From positions 4,699,501 through 4,763,500 of the forward strand of contig NZ_LN997848.1 in assembly GCF_001511835.1 (NCBI RefSeq): a stretch of 64,000 nucleotides of DNA, in the 5' to 3' direction. Below are positions 1-64,000 of this stretch, piece after piece. Position 1 is the first letter of the stretch; each line of letters starts with the position of its first letter. The stretch is from Magnetospirillum sp. XM-1 (GTDB lineage: Bacteria; Pseudomonadota; Alphaproteobacteria; Rhodospirillales; Magnetospirillaceae). The position numbers and the translations under genes were made by a program. The notes beneath the pieces are model-generated. The model was not told the DNA's origin. It searched no databases and saw only the letters and a list, made by a program, of their open reading frames with translations.

Positions 1-87
1 TGCTATCCATGCCTAAGCCTAACATTCCCCTAACAATGGTCTGTTCTAATGCGAACGGATAGGGTGCGCCGGGCTCAGGAGGATGTG

Positions 88-1059
88 ATGGGAGCTGTGA
101 AAATCCCTGCGACCGATGATATCGGCCCGTCGTTGAGGTCCACCGTTCTCGTCGCGGGCAGCCCGCTTGCAGCCGAAGTCATCCGGGGGCACGGACTGAC
201 GGTCATCGAGGTGTCCACCGTGCAGGAGGCCATGGCCGCCCTGTGGGCCGACCCCATCATCACCGCTGTTATTTCCGCCAGATCCTTGCCGGGAGGAGGC
301 GGTGAACGTCTGGCCGCCATGGCCACCGCCGCCTTGGGAAGAAAAATAGACGTGGTTGTAATGCCCTCCGCCGGTTCCGCCCATGAAGACCCGTCGGGCA
401 CCTTGGCGTCGCTTCTGCCAAGAATGTCGATGACCAGACAACCTCCACCCTCCACGGAGTTGGACAGTCTGTTCGAGTGTCTGGCTGTAGCTGCCGAACA
501 CAAGGACAACGAAACAGGTCAGCATAATCGGCGACTGGGGCGCTATGCCGGCTTGCTTGCCCGGACCATAGGGTGGTCGCATCAACGTTGCCGTATCATT
601 GAACTGGCGGCGTCACTGCACGACATTGGAAAAATCGGTATTCCGGACAGCATCCTATTTAAGCCGTCCCCCCTGACGATCGAGGAACGAGCCCAGATGG
701 AACACCACACCATTGCCGGGCATCAGATTCTATCGGCGGCCACATCGCCGGTCCTTGCCTGTGCAGCGAATATTGCCCGCCATCATCATGAGCGCTGGAG
801 CGGTGGCGGCTATCCCTTCGGACTGCACGGCGCCGCCATTCCGCTGGAGGCCCGGATCGTCAGTCTCTGCGATGTCTATGACGCACTTCGTTCGGAACGC
901 CCCTATAAAGCCGGCCTCTCACACCAAGACGCGGCAAGAGTTCTGCTGGAAGGGGACGAGCGGACATCGCCAGATCACTTCGACCCCCATGTATTGGCGG
1001 CATTCCGACAGATACAGAAGAAATTTGACGACACATTCACCCTTCTGACAGGAGAGTGA
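88..1059 (+). CDS. HD-GYP domain protein with degenerate receiver
   Basis: Probable cyclic-di-GMP phosphodiesterase of 323 aa. An AGGAGG at 77-82 sits five bases before ATG 88, so this start is preferred to the in-frame ATG at 49. Residues 18-115 have the outline of a response-regulator receiver, but the segment where the phospho-Asp is expected reads ISARSL, so phosphorylation looks unlikely. The HD-GYP domain follows (about 125-315): H146 in NETGQH, the H178-D179 pair in HDIGKIGIPD, H206-H207, the HHH at 232-234, GYP at 241-243 and D262. These are the metal ligands and the family signature. The stop is 3 bases from the start of the hybrid kinase downstream, so the two are probably co-transcribed and signal together. 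The window starts too close upstream to judge the promoter. Catalytic activity is inferred from the intact motifs. Confidence 0.88.
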   Translation: MGAVKIPATDDIGPSLRSTVLVAGSPLAAEVIRGHGLTVIEVSTVQEAMAALWADPIITAVISARSLPGGGGERLAAMATAALGRKIDVVVMPSAGSAHEDPSGTLASLLPRMSMTRQPPPSTELDSLFECLAVAAEHKDNETGQHNRRLGRYAGLLARTIGWSHQRCRIIELAASLHDIGKIGIPDSILFKPSPLTIEERAQMEHHTIAGHQILSAATSPVLACAANIARHHHERWSGGGYPFGLHGAAIPLEARIVSLCDVYDALRSERPYKAGLSHQDAARVLLEGDERTSPDHFDPHVLAAFRQIQKKFDDTFTLLTGE

Positions 1060-1062
1060 GCC

Positions 1063-4000
1063 ATGCATCTTCCCCCCCGACCGGAACAGCGCGTCGGCGA
1101 AGGTCGCCGTCGATGGGCGGTTTACAGCCTTATTCCGATGGCGGTTCTGGTATGGAGCATTATCGGGGCGGTGCTTCTCTGGTCTCAGGAAAGAGATGCC
1201 GAGCGCCTGCGCGAGAAGAAGGCATTCTCCCATCAGTCGGAACGAATTCAATCAATGATTGAGGTGCAGATCAAGCGTGTTGAAGATCTTTTACGTGCAG
1301 CAATGGCAGAATTCAGCGCCCCACAGGGAATATCGAGAATACGCTGGGAGCATTTCGTAAAAAAAATAGAAGTTGATAGGAATTATACCGGCATCATTGG
1401 CATAGGATATGTTGCCTACGTAAGACGAGGAGAGTTATCACTGTTTATGGAAGAGCGGAGAATGGAAAGCCATGACTTCAATGTATATCCTTCTGATGAC
1501 ATAGAAGATCATATGATAAATACATATCTTGAGCCATCAGCTCCCCTGGCCAAAGCTATCGGCTACGACGTGGGCAGTGAACCGGCTCGGCGACAGACCT
1601 TGGAGCGGGCCCGCGATGAAGGGCGGCTGGCCATAAGTCCCAAGCTTGATCTGCTCACCGCCGGAAACGTTCTCCTATACCTTCCCATATACCGGCACGA
1701 TGCATCCGTCCACACGGTAGAGGCGCGTCGTGCCGCCATACAGGGATGGGCTGTGGCATCCTTGGTGGTTGCCGATCTGCTGGCCGGCATCGTCAGATCA
1801 AATGAAAATCTTGATGTGGAACTGTTCGATGGCGAACCGTCATTGAACACATTACTGCTGGATTCTGATCAGAACCCAGCGGGGATCTCAGCGATAGCCC
1901 AGTATCCTGACGCCATTTGGTCAAACTTGCGAGTTGGAGGGCAAACATGGCGCCTCTACATCGCCAATACGACGCCATCCCGACCTGTATTTGGGCGCTC
2001 CGGGATCGTTCTGGCTGCTGGATCAGTCGTCGCATTGGTGCTGTGGGGGATCAGCCAGTTTCTTACATCCCGTTACATGTTCATGGCACGTCAAGCTACG
2101 GAGTTGGCCAATTCGCTGAAGCAAAAGGAAGAGCGGCTACGCCTAGTTCTAGAATACAGCAATGATGCTTTTTGGGATTGGGACGTGGAGAGTGATACGG
2201 CATTCTACGCAAACCATATCCACAAAATGTTGGGATATTCCGACGAAAAAATTTCGTCGAATTCCGAAGGATTGAGACAGCTGATGCATCCTAGTGACTT
2301 GGCAGAGGTCCGAAAGCGCTTTATTGGCCTGCTCAAATCCGGAGGCAACCGCATTGATCATGAGTATCGGCTCAAATTGAAGAATGGCACATGGCGGTGG
2401 TTCCGCGAAACCGCCGCTATTGTTGAAAGATCAGGTGGACGCGTCACCCGCATGGTAGGGACCGTTACTGACATCAGCACCCGTCGCCAGGCTGAGGACT
2501 TTCTGCAGCTGCTGTCAACAGTTGTCGAGCAGAGTCCTTTCGCTGTTGTGATAACCGATGCCGCAGGACGAATCGAGTACGTCAATCATCACTTCGTATC
2601 CTTGACCGGGTACACCAGTGACGAGGTTCTAGGGCAAACCCCTGCCCTGATCAAATCGGGACTCACTCCTCCGGAAGTCTATAAGGCTCTGTGGTCCGCC
2701 ATCGAATCAGGACGGGAGTGGCGAGGTGAACTCTTGAACCGCAAGAAAGATGGAGACCTATACTGGGAGGATACGACGATCACCCCGGTCATGAATCGGG
2801 AAGGCGTCACGTTCTATGTCGCGGTCAAGGAGGATGTTACCGAACGCAAACGCCTTAAGCAGGAACTGCAGGAACAAGCAAAGCTGCCGGGCCAGAGTCC
2901 TGATCCCATCCTGCGGATTGCTCGCGACGGGGTGATTCTTTACGCGAATCCGGCGGGGCAGGAGTTGCTCTCCCACCATCCCGGCATCTCTACGGAATGG
3001 CGGGTTACGCTGATCTCCTGCCTTTATGGGCAACTCAGCAAAGAATTGGAACTATCTCTGGGGGAGCGGACATACAGCTTTCTATTCGTTCCCATTCATT
3101 CTGCAGACTATGTCAATGTCTATGGCCGCGACATCACTAAGCGCCATGCCGCCGAGGAACGTTTACGCCAAGGCCAGAAACTGGAAGCCATCGGTACCCT
3201 GGCCGGGGGAATTGCTCATGACTTCAACAATATCCTGACCAGCATACTTGGTTATAATAATTTGATCTTTGGCGACGTTGACGACAGAGAGGCCTTGGCC
3301 GACGATGTAAGGCAAATTCATACGGCGGCAACCCGCGCCAAGGATCTTGTCCGCCAAATTCTCACGTTCAGCCGGACAACCCAGGGCACCAAGGACTCGA
3401 TCAACCTCTGCGCTGCCATTGAAGAAACATTACCGCTGATCCGCGCCGCGACGCCTAAAACTGCAGAGATTAAAGTAAGTCTGATACCGCGGGATGCCGT
3501 CATCCTTGGTACTATAGTACAGATTCACCAAATTCTGCTGAATCTCTGCGGCAACGCGGTTGACGCTCTGATCGCCAGCAGGGGCGTTGTTGATATTAAG
3601 CTGGAAAGAATTCGACCGGGCTGGGTCCGCCTATCCGTATCCGATAATGGAAATGGAATACCCGATTCAATTCGATCCAGGATATTCGATCCATTCTTTA
3701 CCACCAAGCCCACGGGCAAAGGGACAGGATTGGGCCTGTCGGTCGTCCATGGCATTGTCGAGGATTATGGTGGTCGGATCTCCGTGGAGGCGATTGCCGA
3801 AGGTGGGACCCGCTTCATTATTGATTTTCCTGAAACTGACCAGAAGTTGTCAGTCTCAACCGACCATCTGGCGGATGAAATCCCTCCCGCTGGATGCCTG
3901 GGCTCGATTCTCGTCGTGGATGATGAAATAGCCATCGCCGAAATGTTGGAGCGCTTCCTGCAGCGGCAAGGTCATACAGTGCGGGCGCTGTCGGTAGGGC

Positions 4001-4314
4001 AGATAGCTATGGATATTATCCAGGGCGGCGAAAAATACGACGTGGTCATTACCGACCAGATGATGCCGGCAGTAACCGGCGTTGACATTGCCAATGCAGT
4101 TCGTGTCCATAGCCCGGAGACATCCGTAATTCTCTGCAGTGGTCGTGATGATCAGGTTACTCCTGAGATGTGCCAAGCTGCCGCTATCGCCGCCTTCCTC
4201 GTCAAGCCATTGAACATGATCGAACTGATCGACACATTGGACCGGTTGCTAGCGGGTCGGACGCATCAATCCTTTTCGGAGCCATGGCGTTCGTTGGGCG
4301 GCGTGAAGACGTAG
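1063..4314 (+). CDS. CHASE-PAS hybrid histidine kinase with receiver
   Basis: Membrane hybrid sensor kinase of 1083 aa. Order seen: TM helix (about 22-44), periplasmic CHASE-like sensor (about 60-300, with the [11 protein letters not shown] and LLYLPIYR signatures), second TM helix (about 312-335), PAS 1 (about 350-475), PAS 2 (about 485-605), a weaker PAS-like stretch (about 607-695), HisKA with the phospho-acceptor in GGIAHDFNN, HATPase_c with N-box [18 protein letters not shown] and GKGTGLGLS, then a C-terminal receiver (about 955-1075) with LVVDDE, the phospho-Asp in ITDQMMP and Lys in LVKPLN. The HisKA type ([11 protein letters not shown]) is that of NtrB-like and hybrid kinases. It follows the HD-GYP gene by 3 bases, and AGGAG precedes the ATG. 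The last 49 bases overlap the convergent response-regulator gene. The ligand is unknown. The middle part is clearly more AT-rich than the chromosome to the right. Confidence 0.92.
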
Positions 4315-4976
4315 CCGATGCTGCGAACCGAAGAGATCATTCCTTCATTCAAGCCACATTCGCGCAACTTGGCGCGCAGACAATGGACATGATAGTCGAT
4401 GGTTCGTTCGGTCGTGTTCTCCCCTGCCTCCAAGCGATCCAGGAGCCATTCGCGCGTCGCGGCCCGCTTCGGCCGCTCCACGAGAGCGATGAGGAGGAGC
4501 AGTTCCGACTTGGTCAATTTCACCGTGACATCGCCATTGACCAGGGCGCAGAGATCCGGATCGATCTCCCAGGGGCCAATCATCTGAATTACCTTTCTCG
4601 GTACAGCGGCAATGCCGTCAAGACGCCGCAGCAGACTGCGGACGCGGGAACTTAGCTCGTCCATGTCGAACGGCTTCGGGATGTAGTCGTCTGCGCCGCT
4701 GTCCAATCCCGCGATACGATCGCTGACCTCGGCCCTACCGGTGACGATGATGATCCCAACCCCAGGGCAATGGGAACGAATCCACTGGCCCAATTCCAAC
4801 CCATCCCCGCCTGGCAGTCCGCGATCGAGCAAAACCAAACGAGGCATGGCAGCCTTGATGGCTGCACGCGCCTCGACCGCGGACCCCACCGCAATCACCT
4901 CATATTCGTCACGCCGCAGAATCTTGGAAATTAGACTACGGACCTGCGCATCGTCTTCTACTATGAGAATAGGCAA
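4266..4976 (-). CDS. OmpR-family response regulator
   Basis: Two-component DNA-binding regulator of 236 aa. The receiver opens at once with PILIVEDD, has the phospho-Asp in LVLLDRGLPGGDGL and Lys in IPKPFD. The C-terminal half is a winged-helix Trans_reg_C domain (KLTKSELLLLIALV, TERTIDYHVHCLRAKL). Start choice: TTG 4976 lies five bases after GGGGAGG, while the longer frame opens at ATG 5018 behind a weak AGAAG and would only add 14 residues. The gene is convergent with the hybrid kinase and their 3' ends overlap by 49 bases. The two may form a signalling pair, but the kinase carries its own receiver, so the partner could lie elsewhere. A hairpin at 5039-5063 lies just upstream. Confidence 0.9.
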   Translation of the reverse strand: MPILIVEDDAQVRSLISKILRRDEYEVIAVGSAVEARAAIKAAMPRLVLLDRGLPGGDGLELGQWIRSHCPGVGIIIVTGRAEVSDRIAGLDSGADDYIPKPFDMDELSSRVRSLLRRLDGIAAVPRKVIQMIGPWEIDPDLCALVNGDVTVKLTKSELLLLIALVERPKRAATREWLLDRLEAGENTTERTIDYHVHCLRAKLRECGLNEGMISSVRSIGYVFTPPNERHGSEKD

Positions 4977-5038
4977 TTTTGCCTCCCCTGCCCCACTGAA
5001 GTTGTATACCGGATACATCTTCTGGAAAAGAACAAGAT

Positions 5039-5063
5039 TGACAGCCCGATCAAGAGGCTGTCA
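5039..5063 (-). terminator. Inverted repeat between orphan gene and regulator
   Basis: Perfect 8-base arms TGACAGCC and GGCTGTCA with a 9-base loop. Read on the minus strand it is followed by a T-rich run (ATCTTGTTCTTTT). It may terminate the integrase transcript coming from the right. Because it also lies just ahead of the regulator start, an operator or attenuator role is possible. Confidence 0.45.
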
Positions 5064-5134
5064 CCTGGGTGGGAGAGGGGGGGGGGCAGAGTTTGATGCC
5101 GTCTCTGTACAACCCCGGGCACACTCTAGCGACA

Positions 5135-5632
5135 TCAATAACGGCTGATCGATACGCTCCAATGAAGGCCGAGCGTGGTCCAACGCTGATCACCCATAAA
5201 GAACGACCAGACCCCAAGGTGCTCATAGCTTTCATCGGGTGATTGGCGATCAATCTCCAGGCGGCAGGCAAGATCTTGGAAATCCACCCCTGTGGTTTCC
5301 CGGCCAGGTGCGTGACAGCACGAACACCGCCCAACCGGCACATGGGATGTAGCGGCCTCGAGCAGATAGAGCAGTTCGTGGATGTCGCAACCCGGACGAA
5401 CTCTTGATCTCAGGGATGCTGGGATGAGGTGGTAGCCGAGGTAAACCGCGTCATGCAGGCACGGTTCCTGACAAGGGGTTCTGATTATCGAAGCCACCAC
5501 TCCAGAAAACCCAGAGGGTATGGGGGGCATCTGGGACGGTAAAGGCAGCGTGATCTGGCCAAGAATATCTTCGATGGTCACATCGGCTGGAAGCCGCCCG
5601 GTAAGCGGCATAATTGGTTGATTGGAATCCAT
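5135..5632 (-). CDS. Orphan Cys-containing protein downstream of integrase
   Basis: Hypothetical protein of 165 aa; I do not recognise a family. There is no signal peptide or membrane segment. Cysteines occur as CQEPC, a single Cys in PGCDIHE and CSCC in the sequence VGRCSCCHAPG, with nearby His, so a metal site is possible but not shown. The C-terminus is rich in aromatics (HLGVWSFFMGDQRW). An AAGGAGG Shine-Dalgarno lies four bases before the ATG, which supports real translation, and it forms half of a perfect 14-base palindrome. It starts 21 bases after the integrase stop on the same strand, so the two probably share a transcript. It could be an excision or control partner of the integrase or simply cargo. 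Confidence 0.6.
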   Translation of the reverse strand: MDSNQPIMPLTGRLPADVTIEDILGQITLPLPSQMPPIPSGFSGVVASIIRTPCQEPCLHDAVYLGYHLIPASLRSRVRPGCDIHELLYLLEAATSHVPVGRCSCCHAPGRETTGVDFQDLACRLEIDRQSPDESYEHLGVWSFFMGDQRWTTLGLHWSVSISRY

Positions 5633-5636
5633 GGGG

Positions 5637-5650
5637 CCTCCTTAAGGAGG
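5637..5650. promoter_or_regulatory. Palindrome enclosing the Shine-Dalgarno of the orphan gene
   Basis: CCTCCTTAAGGAGG is a perfect 14-base palindrome between the integrase stop and the orphan ATG (minus strand). One half is the Shine-Dalgarno of the orphan gene. In RNA two copies could pair with each other, or the site could be a dimeric protein-binding site. No regulator is known. Confidence 0.4.
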
Positions 5651-5653
5651 TAT

Positions 5654-6877
5654 TTATCCAGATACACCTTGGGAAGAATCTCTGATACCGGCAATCCCTT
5701 CTGAGATTTTTTGATTTGTCTTTTGCTTATTTTCTTTCTTCTGTCTGTTATAATATTTGTCCGTTAAGGCCACGGTGCTGTGCCCAACTGCCTTCGACAC
5801 GTCATTGACCGATAGGTTCATTTCATCCGTGCCAAATGAGATATATGACCGGCGAAGATCATGTATCCAGACGGTCTGATCCTTATTCTGGGAATGAAGA
5901 CTGGCTGCCTTCCTGATTTCGGCCCATACCACATCGATAGATGTCAGCGGCTTACCCTTGTCCCGATATGACGGGAACAGGTAATCACTTTCCGAATCTG
6001 TAATTCGTTCCAACAAATTTTTCACGGGCTCTGTTATGTCTACTTCTTTTAATCGCGACTTGCCGCTTCGTGAATGACCTTTGTCCTTGACGCGAATCAC
6101 TCCGGCTTCCATGTCGATGGCTGATTTCATGATCCCGAGGGCTTCGCTTTTTCGGATGCCCGTCAGGACGATGAATTCGATGGCCCACACGCTGTATTTG
6201 TAGACCCTTGGGCGGCGGAAATGTCCGTCAATCGCGGCCCAAAGTGCCCGGTATTCATCGATGGACAGGATGCGCTGCCGCTCTTCCGAGCCATTGAACT
6301 CGATCTTCAACGATGGACACGGTAGATCATCAATAATGTCGGGGATGCACCAGCGCCACATGGCGGTGAGGTACTTCACCACGTTATCTGCCTGAGCTGG
6401 CTTTCCCTCTTTCGTGAGTTTGGCGTGGTAATCCCTGATGTCCTTGTGCGTCAACTCCTGATACGGCGAGTTGCCGAACCGGGGCTTGATATATCGCCGA
6501 TGGAGTGATCTCAGGTTCGCCAGAGTGCTGGTTTCCCGCGCCTCGATCCGTCCGGCGATGTATTTGTCCATGAGTTGGTCGATTGTCAGAAGTGCGACCT
6601 TCCGTCGCGTATCGATCTCCTCGCCCAACACGTTGCGGCACAGGATTTCCCGCGCCTTCTCTTTCGCCTGTTCGAAGTGGACGACACGCGAATCCCCCAG
6701 GGTCATGAACCGCGTACGGCGGTACTTATCTCGGAACTGGACCATGTAGGTCTTCTTGCCGGACGGCCAGACACGAACCCCGAAGCCGGGAAGGTTGGCA
6801 TCCCATACGCGAATGGACGTTGCGCCCGAGGAAACAAGACTCTTGACGGCGGTGGCGGTTAATTTGATGGTCGGCAT
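5654..6877 (-). CDS. Tyrosine recombinase (prophage/island integrase)
   Basis: Site-specific integrase of 407 aa, the usual size for P4-type island integrases. N-terminal arm-binding region of the DUF4102 kind (LTATAVKSL, then FGVRVWPSGKKTYMVQFR), SAM-like core-binding region about 95-195, catalytic domain about 205-380. Catalytic residues are visible: R242 in TGIRKSEA, H339 and R342 in HDLRR, H366 in GHST, and the nucleophile Tyr at 375 or 376 in KYYNR. The start is taken at ATG 6877 (MPTIKL), which is preceded by a GGAG. The frame stays open 64 codons further upstream, but that part has no family character. The gene marks the element that contains the AT-rich genes to its left. All key residues are present, so it may be active. 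Confidence 0.93.
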   Translation of the reverse strand: MPTIKLTATAVKSLVSSGATSIRVWDANLPGFGVRVWPSGKKTYMVQFRDKYRRTRFMTLGDSRVVHFEQAKEKAREILCRNVLGEEIDTRRKVALLTIDQLMDKYIAGRIEARETSTLANLRSLHRRYIKPRFGNSPYQELTHKDIRDYHAKLTKEGKPAQADNVVKYLTAMWRWCIPDIIDDLPCPSLKIEFNGSEERQRILSIDEYRALWAAIDGHFRRPRVYKYSVWAIEFIVLTGIRKSEALGIMKSAIDMEAGVIRVKDKGHSRSGKSRLKEVDITEPVKNLLERITDSESDYLFPSYRDKGKPLTSIDVVWAEIRKAASLHSQNKDQTVWIHDLRRSYISFGTDEMNLSVNDVSKAVGHSTVALTDKYYNRQKKENKQKTNQKISEGIAGIRDSSQGVSG

Positions 6878-7277
6878 ATCGGTTTCTCCGTTGCCGATAT
6901 AGGGGCCACCCTTCGGACAGCAAGGAGTCAGAGGCAGAGTGGCGGTGTTTGAGAATTGTTGTCGGTTTGTTGCGCTTTTGCCCCAGTGAACAATCTCGTT
7001 CGAGGTCGCGAATCTATTGGATTTCAGGGTTTCTATGGTAAACTTGGCCGCACCATCTGCTACCATCAAGCCCGCCGGCGATCCCGGCGGGCTTGGTCGT
7101 TTCAGGCCGATCGCGCAATTTTATAACCCGGCCGAGACGCAGTGGTCATACCGCCATACCATTGCATTTCCTGTGGTTTTCCGAAATTTACCCCATCGGA
7201 GGCTTTGCGCGGCGCTCCCGAGCGGGTATGGTATCGCCCCCGTAGTGAAATAACGTTACGCCAAAGGTCTCCGTTCC
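6878..7277. other. Intergenic region, candidate attachment-site end
   Basis: 400 bases between the integrase start and malic enzyme. It holds a strong GC hairpin at 7068-7094. The base GGCCGCACCA at 7046-7055, just before that hairpin, resembles a tRNA 3' end, but no tRNA body folds upstream. In P4-type elements the attachment core usually lies on this side of the integrase. The second copy of any direct repeat is outside the window. No gene is seen. Confidence 0.3.
7068..7094. terminator. GC-rich hairpin at the element/chromosome boundary
   Basis: 11-base perfect arms (AAGCCCGCCGG and CCGGCGGGCTT) with a 5-base loop. No long T-run follows on either strand, so termination would be weak or bidirectional. 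It sits where base composition changes to the high-GC chromosome. Confidence 0.5.
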
Positions 7278-9566
7278 ATGAGCATGTCCGACGAGTTGCG
7301 CGACGCGGCGCTGGAATACCACCGCCTGCCCACCCCCGGTAAGATCAGCGTCACCCCCACCAAGCCGCTGGCCACCCAGCGCGACCTGGCGCTGGCCTAT
7401 TCCCCCGGCGTGGCCGCCGCCTGCGAACTGATCGTCGCCGACGAGGACAGCGCCGCCGACGTGACGGCCAGGGGCAATCTGGTGGCGGTGGTGACCAACG
7501 GCACCGCCGTGCTGGGCTTGGGCCCCATCGGCCCGCTGGCCGCCAAGCCGGTGATGGAGGGCAAGGGCGTCCTGTTCAAGAAATTCGCCGGCATCGACGT
7601 GTTCGACATGGAGCTGGCCGAGCTGGACCCCGACAAGCTGGTCGACATCATCGCCGCCATGGAGCCCACCTTCGGCGCCATCAACCTTGAAGACATCAAG
7701 GCGCCCGAGTGCTTCGAGGTGGAGCGCAAGCTGCAGGAACGGGTCAAGATCCCGGTGATGCACGACGACCAGCACGGCACCGCCATCGTGGTGGGCGCGG
7801 CCATGGTCAACGCGCTGCGCGTGGTGGGCAAGAATATCGGCGACGTCAAGCTGGTGGCCTCGGGCGCCGGGGCGGCGGCGCTGGCCTGTCTCAACCTGCT
7901 TTGCAAGCTGGGCGTCAAGCGCGAGAACGTCTGGGTCACCGACATCAAGGGGCTGGTCTACGAGGGCCGCACCGAACTGATGGACGAGTACAAGTCGATC
8001 TACGCCAAGAAGACCGACATGCGCACCCTGGCCGAGGTGATCGAGGGCGCCGACATCTTCCTCGGCCTGTCGGCGCCGCGCGTTCTGACCGGCGAGATGG
8101 TCGACAAGATGGGCCCCAAGCCCATCGTCTTCGCCCTGGCCAATCCCACCCCGGAAATCCTGCCCGACGAGGTCAAGGCGGTGCGTCCCGACGCCATCAT
8201 CGCCACCGGCCGCTCGGACTATCCCAATCAGGTCAACAACGTCCTGGTGTTCCCCTACATCTTCCGCGGCGCGCTGGACGTGGGCGCCACCGAGATCAAC
8301 GATTCCATGAAGCTGGCCTGCGTCTACGCGCTGGCCAACCTGGCCATGGCCGAATCGGACGAGCGGGTGCGCGCCGCCTACGGCACCGCGCCGCTCACCT
8401 TCGGGCCTGAATACCTGATCCCCAAGCCGTTCGATTCCCGCCTGATCCTGAAGATCGCCCCGGCGGTGGCCAAGGCGGCCATGGAATCCGGCGTGGCGCG
8501 GCGTCCGATCATCGATTTCGACGTCTACATGGACCGGCTGAACCAGTTCGTCTTCCGCTCCGGGCTGGTGATGAAGCCGGTGTTCGACCGGGCGCGCCAG
8601 GACATGCGCCGCGTCGTCTACACCGAGGGCGAGGGTCGGCGCGTGCTGCACGCCGTGCAGACCGTGGTGGACGAGGGACTGGCGCGGCCCGTCCTGATCG
8701 GGCGGCGCGAGGTGGTGGAGAAGCGCATCCAGGACCTGGACCTGCGCCTGCGCATCGACACCGATTTCGACCTGTGCGACCCCGAGGACGATCCGCGCTT
8801 CAACGAGTACTGGCGCCTGTACCACTCCATCATGGAGCGCCAGGGCGTCAGCCCCGAATACGCGCGGACCGTGGTGCGCACCCGCAACACGGTGATCGGC
8901 ACCCTGATGCTGAAGCGCCGGGAAGTGGACGCCATGATCTGCGGCACCATCGGCCGCTACGACAAGCACCTGTCGCACATCATGAACGTCATCGGCACCA
9001 GGGACGGCGTCAAGGTTCCGGCGGCCATGAACCTCTTGATCATGCCGGCCGGCACCTTCTTCATCTGCGACACCTACGTGACGCCCGAGCCTACCCCTGA
9101 GCAGATCTGCGACATGACGCTGCTGGCCTCGGAAGAGGTGCGGCGCTTCGGCATCGAGCCCAAGGTCGCCTTCCTGTCCCACGCCAATTTCGGCAACCGC
9201 TCCACCGCCTCGGCCCAGCGTCAGCGCGACGCCCTGGCCCTGCTGCGCGAAAAGGCCCCCTATCTGGAGGCCGAGGGCGAGATGCACGGCGACGCGGCCC
9301 TGTCCGAGGAAATCCGCACCCGCATCTTCCCCAATTCCAAGCTGAAGGGCGCGGCCAACCTGCTGGTCATGCCGACGCTGGACGCCGCCAACATCTCGTT
9401 CAACCTGCTGAAGGTGGCGGGCGATGCGCTCTCGGTGGGACCGATCCTGATGGGCATCGCCCAGCCGGCCCACATCCTCACCCCGTCGGCCACGGTGCGC
9501 AACATCGTCAACATCACCGCCCTGGCGGCGGTGGACGCCCAGATGTATGCGGGCCGCACCCGCTAG
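7278..9566 (+). CDS. maeB: NADP-type malic enzyme fused to phosphotransacetylase-like domain
   Basis: Bifunctional-type malic enzyme of 762 aa, the normal length for the MaeB family. It decarboxylates malate to pyruvate with NADP reduction. Residues about 1-430 are the malic enzyme part ([58 protein letters not shown], the Rossmann segment [16 protein letters not shown], and [12 protein letters not shown]). Residues about 430-760 resemble phosphate acetyltransferase and are usually regulatory rather than catalytic. The ATG at 7278 is used; a second in-frame ATG at 7284 is possible. It stands alone, with a strong terminator after it at 9597-9634. Codon use and GC are typical of the chromosome, in contrast to the block on the left. 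Confidence 0.96.
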
Positions 9567-9596
9567 GTCAGCATTCCATCAGGCAATCGTGAGATG

Positions 9597-9634
9597 ATGG
9601 CCCCGGACGCTTTCGCCCAAGCGTCCGGGGCCAT
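9597..9634 (+). terminator. Rho-independent terminator after maeB
   Basis: 16-base perfect stem (ATGGCCCCGGACGCTT paired with its complement) around a 6-base loop TCGCCC, followed by TCTCTTTC. It separates maeB from the secreted hydrolase. Confidence 0.85.
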
Positions 9635-9657
9635 TCTCTTTCGGACGGAGGGGCACC

Positions 9658-10425
9658 ATGCGGCCTTCCCTATTCCTGCTCGCCCTTTCCCTGGTCTTCG
9701 CCCCTCTCGGCCCCGCCAAAGCCGAGGTGGTCTCCGTCCCGATTGCGGATGGCGCGGATGATCCGACCCAGACCTTCCTGTGGGAATCGCCGCACCCCAA
9801 GGCGGTGCTGATCATGATTCCGGGCGGCGAGGGCCATATCGGCCTGCAGCCGGACAAGGCCGACCTGGGCGGCATCTACGGCCGGGTTTTCAAGCCCCTG
9901 TCCGAACCGACGCTGAGTTCGGGCAACCTGCATGTGGTGATCTTCGACAGCCCCTACGCCCTGCCCTCTGATCCTGTCTTTCCCACCTCGCGCATCTCCA
10001 GCGACCACCAGCGGCGCATCGAAAGCGTCGTGCAATTCTACCGCCAGCGCTTCGGCTTGCCGGTCTGGCTGCAGGGCCACAGCAACGGAGCGATCAGCGT
10101 CGCCGAGTTCATCCGCACCCACCGCGACATGGTGGCGGGCGCCATCCTCAGTTCGTCGCGGGTGGGAGCGAAGGTAAGCGCCGACGTGGGACTGCCCATC
10201 CTGTTCCTGCACCATCGCCGCGACAGCTGCTCGAAGGCCAATCCCGCCGCCGACGTCGAGATTTACGAATCCCTGCGCTCCGCCGGCAAGACGGATGTGG
10301 ACTTCGCCTGGGTGGAGGGCGGCACGGCGGGGCGGGGCGACGCCTGCCACGCGGGCTACCACATGTTCCTGGGCAGCGAGGAAGACGCCTACCGCGCCGT
10401 GGACCGGTTCATCGCCGGCCGCTGA
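9658..10425 (+). CDS. Exported alpha/beta hydrolase-like protein
   Basis: Putative secreted serine hydrolase of 255 aa. A Sec signal peptide is clear (MRPSLFLLALSLVFAPLGPA, cleavage near AKA-EVV). The mature part has an alpha/beta-hydrolase layout: a strand with LIMIPGGEGHIG after residue 45, the nucleophile elbow in LQGHSNGAIS, a possible acid in HHRRDSC and a late His in CHAGYHMFLG. The pair of Cys at the C-terminal half (DSC and GDAC) could form a disulfide. GGAGGGG precedes the ATG. The gene is convergent with the SpsF-like gene and separated by only 4 bases. Substrate unknown. Confidence 0.75.
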   Translation: MRPSLFLLALSLVFAPLGPAKAEVVSVPIADGADDPTQTFLWESPHPKAVLIMIPGGEGHIGLQPDKADLGGIYGRVFKPLSEPTLSSGNLHVVIFDSPYALPSDPVFPTSRISSDHQRRIESVVQFYRQRFGLPVWLQGHSNGAISVAEFIRTHRDMVAGAILSSSRVGAKVSADVGLPILFLHHRRDSCSKANPAADVEIYESLRSAGKTDVDFAWVEGGTAGRGDACHAGYHMFLGSEEDAYRAVDRFIAGR

Positions 10426-10429
10426 TGCC

Positions 10430-11166
10430 TCACTTGGCGGGAGCGGGCGTCGCCCGCACACCGTGGTGCATGGCGTTGATCGCCGCCAGTTCGGGGTGGG
10501 CGGCCAGGGTCGCCAGAACCTCGTCCATGGACACGATGGCTTCGGGCAGGCGCGCGAACAAAGCCGCCAGGAAGGCGTAATCCTCGGGATAGTCGAGCGT
10601 CCAGCGGCATTGATGGGACAGGTCTTCGCCCTGGCGGGCGACGTTGCCGCGCTTGAGGTGCGGGGCGCGGCGCAGCCAGGGGGTGACGTGCTCGCGGTCG
10701 AAGGGCTCGGTCGCCTTGTCCTCGGCCTCGAACAGGGCGGCGGCGCGGAACACCTCGGCGTCCAGCCCGTGGGGCCAGGAGGGCGGCAGGTTGTTGCTGC
10801 AGTAATCCAGCCCCTCGGCCCTAAGCTTGCCCAGCAGCCGCCCGCACAATGCCGGATCGACCAGCGGGCAGTCGCTGGTCACCCGCATGACGATGTCGGC
10901 GCCCGCCGCCCGGGCCGCGATGGCGTACCGCTTCAGCACGTCGGCGGACGGGCCGCGCACCACCAGGGCGCCGCAGCGTTCGGCCTCGGCCACCACCGGC
11001 GCTTCGTCCTCGCCCTCGGGAATGGCGCAGACCACCCGGTCGATGCCGGGAATGGCGGCGCAGCGGCGCAGGCATTGGGCCAGGGCGGTCATGCCGCCCA
11101 ACGGCATCAGGATCTTGCCCGGCAGCCGGGTGGAGCCCATGCGGGCCTGGACGATGACCGCCGCGG

Positions 11167-11170
<4 letters not shown>
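10430..11170 (-). CDS. SpsF-like nucleotidyltransferase (cytidylyltransferase fold)
   Basis: Sugar nucleotidyltransferase-fold protein of 246 aa. The N-terminus VIVQARMGSTRLPGKIL is the nucleotide-binding signature of the SpsF/COG1861 group, and DIVMRVTSDCPLVDP carries the metal-site Asp. True PseF proteins begin instead with an IPARGGSKRIP-type motif, so I do not call it pseF, although its place fits activation of pseudaminic acid with CMP. Its ATG overlaps the pseC stop by 4 bases, so it is the third gene of a pseB-pseC-spsF-like operon. It may activate the sugar, or may act on another flagellar glycan component. Confidence 0.8.
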
Positions 11171-14519
<3,349 letters not shown>

Positions 14520-14523
<4 letters not shown>

Positions 14524-15566
14524 CCGACATTTCCATCGCCGGCCGGGCCATCGGCCCCGACCATCCGCCCTTCATCATCGCCGAGATGAGCGCCAACCAT
14601 AACGGCGATTTGGGCCGCGCCCTGGAACTGCTGGAGGCCGCCGCCAAAGCCGGAGCCGACGCGGTCAAGCTGCAGACCTTGAAACCCGACGCCATCACCA
14701 TCGATTGCGACCGCCCCGATTTCGTCATCGAGGGCGGCCCCTGGGGCGGACGCAAGCTTTATGACCTCTACGCCGAGGCCCAGACCCCCTGGGACTGGCA
14801 CCCCAAATTGTTCGAGCGCGGCAAAGAACTGGGGCTGATCGTCTTTTCCTCGCCCTTCGACAAGGCGGCGGTGGACTTCCTGGCCGATCTCGACGCGCCC
14901 GCCTTCAAGATCGCCAGCTTCGAGATGGCCGATCCCGGCCTGGTCTCCCACGCGGCGTCCAAGGGTAAGCCGATCATCGTGTCCACCGGCATGGCGGGAC
15001 TGGGCGACATCGCCGCCACGGTGGAGACGGTGCGCCGGGCGGGAAACGGCGAACTGGTGCTGCTCCACTGCATCAGCTCGTACCCCGCCCCCACCGAGGA
15101 CGCCAACCTCGCCACCATTCCCCATATGGCCCAGGCCTTCGGCGTGCCGGTGGGCCTGTCGGACCACACCCAGGGCACGGCGGTGGCGGTGGCGGCGGTG
15201 GCGCTGGGCGCCTGCGTCATCGAGAAGCACTTTACGCTCAGACGCGCCGACGGCGGCCTGGACTCCCACTTCTCGCTGGAGCCCGAGGAATTGGCTCAGC
15301 TGGTCAGGGATTGCCGCGCCGCCTGGGTGGCACGCGGGCGCATCTCCTACGCCCTGGCCGATTGCGAGCAGGGCTCCAAGGTGTTCCGCCGCTCGCTCTA
15401 CGTGGTGGAAGACCTGCATCCCGGCGAGATCATCACCGAGGACAAGGTGCGCTCCATCCGCCCGGGCTATGGGCTGGAACCGAAATTCCTGCCCGAGATC
15501 CTGGGGCGCAAGGCGCGAAAGGCGGTCGCCCGCGGTACCGCCTTCGACTGGTCGATGATCGAGTAG
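14520..15566 (+). CDS. pseI: Pseudaminic acid synthase PseI
   Basis: NeuB-family condensing enzyme of 348 aa. It joins phosphoenolpyruvate to the PseG product to make pseudaminic acid. N-terminal TIM barrel: FIIAEMSANHNGDL, ADAVKLQTLKPD, LIVFSSPFDKAAVDFL, KIASFEMADPGLV, PIIVSTGMA, LLHCISSYPAP, GLSDHTQGTAVAVAAVALGACVIEKHFTL. The C-terminal SAF (antifreeze-like) domain is about residues 285-348 (RRSLYVVEDLHPGEIITEDKVRSIRPG). ATG 14520 overlaps the pseG stop, so the two are translationally coupled. The product presumably decorates the flagellin encoded at about 61 kb. Confidence 0.94.
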
Positions 15567-15598
15567 AAACGGGCGCCGAACCGCCCCTTCCCCCTTAC

Positions 15599-15707
15599 CG
15601 TCATGGCCGCGCTTGACGCGGCCATCCACGTGGGGCCACCGGAACGTCGCGGAGAACAATGCACCCGCGGAAACGCGTGGATGCCCGGATCAAGTCCGGG
15701 CATGACG
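15599..15707. repeat. REP-like inverted repeat, copy 1
   Basis: Two 32-base imperfect inverted arms (15599-15630 and 15676-15707). The left begins CGTCATGGCCGCGCTTGACG and the right ends TCCGGGCATGACG, with about 45 bases between. Each arm is itself near-palindromic. A shorter relative is at 19069-19128. This is the style of dispersed intergenic palindromes in alphaproteobacteria. Confidence 0.75.
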
Positions 15708-15716
15708 AAGAACGGC

Positions 15717-15992
15717 TCAGTGCCCGCAGGAACAGCCGCCGCCGCCGCAATCGTCGTCCTGGACCGGGGCCTGGTCGCCGACGCGGAAGATGGCCCCGGG
15801 ATAGATGCGGGCGGTGCGGCCTTCGTGGGTGACCTCGACGCAATTGCGTCCCTCGTCATCGACGATCATGCCCATGCCGAGGCCACCCTGCTCGATGGCG
15901 GCCACCACGTCGGTATCGGAGAGATCGAACGCCTTGGCGATGGAGCCGATCAGCGCGGCGATCTCCTCGAACATCTCGCGGTTATCTTCCAT
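15717..15992 (-). CDS. Small acidic protein with Cys/Gly tail
   Basis: Hypothetical protein of 91 aa, family not recognised. AAGGAG lies seven bases before ATG 15992; the frame extends 16 codons further but without a Shine-Dalgarno. The first half looks helical (EMFEEIAALIGSIAKAFDLS), the middle has a small beta section (GMGMIVDDEGRNCVEVTHEGRTARIYPG), and the end is DDDCGGGGCSCGH, a compact group of three Cys and a His that could bind metal. It lies between a REP-like repeat and the EF-G-like gene. Function unknown. Confidence 0.7.
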   Translation of the reverse strand: MEDNREMFEEIAALIGSIAKAFDLSDTDVVAAIEQGGLGMGMIVDDEGRNCVEVTHEGRTARIYPGAIFRVGDQAPVQDDDCGGGGCSCGH

Positions 15993-16058
15993 GAGCGGGC
16001 TCCTTAAGGTCAGGCTGGAGCCCGCTCTATAGCATCCCACTGGCGGGAAACGCCAGCG

Positions 16059-18086
16059 TCAGGCGTTAGCCAGCGCCTCCTTCCTGGCTTCCACCACCTT
16101 GTCGGCGACGCGGCCAGATATTTCCTGCAGGTGGTCGAACTTCCACGAGAAAGTCCCCACCCCCATGGTCAGCGAGCGCAACTCGACGATCAGGTCGTCC
16201 ATCTCGGCCTGGGGCAGATAGGCCGAGACGGTGTCCCAGCCCTGCCAGCCCTCCTTGGCGTCATAGCCGAGAATTTGGCCGCGCCGCCCCGAGACGATGC
16301 GCTGGGCCTTGGCGGTGAAATCGGCGGGCACCGAGATCTCCACCGCCAGGATGGGTTCCAGCAGCACCGGATCGCATTGGGGCATGCCCTCGCTCATGGC
16401 GATGCGGGCCGCCGTCTTGAAGGCCATGTCCGAGCTGTCCACCGCGTGGTAGCTGCCAGACGTCAGCGTCACCTGCAGATCCACCACCGGGAAGCCGAAG
16501 GGCCCCTGGCGCAGGAAGTCGGCGACGCCCTCCTCCACCGAGGGGATGTACTGGCGGGGCACCACGCCGCCGACGATCTTGTCGACGAACTTGAAGCCCG
16601 AGCCGCGCGGCAGCGGCGCGATGTCGATATGGATGTCGCCGAACTGGCCGTGGCCGCCCGACTGCTTCTTGTGGCGGCCGTGGACCGAGGTGGACTTCCT
16701 GATGGTCTCCTTGTAGGGGACCGTCGGCTTGGCCGTCACCACGGACATGTTGAAGCGGCTCTTCAGGCGGTCGATGGCCACCTGAAGGTGGATCTCGCCC
16801 TGGCCGCGCAGCACCTGCTCGCCGAACTCGCCATGATCCAGCGACAGCGAGGGGTCCTCCTCGGCCAGCTTGGCGATGGCCCCGGTCAGCTTGACGTCGT
16901 CGCCCTTCTTCTCGGCCGCCAGCGCGAAGGCGAACAGCGGCGGCAACGGAGCCGGCCAGGACGCCATGCCGGCATCGGCCGCGCCGATCGCCTGGCCGGT
17001 GGTGACGGTTTCCAGACGGCCGAAGGCGCAGACGTCGCCCGCGCCCGCCTTGGCCACCTTGGTAGGCGTGCCGCCGGTCATGAGGTAAAGGCCGCCGATG
17101 CGGCCCATTTCCAGCGACTGGTTGTCGGCGAACTCACCCCGCCACACGCGGGCGAAGCTCAGCTTGCCGGTATGGGCGGCGTGCACCGTCTTGAACACGG
17201 TGGCCAGGGCACCGCCCTCGGCCTTGACACCCAGGCGTGCGGCGGTGGCGGCCGGGCCGGGGGCGTCGTGGCGCAGCGCCTTCAACAGGCGATGGATGCC
17301 GCCGTCATTCTCGGCCGAGCCGAAGAACACCGGCACGATCAGGTCTTCCGCCAGATCCTTGCCCAGATCGGCGTAGACCTCGTCGGCGGGCGGCTGGATG
17401 TCTTCCAGCAGCTCTTCCATCAGGTGGTCGTCGAAATCAGCCAGATGCTCCAGCATCTCCTGGCGCGCCGCGCTTTCCTCGCCCTTCAGGGCATCGGGGA
17501 TCTTGATCACGGCGGAAGCCTGGCCGGGGCGGTACTTGTAGGCCCGCTCGCTGACCAGATCGATGTAGCCGGTGACGGAATCGCCCTCGCGGATGGGAAT
17601 CTCGCGCATGACCAGCGGACGGTCGGACACGGCCTGGAGCGCCTCCAGCGTCTCCTTGAGGCGCGTCCCGGCGGTGTCGATCTTGTTGACGAACAGCAGG
17701 TGGGGAACCTTGTGCTCGTCCAGGAACTTCAGCACGGGGGCGACCATCACGGCGCGGGCGGGGTCGGGTTCGCACACCACCACCGCCACGTCGACGGCCA
17801 TCAGGGCGTTGTAGGAATCCTGCTGGAACTCCACCGAGCCGGGGCAGTCGATGAAGGTCCACTTCTCGCCCAGATATTCGGCGCTGGCGATGTTGGGTTC
17901 GACGCTCATCAGGCGGGCGCGGGCCTCTGGACTGGAATCGCCGGTGGTGGTGCCGTCCTTGATGCGGCCCTGGCGCCCTATGGCGCCGCAGGCGAACAGC
18001 ATGGCTTCGAGCAGGCTGGTCTTGCCGGCGGCGAACGGCCCGACAAGGGCACAGGCGCGCGGCAGGGAAGGAGACTTGGACGTCAT
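16059..18086 (-). CDS. EF-G-like translational GTPase paralogue
   Basis: Elongation factor G-like GTPase of 675 aa. G1 is GPFAAGKT, G3 is DCPGS (residues 80-84), G4 is NKID. Domains II to V follow, including FNMSVVTAKPTVPYKETI, GRHKKQSGGHGQFGDI, the stretch about VGGVVPRQYIPSVEEG and a C-terminal domain with ILGYDAKEGWQGWDTV. In canonical EF-G the G3 motif is DTPGH with the catalytic His; here it is Ser84, which marks this as a divergent paralogue and not the housekeeping factor. It resembles the group often labelled elongation factor G-like or FusA2. GGAGG precedes the ATG. It is divergent from the crotonase gene. Its cellular role is unknown. Confidence 0.88.
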   Translation of the reverse strand: MTSKSPSLPRACALVGPFAAGKTSLLEAMLFACGAIGRQGRIKDGTTTGDSSPEARARLMSVEPNIASAEYLGEKWTFIDCPGSVEFQQDSYNALMAVDVAVVVCEPDPARAVMVAPVLKFLDEHKVPHLLFVNKIDTAGTRLKETLEALQAVSDRPLVMREIPIREGDSVTGYIDLVSERAYKYRPGQASAVIKIPDALKGEESAARQEMLEHLADFDDHLMEELLEDIQPPADEVYADLGKDLAEDLIVPVFFGSAENDGGIHRLLKALRHDAPGPAATAARLGVKAEGGALATVFKTVHAAHTGKLSFARVWRGEFADNQSLEMGRIGGLYLMTGGTPTKVAKAGAGDVCAFGRLETVTTGQAIGAADAGMASWPAPLPPLFAFALAAEKKGDDVKLTGAIAKLAEEDPSLSLDHGEFGEQVLRGQGEIHLQVAIDRLKSRFNMSVVTAKPTVPYKETIRKSTSVHGRHKKQSGGHGQFGDIHIDIAPLPRGSGFKFVDKIVGGVVPRQYIPSVEEGVADFLRQGPFGFPVVDLQVTLTSGSYHAVDSSDMAFKTAARIAMSEGMPQCDPVLLEPILAVEISVPADFTAKAQRIVSGRRGQILGYDAKEGWQGWDTVSAYLPQAEMDDLIVELRSLTMGVGTFSWKFDHLQEISGRVADKVVEARKEALANA

Positions 18087-18275
18087 GGACCCTCCGGAAT
18101 TTCTTGTTCTGTCTGGACGCCGGAACCCCCGCGCCCAGCCCCGCCATGGTTTCAGTCAAACCGCCCCGTGGCAACAGGAAATGGCGCGCAGCCGAGACAG
18201 GGCAGCACTGCTTGCATCTTGGTGCAGGGGAGCCGGCGTGGTTTACTGAACCAACCGTTCCGGGGAGGGGTTCTC

Positions 18276-19058
18276 ATGACCGACCACATCCACGTCAAGA
18301 TCAGCGGCGCCGTCGCCACGGTGACGCTCTGCCGTCCCGATCTGCACAATGCGCTCGACGAGCAGATGGTGGGCAACCTGGCCCAGACCTTCCAGAAGCT
18401 GTCGGTCGCCGACGTGGTGCGCGTGGTGGTGATCGAGGGCCAGGGCAAGAGCTTCTGCGCCGGCGGCGACATCGGCTGGACGCGGGCCCTGCTCGACCAG
18501 GATGCCGAGGAGGTGAGCCGCAGTGCCATGCAGATGGCGGTGATGCTCGACGCCATCGACCGCTGCGCCAAGCCGGTCATCGCCCGGGTGCAGGGCGCGG
18601 CGCTGGGCATGGGGGCCGGCATCGTCGCCTGCGCCGACATGGTGGTGGCGTCGGAAGAGGCCAGCTTCTCCCTGCCCGAGGTCCGCGCCGGCTTTTCCCC
18701 CACCCTGATCATGCCCTGCATGGCGGCCGCCATCGGCACGCGGGCCATGCGCCGCTACGTGCTGTCGGGCGAGCGCTTCGACGCCCGCGAGGCCCTGCGC
18801 CTGGGGCTGATCCACGCCATGGTGACGCCTGACAAGCTGGATGCGGCCCGCGACCTGATGGTGGACGCCGTTCTCAAGGGCGCGCCCAAGGCGCAGGGAG
18901 CCGCCAAGGACATGCTGCGCGTGGTCGACGACAGCCCCGCCGGCCCCGACCTGATGCGCTACACCGTGGCCCAGTTCGTCGACGCCCGCGCCTCGGCCGA
19001 ATGCCGCGAAGGCGTCACCGCGCTCACCGAAAAAAGAAAGCCCGACTGGTCGGGGTAA
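18276..19058 (+). CDS. Enoyl-CoA hydratase/isomerase family protein
   Basis: Crotonase-fold protein of 260 aa acting on acyl-CoA. Seen: HVKISGAVATVTLCRPDLHNALD, the oxyanion-hole segment GKSFCAGGDIGW, GAALGMGAGIVACADMVVA and the Glu in FSLPEVRAGFSPTLI. One of the two Glu of classical enoyl-CoA hydratase is replaced (the segment reads MGAGIVACADM), as in methylglutaconyl-CoA-hydratase-like members, so the exact substrate is uncertain. GGGGAGGGG lies a few bases before ATG 18276. The long open frame upstream is antisense to the EF-G-like gene and is not part of it. A CoA-racemase-like gene follows after a REP-like repeat. Confidence 0.9.
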   Translation: MTDHIHVKISGAVATVTLCRPDLHNALDEQMVGNLAQTFQKLSVADVVRVVVIEGQGKSFCAGGDIGWTRALLDQDAEEVSRSAMQMAVMLDAIDRCAKPVIARVQGAALGMGAGIVACADMVVASEEASFSLPEVRAGFSPTLIMPCMAAAIGTRAMRRYVLSGERFDAREALRLGLIHAMVTPDKLDAARDLMVDAVLKGAPKAQGAAKDMLRVVDDSPAGPDLMRYTVAQFVDARASAECREGVTALTEKRKPDWSG

Positions 19059-19068
19059 TCCCCTTATC

Positions 19069-19128
19069 CGTCATGCGCGGGCCTGACCCGGGCATCCATG
19101 GATCGCCGGGTCAGGCCCGGCGATGACG
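19069..19128. repeat. REP-like inverted repeat, copy 2
   Basis: Compact 60-base palindrome beginning CGTCATGCGCGGGCCTGACC and ending CGGCGATGACG, with almost no loop. It shares the CGTCAT...GGC...TGAC pattern with the repeat at 15599-15707. It lies 10 bases after the crotonase stop and may act as a terminator there. Confidence 0.75.
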
Positions 19129-19153
19129 ATGTGTTTCTCAAGGAGCTGAAAGC

Positions 19154-20260
19154 ATGATCGCCGATTGCCTTGCCGGGCTGAAGGTCCTCGACCTCTCCAT
19201 GTACATTCCCGGCCCGCTGGCCACCCTGTGGCTGTCCGACCTGGGCGCCGAAGTCATCAAGGTGGAAAGCCCGGCCGGCGATCCCATGCGCACCATGGGC
19301 CCGGTGGACGCGGACGGCACCACCGCCTTCTACAAGCTGGCCAACGCCAACAAGACCATCGTCACGCTGGACCTGAAGTCGGCGGACGGCAAGGCCCGCT
19401 TCGCCGAACTGGTGGCCGGGGCCGACGTGCTGCTGGAGGGCTTTCGCCCCGGGGTGATGGAGCGCCTGGGCTTCGGCATCAAGCGCCTGCACGAGATCAA
19501 TCCCCGGCTGGTCCATTGCGCGCTCTCGGGCTATGGCGGCACCGGCCCCTTCGCCACACGGGCGGGCCACGACGTCACCTATCTGGCGGTGACCGGATTG
19601 CTGGCGGCGAGCGGGCCGGCCGAGCGGCCCGTCATGACCTTCCCGCCGCTGGCCGACCATGCCGGGGCCATGCTGGCGGTCAACTCCATCCTGGCCGCGC
19701 TGTTGAAGCGCGCCGCCTCGGGCAAGGGCACCACCATCGACATCAGCCTCGCCGAGGCGGCGCTGTCGTGGATGGGCGGCGTGCTGACCATGGCGCACCG
19801 CTGGGGCGATCCGGCGCGCGAGCACGATCTGATCAACGGCGGCGCCGCCCATTACCGCATCTACAAGACCAAGGACGGCCGCTTCGCCGCCATCGCCGCG
19901 CTGGAGGAGAAGTTCTGGCAGTCCTTCTGCGCCGCCGTGGGCAAGCCCGACTGGGTGGCCCGCCAGAACGAGCCCCTGCCCCAGACCGCCATGATCGGGG
20001 AGATGACGGAACTGTTCGCCTCCAAGACCCTGGCCGAATGGGCCGCGCTGCTGGAGCCCGCCGACTGCACCTTCGAGCCGGTGCTGGAGCCCCACGAGGT
20101 CGCCACCCATCCCCACCACGTGGAGCGCGGCTTCACCCATGTGAGCGAGCAGGGTCTGGTCGAGGTGCTGCTGCCCGTGCTGATGGAAGGCGAACGCCCC
20201 CGCCGCCGCCGGCCGCTGGCCGAAAAGCCGGCGGAAACGGTCATCGCCGCATGGTCCTGA
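19154..20260 (+). CDS. CaiB/BaiF CoA-transferase family, racemase-like
   Basis: Family III CoA-transferase or alpha-methylacyl-CoA racemase-like enzyme of 368 aa. Seen: LKVLDLSMYIPGPLATLWLSDLGAEVIKVE, the GHDVTY motif (the catalytic His position in alpha-methylacyl-CoA racemases), ADHAGAML with an Asp in the matching position, and the tail segment LEPHEVATHPHHVERG. The His and Asp favour the racemase branch, which inverts 2-methyl-branched acyl-CoA. AAGGAG precedes the ATG. It follows the crotonase gene on the same strand with a REP-like palindrome between, and both may serve branched-chain acyl-CoA breakdown. A large palindrome follows its stop. Confidence 0.88.
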   Translation: MIADCLAGLKVLDLSMYIPGPLATLWLSDLGAEVIKVESPAGDPMRTMGPVDADGTTAFYKLANANKTIVTLDLKSADGKARFAELVAGADVLLEGFRPGVMERLGFGIKRLHEINPRLVHCALSGYGGTGPFATRAGHDVTYLAVTGLLAASGPAERPVMTFPPLADHAGAMLAVNSILAALLKRAASGKGTTIDISLAEAALSWMGGVLTMAHRWGDPAREHDLINGGAAHYRIYKTKDGRFAAIAALEEKFWQSFCAAVGKPDWVARQNEPLPQTAMIGEMTELFASKTLAEWAALLEPADCTFEPVLEPHEVATHPHHVERGFTHVSEQGLVEVLLPVLMEGERPRRRRPLAEKPAETVIAAWS

Positions 20261-20266
20261 GGACGG

Positions 20267-20319
20267 GCGGGCGGGACGCCCGCGCTCCAAGCTTTACGAA
20301 GCGCGGGCGTCCTGCCCGC
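20267..20319. terminator. Long palindrome between convergent genes
   Basis: 20-base arms with one mismatch (GCGGGCGGGACGCCCGCGCT at 20267-20286, its complement at 20300-20319) and a 13-base loop. It fills the gap between the convergent racemase-like and TPR genes and can end both. The style resembles a dispersed repeat. Confidence 0.7.
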
Positions 20320-22499
20320 TACTTCCCCCTCAGCCAGGCCGCCAGGTCCGCCGCCAGCCGGGCCAGCGGCGTCTCCCAGTCGCCGGCCTTGGGCTGGCGG
20401 TAGAGGCGCATGCCGGGATACCACGGACTGTCGTCGCGGTCGGTCAGCCAGCGCCAGCAGCCGTCGAAGCGCGACAGCAGCCAGACCTGCTTGCCCATGG
20501 CGGCGGCCAGATGGGCGGTGGAGGTATCGACGCTGATCACCAGATCGAGCCCATTGATCAGGGCGGCCGTGTCGGCGAAATCGGTAATGCCCGCGGTAAG
20601 GTCGGCGACGCGGCCCTCGTCCCTCGCCTGCAGCCCCTGCTTGCCCACCTGCAGGCTGACGAAGCGGGCGCCGTCCACGGCCAGGACCGGCTCCAGCTGT
20701 TTCAGCGCCAGCGAGCGGCGCTTGTCGATCAGCGTGCATTCGATGTCGTGTTCCCGCGAATCGCCCGCCCAGACCAGACCGATGCGCGGGCCGGGAGCCA
20801 CGCCGGCGTTCAGCCGCCGCGTCCAGGGCTCCAGGCGGTCGGGGGGCGGCGACAGATAGGGAAGGACGGCGGGGATGGTCTCGAGAGTGGTGCCGAAGGC
20901 CAGCGGCAAGCTCATCAGCGGGGCCTGCATATCCACCGGCCCGGTGTCCTCGCCCACCGCCACCACCTTGGCGATTCCGGGCATGGGGGCCAGCAGCGAC
21001 ACCAAAGCGGGCTGCACCTCCAGGACGACCCTGGCGCCCCTGGCCGCCGCCAGCGGCGCGTAGCGGACGAATTGCAAGGTGTCGCCGAAGCCCTGTTCCG
21101 ACCACAGCAGCAGGGTGCGTCCCTCGACCTCCTCGCCTTTCCATTGGGGAATGGCGGCGTGCCGGAGGGGTTCCCGGCGCTTGCGGTTGCCCCAGCGCGC
21201 CTCGTAGAGCGCCCAGCCCTCGGCGAAGTCGCCTTGCTTCAGGCGCACGATGCCGCGATGAAAGCGGATGTCGTCATTGGCCGGATCGGCGGCGCCGGCG
21301 GCGTCGAACTGCTCCTGGGCCTCGGCCAGGCGGCCCTGGGCGTAAAGGGCCTGGCCCAGATTGCTAAGCGGTATGGCAGCACCGGGCGACAGGTCCACCA
21401 CCCGGCGGCTCAGGATTTCGGCCTCCTCGACCCGGCCCAGGCTGCCCAGCAGGGCGGCCCGGTTGGCCATGACGATGGGGTCGTCGGGGCTGAGCTTTTC
21501 CGCCGTCTCATAGCATTCGGCGGCCCGTTCCAGCTCGCCCTGTTCGCGCAGGGCGTTGCCGAGATTGTTCCACACCTCGGAATGATCATGCTCGCGGGCC
21601 AGCAGGGTCTGGTAAAGCGCCACCGCCTCGGGCAGCCGGCTCATCTCGTTCATGGCGTTGGCGGCCTCGAACAGATGGGCCACCCCGGACCCCTCGATCC
21701 CGGCCAGCCGCAGATAGGTCTCGGCGGCCAGTTCGTCGCGTCCCATGGCCCGCAGCTGGCGGGCCAGGATCAGCACGGCGGGGGGATAGTTGGGGGCAAG
21801 CTCGGCGGCGCGCGCGGCATGCTCCAGCGCCTCCTCGATCCGGCCCCGCGCCCGGATGACGTCCGAGGCGGCGACCAGCACCGGAACGGAATCGGGGGCC
21901 AGCCGCAGGGCGCGGCAAACGGAGACGTCGGCCTCGAGCCCCCGGTCCGAGGCCAGCAGGGCGCGGCCCAGGTCGGCGTGAAGATTGGCCTCGCCCGGAC
22001 GCTCGGCCACGGCGCGGCGCAGCTTGTCCACCGCCTCGACGGGACGGCCCAGACGGTTCAGCACGCCGGCCATGTTGGCCAGGGCCTCGACGAAGCCCGG
22101 CCGTAAGGCGAGCGCCCGTTCCTGCGAGGTCAGCGCCTCGTCCAGGCGGCCGGTCTGGGCAAGCGTGTTGCCCAGGCCGAACAGCGCTTCGGGGATGTCG
22201 GGATTGAGCGCCAGGGCACGGCGGTAGGCCGCCTCCGCCTCGGGCAGGCGGCGAGCGCTGAACAGGGCGTTGCCCAGGTTGACGTGGTAATCGGGGACCC
22301 GGTTGTTGGAGCGGATGGCCTCGCCGATCAGGTGGATGGCCAGATCGAACTGCCCCATCTGGGAACAGGCCACGCCCAGCAGATGGTTGGCGCCCTCGTG
22401 ATACGGGTCGGCCGACAAAATCCGCTGGTAGATGTCGACCGCATCAAGCAGCCTGCCCGCCTGATGGAGCTCGACGGCCTTGGCGAAATCGTCGACCAA
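20319..22499 (-). CDS. TPR protein with C-terminal GT9-like glycosyltransferase domain
   Basis: About 726 aa. Residues about 5-450 are tandem tetratricopeptide repeats (LGNALFSARRLPEAEAAYRRALALNPD and similar). Residues about 470-720 form a GT-B domain like the GT9/ADP-heptose transferase group: LLLWSEQGFGDTLQFVRYAP, RIGLVWAGDSREHD, FVSLQVGKQGLQ, INGLDLVISVDTSTAHLAAAMGKQVWLL. The frame opens at GTG 22592 without a Shine-Dalgarno. TTG 22499 follows a GGGGAA and directly precedes the first TPR, so it is preferred, with reserve. A shorter relative is at 55326-56336. Probably a glycosyltransferase for a protein or envelope glycan. Confidence 0.8.
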   Translation of the reverse strand: MVDDFAKAVELHQAGRLLDAVDIYQRILSADPYHEGANHLLGVACSQMGQFDLAIHLIGEAIRSNNRVPDYHVNLGNALFSARRLPEAEAAYRRALALNPDIPEALFGLGNTLAQTGRLDEALTSQERALALRPGFVEALANMAGVLNRLGRPVEAVDKLRRAVAERPGEANLHADLGRALLASDRGLEADVSVCRALRLAPDSVPVLVAASDVIRARGRIEEALEHAARAAELAPNYPPAVLILARQLRAMGRDELAAETYLRLAGIEGSGVAHLFEAANAMNEMSRLPEAVALYQTLLAREHDHSEVWNNLGNALREQGELERAAECYETAEKLSPDDPIVMANRAALLGSLGRVEEAEILSRRVVDLSPGAAIPLSNLGQALYAQGRLAEAQEQFDAAGAADPANDDIRFHRGIVRLKQGDFAEGWALYEARWGNRKRREPLRHAAIPQWKGEEVEGRTLLLWSEQGFGDTLQFVRYAPLAAARGARVVLEVQPALVSLLAPMPGIAKVVAVGEDTGPVDMQAPLMSLPLAFGTTLETIPAVLPYLSPPPDRLEPWTRRLNAGVAPGPRIGLVWAGDSREHDIECTLIDKRRSLALKQLEPVLAVDGARFVSLQVGKQGLQARDEGRVADLTAGITDFADTAALINGLDLVISVDTSTAHLAAAMGKQVWLLSRFDGCWRWLTDRDDSPWYPGMRLYRQPKAGDWETPLARLAADLAAWLRGK

Positions 22500-22668
22500 T
22501 GTGGTTTCCCCGAGGTTGTCCCTGGCGGAAACGATGGCATGCCGCAGAGTGCGGAGGCAAGGCAACAGGGGGAGAAACGGCCGAATTATCACGATTCGTC
22601 ATGGGCAAACCATCGATTATTGATCCCCATCAAGCCACTGCTATGATGCACCCGGCCAAACGGCAGAG

Positions 22669-24357
22669 ATGACTATGCCAAACGACATGGGCAGACCTAT
22701 CAGCTTGCGTGCCAGCGCCGCTGTCGTGGCGATGGGCCTGCTCGTCGTGCTGTTCATCGTCGCGACCTTCAGCGCCATGGCCTGGCAAAGGCAGCAGGAC
22801 CTGCTGCGCGAGCGCGAGGCCAGCAACGAACGGCTGGCCGACACCTTGGCCGAGCACGCCGCCGGCGTGTTCCGCCAGTCGGCCCTGGTGCTGTCCATGA
22901 TGGGCGAACGGCTGGAGCGCGAACAAAGCGCCAAACCCCTCCCGGCCCACGACCCGGCCTTCCGGACGTTCATGGCCGCCCTGCTGAAGCAGGCGCCCAT
23001 GGTGGCGGCGGCCCGGGTCATCACCCCCGACGGCGCCTATCTCCACAGCCATCCCGAACTACCGCCCCAGGGGGTCAGCGTCGGCGACCGGGACTACGTC
23101 CTGGCCCACCGGCAAGGCGGGACCGGCCTGTTCCCCGGCAAACCGATCGTCAGCCGCGTCAACGGGCGGCTGGTGCTGCCGGTGAGCATGGCGCACCGGG
23201 ATTCCGACGGCCGACTCATGGCGGTCCTGGCGGTGATGATCCAGCTGGACGACATCAACGCCCTGTTCGAATCCATCCGCCAGAAGCCCAACGGCACCAT
23301 CGCCCTGTTCGGAACCGACGGCACCCTGCTGGCCCGCGGCCCGGTGGACGAAGGCCTGGTCGGCAAGGATTTCTCGCAAGGACCGCTGTTCCGGGACCAT
23401 CTCTCCAAGGCGGCGACGGGCAGCTACACCAAGGTGGTCGCCACCGACGGCAAGCTGCGCCAAGCCAGCTACCGGCGTCTGGCGGACTATCCGGCCGTGG
23501 TCTCCGTCTCGACCCTCTACGACGATACCATGGCGGAGTGGAGGTCCTACGCCACCACCCTGGCAGTCATCGCGCTGCCGCTGATCCTGGCCACCGCCGC
23601 CATCACCTGGGCGCTGCACCGGCAATTGGTGGAGCGCGAGCGCTTCGAGCGCCTGCTCGCCCGGCGCACCTCCGACCTGGAACTGGCCAACGAGGAATTG
23701 CGCCACATGGCGGAAATCTCCGCCCACCACCTGCAGGAACCGCTGCGCACCATCCTGTCCTACGCCCAATTGCTGGTCCGCAAGGCCGGCGCGGGCGAGA
23801 CCGGGGGGCTGGAGGAATACCTGGGCTTCATCCGCTCGGGAACCGAACGCATGAAGGCGCAGCTGGACGCCTTGCAGCGCTATCTGGGGGTGGAGCAGTG
23901 TCGGCCCCATCAGCCGGTCTCGCTGCCGCGCCTTCTGGCCGAGACCGTCGAATTGCTCGCCCCCCGCCTGGAGTCCACCGGCGCCGCCATCACGTCGGGC
24001 CCCCTGCCCGAGATCATGGGCGACCGCCAGCATCTGGCCGGCCTGTTCCACCACATGGTTTCCGCCATCCTGGAGCGGCGCCGTCCCGAGCGGCGCCAGA
24101 CCATCGCGGTCAGCGCGACGCGGGAGGCGGACATGTGGCATCTGGTCGTCAGCGCCGACAATACCGATGCCGATTTCGGCGAAGGCGAAACCTCGTTCCC
24201 GCTGCTGGGCGCCGGCAGTTCAGGCGACGGGGGGCGCGGTCCGACGCTGAGTCTGGCGCTGTGCCGCAAGATCGCCCAGATGCATGGCGGCCGCCTGTGG
24301 GCGGAAACCACCGGCGACGGCGAAAGCCGCCTTCACGTCATGCTGCCGGCGGAATAG
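22669..24357 (+). CDS. Sensor histidine kinase with double-Cache-like domain, degenerate ATPase
   Basis: Membrane sensor of 562 aa. TM helix about 17-40, a periplasmic Cache-like domain about 45-285 (GVSVGDRDYVLAHRQGGTGLFPGKPI), TM helix about 290-312, a coiled linker, a HisKA-like segment with the candidate phospho-acceptor in SAHHLQEPLRTILSYAQLL, and an HATPase-like tail. The N-box region reads HHMVSAILERRR with no Asn, the D-box reads SADNTDAD in place of DxGxG, and the lid has no clear GxGLG, so ATP binding is doubtful. It may be a non-catalytic signalling partner. It stands divergent from the TPR-glycosyltransferase; no response regulator is adjacent. The ATG at 22675 is an alternative start. 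Confidence 0.82.
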   Translation: MTMPNDMGRPISLRASAAVVAMGLLVVLFIVATFSAMAWQRQQDLLREREASNERLADTLAEHAAGVFRQSALVLSMMGERLEREQSAKPLPAHDPAFRTFMAALLKQAPMVAAARVITPDGAYLHSHPELPPQGVSVGDRDYVLAHRQGGTGLFPGKPIVSRVNGRLVLPVSMAHRDSDGRLMAVLAVMIQLDDINALFESIRQKPNGTIALFGTDGTLLARGPVDEGLVGKDFSQGPLFRDHLSKAATGSYTKVVATDGKLRQASYRRLADYPAVVSVSTLYDDTMAEWRSYATTLAVIALPLILATAAITWALHRQLVERERFERLLARRTSDLELANEELRHMAEISAHHLQEPLRTILSYAQLLVRKAGAGETGGLEEYLGFIRSGTERMKAQLDALQRYLGVEQCRPHQPVSLPRLLAETVELLAPRLESTGAAITSGPLPEIMGDRQHLAGLFHHMVSAILERRRPERRQTIAVSATREADMWHLVVSADNTDADFGEGETSFPLLGAGSSGDGGRGPTLSLALCRKIAQMHGGRLWAETTGDGESRLHVMLPAE

Positions 24358-24368
24358 AGACCCTTCGG

Positions 24369-25712
24369 CTATTTCGCCGCCAGTTCCACCAGGCGGGACG
24401 GCGAGACATCGCCACCGGCCGTGGGCTGAAGCAGGCGGGCGGCGGCGGCGCGTTCGGCCGCCGAGAAGGTGCCCAGCGTCTTCAGCGCCTCGGACCTGGA
24501 TGTCATGGTGCCGTCGAAGCCTGTTGCCGACACCGCGTGCCAGCGGGCCGCCTCGGCGCGGGCCGCCGCGCCCCCCTCGGCCTCGCGGATCAGGGCCAGC
24601 AACTGCGCCGATGGCGCATGACGCCGCTTGGCCGCTAATTCGGCCATGGCGGCGGCCTTGGCCAGCAGGTCGGGCATCTTGGTCATTTCCATGGCCGCGC
24701 GCTGGACGGTGCGGCACAGCTGGGTCATCGCCTCGGTGCGGAATTCGCCGTCGGGCAGGGCCTGGGCCCCGGCCAGCAGCCGGTCCATCCAGCCCAGCGA
24801 GTCCGGGTTGACCGGGCTGAAATCCTTTTGCGCGAAGGGCATGTTGGCGAGACGGTCGCGGCGCGTCGCCGGGTCGGTCACCTTGGACAGCGAGACGAAG
24901 CCGGCGGCCGGATCGTCCGAGCGCACGCGGGCGCCGTACAGCACCAGGGTGGCGGCGTCGCGCTTCGAGGGCACGGTCAGCGCGTCCACCTGGGGTTCCA
25001 GCAGGGCGGCCAGGGCCAGCGCCCCCTTCCTTGCCTGCCCCATGGCCAGCGATTCCAGCGCCACCAGTCCGGAGTCCAGACGGGCTTCGGCATCGGGCAG
25101 CGCCTTGACCGCGGCAACGGCCTCGTCGGCGGCCGCCTCGGCCTCGGGCAGGCGCCGCGCGGCCATCAGACCGGCGGCATGGGCGAGAAAACGCGCCCGC
25201 AGCACCGGATCGGCCACCCGCGCCAGGGCCAGGGCGGCGGCCGGATCGCGCCGCTTGACCTCGGCGTCGATGCGGTAGCGGGCGATGGAATCGGTCATCT
25301 CGCGCACCAAGGCGGGATCGTCCACCGATTGGGGGGCGTCGGTCACGGCGGCCAGAAGGCGCAGGCCCTGGCCATCATCGGCGGCCTCGAGGCCGTCCAA
25401 GCCGGGCTTGACGAAGGCTTCCGCCACCTTGGCCGATTTCAGCTTGTCGGCCGGCCAGAAGGCTTCGGGCCCGCAAGGCAGACGGAAGGACAGCGCCTCG
25501 CCCACCCGGGCCTTGCCGGAGAAGCTCTTGCGCACCGTGCCGGAGACGCGGCAGGCCGCGTCCTTGGCGTCGACCCCCGACACCTCCACCTGCACGTGGC
25601 TTTCGGCCGCCAGGCGGCGGGCGACCCAGTTGCGGGCCTCCATTGCCCCGTCGGCCGCCAGGGCCGACGTGGACGACAACAGCAGCAGGACCAGCGGAAC
25701 CGTGCGCTTCAT
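24369..25712 (-). CDS. Exported hypothetical protein
   Basis: 447 aa, family not recognised. GGGGAGAGG lies directly before ATG 25712, and a Sec signal peptide follows (MKRTVPLVLLLLSSTSALA-AD). Residues about 25-110 may be a small domain with two Cys (AACRVSG and LPCGPEAFW). The remainder is Ala/Leu-rich and helical with TPR- or HEAT-like spacing (AAALALARVADPVLRARFLAHAAGLMAARRLPEAEAAADEAV). It converges on the sensor kinase gene with only 11 bases between stops. Periplasmic location is inferred. Confidence 0.72.
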   Translation of the reverse strand: MKRTVPLVLLLLSSTSALAADGAMEARNWVARRLAAESHVQVEVSGVDAKDAACRVSGTVRKSFSGKARVGEALSFRLPCGPEAFWPADKLKSAKVAEAFVKPGLDGLEAADDGQGLRLLAAVTDAPQSVDDPALVREMTDSIARYRIDAEVKRRDPAAALALARVADPVLRARFLAHAAGLMAARRLPEAEAAADEAVAAVKALPDAEARLDSGLVALESLAMGQARKGALALAALLEPQVDALTVPSKRDAATLVLYGARVRSDDPAAGFVSLSKVTDPATRRDRLANMPFAQKDFSPVNPDSLGWMDRLLAGAQALPDGEFRTEAMTQLCRTVQRAAMEMTKMPDLLAKAAAMAELAAKRRHAPSAQLLALIREAEGGAAARAEAARWHAVSATGFDGTMTSRSEALKTLGTFSAAERAAAARLLQPTAGGDVSPSRLVELAAK

Positions 25713-25787
25713 GACCTCTCCCCAGGCAATCACGGCGGGCAGACTAGCCCAGACGCCCGCCCGGCGGCTTGACTTGCGTCATGTGGA

Positions 25788-26807
25788 TCACAGGCCGAAG
25801 AAGCCGGCGATCTCGGCGGCGGCGCACTTGCCCGCGTCGCTCACATAGACGCCCTCGCGGCCGCAGCCCGACGCGGGCGCCACCGGCGCCGCATGGCCGA
25901 AGCCCCGCAGCAGCCACAATTCCACCGCCGGTCCGCCCGCCCCGCCGGGCGCCGTCCAGGTGGGGCCAGCCACCAGGGGGTTGATGGGGGCCTGCTCGCA
26001 GGTGGTGAAGGGCGGCAATTCCGCGCCATGCAGCCCGGCCCATTGCGCGGCGCTCTCCACCGCGTTGACGCAGGCCACCGTCTTGTCGGCGTCGCCGTGC
26101 CAGATGGCGAGGCGAGGCCATTTGTGCCGCGCGCCATGCAGACGGGCGATCTCGCCGGCCCAGTGCTCGGGTCTAACCTCGGCCGGGCCTTCCATGCAGC
26201 CGAAGGCGCGCCGCACCTCGGGCGTGGCGAAATAGGAACCGCCGGTGACGTTGCCGATGCGCGCGCAGCCCACCGGCACGCCGCCCATGGAGGCTCCGGC
26301 GGCGAATTCGTCGGGCAGTGCGGCCAGCAGAACCTGGGCCATGGCGCCGCCCGCCGACAGGCCGACCACGAAATTGTCGCCGCCCTTGATGCCGAAGGCC
26401 TCGCGGGCCGCCAGGATCTCCTGGCGCAAACGGCCGGTGATATTCTTTTCGGTGGGCAGACGCTCGTTCTCGTCGAACCACCACAGGCAGTTGTTGCCCG
26501 GCGCGCCGGAGACGGAATCGGCGAACTCGGCCACCAGCAGGGCGAACCCCTTCTTCTCGGCCAGATCGCGCCAGCCGCTGTCGGTGGCGAAGGGGATTCC
26601 CTCCTGCTTGCAGCCGTGCAGCAGCAGGACCACCGGCCCCGGCTTGCCCCGCGCCGCGTCGGGGACATAGGCCTTGACTGCCAAGTTCCACCACCACAAT
26701 TGGCCACCGCCGGCGAACAGGCCGGAAACCGGCTGGAACTCGGTGGCGGCGGCGGGGGCGGCCCACAGGACCAGGGCCGCCAGAAGGGCGCCCAGACGGG
26801 ACATCAT
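25788..26807 (-). CDS. Exported PHB-depolymerase-family esterase
   Basis: Serine esterase of 339 aa with a signal peptide (MMSRLGALLAALVLWAAPAA, cleavage near AAA-TEF). It has the LpqC/poly(3-hydroxybutyrate) depolymerase layout: VVLLLHGCKQEG, WWFDENERL, the nucleophile in VGLSAGGAMAQ, GGVPVGCARIG, the acid in WHGDADKTV, and His in LRGFGHAAPV. Family members cleave polyhydroxyalkanoates, feruloyl esters or acetyl groups, so the substrate is open. Extra Cys pairs suggest disulfides and agree with export. GGAG precedes the ATG; the second Met is an alternative. It follows the peroxidase gene on the same strand after 13 bases. Confidence 0.88.
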   Translation of the reverse strand: MMSRLGALLAALVLWAAPAAATEFQPVSGLFAGGGQLWWWNLAVKAYVPDAARGKPGPVVLLLHGCKQEGIPFATDSGWRDLAEKKGFALLVAEFADSVSGAPGNNCLWWFDENERLPTEKNITGRLRQEILAAREAFGIKGGDNFVVGLSAGGAMAQVLLAALPDEFAAGASMGGVPVGCARIGNVTGGSYFATPEVRRAFGCMEGPAEVRPEHWAGEIARLHGARHKWPRLAIWHGDADKTVACVNAVESAAQWAGLHGAELPPFTTCEQAPINPLVAGPTWTAPGGAGGPAVELWLLRGFGHAAPVAPASGCGREGVYVSDAGKCAAAEIAGFFGL

Positions 26808-26820
26808 GCTCCGATACTCC

Positions 26821-27729
26821 TCAGGCGAGGGATTCCAGGAAGTCGGCAGACGGCGCGAAGAAGGAAGCGCCGGTCACCGCCCGGGTGAAGTCCAGCAGAC
26901 GGTCGTGCAAACCGTCGCCGGCCGACAGCACCATGCGCTCCAGCATCTTGCGGAACGGCGCAGGATCGGCGCAGTAGGCGACGAAGTACAGGCCGTTCTC
27001 CGACGTGGTACCGTAGGGCATGGAATGGCGCAGCACTTCCAACTCCTCGCCGTCCTCCTCGATCACCACGCGGGCGATGTGGGCGAAGGGCGGCTTCACC
27101 GCGTCGTCCAGTTCCTCGTCGCCTTCCTTGGTGCGGCCGATGGCGGCCTCCTGGTCGGGGGTGGACAGCGCCTCCCAGCGGACGAGGTCGTGAACGTAGC
27201 GCTGCAACGAGACGAAGCTGCCGCCGGCGAAGGGACCGTCGGCCACCAGCGCCACCTCGGCCCGCTCGTCGCCTTCCGGATTCTCGGTGCCGTCGACGAA
27301 GCCGGTCAGGTCGCGCTTGCCCATGTGGCGAAAGCCCATCACCTCCTCGGCCAGCCGCACATGGGCGCCCAGCGCCCCCATCACCCGGCGGGCCAGCATC
27401 AGGTTGGCGTCGTGGCGCGGCGAATGGATGTGCAGGAACAGGTCGGCGGGCGTGGCCGGCGCCTTGCGGCCGCCCTCGGCCAAAGGCGCGAAGGGCACCA
27501 GCCCGTCGGGCGCGTCCCGGCCCGTAAGCCGGGGCCAGCAGGCGGCGCCGATGCCCACGGAACTGACCAAAGCGGGCTCGCCCGCCTGCTCGGCCACGGC
27601 CTCGGTCATGTCGGGCAGGGCGGCCAGCACGCGGCGCACGGCGCAGGTGTCGCCATCGGCCAGCACCAGGGTGATGAACAGGCCGAAATCCCCACCTTCC
27701 GCGCAGATGGCCGATTGGGGCTTAGTCAT
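26821..27729 (-). CDS. Dyp-type peroxidase (YfeX-like)
   Basis: Haem peroxidase of 302 aa. The GxxDG motif is GFVDGTENP, and the proximal His is in FAHIARVVIEEDG, followed by LRHSMPYGTTSENGLYFVAYC, which closely recalls the YfeX subgroup. The catalytic Arg expected late in the chain is probably in the loop after GGSFVSLQRYVHDL. There is no Tat or Sec signal, so it is cytoplasmic unless loaded into an encapsulin, and no encapsulin gene is adjacent. GAGG lies before the ATG. It precedes the esterase gene by 13 bases on the same strand, so they may be co-transcribed. YfeX-type enzymes use hydrogen peroxide with porphyrin or other donors. Confidence 0.92.
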   Translation of the reverse strand: MTKPQSAICAEGGDFGLFITLVLADGDTCAVRRVLAALPDMTEAVAEQAGEPALVSSVGIGAACWPRLTGRDAPDGLVPFAPLAEGGRKAPATPADLFLHIHSPRHDANLMLARRVMGALGAHVRLAEEVMGFRHMGKRDLTGFVDGTENPEGDERAEVALVADGPFAGGSFVSLQRYVHDLVRWEALSTPDQEAAIGRTKEGDEELDDAVKPPFAHIARVVIEEDGEELEVLRHSMPYGTTSENGLYFVAYCADPAPFRKMLERMVLSAGDGLHDRLLDFTRAVTGASFFAPSADFLESLA

Positions 27730-27763
27730 GATGGAACCTCTTTGGTCTCGACGTGACCGCGCC

Positions 27764-27787
27764 CCCTCTCCCGCTTGCGGAAGAGGG
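27764..27787. terminator. Hairpin between greA and the peroxidase gene
   Basis: Arms CCCTCTCCCGC and GCGGAAGAGGG with a two-base loop and one mismatch. This CCCTCTCCCGCTTGCGG form is common as an intergenic terminator or repeat in proteobacteria. It probably ends the carAB-greA transcript. Confidence 0.55.
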
Positions 27788-27808
27788 AATGGGGGACATC
27801 TCTCGCCG

Positions 27809-28282
27809 TCAGCCGAAGCGGACGTCGACGATCTCGTACGACTTCGAGCCGCCCGGCGCGGTGACCTCGACGGTGTCGCCCAGATGCTTGCCGATCAGGG
27901 CGCGGGCCAGCGGCGAATGCACACTCATGCGGCCGGACTTGATGTCGGCCTCGTGCGCGCCGACGATGGTGTAGACCACCTCGTCGTCGGAATCCTCGTC
28001 GGCCAGGGTGACCGTGGCGCCGAAGCGCACCTGATCGCCGCTCATGCTGGCGATGTCGATCACCTGGGCGCGGGAGATGATGTCCTCCAGCTCGGAGACC
28101 CGGCCCTCGATGAAGCTCTGGCGCTCGCGCGCCGCGTGGTATTCAGCGTTTTCCGACAGGTCACCGTGCTCGCGCGCCTCGGCGATGGCCCGGATCACCG
28201 CCGGACGCTCCACCGATTTCAGGGTCCTCAGCTCTTCCTCCAGCTGGGCCAGGCCAGCCGGAGTCATCGGGATTTTTTCCAT
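27809..28282 (-). CDS. greA: Transcription elongation factor GreA
   Basis: 157 aa, full length. GreA rescues backtracked RNA polymerase by stimulating transcript cleavage. The N-terminal coiled coil has the acidic tip in [17 protein letters not shown], and the C-terminal FKBP-like domain has [21 protein letters not shown] 28282 is used; the codon before it is a TTG that could also be read in frame. It follows carB by 17 bases in the same direction, a carA-carB-greA order. Confidence 0.97.
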
Positions 28283-28299
28283 CAAACGCCCCTACGCCC

Positions 28300-31557
<3,258 letters not shown>

Positions 31558-31615
31558 GGCGGGGTTTCTTTTCTGAAATAATCTTTGATGCGGGACCTTG
31601 AGAAAAACGGGGCTG

Positions 31616-32836
<1,221 letters not shown>

Positions 32837-33169
32837 GTCGGTCCTTTGTCGCGTTCGCGGGCCGGAAGGGCTCCGGCCGCAGGTACATTATCATAGAGAG
32901 CCCAAGGCTCCCCTCGCCGATTTTGGGCCGCAGAAGGCCGCCGGAGCATCTCGCATACGGGCAAGACCTTCGGGGCTGCGGGGTCCTCGTCGAGGCCCAG
33001 TCGGCATCAGGTAAATTCCGCGCCTTATAATGACGGGCGCGGGCAGAGTCAAGCCTTGCGACAGGCCAAAAAAAACCCTTCTTTTTCAAGGTCATGACGC
33101 CCCATGGATAAGCTTCCTTTCCGTGGGGATTTGGAGTAGCCTGTGCGCTTTCCCAAACGAGGGGTTGCC
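32837..33169. other. Divergent control region between carA and yqeY
   Basis: 333 bases. On the minus strand it holds the carA promoter (33024-33052) and about 180 bases of untranslated leader with GC hairpins, such as GCCGGA...TCCGGC about 35-50 bases before the carA start. On the plus side there is an A-run followed by a T-run at 33067-33090 and the GAGGGG Shine-Dalgarno of yqeY. No gene is seen. Confidence 0.5.
33024..33052 (-). promoter_or_regulatory. Sigma-70-type promoter of carAB-greA
   Basis: On the minus strand TTGACT (33052-33047) and TATAAG (33029-33024) are separated by exactly 17 bases. The expected start is near 33017, about 180 bases before the carA ATG. The strong match and the position support it. 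Confidence 0.7.
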
Positions 33170-33628
33170 ATGCTGCGCCAGCAGTTGAATGACGCGCTCA
33201 AGGCCGCGATGCTGGGCAAGGATGCCCGTACGGTCTCCACGGTCCGCCTGATCCTGGCGGCGCTGAAGGACCGCGACATCGCGGCGCGGCCCAAGGGCGT
33301 GACCGACGGCATCCCCGACGGCGAGATCCAGCAGATGCTGCAGTCCATGATCAAGCAGCGCCGCGAGAGCATCTCCATGTACGAGCAGGGCGGCCGTCCC
33401 GAGCTGGCGAAGCAGGAAGCCGAGGAAATCACCATCATCGAGAAGTTCCTGCCGCGTCAGATGGACGAGGCGGCGATCACCGAGGCGGTCAAGGCCGCCA
33501 TCGCGGCCTGCGGCGCCGGCGGGATCAAGGACATGGGCAAGGTCATGGCCGAACTGAAGGCCAAGCATTCCGGCACCATGGACTTCGCCAAGGCCGGCGC
33601 GGTGGTGAAGAAGGAACTGGGGGGCTGA
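33170..33628 (+). CDS. yqeY: GatB/YqeY domain protein
   Basis: 152 aa, full length for the YqeY family, whose fold matches the tRNA-binding tail of the amidotransferase subunit GatB. Seen: LRQQLNDALKAAMLGKDARTVSTVRLILAALKD, ARPKGVTDGIPDGEI, EEITIIEKFLPRQMDEAAI and DMGKVMAELKAKHSGTMDF. GAGGGG precedes ATG 33170; a GTG nine codons upstream lacks a Shine-Dalgarno. It sits where rpsU is found in the rpsU-dnaG-rpoD operons of enterics. The exact function is not settled. Confidence 0.93.
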   Translation: MLRQQLNDALKAAMLGKDARTVSTVRLILAALKDRDIAARPKGVTDGIPDGEIQQMLQSMIKQRRESISMYEQGGRPELAKQEAEEITIIEKFLPRQMDEAAITEAVKAAIAACGAGGIKDMGKVMAELKAKHSGTMDFAKAGAVVKKELGG

Positions 33629-33685
33629 CGCAGCCCCCGCGGCGTCACCATATCCAACGCGTGACGTGAACGGAAAGACCCCGGC

Positions 33686-35560
33686 ATGGCTTTCCCTCCC
33701 CAATTTCTCGACGAGCTGCGCGCCCGCGTCCCGGTCACCTCGGTGGTGGCCCGGCGGGTCAAGCTGGTGCGCAAGGGGCGCGAGCACCAGGGCCTGTGCC
33801 CCTTCCACAACGAGAAGACCCCGTCGTTCACCGTCAACGAGGACAAGGGCTTCTTCCACTGCTTCGGCTGCGGCGCCCACGGCGACGCCATCGGCTTCGA
33901 GATGCGGGCCGGGCACCTGTCCTTCACCGAGGCGGTGGAGAAGCTGGCCGCCGAAGCCGGAATCGAAGTGCCCAAGGCCACGCCGGAGGAACGGGTCAAG
34001 GAGGCGCGGCGCGCCTCGCTGCATGACGCCCTGGAATCCGCCGCGTCGTTCTTCGAGAAGCACCTGCGCGGGCCATCGGGGCGCGAAGGCTTCGCCTATC
34101 TCAAGAACCGGGGTCTGTCCGACGACACCATCGCCCGCTTCCGCCTAGGCTTCGCCCCCGATTCCCGCGAGGCGCTGAAAAGCGCGCTGATGAGCAAGGA
34201 ATGCCCGGAAAGCCTGCTGATCGAGGCGGGGCTGTTGAAGAAGCCCGACAATGGCGGCGCCTCATTCGACTATTTCCGTGGCCGGGTGATGTTTCCCATC
34301 ACCGACAGGCGCGGCCGGGTGATCGGCTTCGGCGCCCGAACCTTGGGCGACGGCCAGCCCAAATACCTCAACTCCCCCGACACGCCGCTGTTCCACAAGG
34401 GCCAGACCCTCTACGGCCTGGCCCATGCCCGCGAACAGGCCCGCGAGTTGAACCGGGTGGTGGTGGTCGAGGGCTACATGGACGTCATCGCGCTGCATCA
34501 GGCGGGTTTCGCCTATGCAGTAGCCCCGCTGGGCACGGCGGTGACCGAAGCCCAGGTCGAGGAGCTGTGGCGCCTGGCGCCAGAGCCCATCCTGTGCCTG
34601 GACGGCGACAAGGCCGGGCAGCGGGCCATGGCGCGCGCCTTGGAGCGGGCCTTTCCCATCCTCAAGCCCGGCCACAGCTTGCGCTTCGCCACCCTGCCCT
34701 CGCCCGAGGACCCGGATTCCCTGATCAAGGCCAGGGGCCCGGCCGCCATGTCCGCCGTGCTGGACGCCGCCCAACCCATGGTCGAGGTGGCCTGGCGCAT
34801 CGCCACCGAGGACCGGCCGCTGGACACGCCCGAACGCCGCGCCCTGCTGGAAAAGGAATTGTCGGACAAGGCCTTTTCCATCGCCGACGAAACGGTGCGC
34901 TATCAGTACCTGGCCACCTTCCGCCAGAAGGTGAAGGACTCGTTCCGCCCGCCGCCGCGCCAATGGAACAATTCCGCCGGCGGCCGGATGGGGGGCAAGG
35001 GCTTCGGCCGCTTCCGCCCCGATCCCCTGGCGCCGCTGAAAGGCCCCGACGGATTGCTGCCCGGCGTGGGCCGCCCGCGTCCGCCCCGGCCCAATTCCAG
35101 CGCCCAGGAATGGATGATGCTGGCCCTGGTTCTCGACCATCCCCGCCTGATGGATTCCATCGGCGAAAGGCTGGGCGAGACCACTTTCGCGGACAAGACC
35201 CTTGACAATCTTCGACGCGGGATTCTAAAGCACCTCGGGGCTGCCCGCGACCTTGACGCGGACGGTCTCGTCACCCATTTGAGGACGGACGGATATTCCG
35301 AGATTCTGGACTTCCTGCTCGACGCCAGCGAAAGGCGGATTCGCGCCCTGCGCAGCGACCTTTCCGCCGAGGAAGCCCGGCATCACTGGGAACACGTCTA
35401 CAATCTTTATACCAGGAAGGACCTGCTGGCCGACGTGAGCGAAGCCAACGCCGAACTCGCCCAAGGCCCCACGGCAGCGTCGTGGAGCCGCTTCGAGGCG
35501 GTGAAGAAGCAGCAGCAGACGGCCAGCGTCCTGGACGACGAAGCGTCCGGGAACGGTTGA
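33686..35560 (+). CDS. dnaG: DNA primase
   Basis: 624 aa, full length. It makes RNA primers at the replication fork. The N-terminal CHC2 zinc finger is CPFHNEKTPSFTV...HCFGCGAHGDAIGF. The catalytic TOPRIM core has RVVVVEGYMDVIALHQAGF and LCLDGDKAGQRAMARAL. The linker (about 420-470, GGRMGGKGFGRFRPDPLAPL) is Gly/Pro-rich and the C-terminal helicase-binding domain ends after KKQQQTASVLDD. The order yqeY-dnaG-rpoD is typical of alphaproteobacteria. Confidence 0.97.
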   Translation: MAFPPQFLDELRARVPVTSVVARRVKLVRKGREHQGLCPFHNEKTPSFTVNEDKGFFHCFGCGAHGDAIGFEMRAGHLSFTEAVEKLAAEAGIEVPKATPEERVKEARRASLHDALESAASFFEKHLRGPSGREGFAYLKNRGLSDDTIARFRLGFAPDSREALKSALMSKECPESLLIEAGLLKKPDNGGASFDYFRGRVMFPITDRRGRVIGFGARTLGDGQPKYLNSPDTPLFHKGQTLYGLAHAREQARELNRVVVVEGYMDVIALHQAGFAYAVAPLGTAVTEAQVEELWRLAPEPILCLDGDKAGQRAMARALERAFPILKPGHSLRFATLPSPEDPDSLIKARGPAAMSAVLDAAQPMVEVAWRIATEDRPLDTPERRALLEKELSDKAFSIADETVRYQYLATFRQKVKDSFRPPPRQWNNSAGGRMGGKGFGRFRPDPLAPLKGPDGLLPGVGRPRPPRPNSSAQEWMMLALVLDHPRLMDSIGERLGETTFADKTLDNLRRGILKHLGAARDLDADGLVTHLRTDGYSEILDFLLDASERRIRALRSDLSAEEARHHWEHVYNLYTRKDLLADVSEANAELAQGPTAASWSRFEAVKKQQQTASVLDDEASGNG

Positions 35561-35638
35561 CGATTTTAATGGAATGTGGGGCGGGACCGGAGAAGCCGGC
35601 CCGGCTCGGGGTCGGACCCTTGAGGAGCAGCATTTTTC

Positions 35639-37687
<2,049 letters not shown>

Positions 37688-37711
37688 ACCACCGATTTTA
37701 TCGCGACGACG

Positions 37712-37741
37712 AACGGGGAGACGCTCTGGCGCCTCCCCGTT
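37712..37741 (+). terminator. Terminator after rpoD
   Basis: Stem AACGGGGAG paired with CTCCCCGTT, with three further inner pairs, followed by ACTTTTAGT. It lies 25 bases after the rpoD stop. Confidence 0.8.
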
Positions 37742-37856
37742 ACTTTTAGTCATTCCAAATAACCTTCCTCTCAATCCGGATTCTCGCTACCGTAAATCCC
37801 ATCGACGTTCAACGCGGTGCCGTCACCGGGACCGCCGCCAATTTGGGGAATTCGGC

Positions 37857-38414
37857 ATGAACAGACTCCTCCTTGTCCTGGCCATGGTCCTGACCGCGTT
37901 TGCCGGTTCGAATGCCTGGGCGCAGGCCAGCGCCTATGATTCCGCCGTCCAGTCCTGGAAGTCCTACCGCGAGGTGGCGGACTGGCTGAACACCTACTAC
38001 ACCTTCGACCACTCCCGCCTCAGCCAGATGCTCAAACAGCGCGGCCAGGGCGGCGCCGCTGCGCTTCGGACCCGAGAGCCGGCCAAGACCTTCGAGATCA
38101 GGAGCGGCTATTGCACCGACGCCGCCGGTTTCGCCATCACATCGCTCAATCGCATCAATCCCGACTACAAGGCCGGCTACGTCTTCATCCGCAACGGCAG
38201 CGGCAGCACCCACCATTGGGTCGCCGGCTTCCATGTGGACGGCAAGATCTACGTCATGGATTACGGCCCGTCATCGGAATGGAAGCAGATGCGCGGCGTC
38301 CATGGCCCCTACGACTCCCTGGACGAATACCAGACCTTCCTGTCCGCCCTGTCGCTGCGCAATTTCAGCCCGGCCGAGGTGAGCTGGAAAAATTTCCCGG
38401 GCGAAATCGACTAG
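37857..38414 (+). CDS. Exported transglutaminase-like (papain-fold) protein
   Basis: 185 aa with a Sec signal peptide (MNRLLLVLAMVLTAFAGSNA, cleavage near AWA-QAS). The mature part has a Cys-His-Asp arrangement: C86 in RSGYCTDAAGFAI, H119/H120 in STHHWVAGFHVDGK and D135 in YVMDYGPSSEW. The order and spacing fit the transglutaminase-like cysteine peptidase fold, in which the Cys comes from a GxC segment followed by a small-residue helix. Members may cleave or cross-link peptides or be inactive scaffolds. It is single, between the rpoD terminator and its own terminator. The family call is inference from motif order. Confidence 0.65.
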   Translation: MNRLLLVLAMVLTAFAGSNAWAQASAYDSAVQSWKSYREVADWLNTYYTFDHSRLSQMLKQRGQGGAAALRTREPAKTFEIRSGYCTDAAGFAITSLNRINPDYKAGYVFIRNGSGSTHHWVAGFHVDGKIYVMDYGPSSEWKQMRGVHGPYDSLDEYQTFLSALSLRNFSPAEVSWKNFPGEID

Positions 38415-38434
38415 GCGATACGCGTAAGAACTGC

Positions 38435-38467
38435 AGAGGGGAGACGACGCTCCATCGTCTCCCCTCT
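38435..38467 (+). terminator. Terminator after the transglutaminase-like gene
   Basis: 13-base perfect stem AGAGGGGAGACGA with its complement and a 7-base loop. Only a weak T-run follows. It ends about 40 bases before the tRNA gene, which must use its own promoter. Confidence 0.7.
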
Positions 38468-38494
38468 TGCATTCATCCACGCCTCGGCTATGGT
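38467..38494 (+). promoter_or_regulatory. Candidate promoter for the CAU tRNA
   Basis: TTGCAT and TATGGT separated by 16 bases, placing the start about 6 bases before the tRNA 5' end. Consensus match only. Confidence 0.45.
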
Positions 38495-38505
38495 CGCCCC
38501 CGGTG

Positions 38506-38581
38506 GGGCCTGTAGCTCAATGGTTAGAGCCGGCCGCTCATAACGGTCTGGTTGCAGGTTCGAGTCCTGCCGGGCCCACCA
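38506..38581 (+). tRNA. tRNA with CAU anticodon (Ile2 or elongator Met)
   Basis: 76 bases with encoded CCA. The acceptor GGGCCTG pairs with CGGGCCC, D-stem GCTC/GAGC, anticodon stem GGCCG/CGGTC with loop CTCATAA (anticodon CAT), T-arm GCAGG TTCGAGT CCTGC. The loop form and short D-loop recall tRNA-Ile2, whose C34 is changed to lysidine by TilS, but elongator tRNA-Met shares the same loop, so I leave the two open. Initiator Met is excluded, as the 1:72 pair is G:C and the GGG/CCC anticodon stem is absent. Confidence 0.9.
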
Positions 38582-38783
38582 ATCCTTTCATCATGAAACC
38601 CTTGTACGACCGCCCGGCTCACCGGGCACGGGGCATCCGCGCCCGATCGCCGTTCGGCGCTATGGCGATGATCGGGTGAAAGATGTAGGCTCGCCGTAAA
38701 TCATCCTGGTTGCCCGAACGCGTCAGAACGTGGCCTTCCATAAGAGAAGGGGCAACACAGTCATTGCCCTGGGAGGGACACGT

Positions 38784-40994
38784 ATGCTTGCGATGATCGC
38801 CAACACCCGGATTCTCATCAAGGTGTTCGTCGCCCCGGCCATCCTGATCACATCCATGCTGGTTCTGGGAGTGGTCTTCCACTTCGCCATGGCGCGGCAG
38901 AACGCGGCCATGGACAGCATGGTCAACACCTCGTTCGCCAACAGCCGCGCCGCCGCCGAGCTGGACGGCATGGCGGCCACCATCGAATCCAACCTCTACC
39001 GCATCCTGGGATGGAAGGCGGCCAAGGAGGACAAGGACAAGATCGTCCAGCTGGACAAGCAGCTGAACGCCGACGTCAAGGACTTCAACGAAAAGGCCAA
39101 CGCCCTGCTCAAGGCCATGTCGGCGGATCCGACCATGGCCAAGCGGGTCAAGGACTACGTCCTGGCGGCCGGCGACGTGCTGGGCATGTACGACAGCGAC
39201 CACATCACCGCGCTGTCCATGATGGGCGCCACCGAGATCGAGTATGACGGCCTGCGCGCCGAGTTGCAGGGCCTAAGCGACAAGACCGCCGCCCGCGCCG
39301 CCGAGGACTATCGCGACACCCTGGCGCTGGCCGCCGCCACCGAGATGGATTACGCCCTGGTGCTGGGCATCTTCCTGCTGGTCGGGGCGCTGGCCACCTT
39401 CGCCATGGGCCGCATGATCGCCGGCCCGGTGGCCGAGATCACCCACGTGATGGGCCGGCTGGCCGGCGACGACCTGGACGTGCCCGTCCCCTTCCTCGAC
39501 CGCGGCGACGAGATCGCCGAGATGGCCGCCGCCGTCGAGGTGTTCAAGGCCAACAAGCGCCGCGCCCAAGAACTGGAGCAGGCCCAGCGGGCCGACCAGG
39601 AGGCCAAGGAGCAGCGGCGCATCTCGCTGGAACAGCACGCCGCCCGCTTCGAGGCCAGCGTCACCGGCACCCTGGAGGCGGTGGTCGCCGCCAGCGGCCA
39701 CATGCAAAAGACCGCCGGCGAGATGGCCAACACCTCCGAGACGGTGAAGCATCAGTCCGAAGCGGTGTCCAGCGCCGCCGCCCAGGCCTCGGACAACGTC
39801 AATTCGGTGGCGGCCGGGGCCGAGGAGCTGTCGGCCTCCATCAAGGAGATCGGCCGCCGGGTCAGCCATTCCAGCTCCATGGCGCGCACCGCCGCCCAGG
39901 AATCCGAGGAGGCCAACGACATCGTGCGCGGCCTGGCCGAGGCTGCCGGCCGCATCGGCGAGGTGGTGACCCTGATCAACGACATCGCCGCCCAGACCAA
40001 CCTCCTGGCCTTGAACGCCACCATCGAGGCGGCCCGCGCCGGCGAGGCGGGCAAGGGCTTCGCCGTCGTGGCGGGCGAGGTCAAGACCCTGGCCAGCCAG
40101 ACCGCCAAGGCCACCGACGAGATCGCCAGCCAGATCGCCGTGGTCCAGGCCCGCACCAATTCGGCGGTGGAAGCCATCGCCCATATCAGCGGCACCATCA
40201 CCGAGATCGACGCCATCGCCGCCGAGATCGCCCAGGCGGTGGACCAGCAGGACGCCGCCACCCAGGAAATCGCCCGCAACGTCCAACAGGCCGCCGTCGG
40301 CGCGCTGACCGTCACCGATTCCATCCAGTCGGTGAGCGCCGCCACCTCGTCCAGCGGCCAGATCGCCACCGACGTGCTCGAATCCGCCCGGCAACTGGCG
40401 GCCAAGGCCGATTCGCTCCACCACGAGGTGGATTCCTTCCTGGCCGCCATCAAGGACGAGGAGCAGTACTCCCATTCCGACGATTTGGTCTACGCCGATT
40501 ACGTGCGCGACGGCGCCGCCATGATGGCCCAGCGCCTGGAAGAGGCGGTGCGCAAGGGCGAGATCGAGTACTACCAGCTGTTCGACGAGACCTATCAGCC
40601 CATCTCCGGCACCGCGCCGCAGCAGGTGACCACCCGCTTCACCGAGCTGGCCGACCGCCTGTTCCCCGATATCCAGGAAAAGGCCCTGACCCAGTTCCCC
40701 AAGGCGGTGTTCTGCGTCGGCGTGGACCGCAACGGCTATCTTCCCACCCACAACGCCAAGTTCTCCCAGCCCCAGGGCAAGGACCCGGTGTGGAACGACG
40801 CCAATTGCCGCAACCGCCGCATGTTCACCGACCCCACCGGCCTGGCCGCCGCCCGCAACACCGCCAAGCCGTCGCTGGTCCAGACCTATCGCCGCCAGAT
40901 GGGCGACAAGAGCGTGCTGATGATCGACGTGTCGTCGCCCATCATGATCCGGGGGCGCCACTGGGGAGCCTTGCGCCTGGGCTACGCGGTCTAG
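38784..40994 (+). CDS. Methyl-accepting chemotaxis protein with C-terminal sensor-like domain
   Basis: Chemoreceptor of 736 aa. GGGAGGG lies six bases before ATG 38784; an in-frame ATG 18 codons upstream has no such signal. TM helix about 12-32, a helical periplasmic region to about 190, TM helix about 193-213, HAMP about 214-268, then the signalling hairpin with the tip in [40 protein letters not shown]. After the signalling domain comes an extra domain of about 180 aa (about 555-736) with [31 protein letters not shown] and [13 protein letters not shown], which resembles Cache/PAS-type sensors but lies in the cytoplasm. It may give a second, internal input. An exported protein gene follows after 2 bases. 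Confidence 0.9.
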
Positions 40995-40996
40995 CC

Positions 40997-41473
40997 GTGC
41001 GGCGTCTCGCCCTTTTCGCCGCGATCCTGGCCGGGGGCCTGTCCTCGGCGGCGGCGGCCGGAAGCGAGCTCGCCTGCCGGTCGGGAGAAGAGGCGTTGCT
41101 GACCGCCGATCCCTCCAGCGTCAACGCCCTCGACCTTGCCGCCGCCACGGGGACTCGGCGGCTGGAATTGCGGGAATGGGGAATCTGCTTTTCCTGCGCC
41201 GGCATGCCCGCCTTGCGCCTGACCCTGGCCGACCGGGACAGCGGGGAACAGGCCTGGATTTCCGGCGGCGTCACCGCCTGCGGCCCGGCCGACGCCCCCG
41301 CCGCCCAGCGCCATTGCCTGACCGGCGCGGCCGTTCAACTCGGCAACCGCCAGGCCGGACGCTGCCTCTTTCCCCCGGGCACCACCCTGGCCACCCTGTG
41401 GACGGCCCTGACCGGATCGGCGCCGCCGGATCTCCGGGACGGCTGGTGGAGCTATCGTTCCTCCGCTCAATAG
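40997..41473 (+). CDS. Small exported Cys-containing protein
   Basis: 158 aa, family not recognised. GTG 40997 is two bases after the chemoreceptor stop, and a Sec signal peptide follows directly (RRLALFAAILAGGLSSAAAA-GSE). The mature part has several Cys: LACRSG, ICFSCAG, VTACGP, RHCLTG and GRCLFP, six in total, an even number that could give three disulfides in the periplasm. It is probably co-transcribed with the chemoreceptor and could be a ligand-binding partner, but that is only context. It converges with the OmpA-lipoprotein gene, overlapping by 7 bases. Confidence 0.65.
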   Translation: MRRLALFAAILAGGLSSAAAAGSELACRSGEEALLTADPSSVNALDLAAATGTRRLELREWGICFSCAGMPALRLTLADRDSGEQAWISGGVTACGPADAPAAQRHCLTGAAVQLGNRQAGRCLFPPGTTLATLWTALTGSAPPDLRDGWWSYRSSAQ

Positions 41474-41970
41474 GGCTCGAGCCGGATCACCACCCGCCGG
41501 TTGGCGGCCATGGCCGCCTTGGTGCGGCCGGCATCCTTGGGCCGCTCCTGGCCGAAGGAAATGGCGGTGATGCGGTTTTGGTGAATCCCCCGCTCGATCA
41601 GGTACTGGCGGACCACCTGGGCGCGGCGGTCGCCCACTGCCAGGTTGTATTCCCGGCTGCCCCGCTGGTCGGCGTGGCCCTCCAGGATGACCGGCTGCTC
41701 CGGGTCGCGCTTCAACGTCTCCGCCACCCCGTCCAGGATCGTCCTGGCCTGGGCGTCGAGGTCCAGGCCACCATCCGTGAAATTGACCTCGATCTCGAGC
41801 AGCGAAGTCCGGCGGTCCCGGCGGGCCGGCGGGCCGTAGACGGCCAGCGGCTGCTCGCGCCGGGCCAGGGGCTCGTCCAGCGCCTCGACCGGAGAATCGC
41901 ATCCCGCCCCGGCGGCGGCCAGGGCGGTGGCGGCAAAGCGCAGCAGGAAGTCACGTCGGCTGTCGGTCAT
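41467..41970 (-). CDS. Tat-type OmpA-family lipoprotein
   Basis: 167 aa. The start is TDSRRDFLLRFAATALAAAG: R5-R6 give a twin-arginine motif (SRRDFLL), and C24 in AAGAGC is a lipobox Cys, so export by Tat and lipidation are expected. The C-terminal half is a Pal/OmpA peptidoglycan-binding domain: VILEGHADQRGSREYNLAVGDRRAQVV, INRITAISFGQERP and NRRVVIRLEPY. GGGAGGG lies before ATG 41970. The start overlaps the 3' end of the radical SAM gene by 20 bases, so the two are translationally coupled. The tat export suggests folding or cofactor loading before transport, which is unusual for Pal. Confidence 0.82.
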   Translation of the reverse strand: MTDSRRDFLLRFAATALAAAGAGCDSPVEALDEPLARREQPLAVYGPPARRDRRTSLLEIEVNFTDGGLDLDAQARTILDGVAETLKRDPEQPVILEGHADQRGSREYNLAVGDRRAQVVRQYLIERGIHQNRITAISFGQERPKDAGRTKAAMAANRRVVIRLEPY

Positions 41971-43069
41971 CACACCCTCCCATTTCGCCGATCTTCTCCA
42001 GGCCGCAATGGAGGGCCCGGGAATCCTCGGGGTCGAACAGATGAAAGCCGCCGCCCTCGCACAGGTCCCAGTGGTCGCAGGACCCGCAGGCGGCGGGCGC
42101 CATGTGGCGGCGGCCCCGGCGGAAACGTCCGAACCCGCCTTGCCACAGATCCAGGAACGGGGTCTCGCGGATACTGCCCTCGGAAAAGCGGCGCGACACG
42201 GCGGGACAGCCGGTGACGCCGCCGTCATGCAGGATCGAGGCGATCACCGTGCCCGAACCGCAATAATGCATGCCTTCGCGCACCCGGCATTCCCAGTTGG
42301 GGCCCCAATAGCCTTCCTCGCTCAGCGTGACCGCGATGTCGCTCCGCCGCTGGCGGGCCCCGGCGACAAAGGCCAGCAATTGCCGGTATTGCGGCCCCGA
42401 CAGCATCAGCCCCGATCCCCGCCCCGCCCGCCCGCGCGAGAACACCGGGGTGAAACGCACCTGCGGCACGCCGAGCGCGGCGAGGTGGTCGACGAAGAGC
42501 TCCAGCCGGTCGATGTTCAGCGAACTGACACAGCAGATGACGTCGAAGGCGGTGTAGAAGGGATCGGCCACCAGCCGTTCCAGCGCGCCCGACACCTTGC
42601 GGAAGGCACCCCTGAACTGGCGCAGCGAATCATGGTCCGCTTCCAGCCCGTCCAGGCTGACCGAAATAGTGGAAAGCCCCGCCGCCTTGAGCGAGGCCAG
42701 CCGAGCGGCGTCCAGCAGCATGCCGTTGGTGGTGATCCCCCAGGCGAAGCCGAGATGGGCGGCAAACGCCCCCACCTCCTCGATGTCGCTGCGGATCAGG
42801 GGCTCGCCGCCGATGATGGCGAAGGTGATGGCGTGAGGGTCGAAGGCCCGGGCGATGGCGGCCAGTTCCCGCTTGACGGTTTCGGGCGGCAATTCCCGGT
42901 GGCGGGTGGAATTGTCGCGCAGGCAGTCGCTGCCACAATGGCGGCAGGCGAGATTGCAGCGCAGCGTCGATTCCCAGAACAGGTAGCGCAGCGGATGCTG
43001 GTCGGCCAGCCTGTCCTTGGCGGCGATAAAGCGCTCCAGCGTATCGGCCACGGCGTCCTGGCGATCCAT
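41951..43069 (-). CDS. Radical SAM/SPASM domain protein
   Basis: 372 aa. The SAM-binding cluster Cys are C38, C42 and C45 in RCNLACRHCGSDC, with an additional C49. FAIIGGEPLIR is the GGE motif. After the TIM barrel a SPASM-type tail carries many Cys (ECRVREGMHYCGSG, GGVTGCPA, AACGSCDHWDLCEGGG, ALHCG), enough for one or two auxiliary clusters. SPASM enzymes modify peptides or proteins, or make cofactors such as PQQ and haem d1. Its downstream partner, overlapping by 20 bases, is the Tat lipoprotein, so that protein or a nearby Cys-rich peptide may be its substrate. It is divergent from soeABC. Function not known. Confidence 0.87.
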   Translation of the reverse strand: MDRQDAVADTLERFIAAKDRLADQHPLRYLFWESTLRCNLACRHCGSDCLRDNSTRHRELPPETVKRELAAIARAFDPHAITFAIIGGEPLIRSDIEEVGAFAAHLGFAWGITTNGMLLDAARLASLKAAGLSTISVSLDGLEADHDSLRQFRGAFRKVSGALERLVADPFYTAFDVICCVSSLNIDRLELFVDHLAALGVPQVRFTPVFSRGRAGRGSGLMLSGPQYRQLLAFVAGARQRRSDIAVTLSEEGYWGPNWECRVREGMHYCGSGTVIASILHDGGVTGCPAVSRRFSEGSIRETPFLDLWQGGFGRFRRGRRHMAPAACGSCDHWDLCEGGGFHLFDPEDSRALHCGLEKIGEMGGCDDRQPT

Positions 43070-43166
43070 CCCACTCTCGAAACCGGCTTTTCCCGCACAT
43101 ATTCAAGCATGAAATTTCACCCTTCGGTAGGGTGCAATGACCTTGCGGAATTGGGGTCTTTCGCGA

Positions 43167-43202
43167 TTGCCTTATTAGAGCGCTCTAAAGTAGAGTGCTC
43201 TA
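43167..43202 (+). promoter_or_regulatory. Tandem palindromes and candidate promoter ahead of soeA
   Basis: Two similar palindromes in tandem: TTAGAGCGCTCTAA at 43175-43188 (perfect) and TAGAGTGCTCTA at 43191-43202 (two central mismatches), with centres 15 bases apart. A possible promoter TTGCCT (43167-43172) and TAGAGT (43191-43196), spacing 18, is overlapped by both, the arrangement expected of a repressor site. They lie 53 bases before the soeA ATG and also in the gap to the divergent radical SAM gene. The regulator is not known. Confidence 0.6.
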
Positions 43203-43254
43203 AAAGCAGCCCCGAAACGAGGGCTAAAATAATGCCAGGGGGGAGCAAGCCGGC

Positions 43255-46149
43255 ATGAGGGATCCCGCATCCATTCCGGATTCCGATCTCGGACGATCGG
43301 AAGTGAAGACCACCACGTGCTACATGTGCGCCTGCCGCTGCGGCATCCGCGTGCACCTGCGCGACGGCGAGGTCCGTTACATCGAGGGCAACCCCGACCA
43401 TCCCTTGAACAAGGGCATCATGTGCGCCAAGGGTGCCTCGGGCATCATGAAGCAGTACTCGCCCGCCCGCCTGACCAAGCCATTGAAGCGCAAGGACGGC
43501 GCCGAGCGGGGCGAAGGCGCCTTCGAGCCCATCAGCTGGGAAGAGGCCTTCTCGACGCTGGCCGAGCGCCTGGGCCATCTGCGGGCCACCGACCCGAAGA
43601 AGTTCGCGCTGTTCACGGGGCGCGACCAGATGCAGGCCCTGACCGGCCTGTTCGCCGCCAAGTTCGGCACTCCCAATTACGCCGCCCATGGCGGCTTCTG
43701 CTCGGTCAACATGGCGGCCGGCATGATCTACACCATCGGCGGCAGCTTCTGGGAATTCGGCGGCCCCGATCTCGAGCGGGCCAAGCTGTTCGTGATGATC
43801 GGCACCGCCGAGGACCACCACTCCAATCCCATGAAGCGCGACCTCGCCGCCTTCAAGCGCGGCGGCGGGCGCTTCATCGCCATCAATCCGGTACGCACCG
43901 GCTATGCCGCCATCGCCGACGAGTGGGTGCCCATCCGCCCCGGCACCGACGGCGCCCTGCTGCTGGCCCTGGTGCGTGAGATCATGGAGCTGGGCCTTTT
44001 CGACCGCGACTTCCTGATCCGCTACACCAACGCCGCCGAACTGGTGAACCAGAACGCCGACAGCGATTCCTTCGGCCTGTTTGTGCGCGAGGGCAGCGTG
44101 CCGGTGCGGCCCGACACCTTCGAGACGCCCGACAAGATGTGGTGGGACCGCGAGTCCAACAAGCCGGTCATCGCCCGCACCAAGGGGACCGAGGGCCGCC
44201 TGTTCGGCTCCTACGCCCTCGACGACGGCACCCCGGTCAAGCCCTCGCTGCAGCTTCTCAAGGAGCGGGTGAAGGACTACACCCCGGAATGGGCCGAGGG
44301 CATCACCGGCATTCCCGCCGCCACCATCCGCCGCCTGGCCCACGAGATGGGCGTCACGGCGCGCGACCAGACCATCGAGCTGCCCATCGCCTGGACCGAT
44401 TGCTGGGGCACCGAGCACGACAAGATCACCGGCAACCCGGTGGCCTTCCACGCCATGCGCGGCCTTGCGGCCCATTCCAACGGCTTTCACACCACCCGCG
44501 CCCTGGCCATCCTGATGACGCTGTTGGGCACCATCGACCGGCCGGGCGGGTTCCGGCACCGCGCCCCCTTCCCGCGTCCCATCCCGCCCTGCCCCAAGCC
44601 GCCCAAGGGCCCGCAGGCGGTCAAGGCCGGCGAGGCGCTGGTGGGCACGCCCTTGGGCTGGCCCGCCGACCCCGACGACCTGTCGGTGGATGCGAACGGC
44701 GAGCCCATCCGCCTGGACAAGGGCTTTTCCTGGGAATACCCGCTGTCCGTCCACGGCATGATGCACAACGCCATCACCAATGCCTGGAAGGGCGATCCCT
44801 ACCCCATCGACACGCTGCTGCTGTTCATGGCCAACATGGCCTGGAACTCCACCATGAACACGTCCGGGGTGAGGGAGATGCTCACCGACAAGGACGAACA
44901 GGGGAACTACAAGATCCCCTTCCTGGTGGTGTGCGACGCCTTCCAGTCCGAGACGGTGGCCTTCGCCGATCTGGTGCTGCCCGACACCACCTATCTCGAA
45001 CGCCACGACGTGATGAGCATCCTGGACCGGCCCATCTCGGAATTCGACGGCCCCGTCGATTCGGTGCGCGTGCCGATTCTGCCGCCCATGGGGGACAGCA
45101 AGCCGTTCCAGGAAGTGATCATCGAGTTGGCGACGCGCCTCAAGCTGCCGGCCTTCACCAACAAGGACGGAAGCCGCAAGTTCCGCGACTATCCCGACTT
45201 CATCGTCAATTTCGAGACCGAACCGGGGTCCGGCATCGGCTTTCTGTCGGGCTGGCGCGGAAGAGCGGGCGAGAAGTTCCTGGTGGGCGAACCCAATCCC
45301 AACCAGTGGGACCAGTACGCGCGCAACAACAACCACTTCCATTACGAACTGCCGCCCAGCTTCCAATACATGCGCAACTGGAACAAGGGCTACCTGGACT
45401 GGGCCTACCGCCACCGTCTGGTGCGCTTTACCGACCCGATCATGCCGCACCTCTATTCCGAGGTGCTGCAGAAGTTCCGCCTCGCCGCCGAGGGCAAGTG
45501 GAAGGGCAAGCAGCCCCCCGACCGCCTGCGCGACCGGGTGAAGACCTTCTTCGATCCCCTGCCCTTCTACTACACGCCCCTGGAATGGCGGTGCTCGGAC
45601 GGGCATTCCTTCCCGCTGTCGGCGCTGACCCAGCGGCCCATGGCCATGTACCATTCCTGGGATTCCCAGAACGCCTGGCTGCGCCAGATCCACACCAGCA
45701 ACGTCTTGTTCATGCACCCCAAGGTGGGCGCGCTGGGCAATTTCGGCGATGCCGACTGGGTGTGGGTGGAAAGCCCGTGGGGCAAGATCAAGTGCCAGGC
45801 CCGCTTCACCGAGGCGGTGGAACCGGGCACGGTGTGGACCTGGAACGCCATCGGCAAGGCCTCGGGCGCCTGGGGACTTGACCCCGACGCCGACGAGTCG
45901 AAAAAGGGCTTCCTGCTCAATCACCTGATTTCCGAGGAGCTGCCCCGCATGGTGGGCGACAGCCACGTCTCCAATTCCGATCCGGTCACCGGTCAGGCGG
46001 CGTGGTACGACCTCAAGGTCCGCGTCACCAAGTGCAAGCCGGGCGAGGAAGGGGAAAGCTGGCCCCAGTTCAAGCCCATGCGACCGCTGCCCGGCCAGAC
46101 CATCGACTTCAAGTCGAAGGTCCGCGCCTTCCTGGCCGGGAGGAAGTGA
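43255..46149 (+). CDS. soeA: Sulfite dehydrogenase (quinone) molybdopterin subunit SoeA
   Basis: Complex iron-sulfur molybdoenzyme of 964 aa. With SoeB and SoeC it oxidises sulfite to sulfate in the cytoplasm and passes electrons to quinone. There is no Tat signal, as in known SoeA. The N-terminal 4Fe-4S cluster uses Cys among C22, C25, C27 or C29 and C57 (TTTCYMCACRCG, IMCAKG). The Mo ligand is probably C149 in HGGFCSVNMAAGM. Other cofactor segments: VMIGTAEDHHSNP, INPVRTGYAAIADEWVPIRPGTDGALLLA, and the tail SPWGKIKCQARFTEAV. Length and motifs match the SoeA group; a DmsA- or PsrA-like role is less likely since those are exported. A GGGGGGAG precedes the ATG. The three genes are close-spaced. 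Confidence 0.9.
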   Translation: MRDPASIPDSDLGRSEVKTTTCYMCACRCGIRVHLRDGEVRYIEGNPDHPLNKGIMCAKGASGIMKQYSPARLTKPLKRKDGAERGEGAFEPISWEEAFSTLAERLGHLRATDPKKFALFTGRDQMQALTGLFAAKFGTPNYAAHGGFCSVNMAAGMIYTIGGSFWEFGGPDLERAKLFVMIGTAEDHHSNPMKRDLAAFKRGGGRFIAINPVRTGYAAIADEWVPIRPGTDGALLLALVREIMELGLFDRDFLIRYTNAAELVNQNADSDSFGLFVREGSVPVRPDTFETPDKMWWDRESNKPVIARTKGTEGRLFGSYALDDGTPVKPSLQLLKERVKDYTPEWAEGITGIPAATIRRLAHEMGVTARDQTIELPIAWTDCWGTEHDKITGNPVAFHAMRGLAAHSNGFHTTRALAILMTLLGTIDRPGGFRHRAPFPRPIPPCPKPPKGPQAVKAGEALVGTPLGWPADPDDLSVDANGEPIRLDKGFSWEYPLSVHGMMHNAITNAWKGDPYPIDTLLLFMANMAWNSTMNTSGVREMLTDKDEQGNYKIPFLVVCDAFQSETVAFADLVLPDTTYLERHDVMSILDRPISEFDGPVDSVRVPILPPMGDSKPFQEVIIELATRLKLPAFTNKDGSRKFRDYPDFIVNFETEPGSGIGFLSGWRGRAGEKFLVGEPNPNQWDQYARNNNHFHYELPPSFQYMRNWNKGYLDWAYRHRLVRFTDPIMPHLYSEVLQKFRLAAEGKWKGKQPPDRLRDRVKTFFDPLPFYYTPLEWRCSDGHSFPLSALTQRPMAMYHSWDSQNAWLRQIHTSNVLFMHPKVGALGNFGDADWVWVESPWGKIKCQARFTEAVEPGTVWTWNAIGKASGAWGLDPDADESKKGFLLNHLISEELPRMVGDSHVSNSDPVTGQAAWYDLKVRVTKCKPGEEGESWPQFKPMRPLPGQTIDFKSKVRAFLAGRK

Positions 46150-46150
46150 C

Positions 46151-46888
46151 ATGAGCAAGAAGCAACTCGCCCTGGTCATCGACCTCAACGTCTGCGTCGG
46201 CTGCCATGCCTGCGTGACGTCGTGCAAGGAATGGAACACCTCGGGCTGGGCTGGTCCGCTGACCGACCAGAACCCCTACGGCGCCGATCCGACGGGGGTG
46301 TTCTTCAACCGCGTCCAGACCTATGAATGCGGCACCTTCCCCAATACCGAGACCATCCACTTCCCCAAATCCTGCCTCCATTGCGAGGAGCCGCCCTGCG
46401 TGCCGGTCTGCCCCACCGGGGCGTCCTATAAGCGCGAAGAGGACGGCATCGTCCTGGTGGATTACGACAAGTGCATCGGCTGCAAGTACTGCTCGTGGTC
46501 GTGCCCCTACGGCGCGCGTGAGTTCGACCCCGTCCAGGGCGTCATGAAGAAGTGCACGCTGTGCGTCGACCGCATCTACGACCAGACCATCGAGGAGGCG
46601 CGCAGAAAGCCCGCCTGCGTTCTGGCCTGCCCGGCGGGTGCCCGCATCTTCGGCGACGTCAACGACCCCAATTCCGAGGCGGCCCAGGCCATCCGCGACA
46701 ATGGCGGCTTCCAGCTGATGCCGGAATGGGGCACCCGGCCTGCCAACCACTACCTGCCCCGGCGCAAGACCACCACCACCCTTCATCCGGATGAACTGGT
46801 GCGCGTCGACAACCCGCTGAAGGCCGAGGGCGAGAAGCCCCGTCCCGCCTTCACCACGCCCACCATCGACGGCGTTTCCAGCTGGTAA
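46151..46888 (+). CDS. soeB: Sulfite dehydrogenase iron-sulfur subunit SoeB
   Basis: 245 aa, four-cluster ferredoxin subunit that carries electrons from the molybdenum site to the membrane. Four Cys groups are seen: VCVGCHACVTSCKEW, SCLHCEEPPCVPVCPTGAS, KCIGCKYCSWSCPYGA and KCTLCVDRI with ACVLACPAGARIF. There is no signal peptide. It starts two bases after the soeA stop. C-terminal about 50 residues are not part of the cluster domain. It resembles DmsB/PsrB/SoeB; the SoeA and SoeC context decides the call. Confidence 0.92.
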   Translation: MSKKQLALVIDLNVCVGCHACVTSCKEWNTSGWAGPLTDQNPYGADPTGVFFNRVQTYECGTFPNTETIHFPKSCLHCEEPPCVPVCPTGASYKREEDGIVLVDYDKCIGCKYCSWSCPYGAREFDPVQGVMKKCTLCVDRIYDQTIEEARRKPACVLACPAGARIFGDVNDPNSEAAQAIRDNGGFQLMPEWGTRPANHYLPRRKTTTTLHPDELVRVDNPLKAEGEKPRPAFTTPTIDGVSSW

Positions 46889-46904
46889 GGGGGAGGAGCA
46901 CATC

Positions 46905-47846
46905 ATGAAGCCCGCATTCTCAGTGATCTTCCTCACCACCCTGATCGGCGCGGCCCAAGGCCTGCTGATCGCGCTGACCATCGGACAGATCTATGCCGGG
47001 GGCGAAAGCGGCGGTTTCTACGCCCTGGGCGGCGCCGTGGCGCTGGCGCTGCTGTGCCTGGGACTGGTGGCCTCGGTGTTCCATCTGGCCAATCCCCAGC
47101 GGGGCTGGCGGGCGGCGACGCGCTGGCGCACCTCGTGGCTGTCCCGGGAAGTGATCCTCATCCCCGTTGTCGCGGGGCTGGCTTTCCTCTACGCCGTGGT
47201 CAACGCCTTCGGCTGGGCGCCGGTGCTGGCCCGGCTGGGCAATGGCGCGGCCCTGGACCTGCCCCTGGTGCTGGGGCTGCTCGCCACCCTGGCCTCGCTG
47301 GCCCTGTTCGTCTGCACCGGCATGATCTATGCCTGCGTGCGCTTCATCCGCCAGTGGGCCTCAGGCTGGACTGTGGTCAACTACCTGCTGATGGGCCTGG
47401 CCTCGGGCTTCACCCTGGCCGCCGCCTACGCCCAGCTCGGCGGCAATGCGCTGGCCGGCTTCATGGGGGCGTCCGCCCTGTGGCTGACCCTGCTGGCCCT
47501 GGCGGCGCGGGCCTTCCAGCTGTGGCTGAACGCCACGGCCGAGCCGCTTTCCACCATGAAAAGCGCCATCGGCATCCATCACTCCCAGATCCGTCAGGTG
47601 ACCCAGGGCTTCATGGGCAGCTCGTTCAACACCATCGAGTTCGCCGCCCCCGGCGGGGCCGAGACGGTGAAGGGCGTGTCCGTATTCTTCCTGGCCGCCG
47701 CCTTCGTGGTGCCGGCGGCGCTGCTGCTGGCGGGCCAGCCGGTGCTGGCCTTCCTCTGCCAGTATGTGGGCCTGCTGGCCGAACGCTGGGCGTTCTTCGC
47801 GGCCGGAACCCACGTCCAAAGCCTGTACTACCAGGCCAAGGGCTGA
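46905..47846 (+). CDS. soeC: Sulfite dehydrogenase membrane anchor SoeC
   Basis: 313 aa, integral membrane protein of the DmsC type with about eight hydrophobic helices (for example VIFLTTLIGAAQGLLIALTI near the N-terminus and LALLCLGLVASVFHLANPQ). It anchors SoeAB and gives electrons to the quinone pool. The segment FHLANPQRGWRAATRWRTSWLSREVI is the conserved loop of DmsC-like anchors. A GGGGGAGGAG lies before the ATG. It ends the soeABC operon, before a bidirectional terminator. Confidence 0.92.
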   Translation: MKPAFSVIFLTTLIGAAQGLLIALTIGQIYAGGESGGFYALGGAVALALLCLGLVASVFHLANPQRGWRAATRWRTSWLSREVILIPVVAGLAFLYAVVNAFGWAPVLARLGNGAALDLPLVLGLLATLASLALFVCTGMIYACVRFIRQWASGWTVVNYLLMGLASGFTLAAAYAQLGGNALAGFMGASALWLTLLALAARAFQLWLNATAEPLSTMKSAIGIHHSQIRQVTQGFMGSSFNTIEFAAPGGAETVKGVSVFFLAAAFVVPAALLLAGQPVLAFLCQYVGLLAERWAFFAAGTHVQSLYYQAKG

Positions 47847-47891
47847 GCTGAGCCGCGCACCGACGAACACCGCGCTTCCCCGAACGAAAAA

Positions 47892-47915
47892 CCCCCGCCA
47901 GTTTCCTGGCGGGGG
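47892..47915. terminator. Bidirectional terminator between soeC and glnA
   Basis: 10-base perfect stem CCCCCGCCAG with a TTTC loop. On the plus strand CTTCTTC follows; on the minus strand GTTTTTCG follows. It can end both the soe and the glnBA transcripts. Confidence 0.85.
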
Positions 47916-47947
47916 CTTCTTCATCGAACCGGATGAAAACTCGGGAC

Positions 47948-49360
47948 TTAGACCGAGTAGTACATCTGGAATTCGACCGGGTGCGGGGTGTGCTCGAAAC
48001 GATACACTTCCTCGTACTTGAGCTCGATGTAGCTCTCGATGAATTCCTTCGAGAACACGTCGCCCTTGCACAGGAAGTCGTTGTTGGCACGCAGGGCCTC
48101 GAGGGCCTCACGCAGCGAGCCGCACACGGTCGGAACCTGGGACAGCTCCTCGGGCGGCAGGTCGTACAGGTTCTTGTCCATGGGATCGCCGGGGTGGATC
48201 TTGTTGGCGATACCGTCCAGGCCGGCCATCAGCATGGCCGAGAAGGCCAGGTAGGGGTTCGCGCCGGGGTCGGGGAAACGAACTTCCACGCGCTTGCCCT
48301 TCGGCGAGGCCGAGTAGGGGATGCGGCAGGAGGCCGAACGGTTGCGGGCCGAGTAGGCCAGCAGAACCGGGGCTTCGAAGCCGGGGATCAGGCGCTTGTA
48401 GCTGTTGGTCAGCGGGTTGGTGAAGGCGTTGATGGCCTTGGCGTGCTTGATGATGCCGCCGATGTAGTACAGAGCGGTATCCGACAGGTCGGCATAGCCC
48501 GAACCGGCGAACAGGGGCTTGCCGGCCTTCCAGATGGACTGGTGGACGTGCATGCCCGAGCCGTTGTCGCCATAGATCGGCTTCGGCATGAAGGTCGCGG
48601 TCTTGCCGTAGGAGGCGGCGACGTTGTGGACCACGTACTTGTAGATCTGGATCCAGTCCGCAGCCTCGACCAGGCCGCCGAACTTGATGCCCAGCTCGTG
48701 CTGCGACGAGGCCACTTCGTGGTGGTGCTTCTCGATGGGCAGGCCCATCTCACCCATCACGGTCAGCATCTCGGCGCGCATGTCGACGTGGCCGTCCACC
48801 GGCGGAACCGGGAAGTAGCCGCCCTTGACGCCCGGGCGGTGGCCCAGGTTGCCCTCGGCGAAGTCGCGGCCCTGGGCCTCGACGCCGTCTTCCGAGCGCA
48901 GCTCGTAGTAGCCCTTGTTCATGCCGAGTTCGTACTTGACGTCGTCGAACACGAAGAACTCGGCCTCGGGGCCGAAATAGGTGGCGTCGCCCACGCCCGA
49001 GGACTTCACATAAGCCTCGGCGCGCTTGGCGATGGAGCGCGGGTCGCGGTCATAGAGCTGGCCGGTGGCGGGCTCGACGATGTCGCAGTTGATGATCAGC
49101 TGCGACTGGGCGGCGAAGGGATCCATGACGGCCGACGAGGCGTCGGGCTTCAGGATCATGTCGGACTCGTTGATGCTCTTCCAGCCGGCGATCGACGAGC
49201 CGTCGAACATGATGCCTTCGTTCAGCATGTCGGCGTCAACGGTGCACACATGCTGGGCGGTGTGCTGCCACTTGCCGCGCGGGTCGGTGAAGCGGAAATC
49301 GACGTACTTCACGTCGTTTTCCTTGATCAGTTCGAGGACCTTCTTGATGTCGTCGGACAT
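47948..49360 (-). CDS. glnA: Glutamine synthetase type I
   Basis: 470 aa, full length. It joins ammonia to glutamate with ATP. Seen: beta-grasp N-terminus, [74 protein letters not shown] and, near residue 398, [11 protein letters not shown], the adenylylation Tyr segment of the GSI-beta subclass. ATG 49360 is chosen; a GTG two codons earlier is too close to the AGGA. It follows glnB by about 80 bases on the same strand, so a shared glnBA transcript from the sigma-54 promoter is likely. Confidence 0.98.
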
Positions 49361-49440
49361 GGTCACATTCCTGAGAGTTGAGAGTTGAACACGCGTTCCC
49401 GCCCCGCCGCCCTACCAAGAGCCGCGGGAGGGATGAAAAC

Positions 49441-51182
<1,742 letters not shown>

Positions 51183-51186
<4 letters not shown>

Positions 51187-51212
51187 CGGGCGCCCCCGGA
51201 TTTGGCTAAACA
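51183..51212 (+). promoter_or_regulatory. Candidate promoter of tRNA-His
   Basis: TTGACG at 51183-51188 and TAAACA at 51207-51212, spacing 18, ending 17 bases before the tRNA. It begins on the stop codon of the aminotransferase gene. Confidence 0.45.
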
Positions 51213-51229
51213 TGCGGCCTCCCCCGGTG

Positions 51230-51306
51230 GCGGGTGTAGCTCAGTTGGTTAGAGCGCCAGTTTGTGGTACTGGATGTCGTCGGTTCGATTCCGATCACTC
51301 GCCCCA
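51230..51306 (+). tRNA. tRNA-His (GUG)
   Basis: 77 bases with encoded CCA. The acceptor GCGGGTG pairs with CACTCGC, and C73 follows. An extra G at 51229 can be the G-1 that marks tRNA-His and pairs with C73. D-stem GCTC/GAGC, anticodon loop TTGTGGT with GTG, T-arm GTCGG TTCGATT CCGAT. Confidence 0.96.
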
Positions 51307-51422
51307 TTCCCCCCTTTGATTTCGTTCCGTTCCGCAGCCGCCGGCTTTTGCCTGCGTCCGGCCGCGTGCCTGAACGGCAAGGGAAGATCCGGGGCGTTGC
51401 CCCGGATAGACATCACCCCTCA

Positions 51423-52175
51423 TCACCCCTCGCTGAGGATCGCCACCATGCGGCTGGCCTCGTAATCCTCGGGATCGAGTCCCTGGGCGTTCCGGAATGC
51501 CGCCAGGGCCTCCGACTTGCGCCCCAGCGTGTTGGCGGCATGGCCCGCCGCCCGCCACAGCCGGCCGTCGCCGGGATAGGAATCGATCACCGGCCGCAGC
51601 ATGTCGGCCGCCTCGGCATGACGGCCGGTCTCGCCCAGGATAGCGGCGAGGCGCAGGGCGGTGTCCGGGCCGGGCCGCAAGCCATGGGCACGGCGGGCGA
51701 ATTCCTCGGCCTCCTCCTGCCGCCCCTGGGCCAGGCACAGCCCGGCCAGATTGTGCAGCGCCAGGGCGGCATCGGGGGAAAGCCTCAGAACCTCGCGATA
51801 GCAGCGCTCCGCCGCCTCCGGGTCGCCGGCCATCTGTTCCAGCCCCCCCAGATTGGTGAGCGCGGCCTCATGGTCCGGGGCCCGCTCCAGGCATTTGCGC
51901 AACGCGGCCCGCGCCTCGTCCAGCCGGTCGAGCGCCCCCAGCAGCACGCCCCGCCCGTACAGAGCGTCGATGGAGCCCGACACCGCCGCGCGGTCGAGGA
52001 ATTTCAGCGCCAGGAGCAGGTCGCCCATGCCATGGGCGGCAACGGCCAGTTCCATCAGGCCGGGATGGCCGGGCGGCACCTTGCCCAACTCGCGGGAGAC
52101 GGTGCGGGCCTTGGACAGGTCGCCCTGCCGGGCCTTGGCCAGCGCTTCTTCGATCCGATCAGACTTCGCCATCAT
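51423..52175 (-). CDS. TPR protein
   Basis: 250 aa made mainly of tetratricopeptide repeats (for example ALTNLGGLEQMAGDPEAAERCYREVLRLSPD and ALHNLAGLCLAQGRQEEAEEFARRAHGLRPG). There is no signal peptide or catalytic domain. The start ATG 52175 overlaps the stop of the GT-B-like gene upstream; ATG 52172 is the alternative. Because it is coupled to that gene and near the flagellin modification genes, it may be an accessory of glycosylation. The function is inferred from context only. Confidence 0.8.
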   Translation of the reverse strand: MMAKSDRIEEALAKARQGDLSKARTVSRELGKVPPGHPGLMELAVAAHGMGDLLLALKFLDRAAVSGSIDALYGRGVLLGALDRLDEARAALRKCLERAPDHEAALTNLGGLEQMAGDPEAAERCYREVLRLSPDAALALHNLAGLCLAQGRQEEAEEFARRAHGLRPGPDTALRLAAILGETGRHAEAADMLRPVIDSYPGDGRLWRAAGHAANTLGRKSEALAAFRNAQGLDPEDYEASRMVAILSEG

Positions 52176-53269
52176 GTCCCCATCAGGTTTCGCATCACTT
52201 CCGCCAGCCGCGCCGGCGCCGCGCCGTGCAGCAGGCAATCCGGCCGCATGTCTCGCGGTTCCTCCGCCAGCCACGCGGCGATGGCCGCCCCGGCCTGTCC
52301 GCCTTCGCTCACCACGGCGATGCCGGGCCGGCGGACGGCGCCCCCCAGGTCGGAACGGACCAGTCCGGGCTGCAGGCTGATGGCCGGCTTGCCCACCAGC
52401 CACGCCTCGTAGAGAAGGATCGAGGCCATGCCCGCCACCCGGTCGGCGGCCAGCATCACCTGGCGTCCCGAGACGCCTTCGACCAGACCGCCCCCCAGGG
52501 CGCCCCGGCTGGTTTGCCACAAATCCGTCAACTCCACCACGTCGTCGCGCGGGTGGGGAACGATGGCCACCTCCAGGCGACCGGCCCAAGGCTGCAATTC
52601 CCGGCACAGCAACCGCAGGACGTCGCGTTCGGTATAGCCGCGCCAGCTGGCGGATTCGGGCCCGGTGCCCTGATCCTTGGAAACCGGCTCGCCGATGAAG
52701 GCGACCAGTCCCTTGCCCTCGAGGCCAAGGCCCAGACGGCCGCGCAGTTGCCGCCGCCAGCCGCTATCGGCGGCGGCGGCGGCATCCGCGGCCAGTCCGG
52801 CAAGGCCAGGATGGCCGGTCACCCGCAGGCAGCCGGCCGGCACGCCCTCGGCCAGGGCCTCGTTATGCGCCTTGTCGTCCATGACGGCGTAAATATCGGG
52901 AATCAGCGCCGCGCCGCCATCCATGCCCAGACGGGCGCGGTAATTCATCCAGTTGTCCAGCACGCACAGCACCGGCATCCCCCGCTCCCTCGCGGCACGG
53001 GCCAGGGCAAGGGGCAGATGGTCGGCCAGCGAGGTTCCGAAGCACAGACCGCCCACCCCGGACGCCTCCATCCAGGCCCCCAGGTCTTCCCCGGTGGGTG
53101 GAGACAGGCGACGCAGACCGGCCGGCGCGTTACGCCCGAGAAAGCCGTGATCGAGAATGGCCACCTCGTCGCCCTGCCCGGCCAGCAGCACGGCAACGGG
53201 AAGGATGGCGTTGGCGCCCCCCGGATCGGCGGCGGCGAACAGCATCAGGGGACGGGACGGTCGGGTCAT
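52172..53269 (-). CDS. GT-B-like protein of unknown function
   Basis: 365 aa. It looks like a two-domain GT-B or epimerase-like fold: MLFAAADPGGANAILPVAVLLAGQG at the N-terminus (glycine-rich, nucleotide-binding in style), VLCVLDNWMNYRARLG and IPDIYAVMDDKAHNEALAEGVPAGCLRVTGHPGL, then VAFIGEPVSKDQG, IVPHPRDD and a donor-site-like ADRVAGMASILLYEAWLVGKPAISLQPG. That last segment matches the position where sugar-nucleotide-dependent enzymes hold the donor. The start is ATG 53269 (MTRPSRPLML); the frame upstream is Pro-rich noise. It is coupled with the TPR gene by a four-base overlap. I name no specific enzyme. Confidence 0.7.
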   Translation of the reverse strand: MTRPSRPLMLFAAADPGGANAILPVAVLLAGQGDEVAILDHGFLGRNAPAGLRRLSPPTGEDLGAWMEASGVGGLCFGTSLADHLPLALARAARERGMPVLCVLDNWMNYRARLGMDGGAALIPDIYAVMDDKAHNEALAEGVPAGCLRVTGHPGLAGLAADAAAAADSGWRRQLRGRLGLGLEGKGLVAFIGEPVSKDQGTGPESASWRGYTERDVLRLLCRELQPWAGRLEVAIVPHPRDDVVELTDLWQTSRGALGGGLVEGVSGRQVMLAADRVAGMASILLYEAWLVGKPAISLQPGLVRSDLGGAVRRPGIAVVSEGGQAGAAIAAWLAEEPRDMRPDCLLHGAAPARLAEVMRNLMGT

Positions 53270-53372
53270 GGCGGGGCGGGGCGGGACTGGACGGGGCGAT
53301 GCGGAATCAAAATCCCCGGACGAAGGCGGCGGGCCCAGGTCCGGGGATGAAAGAAGGCACCCTGCGCCCGTA

Positions 53373-53861
53373 TCAGGCGGTGGCGCTGATGGGCGTGTGG
53401 GCGGCGCCGGGCGCCGGAGGAGCGTAGGCGCCGGTGGGCGCGGGCGCGGCGGCGGCGGGGTCGGTCGCACCGGCGGCGGCGGCTTCACGGGCCTCGCGCG
53501 CCAGGGAATCGCGCAAGCCGCTGGCGATGTTGCGGTTGATGTTGACCAGCACCTCGAGCTTGGCGGCGGTGGGCTCGGTCAGGGCGGCGACGGTATGGAA
53601 ATCGACGAACTGACACAGGCTCAGCATGTTGACGACGGTCTCCGTCGACTCGCCAGCCTCGACCTTGCCGATCAGGTCGGCCTGGAAGATGGTCCAGAGT
53701 TTCCAGTTGAGCCGCAGCGCCTCGCGCATGCCCTCGGCCTCGCCGCGGGAGGCCGAAGCCATGCGACGGGCCGCCTCGGTCAGCGCCCAGGCTTCCGTTT
53801 CACGCGGATTGCCCTCCTGGGGGATACTGGCGGCGTGGGCTGCGTTGCTGTAAGGATTCAT
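53373..53861 (-). CDS. flaF: Flagellar regulator FlaF
   Basis: 162 aa. FlaF proteins of alphaproteobacteria control flagellin synthesis and secretion with FlbT. Seen: ETEAWALTEAARRMASA, ALRLNWKLWTIFQADLIG, VVNMLSLCQFVDFHTVAALTEPTAAKLEVLVNINRNIASGLRDSL. The C-terminal about 40 residues are Ala/Pro-rich (AAAPAPTGAYAPPAPGAAHT), longer than usual. GGGAGAGG precedes ATG 53861. flbT is not in the window. A second FlaF-like gene lies at 54948. Confidence 0.87.
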   Translation of the reverse strand: MNPYSNAAHAASIPQEGNPRETEAWALTEAARRMASASRGEAEGMREALRLNWKLWTIFQADLIGKVEAGESTETVVNMLSLCQFVDFHTVAALTEPTAAKLEVLVNINRNIASGLRDSLAREAREAAAAGATDPAAAAPAPTGAYAPPAPGAAHTPISATA

Positions 53862-53900
53862 AACCTCTCCCATCACTTCTCGGAAATACCGCGGCCCCTG

Positions 53901-54749
53901 TTACGAGAACAGGTTGACCACCGATCCCGGCTGGTAGGTATCGTTGGTGAAGGCCTTGTCCATCTTCTCGCTGCTGGCTTGCGCCGCTTCGAACCCGATG
54001 GAGACGGCCTGAAGCTGCTGGGCGATCAGAAGCTTCTTCTGCTGGACCTGCTTGGCGACGTCGGCCTTGATGTCGGCCATGGATTGCTGCTGGTGATCCT
54101 TAATCTCGGTAATCCGGGTTTCGACCCAGTCCACTTCGCTGGCGACGATGTCGAGACGGTTGGAAATCCGCTTCAGCGCGAGATTGAGCTTATCGAGCGA
54201 ACTGCTGAGATTGTAGGTGGCCCCCGTCTTGGCATCGTCGTCGTCGACAGAGAAATGCTGGAGGCCAAGACCGTTCATACGGATCTGCCCCATTCCCTCG
54301 TCACCGATCAGGTCCACGTCGGTTCCCTCGGTAAACGGCAGGTTGCCCAGGCTGGCGTTGAACTTATCGATCTCGGCATCGTATCTCGTGGCGTCCACCG
54401 GATCGCCGGCCGCCGAGTTGATCTGCTGCTCGGCATTGAGCGACGTCAGGTTGCCGAAGTCGTCGAGCCGGTCCAGCAATTGGGTGCGGGCGTTGTTCAC
54501 CTGGGACTGGTATTCGACCAGCTTGGGCAGGCGCGTCTGAAGCTGGGCCAGTTCCTTGTCCAGGTTGGTGTCGTAGCTGTCCAGCGCCTTGCGCTGCAGC
54601 GCCGAGACCTCGTCGTTGTAGCGCACCACCATGGCGTTCTGCATATTGGCGAAGGCAAGGTTGAACGCCGGGCGCGCCGACATGCCAGACAGCGTGCTGA
54701 GCATCTGGGTCAGATCGCCGGCATAGGCACTGAGCACGGTATCGGTCAA
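53901..54749 (-). CDS. Flagellin-like coiled-coil protein
   Basis: 282 aa. GGGAGG lies five bases before TTG 54749, better than the upstream ATG at 54800 which would add 17 residues. The N-terminal half is helical (LTQMLSTLSGMSARPAFNLAFANMQNAMVVRYNDEVSALQ). The last about 90 residues have flagellin D0-D1-like helices (LNLALKRISNRLDIVASEVDWVETRIT, ADIKADVAKQVQQKKLLIAQQLQAV). The flagellin N-terminal signature is missing. It could be a minor filament or hook-associated component or an unrelated coiled coil. It lies in the flaF locus. No function is assigned. Confidence 0.65.
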   Translation of the reverse strand: MTDTVLSAYAGDLTQMLSTLSGMSARPAFNLAFANMQNAMVVRYNDEVSALQRKALDSYDTNLDKELAQLQTRLPKLVEYQSQVNNARTQLLDRLDDFGNLTSLNAEQQINSAAGDPVDATRYDAEIDKFNASLGNLPFTEGTDVDLIGDEGMGQIRMNGLGLQHFSVDDDDAKTGATYNLSSSLDKLNLALKRISNRLDIVASEVDWVETRITEIKDHQQQSMADIKADVAKQVQQKKLLIAQQLQAVSIGFEAAQASSEKMDKAFTNDTYQPGSVVNLFS

Positions 54750-54947
54750 GGGAACCTCCCACGCGGCGGGCGAGTTCTTCACCCATGCCGAGCCTAGCAT
54801 CGTTCCGTTAAGAAATCCATAAATCGGGGGGTCGGCGGGCCGGCGGCCGGTGTGGCGGGGTTAACAGTTTTCTAACCGAAGATGCCGCAGAATTATCGGC
54901 CAGAATCAACAATGTCCGCGCACCGAACGCCGCCCCAGGAGACTCCC

Positions 54948-55325
54948 ATGACCGAAGAAATCGGCGACCTCTCGAGCCTTCCCCTCCCCGAGCAGGAGGC
55001 CCTGAGCCTGGCCGAGGCCGCCATCGCGCTGGACCGGGCCCGCAGCGGCGAGAACCGCGCCGCCGAACTGGTGGCGGCGCTCAACCACAATCTCGAGGTC
55101 TGGGTGGCCATCCGCGCCCTGGCCCGGTCGCCGGGCAGCCCGCTGCCCCCCGATCTCAAGGCCAGCCTGATCCGGCTGAGCGAATTCGTCGCCCACACCA
55201 CCTTCACCAATGGCGCGTCCATCGGCGATTCCTCGCTCAACACCCTGATCAACATCAACATGCAATTGGCCGAAGGCCTGCTGGAAGGCCAGAAGAACGC
55301 CGCCGCGGCGACCAAGAAGGGCTGA
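54948..55325 (+). CDS. Second FlaF-like protein
   Basis: 125 aa. AGGAGA lies before ATG 54948. The core LVAALNHNLEVWVAIRALARSPG, then LIRLSEFVAHTTFTNG and SLNTLININMQLAEGLL matches the FlaF pattern of the gene at 53373-53861 (RLNWKLWTIFQ, LSLCQFVDFHT, LVNINRNIASGL) in the same order, which is why I call it a paralogue. It is on the opposite strand and converges with the TPR-GT9-like gene with no gap. It may be a regulator of another flagellin or of the coiled-coil protein. Confidence 0.72.
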   Translation: MTEEIGDLSSLPLPEQEALSLAEAAIALDRARSGENRAAELVAALNHNLEVWVAIRALARSPGSPLPPDLKASLIRLSEFVAHTTFTNGASIGDSSLNTLININMQLAEGLLEGQKNAAAATKKG

Positions 55326-56336
55326 TCAGCCCGCCCGTTCCAAAAGCGCCTGGCGCACGCGCCCCAGCACGCCCTGCCAGCCCTCTGCGTGAGCGGCCCG
55401 GAACAGCCGGGCCGTGGGATACCAGGGGCTGTCGTCGCGATCGAGCAGCCAGCGCCAGTCGGGAAAGCTGGACAGCACCACCCAGACAGGCCGCCCCAGC
55501 GCCCCTGCCAGATGGGCCGGCGAGGTGCACGACGAGATCACCAGATCCAGCGATTCCATGACGGCGGCGGTCTGGCTGAAATCGCTCAATTGCGGACCGA
55601 GATCGACGAAATTCCCGGGCATGCTCCGCCCCTCGAGCTGGAGGGCGGCGGGACCCTTTTGCAGGCTGAAGAACGTCACGCCCGGCACGTCCAGCAGGGC
55701 GAGATAAGGGGCCAGCCCCGGCGAGCGCCGCCCGTCATAGGGGGCCTCGGGATTGCCGCCCCACACCACTCCGACCTTCAGTCCGCCATAGGCGCCCAGG
55801 CGCTCCCGCCATTGGGCCGCCAGCCCGCAATCCGCCCGCAGATAGGGAATGTCGGCGGGTATGGTCTGCAAGGTGGTGCCGAACACGTGGGGCAGCGACA
55901 TCATCGGCACCTGGAAGTCGGGCGGCTCCATCGCCTGCCCCGGCTCCACCGCCTGGGCCACCCCCGGCACCGTCGACAGCAAGGCTCCCAATCCGGCGGG
56001 CGAGCCCACCACCACGCGGGCGCCGCGCGCCGCCAGCAACGCCCCATAGCGCACGAACTGGATATTGTCGCCGAACCCCTGCTCGCCCCGCATCAGGACG
56101 GTTTCACCCGCCAGGCGCTGCCCGCGCCAGCGGGGGCCGTGGAACTCGGGCTGGGGACGGTATTCGGCCAAGGGCAGGCCGCGGCGGTAATCGCCGTGAA
56201 GGAGCAGCATCTGGCCCAGGCACATCTTGACCCGAGGGTCGCCGCCGCCCTGGGCCGCGCGATAGATGTCCATGGCCCCGGCCAGGTCGCCCGCCTCGAT
56301 GCGCTGGAAGGCCGCCGCCAACGGGTCCGAGGCCAT
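55326..56336 (-). CDS. Short TPR protein with GT9-like glycosyltransferase domain
   Basis: 336 aa. A short TPR-like N-terminus (about 1-65) is followed by the same domain as the C-terminus of the gene at 20319-22499: VLMRGEQGFGDNIQFVRYGALLAARGARVVV, MMSLPHVFGTTLQTIPADIPYL, KVGVVWGGNPEAP, TFFSLQKGPAALQ and LDLVISSCTSPAHLAGALGRPVWVVLS. This is the GT9-like segment with the donor-binding part near the end. It lies 3 bases after the GT41-like gene on the same strand, the fourth in a series of glycosylation genes next to flagellin. Probable protein glycosyltransferase; acceptor and sugar are not known. Confidence 0.82.
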   Translation of the reverse strand: MASDPLAAAFQRIEAGDLAGAMDIYRAAQGGGDPRVKMCLGQMLLLHGDYRRGLPLAEYRPQPEFHGPRWRGQRLAGETVLMRGEQGFGDNIQFVRYGALLAARGARVVVGSPAGLGALLSTVPGVAQAVEPGQAMEPPDFQVPMMSLPHVFGTTLQTIPADIPYLRADCGLAAQWRERLGAYGGLKVGVVWGGNPEAPYDGRRSPGLAPYLALLDVPGVTFFSLQKGPAALQLEGRSMPGNFVDLGPQLSDFSQTAAVMESLDLVISSCTSPAHLAGALGRPVWVVLSSFPDWRWLLDRDDSPWYPTARLFRAAHAEGWQGVLGRVRQALLERAG

Positions 56337-56339
56337 GAT

Positions 56340-58253
56340 CTAGCCGCGCGGCAGATCGAGAGCCCGGATTCCCTTCAACCGCACGGAAATCTCGGTGCCC
56401 AGGGCATCCGGATTGCCCAGGCGCGAAGCCAGGACCTGCTGGCGCAGCTCGGAGCGGATCTGTCCCAGGTTCGGGTCCCGGGCCAGCCCGGCGGCGATAG
56501 CCACATAGCCGGCCGGATCGTCGGCGATCCACTCCGGCCGGTTCGCCGCCCGCAGAATGGAAGCTCCCATACGCCCGACCCGGCGGTCCCCGCGCAGGGA
56601 CACCACCGGCAGCCCCATCCACAGGTCCCAGGCCAGCTCGGTCAGTCCGTTGACCGGGGTCGAGTCCAGCACGATGTCGACCATGTGCGGAAAGGCCTTG
56701 GCGGCGGCGGTGGCGTTATCCTCCAGCGGCGCCTGGAAATGGACGCGGTTGGAGACGCCGTATTCGGCGAAGGCCTCCAGTCCCCAGGAGATCATCTCCT
56801 CTTCCCAGTCGTCGCGCCCGCCGATCATCAGATGGGCGCCGGGAACCGCCCACAGCACCCGCGACCACAGAGCCACGCTTTCCTCGGTCATTCCGGCGCC
56901 ATCGCCGTGGACGCCGAACATGGCGAAGCCCCGCGTCGAGCGCGGCAGGTCGAGGACATCCTCCTCGGGGGCCAGAATCTGCGGGAACCGGAAGGCCAGC
57001 AGATTGGGCAGCGATATTATCCGCTCCTCGCCGTAGGTCCGGCGGTCGACGGGCGCGGTCTCCTCGTCGGAGAAAACCACGCTCACGCCCGGCATCCGGT
57101 CGCACATGGGCGACGAGATCCAGTGAACCGTGACGGGCGCCCCCTCCCCCTTGAAGACCGGATAGCTGGCCCGCTCGCCGGGGCTGCAGAGATTCAGCAG
57201 GACGCCGGGCTGATCGCCGACGACGATGCGCCCCAAGGTCGCCTCGTCGATGCCGATGGACTGGCGCGGACGCATCACGCTGGTGCGCAGCAGGTCCGTC
57301 ACCGGGTCGTGGCGCGGATTGAGGGTGTAGAGGACCGTCATCTCCAGATGCTTCATCACCGGGGCCACGCAATGGGCCAGCGGACTGTCATAGACCTGGT
57401 CCCACATCAGGCCGACAACCGGCGAGTCAGCCTTCTCCCGGGCGTTGACCCGCCGCAGCGGAGCCTCGCGCTCGGCCACGAAGGCGTCGAGCAGCGCCTG
57501 GGACACCGGCCAGTTCGCCCCCGACTGCAGCACCAGGGAACCGGCCAGGGCGGCCCGCAGGGCGTCGTCGTCCCCGGCCAGTTCGAAGGCGATCTTCTGG
57601 TGTTCGATGGCGGCGTCGTGGCGGCCGCAGGCCATCATGGAATCGGCCAGAACCGCGTGCATCCTGGCGTCGGCCGGCTTGTGGTGCAGGGCGGCCCGCA
57701 TCATGGAGGCGGCGGCGAAGGGACGGCCCAGCTCCAGCATGGACCGGGCGATCAGCAGCATGCTGGCTTCATCGCCGGGATGGATGCGCAGGTGCTTTTC
57801 CGCCTGGTCCAGCGCCTCGCGGAACAGCCCCAGATGAAAGGCCGCCTCGGCCTTGGTCAGGTGATGGGAGATGCCGACGTTCAGCAGCGACGCCATGTAG
57901 GACGACAGGTCGTCCGGCACCAGATCCTTGGCGTCGGGACGCGGCTTCAGGCACACGGCCAGCTTGCCGTAATACAGCCCGTCGGCCAGGCGCCCCACCC
58001 GGGTGTAGAGGCTGGCCAGAACGTCCACCACCTCGCGGCAATCAGGCGCGATGGAATGGCCGCGCTCCAGCAGCTGGATGCCCAGACCGGCATCGCCGCT
58101 GCAAAACGAGGTGATGCCCATGGCCAGGAAATAGTAGGGATTGAGGCTGCCCTGCCCGATCCTCGCCTGACAGTGTTCCATCAGTTCGGCGGCGGTGCCG
58201 TTCTGAAGGATGCCGACCAGCTCCGCGATGTCCGCGGCGAATTCGTCACTCAT
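56340..58253 (-). CDS. TPR protein with O-GlcNAc-transferase (GT41)-like domain
   Basis: 637 aa. N-terminal TPR-like helices (about 1-270, LNVGISHHLTKAEAAFHLGLFREALDQAEKHL, LLIARSMLELGRPFAAASMMRAALHHKPA). The C-terminal half is a SPINDLY/OGT-like domain: VVGLMWDQVYDSP, FAMFGVHGDG, and the donor-binding DIVLDSTPVNGLTELAWDLWMGLPVVSLRG followed by DRRVGRMGASILRAANRPEWIADDPAGYVAIA, which is the OGT C-terminus pattern. GT41 enzymes add a sugar to Ser/Thr of cytoplasmic proteins. It starts 8 bases inside the 3' end of the Maf gene. It is a candidate flagellin glycosyltransferase, though the sugar is unknown. Confidence 0.83.
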   Translation of the reverse strand: MSDEFAADIAELVGILQNGTAAELMEHCQARIGQGSLNPYYFLAMGITSFCSGDAGLGIQLLERGHSIAPDCREVVDVLASLYTRVGRLADGLYYGKLAVCLKPRPDAKDLVPDDLSSYMASLLNVGISHHLTKAEAAFHLGLFREALDQAEKHLRIHPGDEASMLLIARSMLELGRPFAAASMMRAALHHKPADARMHAVLADSMMACGRHDAAIEHQKIAFELAGDDDALRAALAGSLVLQSGANWPVSQALLDAFVAEREAPLRRVNAREKADSPVVGLMWDQVYDSPLAHCVAPVMKHLEMTVLYTLNPRHDPVTDLLRTSVMRPRQSIGIDEATLGRIVVGDQPGVLLNLCSPGERASYPVFKGEGAPVTVHWISSPMCDRMPGVSVVFSDEETAPVDRRTYGEERIISLPNLLAFRFPQILAPEEDVLDLPRSTRGFAMFGVHGDGAGMTEESVALWSRVLWAVPGAHLMIGGRDDWEEEMISWGLEAFAEYGVSNRVHFQAPLEDNATAAAKAFPHMVDIVLDSTPVNGLTELAWDLWMGLPVVSLRGDRRVGRMGASILRAANRPEWIADDPAGYVAIAAGLARDPNLGQIRSELRQQVLASRLGNPDALGTEISVRLKGIRALDLPRG

Positions 58254-60246
58254 ACTGCCACCCCGTCACCTTCTCGAACAATTCCTCGTCCGATTCGAAC
58301 TTTTCGATGTTCTCGAAATACCATTCGGTCTGCAACGTCATTGCCCGGACGACCTCGAGGAATTCATCGCGCACGATGTCCCAGAACGCCGCCTTGTGCT
58401 CGGGGTCCTTCACCCGCTTGGCGTAATAGTCGAAGCACATCACCGCCATCATGACGGTGCCGCGCACGAAGAACTGGGCGACGGTGGGCGGCGCCTTGTA
58501 GTCGCTGATCAGCAGGTCGGACAGTTTGAGCACCATGGCGTTGACGTCGCCCAGGTGGTCGTCCATGGCCGCCACGCATTCCTCCAGCAGCGAGATGATG
58601 CTCTGCGGCCAATTCTCGCGGCCCCAGCGCTCGGTGAAATGGGCCTCGGTGCCGGGCAGGAAGGTGGCCTTGACCTTGGCGAGGGCCTTGGCCTTCATCT
58701 CGGGCGTCGATTTCAGCCGGATGGATTGGGAGCTCAGGGGCCGCGTGTTCTCGATCAGCAACCCGTCGCTGCAATTATAGGCGTCGACGCCCGGCCGGTA
58801 GCGGCCGATGATCCGCCCCAGGGCGTCGCGGGTCCACAGCATGATGGTCTCGCTGTAGACCAGTCCGCCGAAATTGCCCACGTCGCGAACGTCGAACACC
58901 GCCGTGAAGTCCATTGCCCCCTTCTGGCCTTCCATCTGGTCGTCGTCGTGGCGATAGAGGGAATGCTTGGAATGGTGGCGCTTGGGATTGCGGCTGCCGA
59001 GATCGACGCCGAACAGGTAAAGCTCGCGGAACCCCAGGGCCAGCGCCGCCGTGGTGCCGGTATTGGTCACCGTCGGCCCCGAATCCTCCAGGGAGTATTG
59101 CGGGCCGGGACTGAACAGCGCATAGGAACTGAGAGCCGGACGGAAGTAGTAGACCGCGTTGTCGAACAGGCTGCGCACCCTGGGGTCCACGGTGTTCGAC
59201 GCGATCAGCACCGCGTCGCCGAAGCCGAATTCGTCGTGGACGGCGGCCAGGGCGCGATAGGGCGCGGCGCCGTTCTCCAGCAGCATCTGAAAGTCCGGCT
59301 GGATGCCGTTGGCCAGCAGAACCCGCGACGCCGTGCCGCAGGAAACGATCACCGCCCGGTCCTGATTGGCCTTGATCACCTCGATATCGTCGTCCAGCGA
59401 CGGCCCCGAGCCCACGATGAACACCGGCGCGTTCAGGGCGTGCGCGGAGCGCTGCATGACCTGGTAATTGCCGTCGCGCAGGTTCATGTACGAGGCCCGC
59501 GTCATCTCCATCTCGTCATGGAAGAAACCAAGGCCGATGCCGATCAGCTGGGCGTCGCGCATGAACTCGGACATGGCCGCCATCAGGATCGGGCTGTTGT
59601 AGGCGACGAACACCCGCGCCCAATCGACCACCACCGGGCAGCAGCAGCGGATGGCCGCCCGCAGCGACCGGGCGATGTCGCCGGAATTGTCGGAGATGAT
59701 CAGATTGAAGCGGTAGGGATTCTCGCGGCGGGTCTCGAGAAGCGGCCGCCACTCCATGGTCGCCAGCGAGTGATAGATGAAATCCAGGTTGGGCTCGACG
59801 ATGTGGATGCCAGCCGGCTTGACCTGCTCGAGCAGCAGGGGGATCTGATAGCCGAGGCCAAGCCCGATGCACGCCAGATGGAAGCCCCCCGATTCCTCGG
59901 GAGATTGCAGGAATTCCATGCCGGCTTCGGTAGCGCGCTTCAAGGTGCGGTAAAGGAAGCGCTGGGTGATCAGGTCCACATGCCCGCTGGTCAGGGGGTT
60001 CATGTTGATGTGGCTGTCGATGCCGGTAGCCGATGCCTCGACCATGGCTTCGATCCGCTTGCGGCCGCCGGGGCCGTAAAGCAGCTCGCCCCGGAACTCC
60101 ACATCCAGGTCACCGTCCTGATTGGTGACGAGGCGGCTTTGCGGCTGGTAACTGCTGAGACGGGCGCCGAGCTCGGGCATGAGATCGATGAACGCCTGCA
60201 AATTCCTGGAGACCAGGTCGTTGTCGACGATTGCCGTCTCGAGCAT
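58246..60246 (-). CDS. Motility-associated Maf glycosyltransferase family protein
   Basis: About 666 aa. It belongs to the DUF115/Maf family, whose members transfer pseudaminic or legionaminic acid to flagellin Ser/Thr. Seen: the central MAF domain LNAPVFIVGSGPSLDDDIEVIKANQ and AVIVSCGTASRVLLANGIQPDFQML, SNTVDPRVRSLFDN and SGPTVTNTGTTAALALGFRELYLFGVDLG. An N-terminal region of about 170 aa contains SGGFHLACIGLGLGYQIPLLLEQ. ATG 60246 is chosen because AAGGA is nine bases away; ATG 60252 (MGML) is the alternative, and the longer frame has no family similarity. The gene lies about 155 bases after the flagellin gene on the same strand. It is probably the enzyme using the Pse products from 10-15 kb. 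Confidence 0.9.
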   Translation of the reverse strand: MLETAIVDNDLVSRNLQAFIDLMPELGARLSSYQPQSRLVTNQDGDLDVEFRGELLYGPGGRKRIEAMVEASATGIDSHINMNPLTSGHVDLITQRFLYRTLKRATEAGMEFLQSPEESGGFHLACIGLGLGYQIPLLLEQVKPAGIHIVEPNLDFIYHSLATMEWRPLLETRRENPYRFNLIISDNSGDIARSLRAAIRCCCPVVVDWARVFVAYNSPILMAAMSEFMRDAQLIGIGLGFFHDEMEMTRASYMNLRDGNYQVMQRSAHALNAPVFIVGSGPSLDDDIEVIKANQDRAVIVSCGTASRVLLANGIQPDFQMLLENGAAPYRALAAVHDEFGFGDAVLIASNTVDPRVRSLFDNAVYYFRPALSSYALFSPGPQYSLEDSGPTVTNTGTTAALALGFRELYLFGVDLGSRNPKRHHSKHSLYRHDDDQMEGQKGAMDFTAVFDVRDVGNFGGLVYSETIMLWTRDALGRIIGRYRPGVDAYNCSDGLLIENTRPLSSQSIRLKSTPEMKAKALAKVKATFLPGTEAHFTERWGRENWPQSIISLLEECVAAMDDHLGDVNAMVLKLSDLLISDYKAPPTVAQFFVRGTVMMAVMCFDYYAKRVKDPEHKAAFWDIVRDEFLEVVRAMTLQTEWYFENIEKFESDEELFEKVTGWQYE

Positions 60247-60353
60247 GCCCATTCTTCCTTTCCCCCAATCGGGGCCATGGTACCGTCCGTCTTTCCGCCG
60301 GCGCGGCCTTCCATCCAGGCGGGAGGAATTTCGCCGAAGAGCGGACAAAAGAA

Positions 60354-60376
60354 AAGAGGTGGCAAAGCCACCTCTT
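60354..60376 (-). terminator. Rho-independent terminator after the flagellin gene
   Basis: 10-base perfect stem AAGAGGTGGC with TTT loop on the minus strand, followed by TTCTTTTG. It lies just after the flagellin stop and before the Maf gene. Confidence 0.88.
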
Positions 60377-60401
60377 CTCCCAAGTTTTACGCCATTTCGA
60401 C

Positions 60402-61994
60402 TTAGCGGAACAGCGACAGGATCGACTTTTCGTTCTGACCGGCGAAGGACAGCGCCTGGATGCCCAGCTGCTGGCGGGTCTGCAGGGCCAGCAGGTTGGC
60501 GCCTTCCTCGTTCAGGTCGGCGAGGGTCAGCTTGCCCGAACCGGCCTGGAGCAGGTCGACGTAGTTCTTGGTGAAGTCCAGACGGGTGTTCAGCAGGGCG
60601 ACGTTGGTACCCAGATTCTGGGACACCGACCGCAGAGTGCCGAGGTTGTTGTCCAGATTGTTCACCAGATCGTTCACCACGCCGGACAGATTGGCGTCGA
60701 GCACATACTGGCCGGAAACGTAACCGAGGTTGGTTTCGGCGCTGATGTGCATGCCGTAGGCACCGGTGAGGCCGCCGGCGCTGAAGTAGGCCTGGCCCTT
60801 GATGTTGCCGCCGTTGGCCGAGGCGAACACGCCCACCGCCGAGAACGACACGGTGTCCTGGCCGGTGACCGAGCCGGAGCCCAGGGTCAGGGTCAGAACC
60901 GCACCCGCCGCGGTGCCGAAGCTGCCGTTGACGAAGGTGCTGGTGGTGGTGAAGGTACCGGCGGCGGAGTTGCCGGCCGACGCCACGGTGAAGGTCAGGT
61001 TGTAGGCGCCGTAGGCGAAGGTGTAGGTACCCTTGGCCAGCGAGTTGCCGGTCAGGCCATTGAGGGTGATGTCAATGGTGTCGCCCTTGTCCAAGCCAGA
61101 GATGCCGCCCGCAGTGAGGGCCGCGTACTCGACCGCGAACTTGGTGTTGTTCTGGATGCTGCCCTGGGTGACGTTCAGGTCGGACAGACCCGCACCGGTC
61201 AGATCGGCAGTGGTGGCGCGGAAGTTGAAGTCCTGGCCGTTGGTGAACACCGAGGTGGTGGTGAAGGCCACGTCGGCACCGAGGTCGGCGCCGCTGCTGC
61301 TGCCGGCGGAGAACACGGTGAAGCTCACCGTGGCCGAGCCGTACGAGAAGGTGTAGGAGCCCGAGGTCAGCGAGGTGGCGGTGCCGGCATAGGTGGCCTT
61401 GACCACGCCGCTGGTGCCCAGCGCCACGCCGGTGGCGTCGTCGAACGACAGCTGGAAGCCGCCGTTGGAGGTCACGGCCTTGGCGATGTTCAGACCGGCG
61501 GCGCCGACCTTCACGTCCACCGAACCCACTTCCAGGCTGGACCCGGTCAGGTTCGAGAAGCTGACGGTCAGGGTCTGGCCCTTGCCGGCGATCAGGTTCT
61601 GGCCCTGATACTGGGAGTCGGTGGCCAGATTGTCGAGCTGGCTGCGCAGAGCGTTGAACTGCGACACCAGGCTGCCGATCTGGGAGCTGGAAGCGGACTG
61701 CGCGTTCAGCGCAAGACCCTTGAGCTGCTTCACCAGGGTGGTGACGCCGGAAATGCCCTGCAGCGCGGTGGACAGGGCGGACACGCCCTGATCGATGTTG
61801 TCTTTCTTGCCCTGGAAGTCGCTGGCGCGGTCGGACAGCGCCTTGGCCTGGAAGTAGGCGACCGGATCGTCAATGGCGCTGGCGACCTTCAAACCGGTCG
61901 ACAGACGGCTCTGAGTACGATTCACGAGGCCTTGGGTGGACTGCAGAGCCAGCAGATTGCTGCGGACGGCAGAGGTAAGGGTGACGTCAGACAT
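60402..61994 (-). CDS. fliC: Flagellin
   Basis: 530 aa, a major filament protein. N-terminal D0-D1 (about 1-140) begins SDVTLTSAVRSNLLALQSTQ and contains RTQSRLSTGLKVASAIDDPVAYFQAKALSDRA. The C-terminal about 90 residues end ALSFAGQNEKSILSLFR, a standard flagellin tail. The middle (about 150-420) is Ser/Thr/Gly-rich and holds two copies of a related motif: SGSYTFSYG...TTTSVFTNG (211-253) and AKGTYTFAYG...TTTSTFVNG (319-357). AAAGGAGA lies six bases before ATG 61994. Many Ser/Thr in the middle are possible sugar sites for the nearby Maf and GT genes. A terminator follows. The symbol is a general flagellin name. Confidence 0.95.
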   Translation of the reverse strand: MSDVTLTSAVRSNLLALQSTQGLVNRTQSRLSTGLKVASAIDDPVAYFQAKALSDRASDFQGKKDNIDQGVSALSTALQGISGVTTLVKQLKGLALNAQSASSSQIGSLVSQFNALRSQLDNLATDSQYQGQNLIAGKGQTLTVSFSNLTGSSLEVGSVDVKVGAAGLNIAKAVTSNGGFQLSFDDATGVALGTSGVVKATYAGTATSLTSGSYTFSYGSATVSFTVFSAGSSSGADLGADVAFTTTSVFTNGQDFNFRATTADLTGAGLSDLNVTQGSIQNNTKFAVEYAALTAGGISGLDKGDTIDITLNGLTGNSLAKGTYTFAYGAYNLTFTVASAGNSAAGTFTTTSTFVNGSFGTAAGAVLTLTLGSGSVTGQDTVSFSAVGVFASANGGNIKGQAYFSAGGLTGAYGMHISAETNLGYVSGQYVLDANLSGVVNDLVNNLDNNLGTLRSVSQNLGTNVALLNTRLDFTKNYVDLLQAGSGKLTLADLNEEGANLLALQTRQQLGIQALSFAGQNEKSILSLFR

Positions 61995-62385
61995 AACAAA
62001 TCTCCTTTCTAGAGAGGCCGGTGCGATTCTCGCCCCGGGCTTCCTTACATTCCCCGCAACCGGCAAGCCACTGGCTGCGGGTCGCATGCAGGGAGCACAC
62101 TTCCTAACAACATCAGTCTAGATCAACTGACAGTCCCGGTGCAACCGAATTTTTGCCAATCACTTCAACATGATGCCGAGTTCAGGAATAAAGGATTTAT
62201 TAACCCTTCTCCCCAAAAGGATATTCACCCCGAGCGCTAAGTAACATTACTGTATTCATCAGAATATAGTCCGGAACAGCCGGACCATCAGTCAGTGAAA
62301 CAGCCTAAATTATCGCGCGATCCGCCGCCTGGGGCGATAGCTCCGCCCAGAATTACGGTCTCCGCCACTCCGGTACTACCACTTT
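61995..62385. other. Flagellin upstream region
   Basis: 391 bases between the flagellin start and the formyltransferase stop. It is markedly AT-rich between about 62140 and 62270, as in many flagellin promoters. I looked for a sigma-28 box (TAAA-N15-GCCGATAA) and a -24/-12 box on the minus strand and found no convincing match. A small palindrome GTCCGG-N5-CCGGAC is at 62269-62285. No gene is seen. Confidence 0.5.
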
Positions 62386-62970
62386 TCAGCGCCGGGCGCG
62401 CGGCTCCAGGGCTCGCACGGATGTATTCCATCCATCGGCGAGAAGGTGCGCCAGCGTTTCCTTATCCTTCATCCGGTGGAGACTGCCTTCCCCCACCTGC
62501 GGCAGGCGCGGGCAGGCGCCGGCGAGAATGGAGGGCCAGCACTCCTTGAACAGAGTCTGGATCTCCGCCTGGAGGCGGGCATAGGTGGAGGCCAGGGTGT
62601 CCTCGCCCGGTCCGAACGCCACTTCCGTCTGGGCCAGGATGTCGCCGGTGTCCACCCCGTCGGCCAGGCAGTGGATGGTGACGCCCTTGGGCGTGTCGTC
62701 GACGAAGCTCCAGAAATTGGGGTCCGCCCCCCGGTTCCAGGGCAGCAACGAGATGTGCAGGTTGACGGCGACCTCGGGCATGGCCGCCAGAACGTCGGGC
62801 TTCAGGATGTGGCGATAGCCGTAGCTGACCACCGCCTGAAAGCCGCCGGCGCGCACGAAATCGGCGTCGATCCGTTGATCCGTCTGCACCACCTCGCCCC
62901 CCCGGCTCCGCAGCCAGGCGAGCAGCGGCGAGTCGGCGGGGCCGAGGAAGAGGACGGCGCCGCCGCTCAT
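62386..62970 (-). CDS. Small formyltransferase family protein
   Basis: 194 aa. It has the formyl_transf_N pattern of methionyl-tRNA formyltransferase and sugar N-formyltransferases: [44 protein letters not shown] with the Asn and His of the active site, and [19 protein letters not shown] with the catalytic Asp. It is shorter than tRNA formyltransferase and has no C-terminal domain, so sugar N-formylation is a reasonable alternative. Its start overlaps the topA stop by four bases, and it lies just upstream of flagellin. It may make a formylated sugar for flagellin, but that is only inference. Confidence 0.8.
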
Positions 62971-64000
62971 GTCTTGGCGGCGGCTTTCTTGGCCGGAGCC
63001 TTCTTCGCCGCGGTTTTCTTGGCCGGAGCCTTCTTGGCGGCGGCCTTCTTCGGCGCGGCTTCGGCCTTGGCGGCGGGCGCGGCCTTGGCGGCGGGCGCGG
63101 CCTTGCGGCCCCGCACCGGCTTGGCCGGCCCCTTGGCCGCCTTGGCTTTGATCAGGTCCAGGGCGGCCTCGAGCGTCACCGCGTCGGTGGTCACGTCCTT
63201 GGGCAGGGTGGCATGCACGCCATCGCGCGACACATAGGGACCGTAGCGCCCTTCGTGCAGGGTGACCGGCTTGCCCTCGTGCTCGCCGAGCGTCTTGAGC
63301 GGACCGGCGGCCCCGCGTCCCTTGGCCTGGGACAAGAGCTCCATGGCGCGGTTCATGCCGACAATCAGGACGTCGTCGTCCTTGGTCAGCGACTTGTAGA
63401 CGCCGTCATGCACCACATAGGGGCCGAAGCGTCCGACACCGGCGGAGATGGACTTGCCGGTCTCGGGATGGGTGCCGATCAGGCGCGGCAGGGCCAGCAG
63501 ACGGCAGGCGATCTCCAGGGTGACGTCGGCGGGCTCCAGGCCCTTGTAGAGCGACACACGCTTGGGCTTGGGCGCTTTGGCGGCCTTCGCCTTCTTGCCC
63601 TTTTCCGGCGCGGGCGCGGGCTCGGCCTTCAGCGTCGTCTCGTCGCCCAGCTGGACGTAATGGCCGTAGGGCCCCTTGCGGAGAGAAACGGGCAGGCCGC
63701 TCTCGGGGTCGTTGCCCAGTTCCTTGGGGCCTTCCCTCACCTCGTCCTCGCCCTCGCCCCCGGTGGTCAGCGGCCGGGTGAAACGGCATTCGGGATAGGC
63801 GGAGCAGCCGATGAAGGCGCCGAACTTGCCCAGCTTCAGCGACAGCCGCCCGGCGTTGCAGGTGGGGCAGGTTCGCGGGTCGTGGCCCGAGCCGGTATCG
63901 GGGAAGAAGTGCGGCCCCAGGAGTTCGTCCAGGGCGTCCAGCACCTGGGCGACGCGCAAATCCTTGGTCTCGTCCACCGCGCCGGAGAAGTCCTTCCAGA
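62967..64000 (-). CDS. topA: DNA topoisomerase I, C-terminal part (partial)
   Basis: About 344 aa of the C-terminal part are in the window; the rest lies to the right. The frame continues past the internal Met at 63977 to the window edge. Seen: [31 protein letters not shown], the zinc finger [22 protein letters not shown] and AYPECRFTR, then Topoisom C-repeat units ([62 protein letters not shown]), and a Lys/Ala-rich tail ([21 protein letters not shown]). TopA relaxes negative supercoils and needs the zinc finger for strand passage. The stop overlaps the start of the formyltransferase. Confidence 0.94.

Follow-up and report, generated by a model that had tools for sequence, protein, structure and literature searches.

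A gene for a radical SAM/SPASM enzyme overlaps, in Magnetospirillum sp. XM-1, the gene of an OmpA-type lipoprotein with a predicted Tat signal, which raises the question of whether the two proteins work together and, if so, what the enzyme does to its partner. We addressed this question for the window, that is, the whole stretch of 64,000 nucleotides analysed here. The initial annotation of this stretch had proposed an undescribed system in which the enzyme modifies either the lipoprotein or a small exported protein with six cysteines before export.

Layout of the two-gene unit

The genes were found where the initial annotation had placed them, and its reading of the 20-base overlap, of C38, C42 and C45, of the twin-arginine motif and lipobox, and of the convergent six-Cys gene behind the chemoreceptor was correct throughout. 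As the lipoprotein gene starts with an ATG at 41970 (its stop codon ends at 41467), its overlap with the enzyme gene is exactly 20 nt (41951-41970). The six-Cys gene converges on the lipoprotein gene with an end overlap of 7 nt and is preceded by the chemoreceptor gene, which ends at 40994.

Coordinates of the enzyme and lipoprotein genes, their sequence features and the convergent neighbour
Feature	Position	Strand	Remark or basis
Radical SAM/SPASM enzyme gene	41951-43069	-	372 aa; probably a maturase of splicease type
CX3CX2C radical SAM cluster motif, residues 38-45 (C38/C42/C45), then G46-S47	42935-42958	-	sequence
SPASM domain, residues 270-332, with Cys of the auxiliary Fe-S cluster	42074-42262	-	PF13186
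OmpA-type lipoprotein gene, Tat-exported (predicted)	41467-41970	-	167 aa; proposed substrate
Leader RRDFLLRF, residues 5-12, twin-Arg	41935-41958	-	invariant residues in 15 OmpA partners
Lipobox AGAGC, Cys24 predicted lipidated	41899-41913	-	sequence
V44-Y45-G46-P47-P48, linker, proposed modification site	41827-41841	-	Y45, G46 and P48 invariant in 15/15 partners
OmpA domain (peptidoglycan-binding type), residues 58-164	41479-41799	-	PF00691 at 64-158
Six-Cys exported protein gene	40997-41473	+	GTG start, 158 aa; judged outside the unit

The enzyme scored above the Pfam cut-offs for both PF04055 (61.8 bits) and PF13186 (26.7 bits) and is thus a radical SAM/SPASM protein. Its later cysteines lie at positions 261, 270, 288, 328, 331, 337, 355 and 366, and those at 270, 288, 328, 331, 337 and 355 are invariant in 19 aligned homologues. 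The genome holds no second close copy of the enzyme, and seven other radical SAM loci match it weakly.

The lipoprotein begins with MTDSRRDFLLRFAATALAAAGAGC, where a twin-arginine motif (SRRDFLL) and a lipobox (AGAGC) ending in Cys24 can be read by eye, as expected of a Tat lipoprotein. The lipobox is not universal among its relatives, because 10 of the 15 OmpA partners have a cysteine in that column and three more have a shifted one. The key feature of the protein is one that the initial annotation did not contain, the stretch V44-Y45-G46-P47-P48, which includes an XYG site of the kind used by spliceases (V44-Y45-G46). In an alignment of the 15 OmpA partners, the invariant residues are R5, R6, F8, L9, R11 and F12 in the leader, which the enzyme possibly recognises as well, and Y45, G46 and P48, while the linker around YGxP varies in length and sequence. 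An AlphaFold2 model folds the OmpA domain confidently and gives pLDDT values below 50 at residues 21-41 and 52-54 and a mean of 55 over residues 41-50.

Among the relatives closest by enzyme are Magnetospirillum and Phaeospirillum records. No third gene was consistently common to the loci, in which crude gene calls were often in the wrong frame in GC-rich DNA. Functional ties to the molybdopterin oxidoreductase operon (43255-47846) and to the chemoreceptor were considered and rejected, as the oxidoreductase occurred at only one of the loci compared (L009) and the chemoreceptor in same-genus loci only.

Co-occurrence of the enzyme with a Tyr-Gly motif

The enzyme was present in nine of the 55 genomes of the family, and in all nine the adjacent gene encodes a partner that carries both a Tat-like leader and a (V/I/L)YGxP motif, so that the coupling of enzyme and Tat lipoprotein suggested by the initial annotation was borne out. 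Eight of these partners possess an OmpA domain; the ninth (L015, in genome G010) is a protein of 94 aa that lacks one and bears the leader NRDFLLRFA instead of RRDFLLRFA. In genome G046 the enzyme gene is split over two contigs, with the partner on the second. Motif-bearing Tat OmpA proteins also occur in numbers, with five on four contigs in G038 and two each in G003, G010 and G022.

The leader was followed by a DNA pattern for RRDFLLRFA, which is independent of both the OmpA domain and the YG motif. This pattern occurred in eight of the nine enzyme-positive genomes (all but G003) and in none of the 46 enzyme-negative ones (Fisher p 7e-9, uncorrected for kinship), and reversed control patterns matched no genome. 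A recount of 52 unique OmpA proteins in the fetched loci (from 103 match rows) found YGxP in 16 of 17 proteins with a clear Tat motif from enzyme-positive genomes, 15 times as YGxPP and in the window lipoprotein as YGPPA. Proteins without the Tat motif from the same genomes never contained it (0/13), and it appeared in 1 of 22 OmpA proteins from enzyme-negative genomes. The latter, from G037, combines CVYGPPPP with a degenerate twin-arginine motif where no enzyme was detected and is an exception to the co-occurrence, as is one Tat OmpA protein without YG in G038. Two enzyme-negative genomes (G048, G049) have Tat motifs on OmpA proteins that lack YGxP. A natural test is provided by G040, where no enzyme was detected: its OmpA homologue, 52% identical and adjoining the same chemoreceptor, reads SGPPP where the others read YGPPP and has lost the tyrosine. 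We consider it almost certain that the pairing of the enzyme with the lipoprotein is real and goes beyond chance.

Relatives from further afield were drawn from genome contigs, named plasmid records and TIGR04133 matches within the order to which G443 belongs (25 of 238 genomes). The distribution is patchy. A class-wide sample yielded the enzyme in 1 of 385 genomes, the window's own; the order of G438 (1/149) and the class of G439 (1/52) returned the known centre genomes only, the phylum of G437 gave three matches in 344 genomes, and the phage records searched gave none. In several bacterial phyla, these relatives adjoin exported proteins that share the Tyr-Gly motif but are otherwise unrelated. 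The Rhodopila partner has the leader KRDFLLRWA, PLYGV twice and VEYGP, and in Campylobacteraceae a 73-aa Tat lipoprotein with MAVYGPPP is encoded upstream. In Bacteroidota and Treponema the partners are TIGR04134 lipoproteins with CEYGSP, CEYGTP or CYGMP; they are carboxypeptidase-regulatory-like, with the Pfam cut-off passed in L047 only. Clostridia have small membrane proteins (e.g. QPAVYGPPP) and, at L096, lipoproteins 42 and 51 aa long, which comprise scarcely more than a lipobox and VYGPPP. Two further partners were matched below cut-offs, a WXG100-like protein with KYGV repeats (L032) and a zinc-ribbon-like one with TIYGPAP (L045). The initial annotation had named enzyme homologues without the lipoprotein as evidence against the pair. 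Such homologues do exist, yet most of them adjoin another YG-bearing protein, and the conserved element is a short xYG motif, mostly YGxP, rather than the OmpA lipoprotein.

We counted the motif at 48 non-redundant enzyme loci, with the opposite strand of each stretch as control. A strict YGxP lay beside 34 of the 48 enzymes and on no opposite strand (0/48); a loose motif, Y(G/A) with a proline at most three residues later, was found at 41 loci and on two opposite strands (2/48). Control tiles contained the strict and the loose motif in 3 and 19 of 100 cases for the window and in 8 and 29 of 142 for eight low-GC loci, enzyme surroundings included, and it is therefore the strict count that carries weight. 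Most of the 14 loci without strict YGxP have a weaker xYG instead, with the proline one or more places later (L021, L028, L045) or absent or later (L032, L085, L097, L098, L104, L105). YA replaces YG at L031 and L087, no motif was found near the enzyme at L089, L103 lies on a recoded contig, and at L047 CEYGSP falls outside the counted stretch, its loose match being probably due to chance. The same probably holds for the strict match at L107. Excluded from the 48 were same-place duplicates (e.g. L018-L020, L027, L034-L043), the 5' fragment of the gene divided between contigs in G046 (L016, L023), enzymes outside the clade (L049-L051, L128-L136) and a truncated Deltaproteobacteria enzyme (L030/L042/L083), near which, at L030, no YG was seen.

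The recoded contig (C26 of G1109; L103, L147, L148) is coding only if TGA is read as sense (density 0.14 vs 0.92). Eight of the 14 TGA codons in its enzyme stand at columns that are glycine in all six relatives compared, and for six of six proteins the Pfam matches were stronger with TGA as glycine than as tryptophan. As the standard code fits six other sampled contigs of the assembly, C26 was probably mis-binned from a code-25 bacterium. Beside its enzyme lie four tandem partners with FYGVY, MYGVP, KYGVL and LYGVK, and in all four the motif glycine is encoded by TGA. The motif is thus visible under the right code only, which speaks for selection acting on YG at the protein level.

Kinship of the enzyme and the candidate modification

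The top NCBIfam model for the enzyme was TIGR04133 ("rSAM_w_lipo") with 292.6 bits, below the cut-off of 425, followed by numerous SPASM families with scores near 100 bits. These included mycofactocin-type and heme-type families (102 bits each), both above the splicease model TIGR04103 (96 bits, cut-off 725 not reached). HMM scores are neutral on the chemistry, and we rejected them as proof of splicease kinship on their own; as they fail to discriminate, a tree was built. In this tree, which comprised 30 radical SAM proteins, a branch with 99/97 support separated the window clade, TIGR04133 and TIGR04103/GDL from seven outgroup rows (PqqE, MftC, NirJ, TIGR04053, TIGR04347 and one unnamed enzyme). 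When AhbD-like and own-genome rows were added, support for the same grouping dropped to 91/79 in a tree of 42 rows, 19 of them other rows; this value is below the starred level of the tree tool. Thioether enzymes were left out of both trees, and in both the window enzyme is sister of the TIGR04133 rows. The glycine that follows CX3CX2C (G46) was found in 23 of 23 ingroup rows and in none of the seven rows of the first outgroup; an own-genome paralogue (L003) also has it. Solved structures matching the enzyme included no named splicease. The enzyme appears, with moderate support, to group with TIGR04103, the PlpX splicease type.

A TIGR04103 enzyme (853 bits, cut-off 725) on a Nostoc plasmid (L049) adjoins a Nif11 precursor that ends AIAGGRGSIALYGLPPELF, the end reading IALYGLPPELF. 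PlpX works with PlpY, and Nostoc, too, has a 71-aa gene in a PlpY-like position. As this PlpY-like protein itself matched no family, a PlpY-type partner could be missed in the window, where none of eight proteins matched an RRE/PqqD-like model in Pfam or NCBIfam. For the splicease family we further take IPR026482 to be the equivalent of TIGR04103.

With this equivalence, TIGR04103 enzymes fall into the PlpX subclass described in the available part of PMC11002830. PlpXY excises tyramine at XYG, with MYG and LYG as natural sites; in FtsZ tags, two insertions were modified, both PIRPGYGLPI, and others including PIRPLYGLPI were not (available text of PMC10533398). Only GYG insertions being modified there, context matters.

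Taken together, we propose that a stand-alone radical SAM/SPASM maturase would recognise the lipoprotein in the cytosol, via the leader or the motif, and edit Tyr45-Gly46 within the linker that joins lipid anchor and OmpA domain. Tyr45 would most likely be excised as tyramine (-135.08 Da), leaving Val44 as an alpha-keto-beta residue joined to Gly46. The pre-modified and possibly folded lipoprotein would then be exported by Tat and tethered by its lipid at one end, with the OmpA domain holding peptidoglycan and the ketoamide left in the flexible linker. Such a membrane-tethered electrophile might serve as a protease trap or as a covalent attachment point. A surface-tethered electrophile is also suggested by the motif lying, by eye, near a lipid or membrane anchor in selected relatives (L022, L024, L046-L048, L096), and spliceotide products have been reported as protease inhibitors (in the available parts of PMC11117315 and PMC10373908). 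This sequence of editing, Tat export and lipid tethering is the best explanation for the locus and, judged from sequence, a reasonably likely one; modification of the lipoprotein before export, as the initial annotation had it, is the most likely role of the enzyme. For its parts, YG is very probably the modification site, and tyramine excision is a fairly probable chemistry.

A different chemistry at the same Tyr-Gly site, for instance a carbon crosslink (Val-Tyr or Tyr-Pro), tyrosine oxidation or mycofactocin-like decarboxylation, appears unlikely, although it is the strongest competitor. The YG lies inside the protein and its glycine does not vary among the 15 OmpA partners, a pattern that matches XYG splice sites, whereas the Val-Tyr site of MftC is C-terminal; the window clade is also apart from MftC and groups with TIGR04103. 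The higher score of the mycofactocin maturase, an enzyme acting on Val-Tyr (PMC8326336, in its available part), would favour such a chemistry, as would the fixed proline two residues after the glycine of the OmpA partners, which is not obviously needed for excision alone; a proline is, however, present there too in the splice tags (YGLPI; PMC10533398, available text) and in the Nostoc precursor (YGLPP).

YGPP might instead be a docking motif for the enzyme, with the modified residue elsewhere in the partner. This is improbable: its shortness and frequent prolines would suit a docking motif, but by eye no other feature is common to the unrelated partner folds, and as the L096 lipoproteins extend scarcely beyond lipobox and motif, they offer almost nothing else to modify.

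The six-Cys protein, the alternative substrate of the initial annotation, is adjoining, exported and Cys-rich (Cys 27, 64, 67, 95, 107 and 123), as a target of, e.g., thioether formation could be. We rejected it: it contains no YG, matched no Pfam or NCBIfam family, is encoded convergently in a separate operon and, in the inspected loci L009-L032, adjoins only the enzyme of L009, and thioether maturase models (PapB, StsB) gave the enzyme only about 56 bits. A role as substrate is thus very unlikely, and the protein is probably not involved in the unit at all. Equally hard to credit is that the two genes lie together by chance and the lipoprotein is just a diverged Pal bearing a Tat signal: OmpA lipoproteins are common (a match in 54 of the 55 family genomes), but the conserved adjacency already disfavours this, as do the scattered YG paralogues and the leader pattern confined to enzyme-positive genomes.

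Comparison with known systems

Like Pal (TIGR02802), the window protein is a lipoprotein with an OmpA domain and a Pal-like sequence; it differs in its Tat-type signal and scores below the cut-off (104.7 of 125.35 bits), and YGxP is lacking from all 13 OmpA proteins without a Tat motif that were examined in enzyme-positive genomes. MftC of the mycofactocin system (TIGR03962), which has MftB as helper, belongs to a clade separate from that of the window enzyme. Like the latter it is a SPASM enzyme, and its target is a Val-Tyr pair (available part of PMC8326336). The enzymes of the GDL/DUF1843 peptide system (TIGR03913) group with TIGR04103, and two of three peptides near an Azospirillum enzyme contain YG (KPYGVAI, MLYGGAM); the peptides of this system are, in contrast, small and show no visible export signal, and several of them have Y without G.

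Closest by family model is the TIGR04133/TIGR04134 pair of NCBIfam (Bacteroidota, Treponema), in which an exported lipoprotein likewise adjoins the enzyme and the partners at L046-L048 carry YGxP near the lipidated cysteine. The window pair differs by its sub-cut-off enzyme score and by a partner of Tat/OmpA rather than TIGR04134 type; the TIGR04134 model had no match in the window's own genome. Our literature search found no function in print for this pair, no mention of TIGR04133, TIGR04134 or the rSAM-associated lipoprotein names, and nothing on keto-beta-amino together with lipoprotein. The claim of an undescribed system therefore stands in part: the pair has a name in NCBIfam and XYG spliceases are published, yet no chemistry was found described for the pair itself, to which the xYG motif now gives a specific site and a likely chemistry.

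The same motif links the pair to the PlpX spliceases (TIGR04103), with which the window enzyme has in common the SPASM radical SAM architecture, the glycine after CX3CX2C and the grouping in the tree, and whose Nostoc member adjoins a YGxPP-type site. Splicing has been reported to occur broadly (Scott et al. 2022, as summarised in the available part of PMC10373908), and that study (Chem 8:2659) might already cover some of this clade. Unlike the known splicease substrates, the window partner is a whole exported envelope protein without a Nif11 or nitrile-hydratase leader. Splicing, here a prediction, would thereby act not on RiPP precursors alone but also on entire envelope proteins, among them a lipoprotein that binds peptidoglycan. 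If this is true, the surface proteins of some bacteria contain a built-in electrophilic ketoamide.

Splicease-like candidates

Enzymes of the TIGR03913 type, found beside GDL/DUF1843 peptides, group with the PlpX-type spliceases (TIGR04103), and three of the six peptides read carry Tyr-Gly near the N-terminus (KPYGVAI, MLYGGAM and QPYGAGI). On these two grounds, the GDL system may be splicease-like as well. The Agathobacter radical SAM enzyme also groups with TIGR04103; the short ORF upstream of its gene may be a precursor or a chance occurrence. On a Tropicibacter plasmid, the radical SAM gene is followed by two peptidase genes, a possible splicease-like cluster.

Features discussed (L-numbers, loci around related radical SAM enzymes; other coordinates, window)
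Feature	Position	Basis
DUF1843/GDL peptides adjoining TIGR03913-type enzymes	L130:1537-2237, L051:3144-3857	
Tropicibacter plasmid radical SAM enzyme	L135:2192-3814	TIGR03913 431 bits, TIGR04103 428 bits, both below cut-off
Unannotated 68-aa ORF with VMYGTG, upstream of Agathobacter radical SAM gene	L050:3746-3952	
WXG100-like protein, three KYGV motifs	L032:7112-7786	weak match below Pfam cut-off
Conserved 375-383 aa protein, CTELLWVESAKPEDAPRLSLSNCDVTAHFEG...	L018:8131-9258, L019:4423-5574	
Pair of nearly identical palindromes, TAGAGCGCTCTA and TAGAGTGCTCTA (start-to-start distance 15 nt)	43175-43204	sequence
Molybdopterin oxidoreductase, 4Fe-4S protein, DmsC-type anchor (three genes)	43255-47846	Pfam

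Other neighbours and a recoded contig

The WXG100-like protein adjoins a TIGR04133-like enzyme and is possibly a modified type VII secretion substrate. The conserved 375-383 aa protein, close to a radical SAM enzyme in two genomes, is probably exported.

Three loci (L103, L147, L148) lie on one 28.8-kb contig, G1109:C26, of which 28 kb were read (GC about 25%). Its coding frames appear only with TGA as sense, best fitted as Gly (code 25), while the standard code fits six other readable contigs sampled from the assembly. The contig is probably mis-binned from a code-25 organism.

The divergent intergenic region

The palindromes, a possible operator, sit between the window's radical SAM gene and the divergent molybdopterin oxidoreductase operon. 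No Tat signal was visible in the molybdopterin oxidoreductase, and the three-gene set may resemble the cytoplasmic sulfite dehydrogenase SoeABC.
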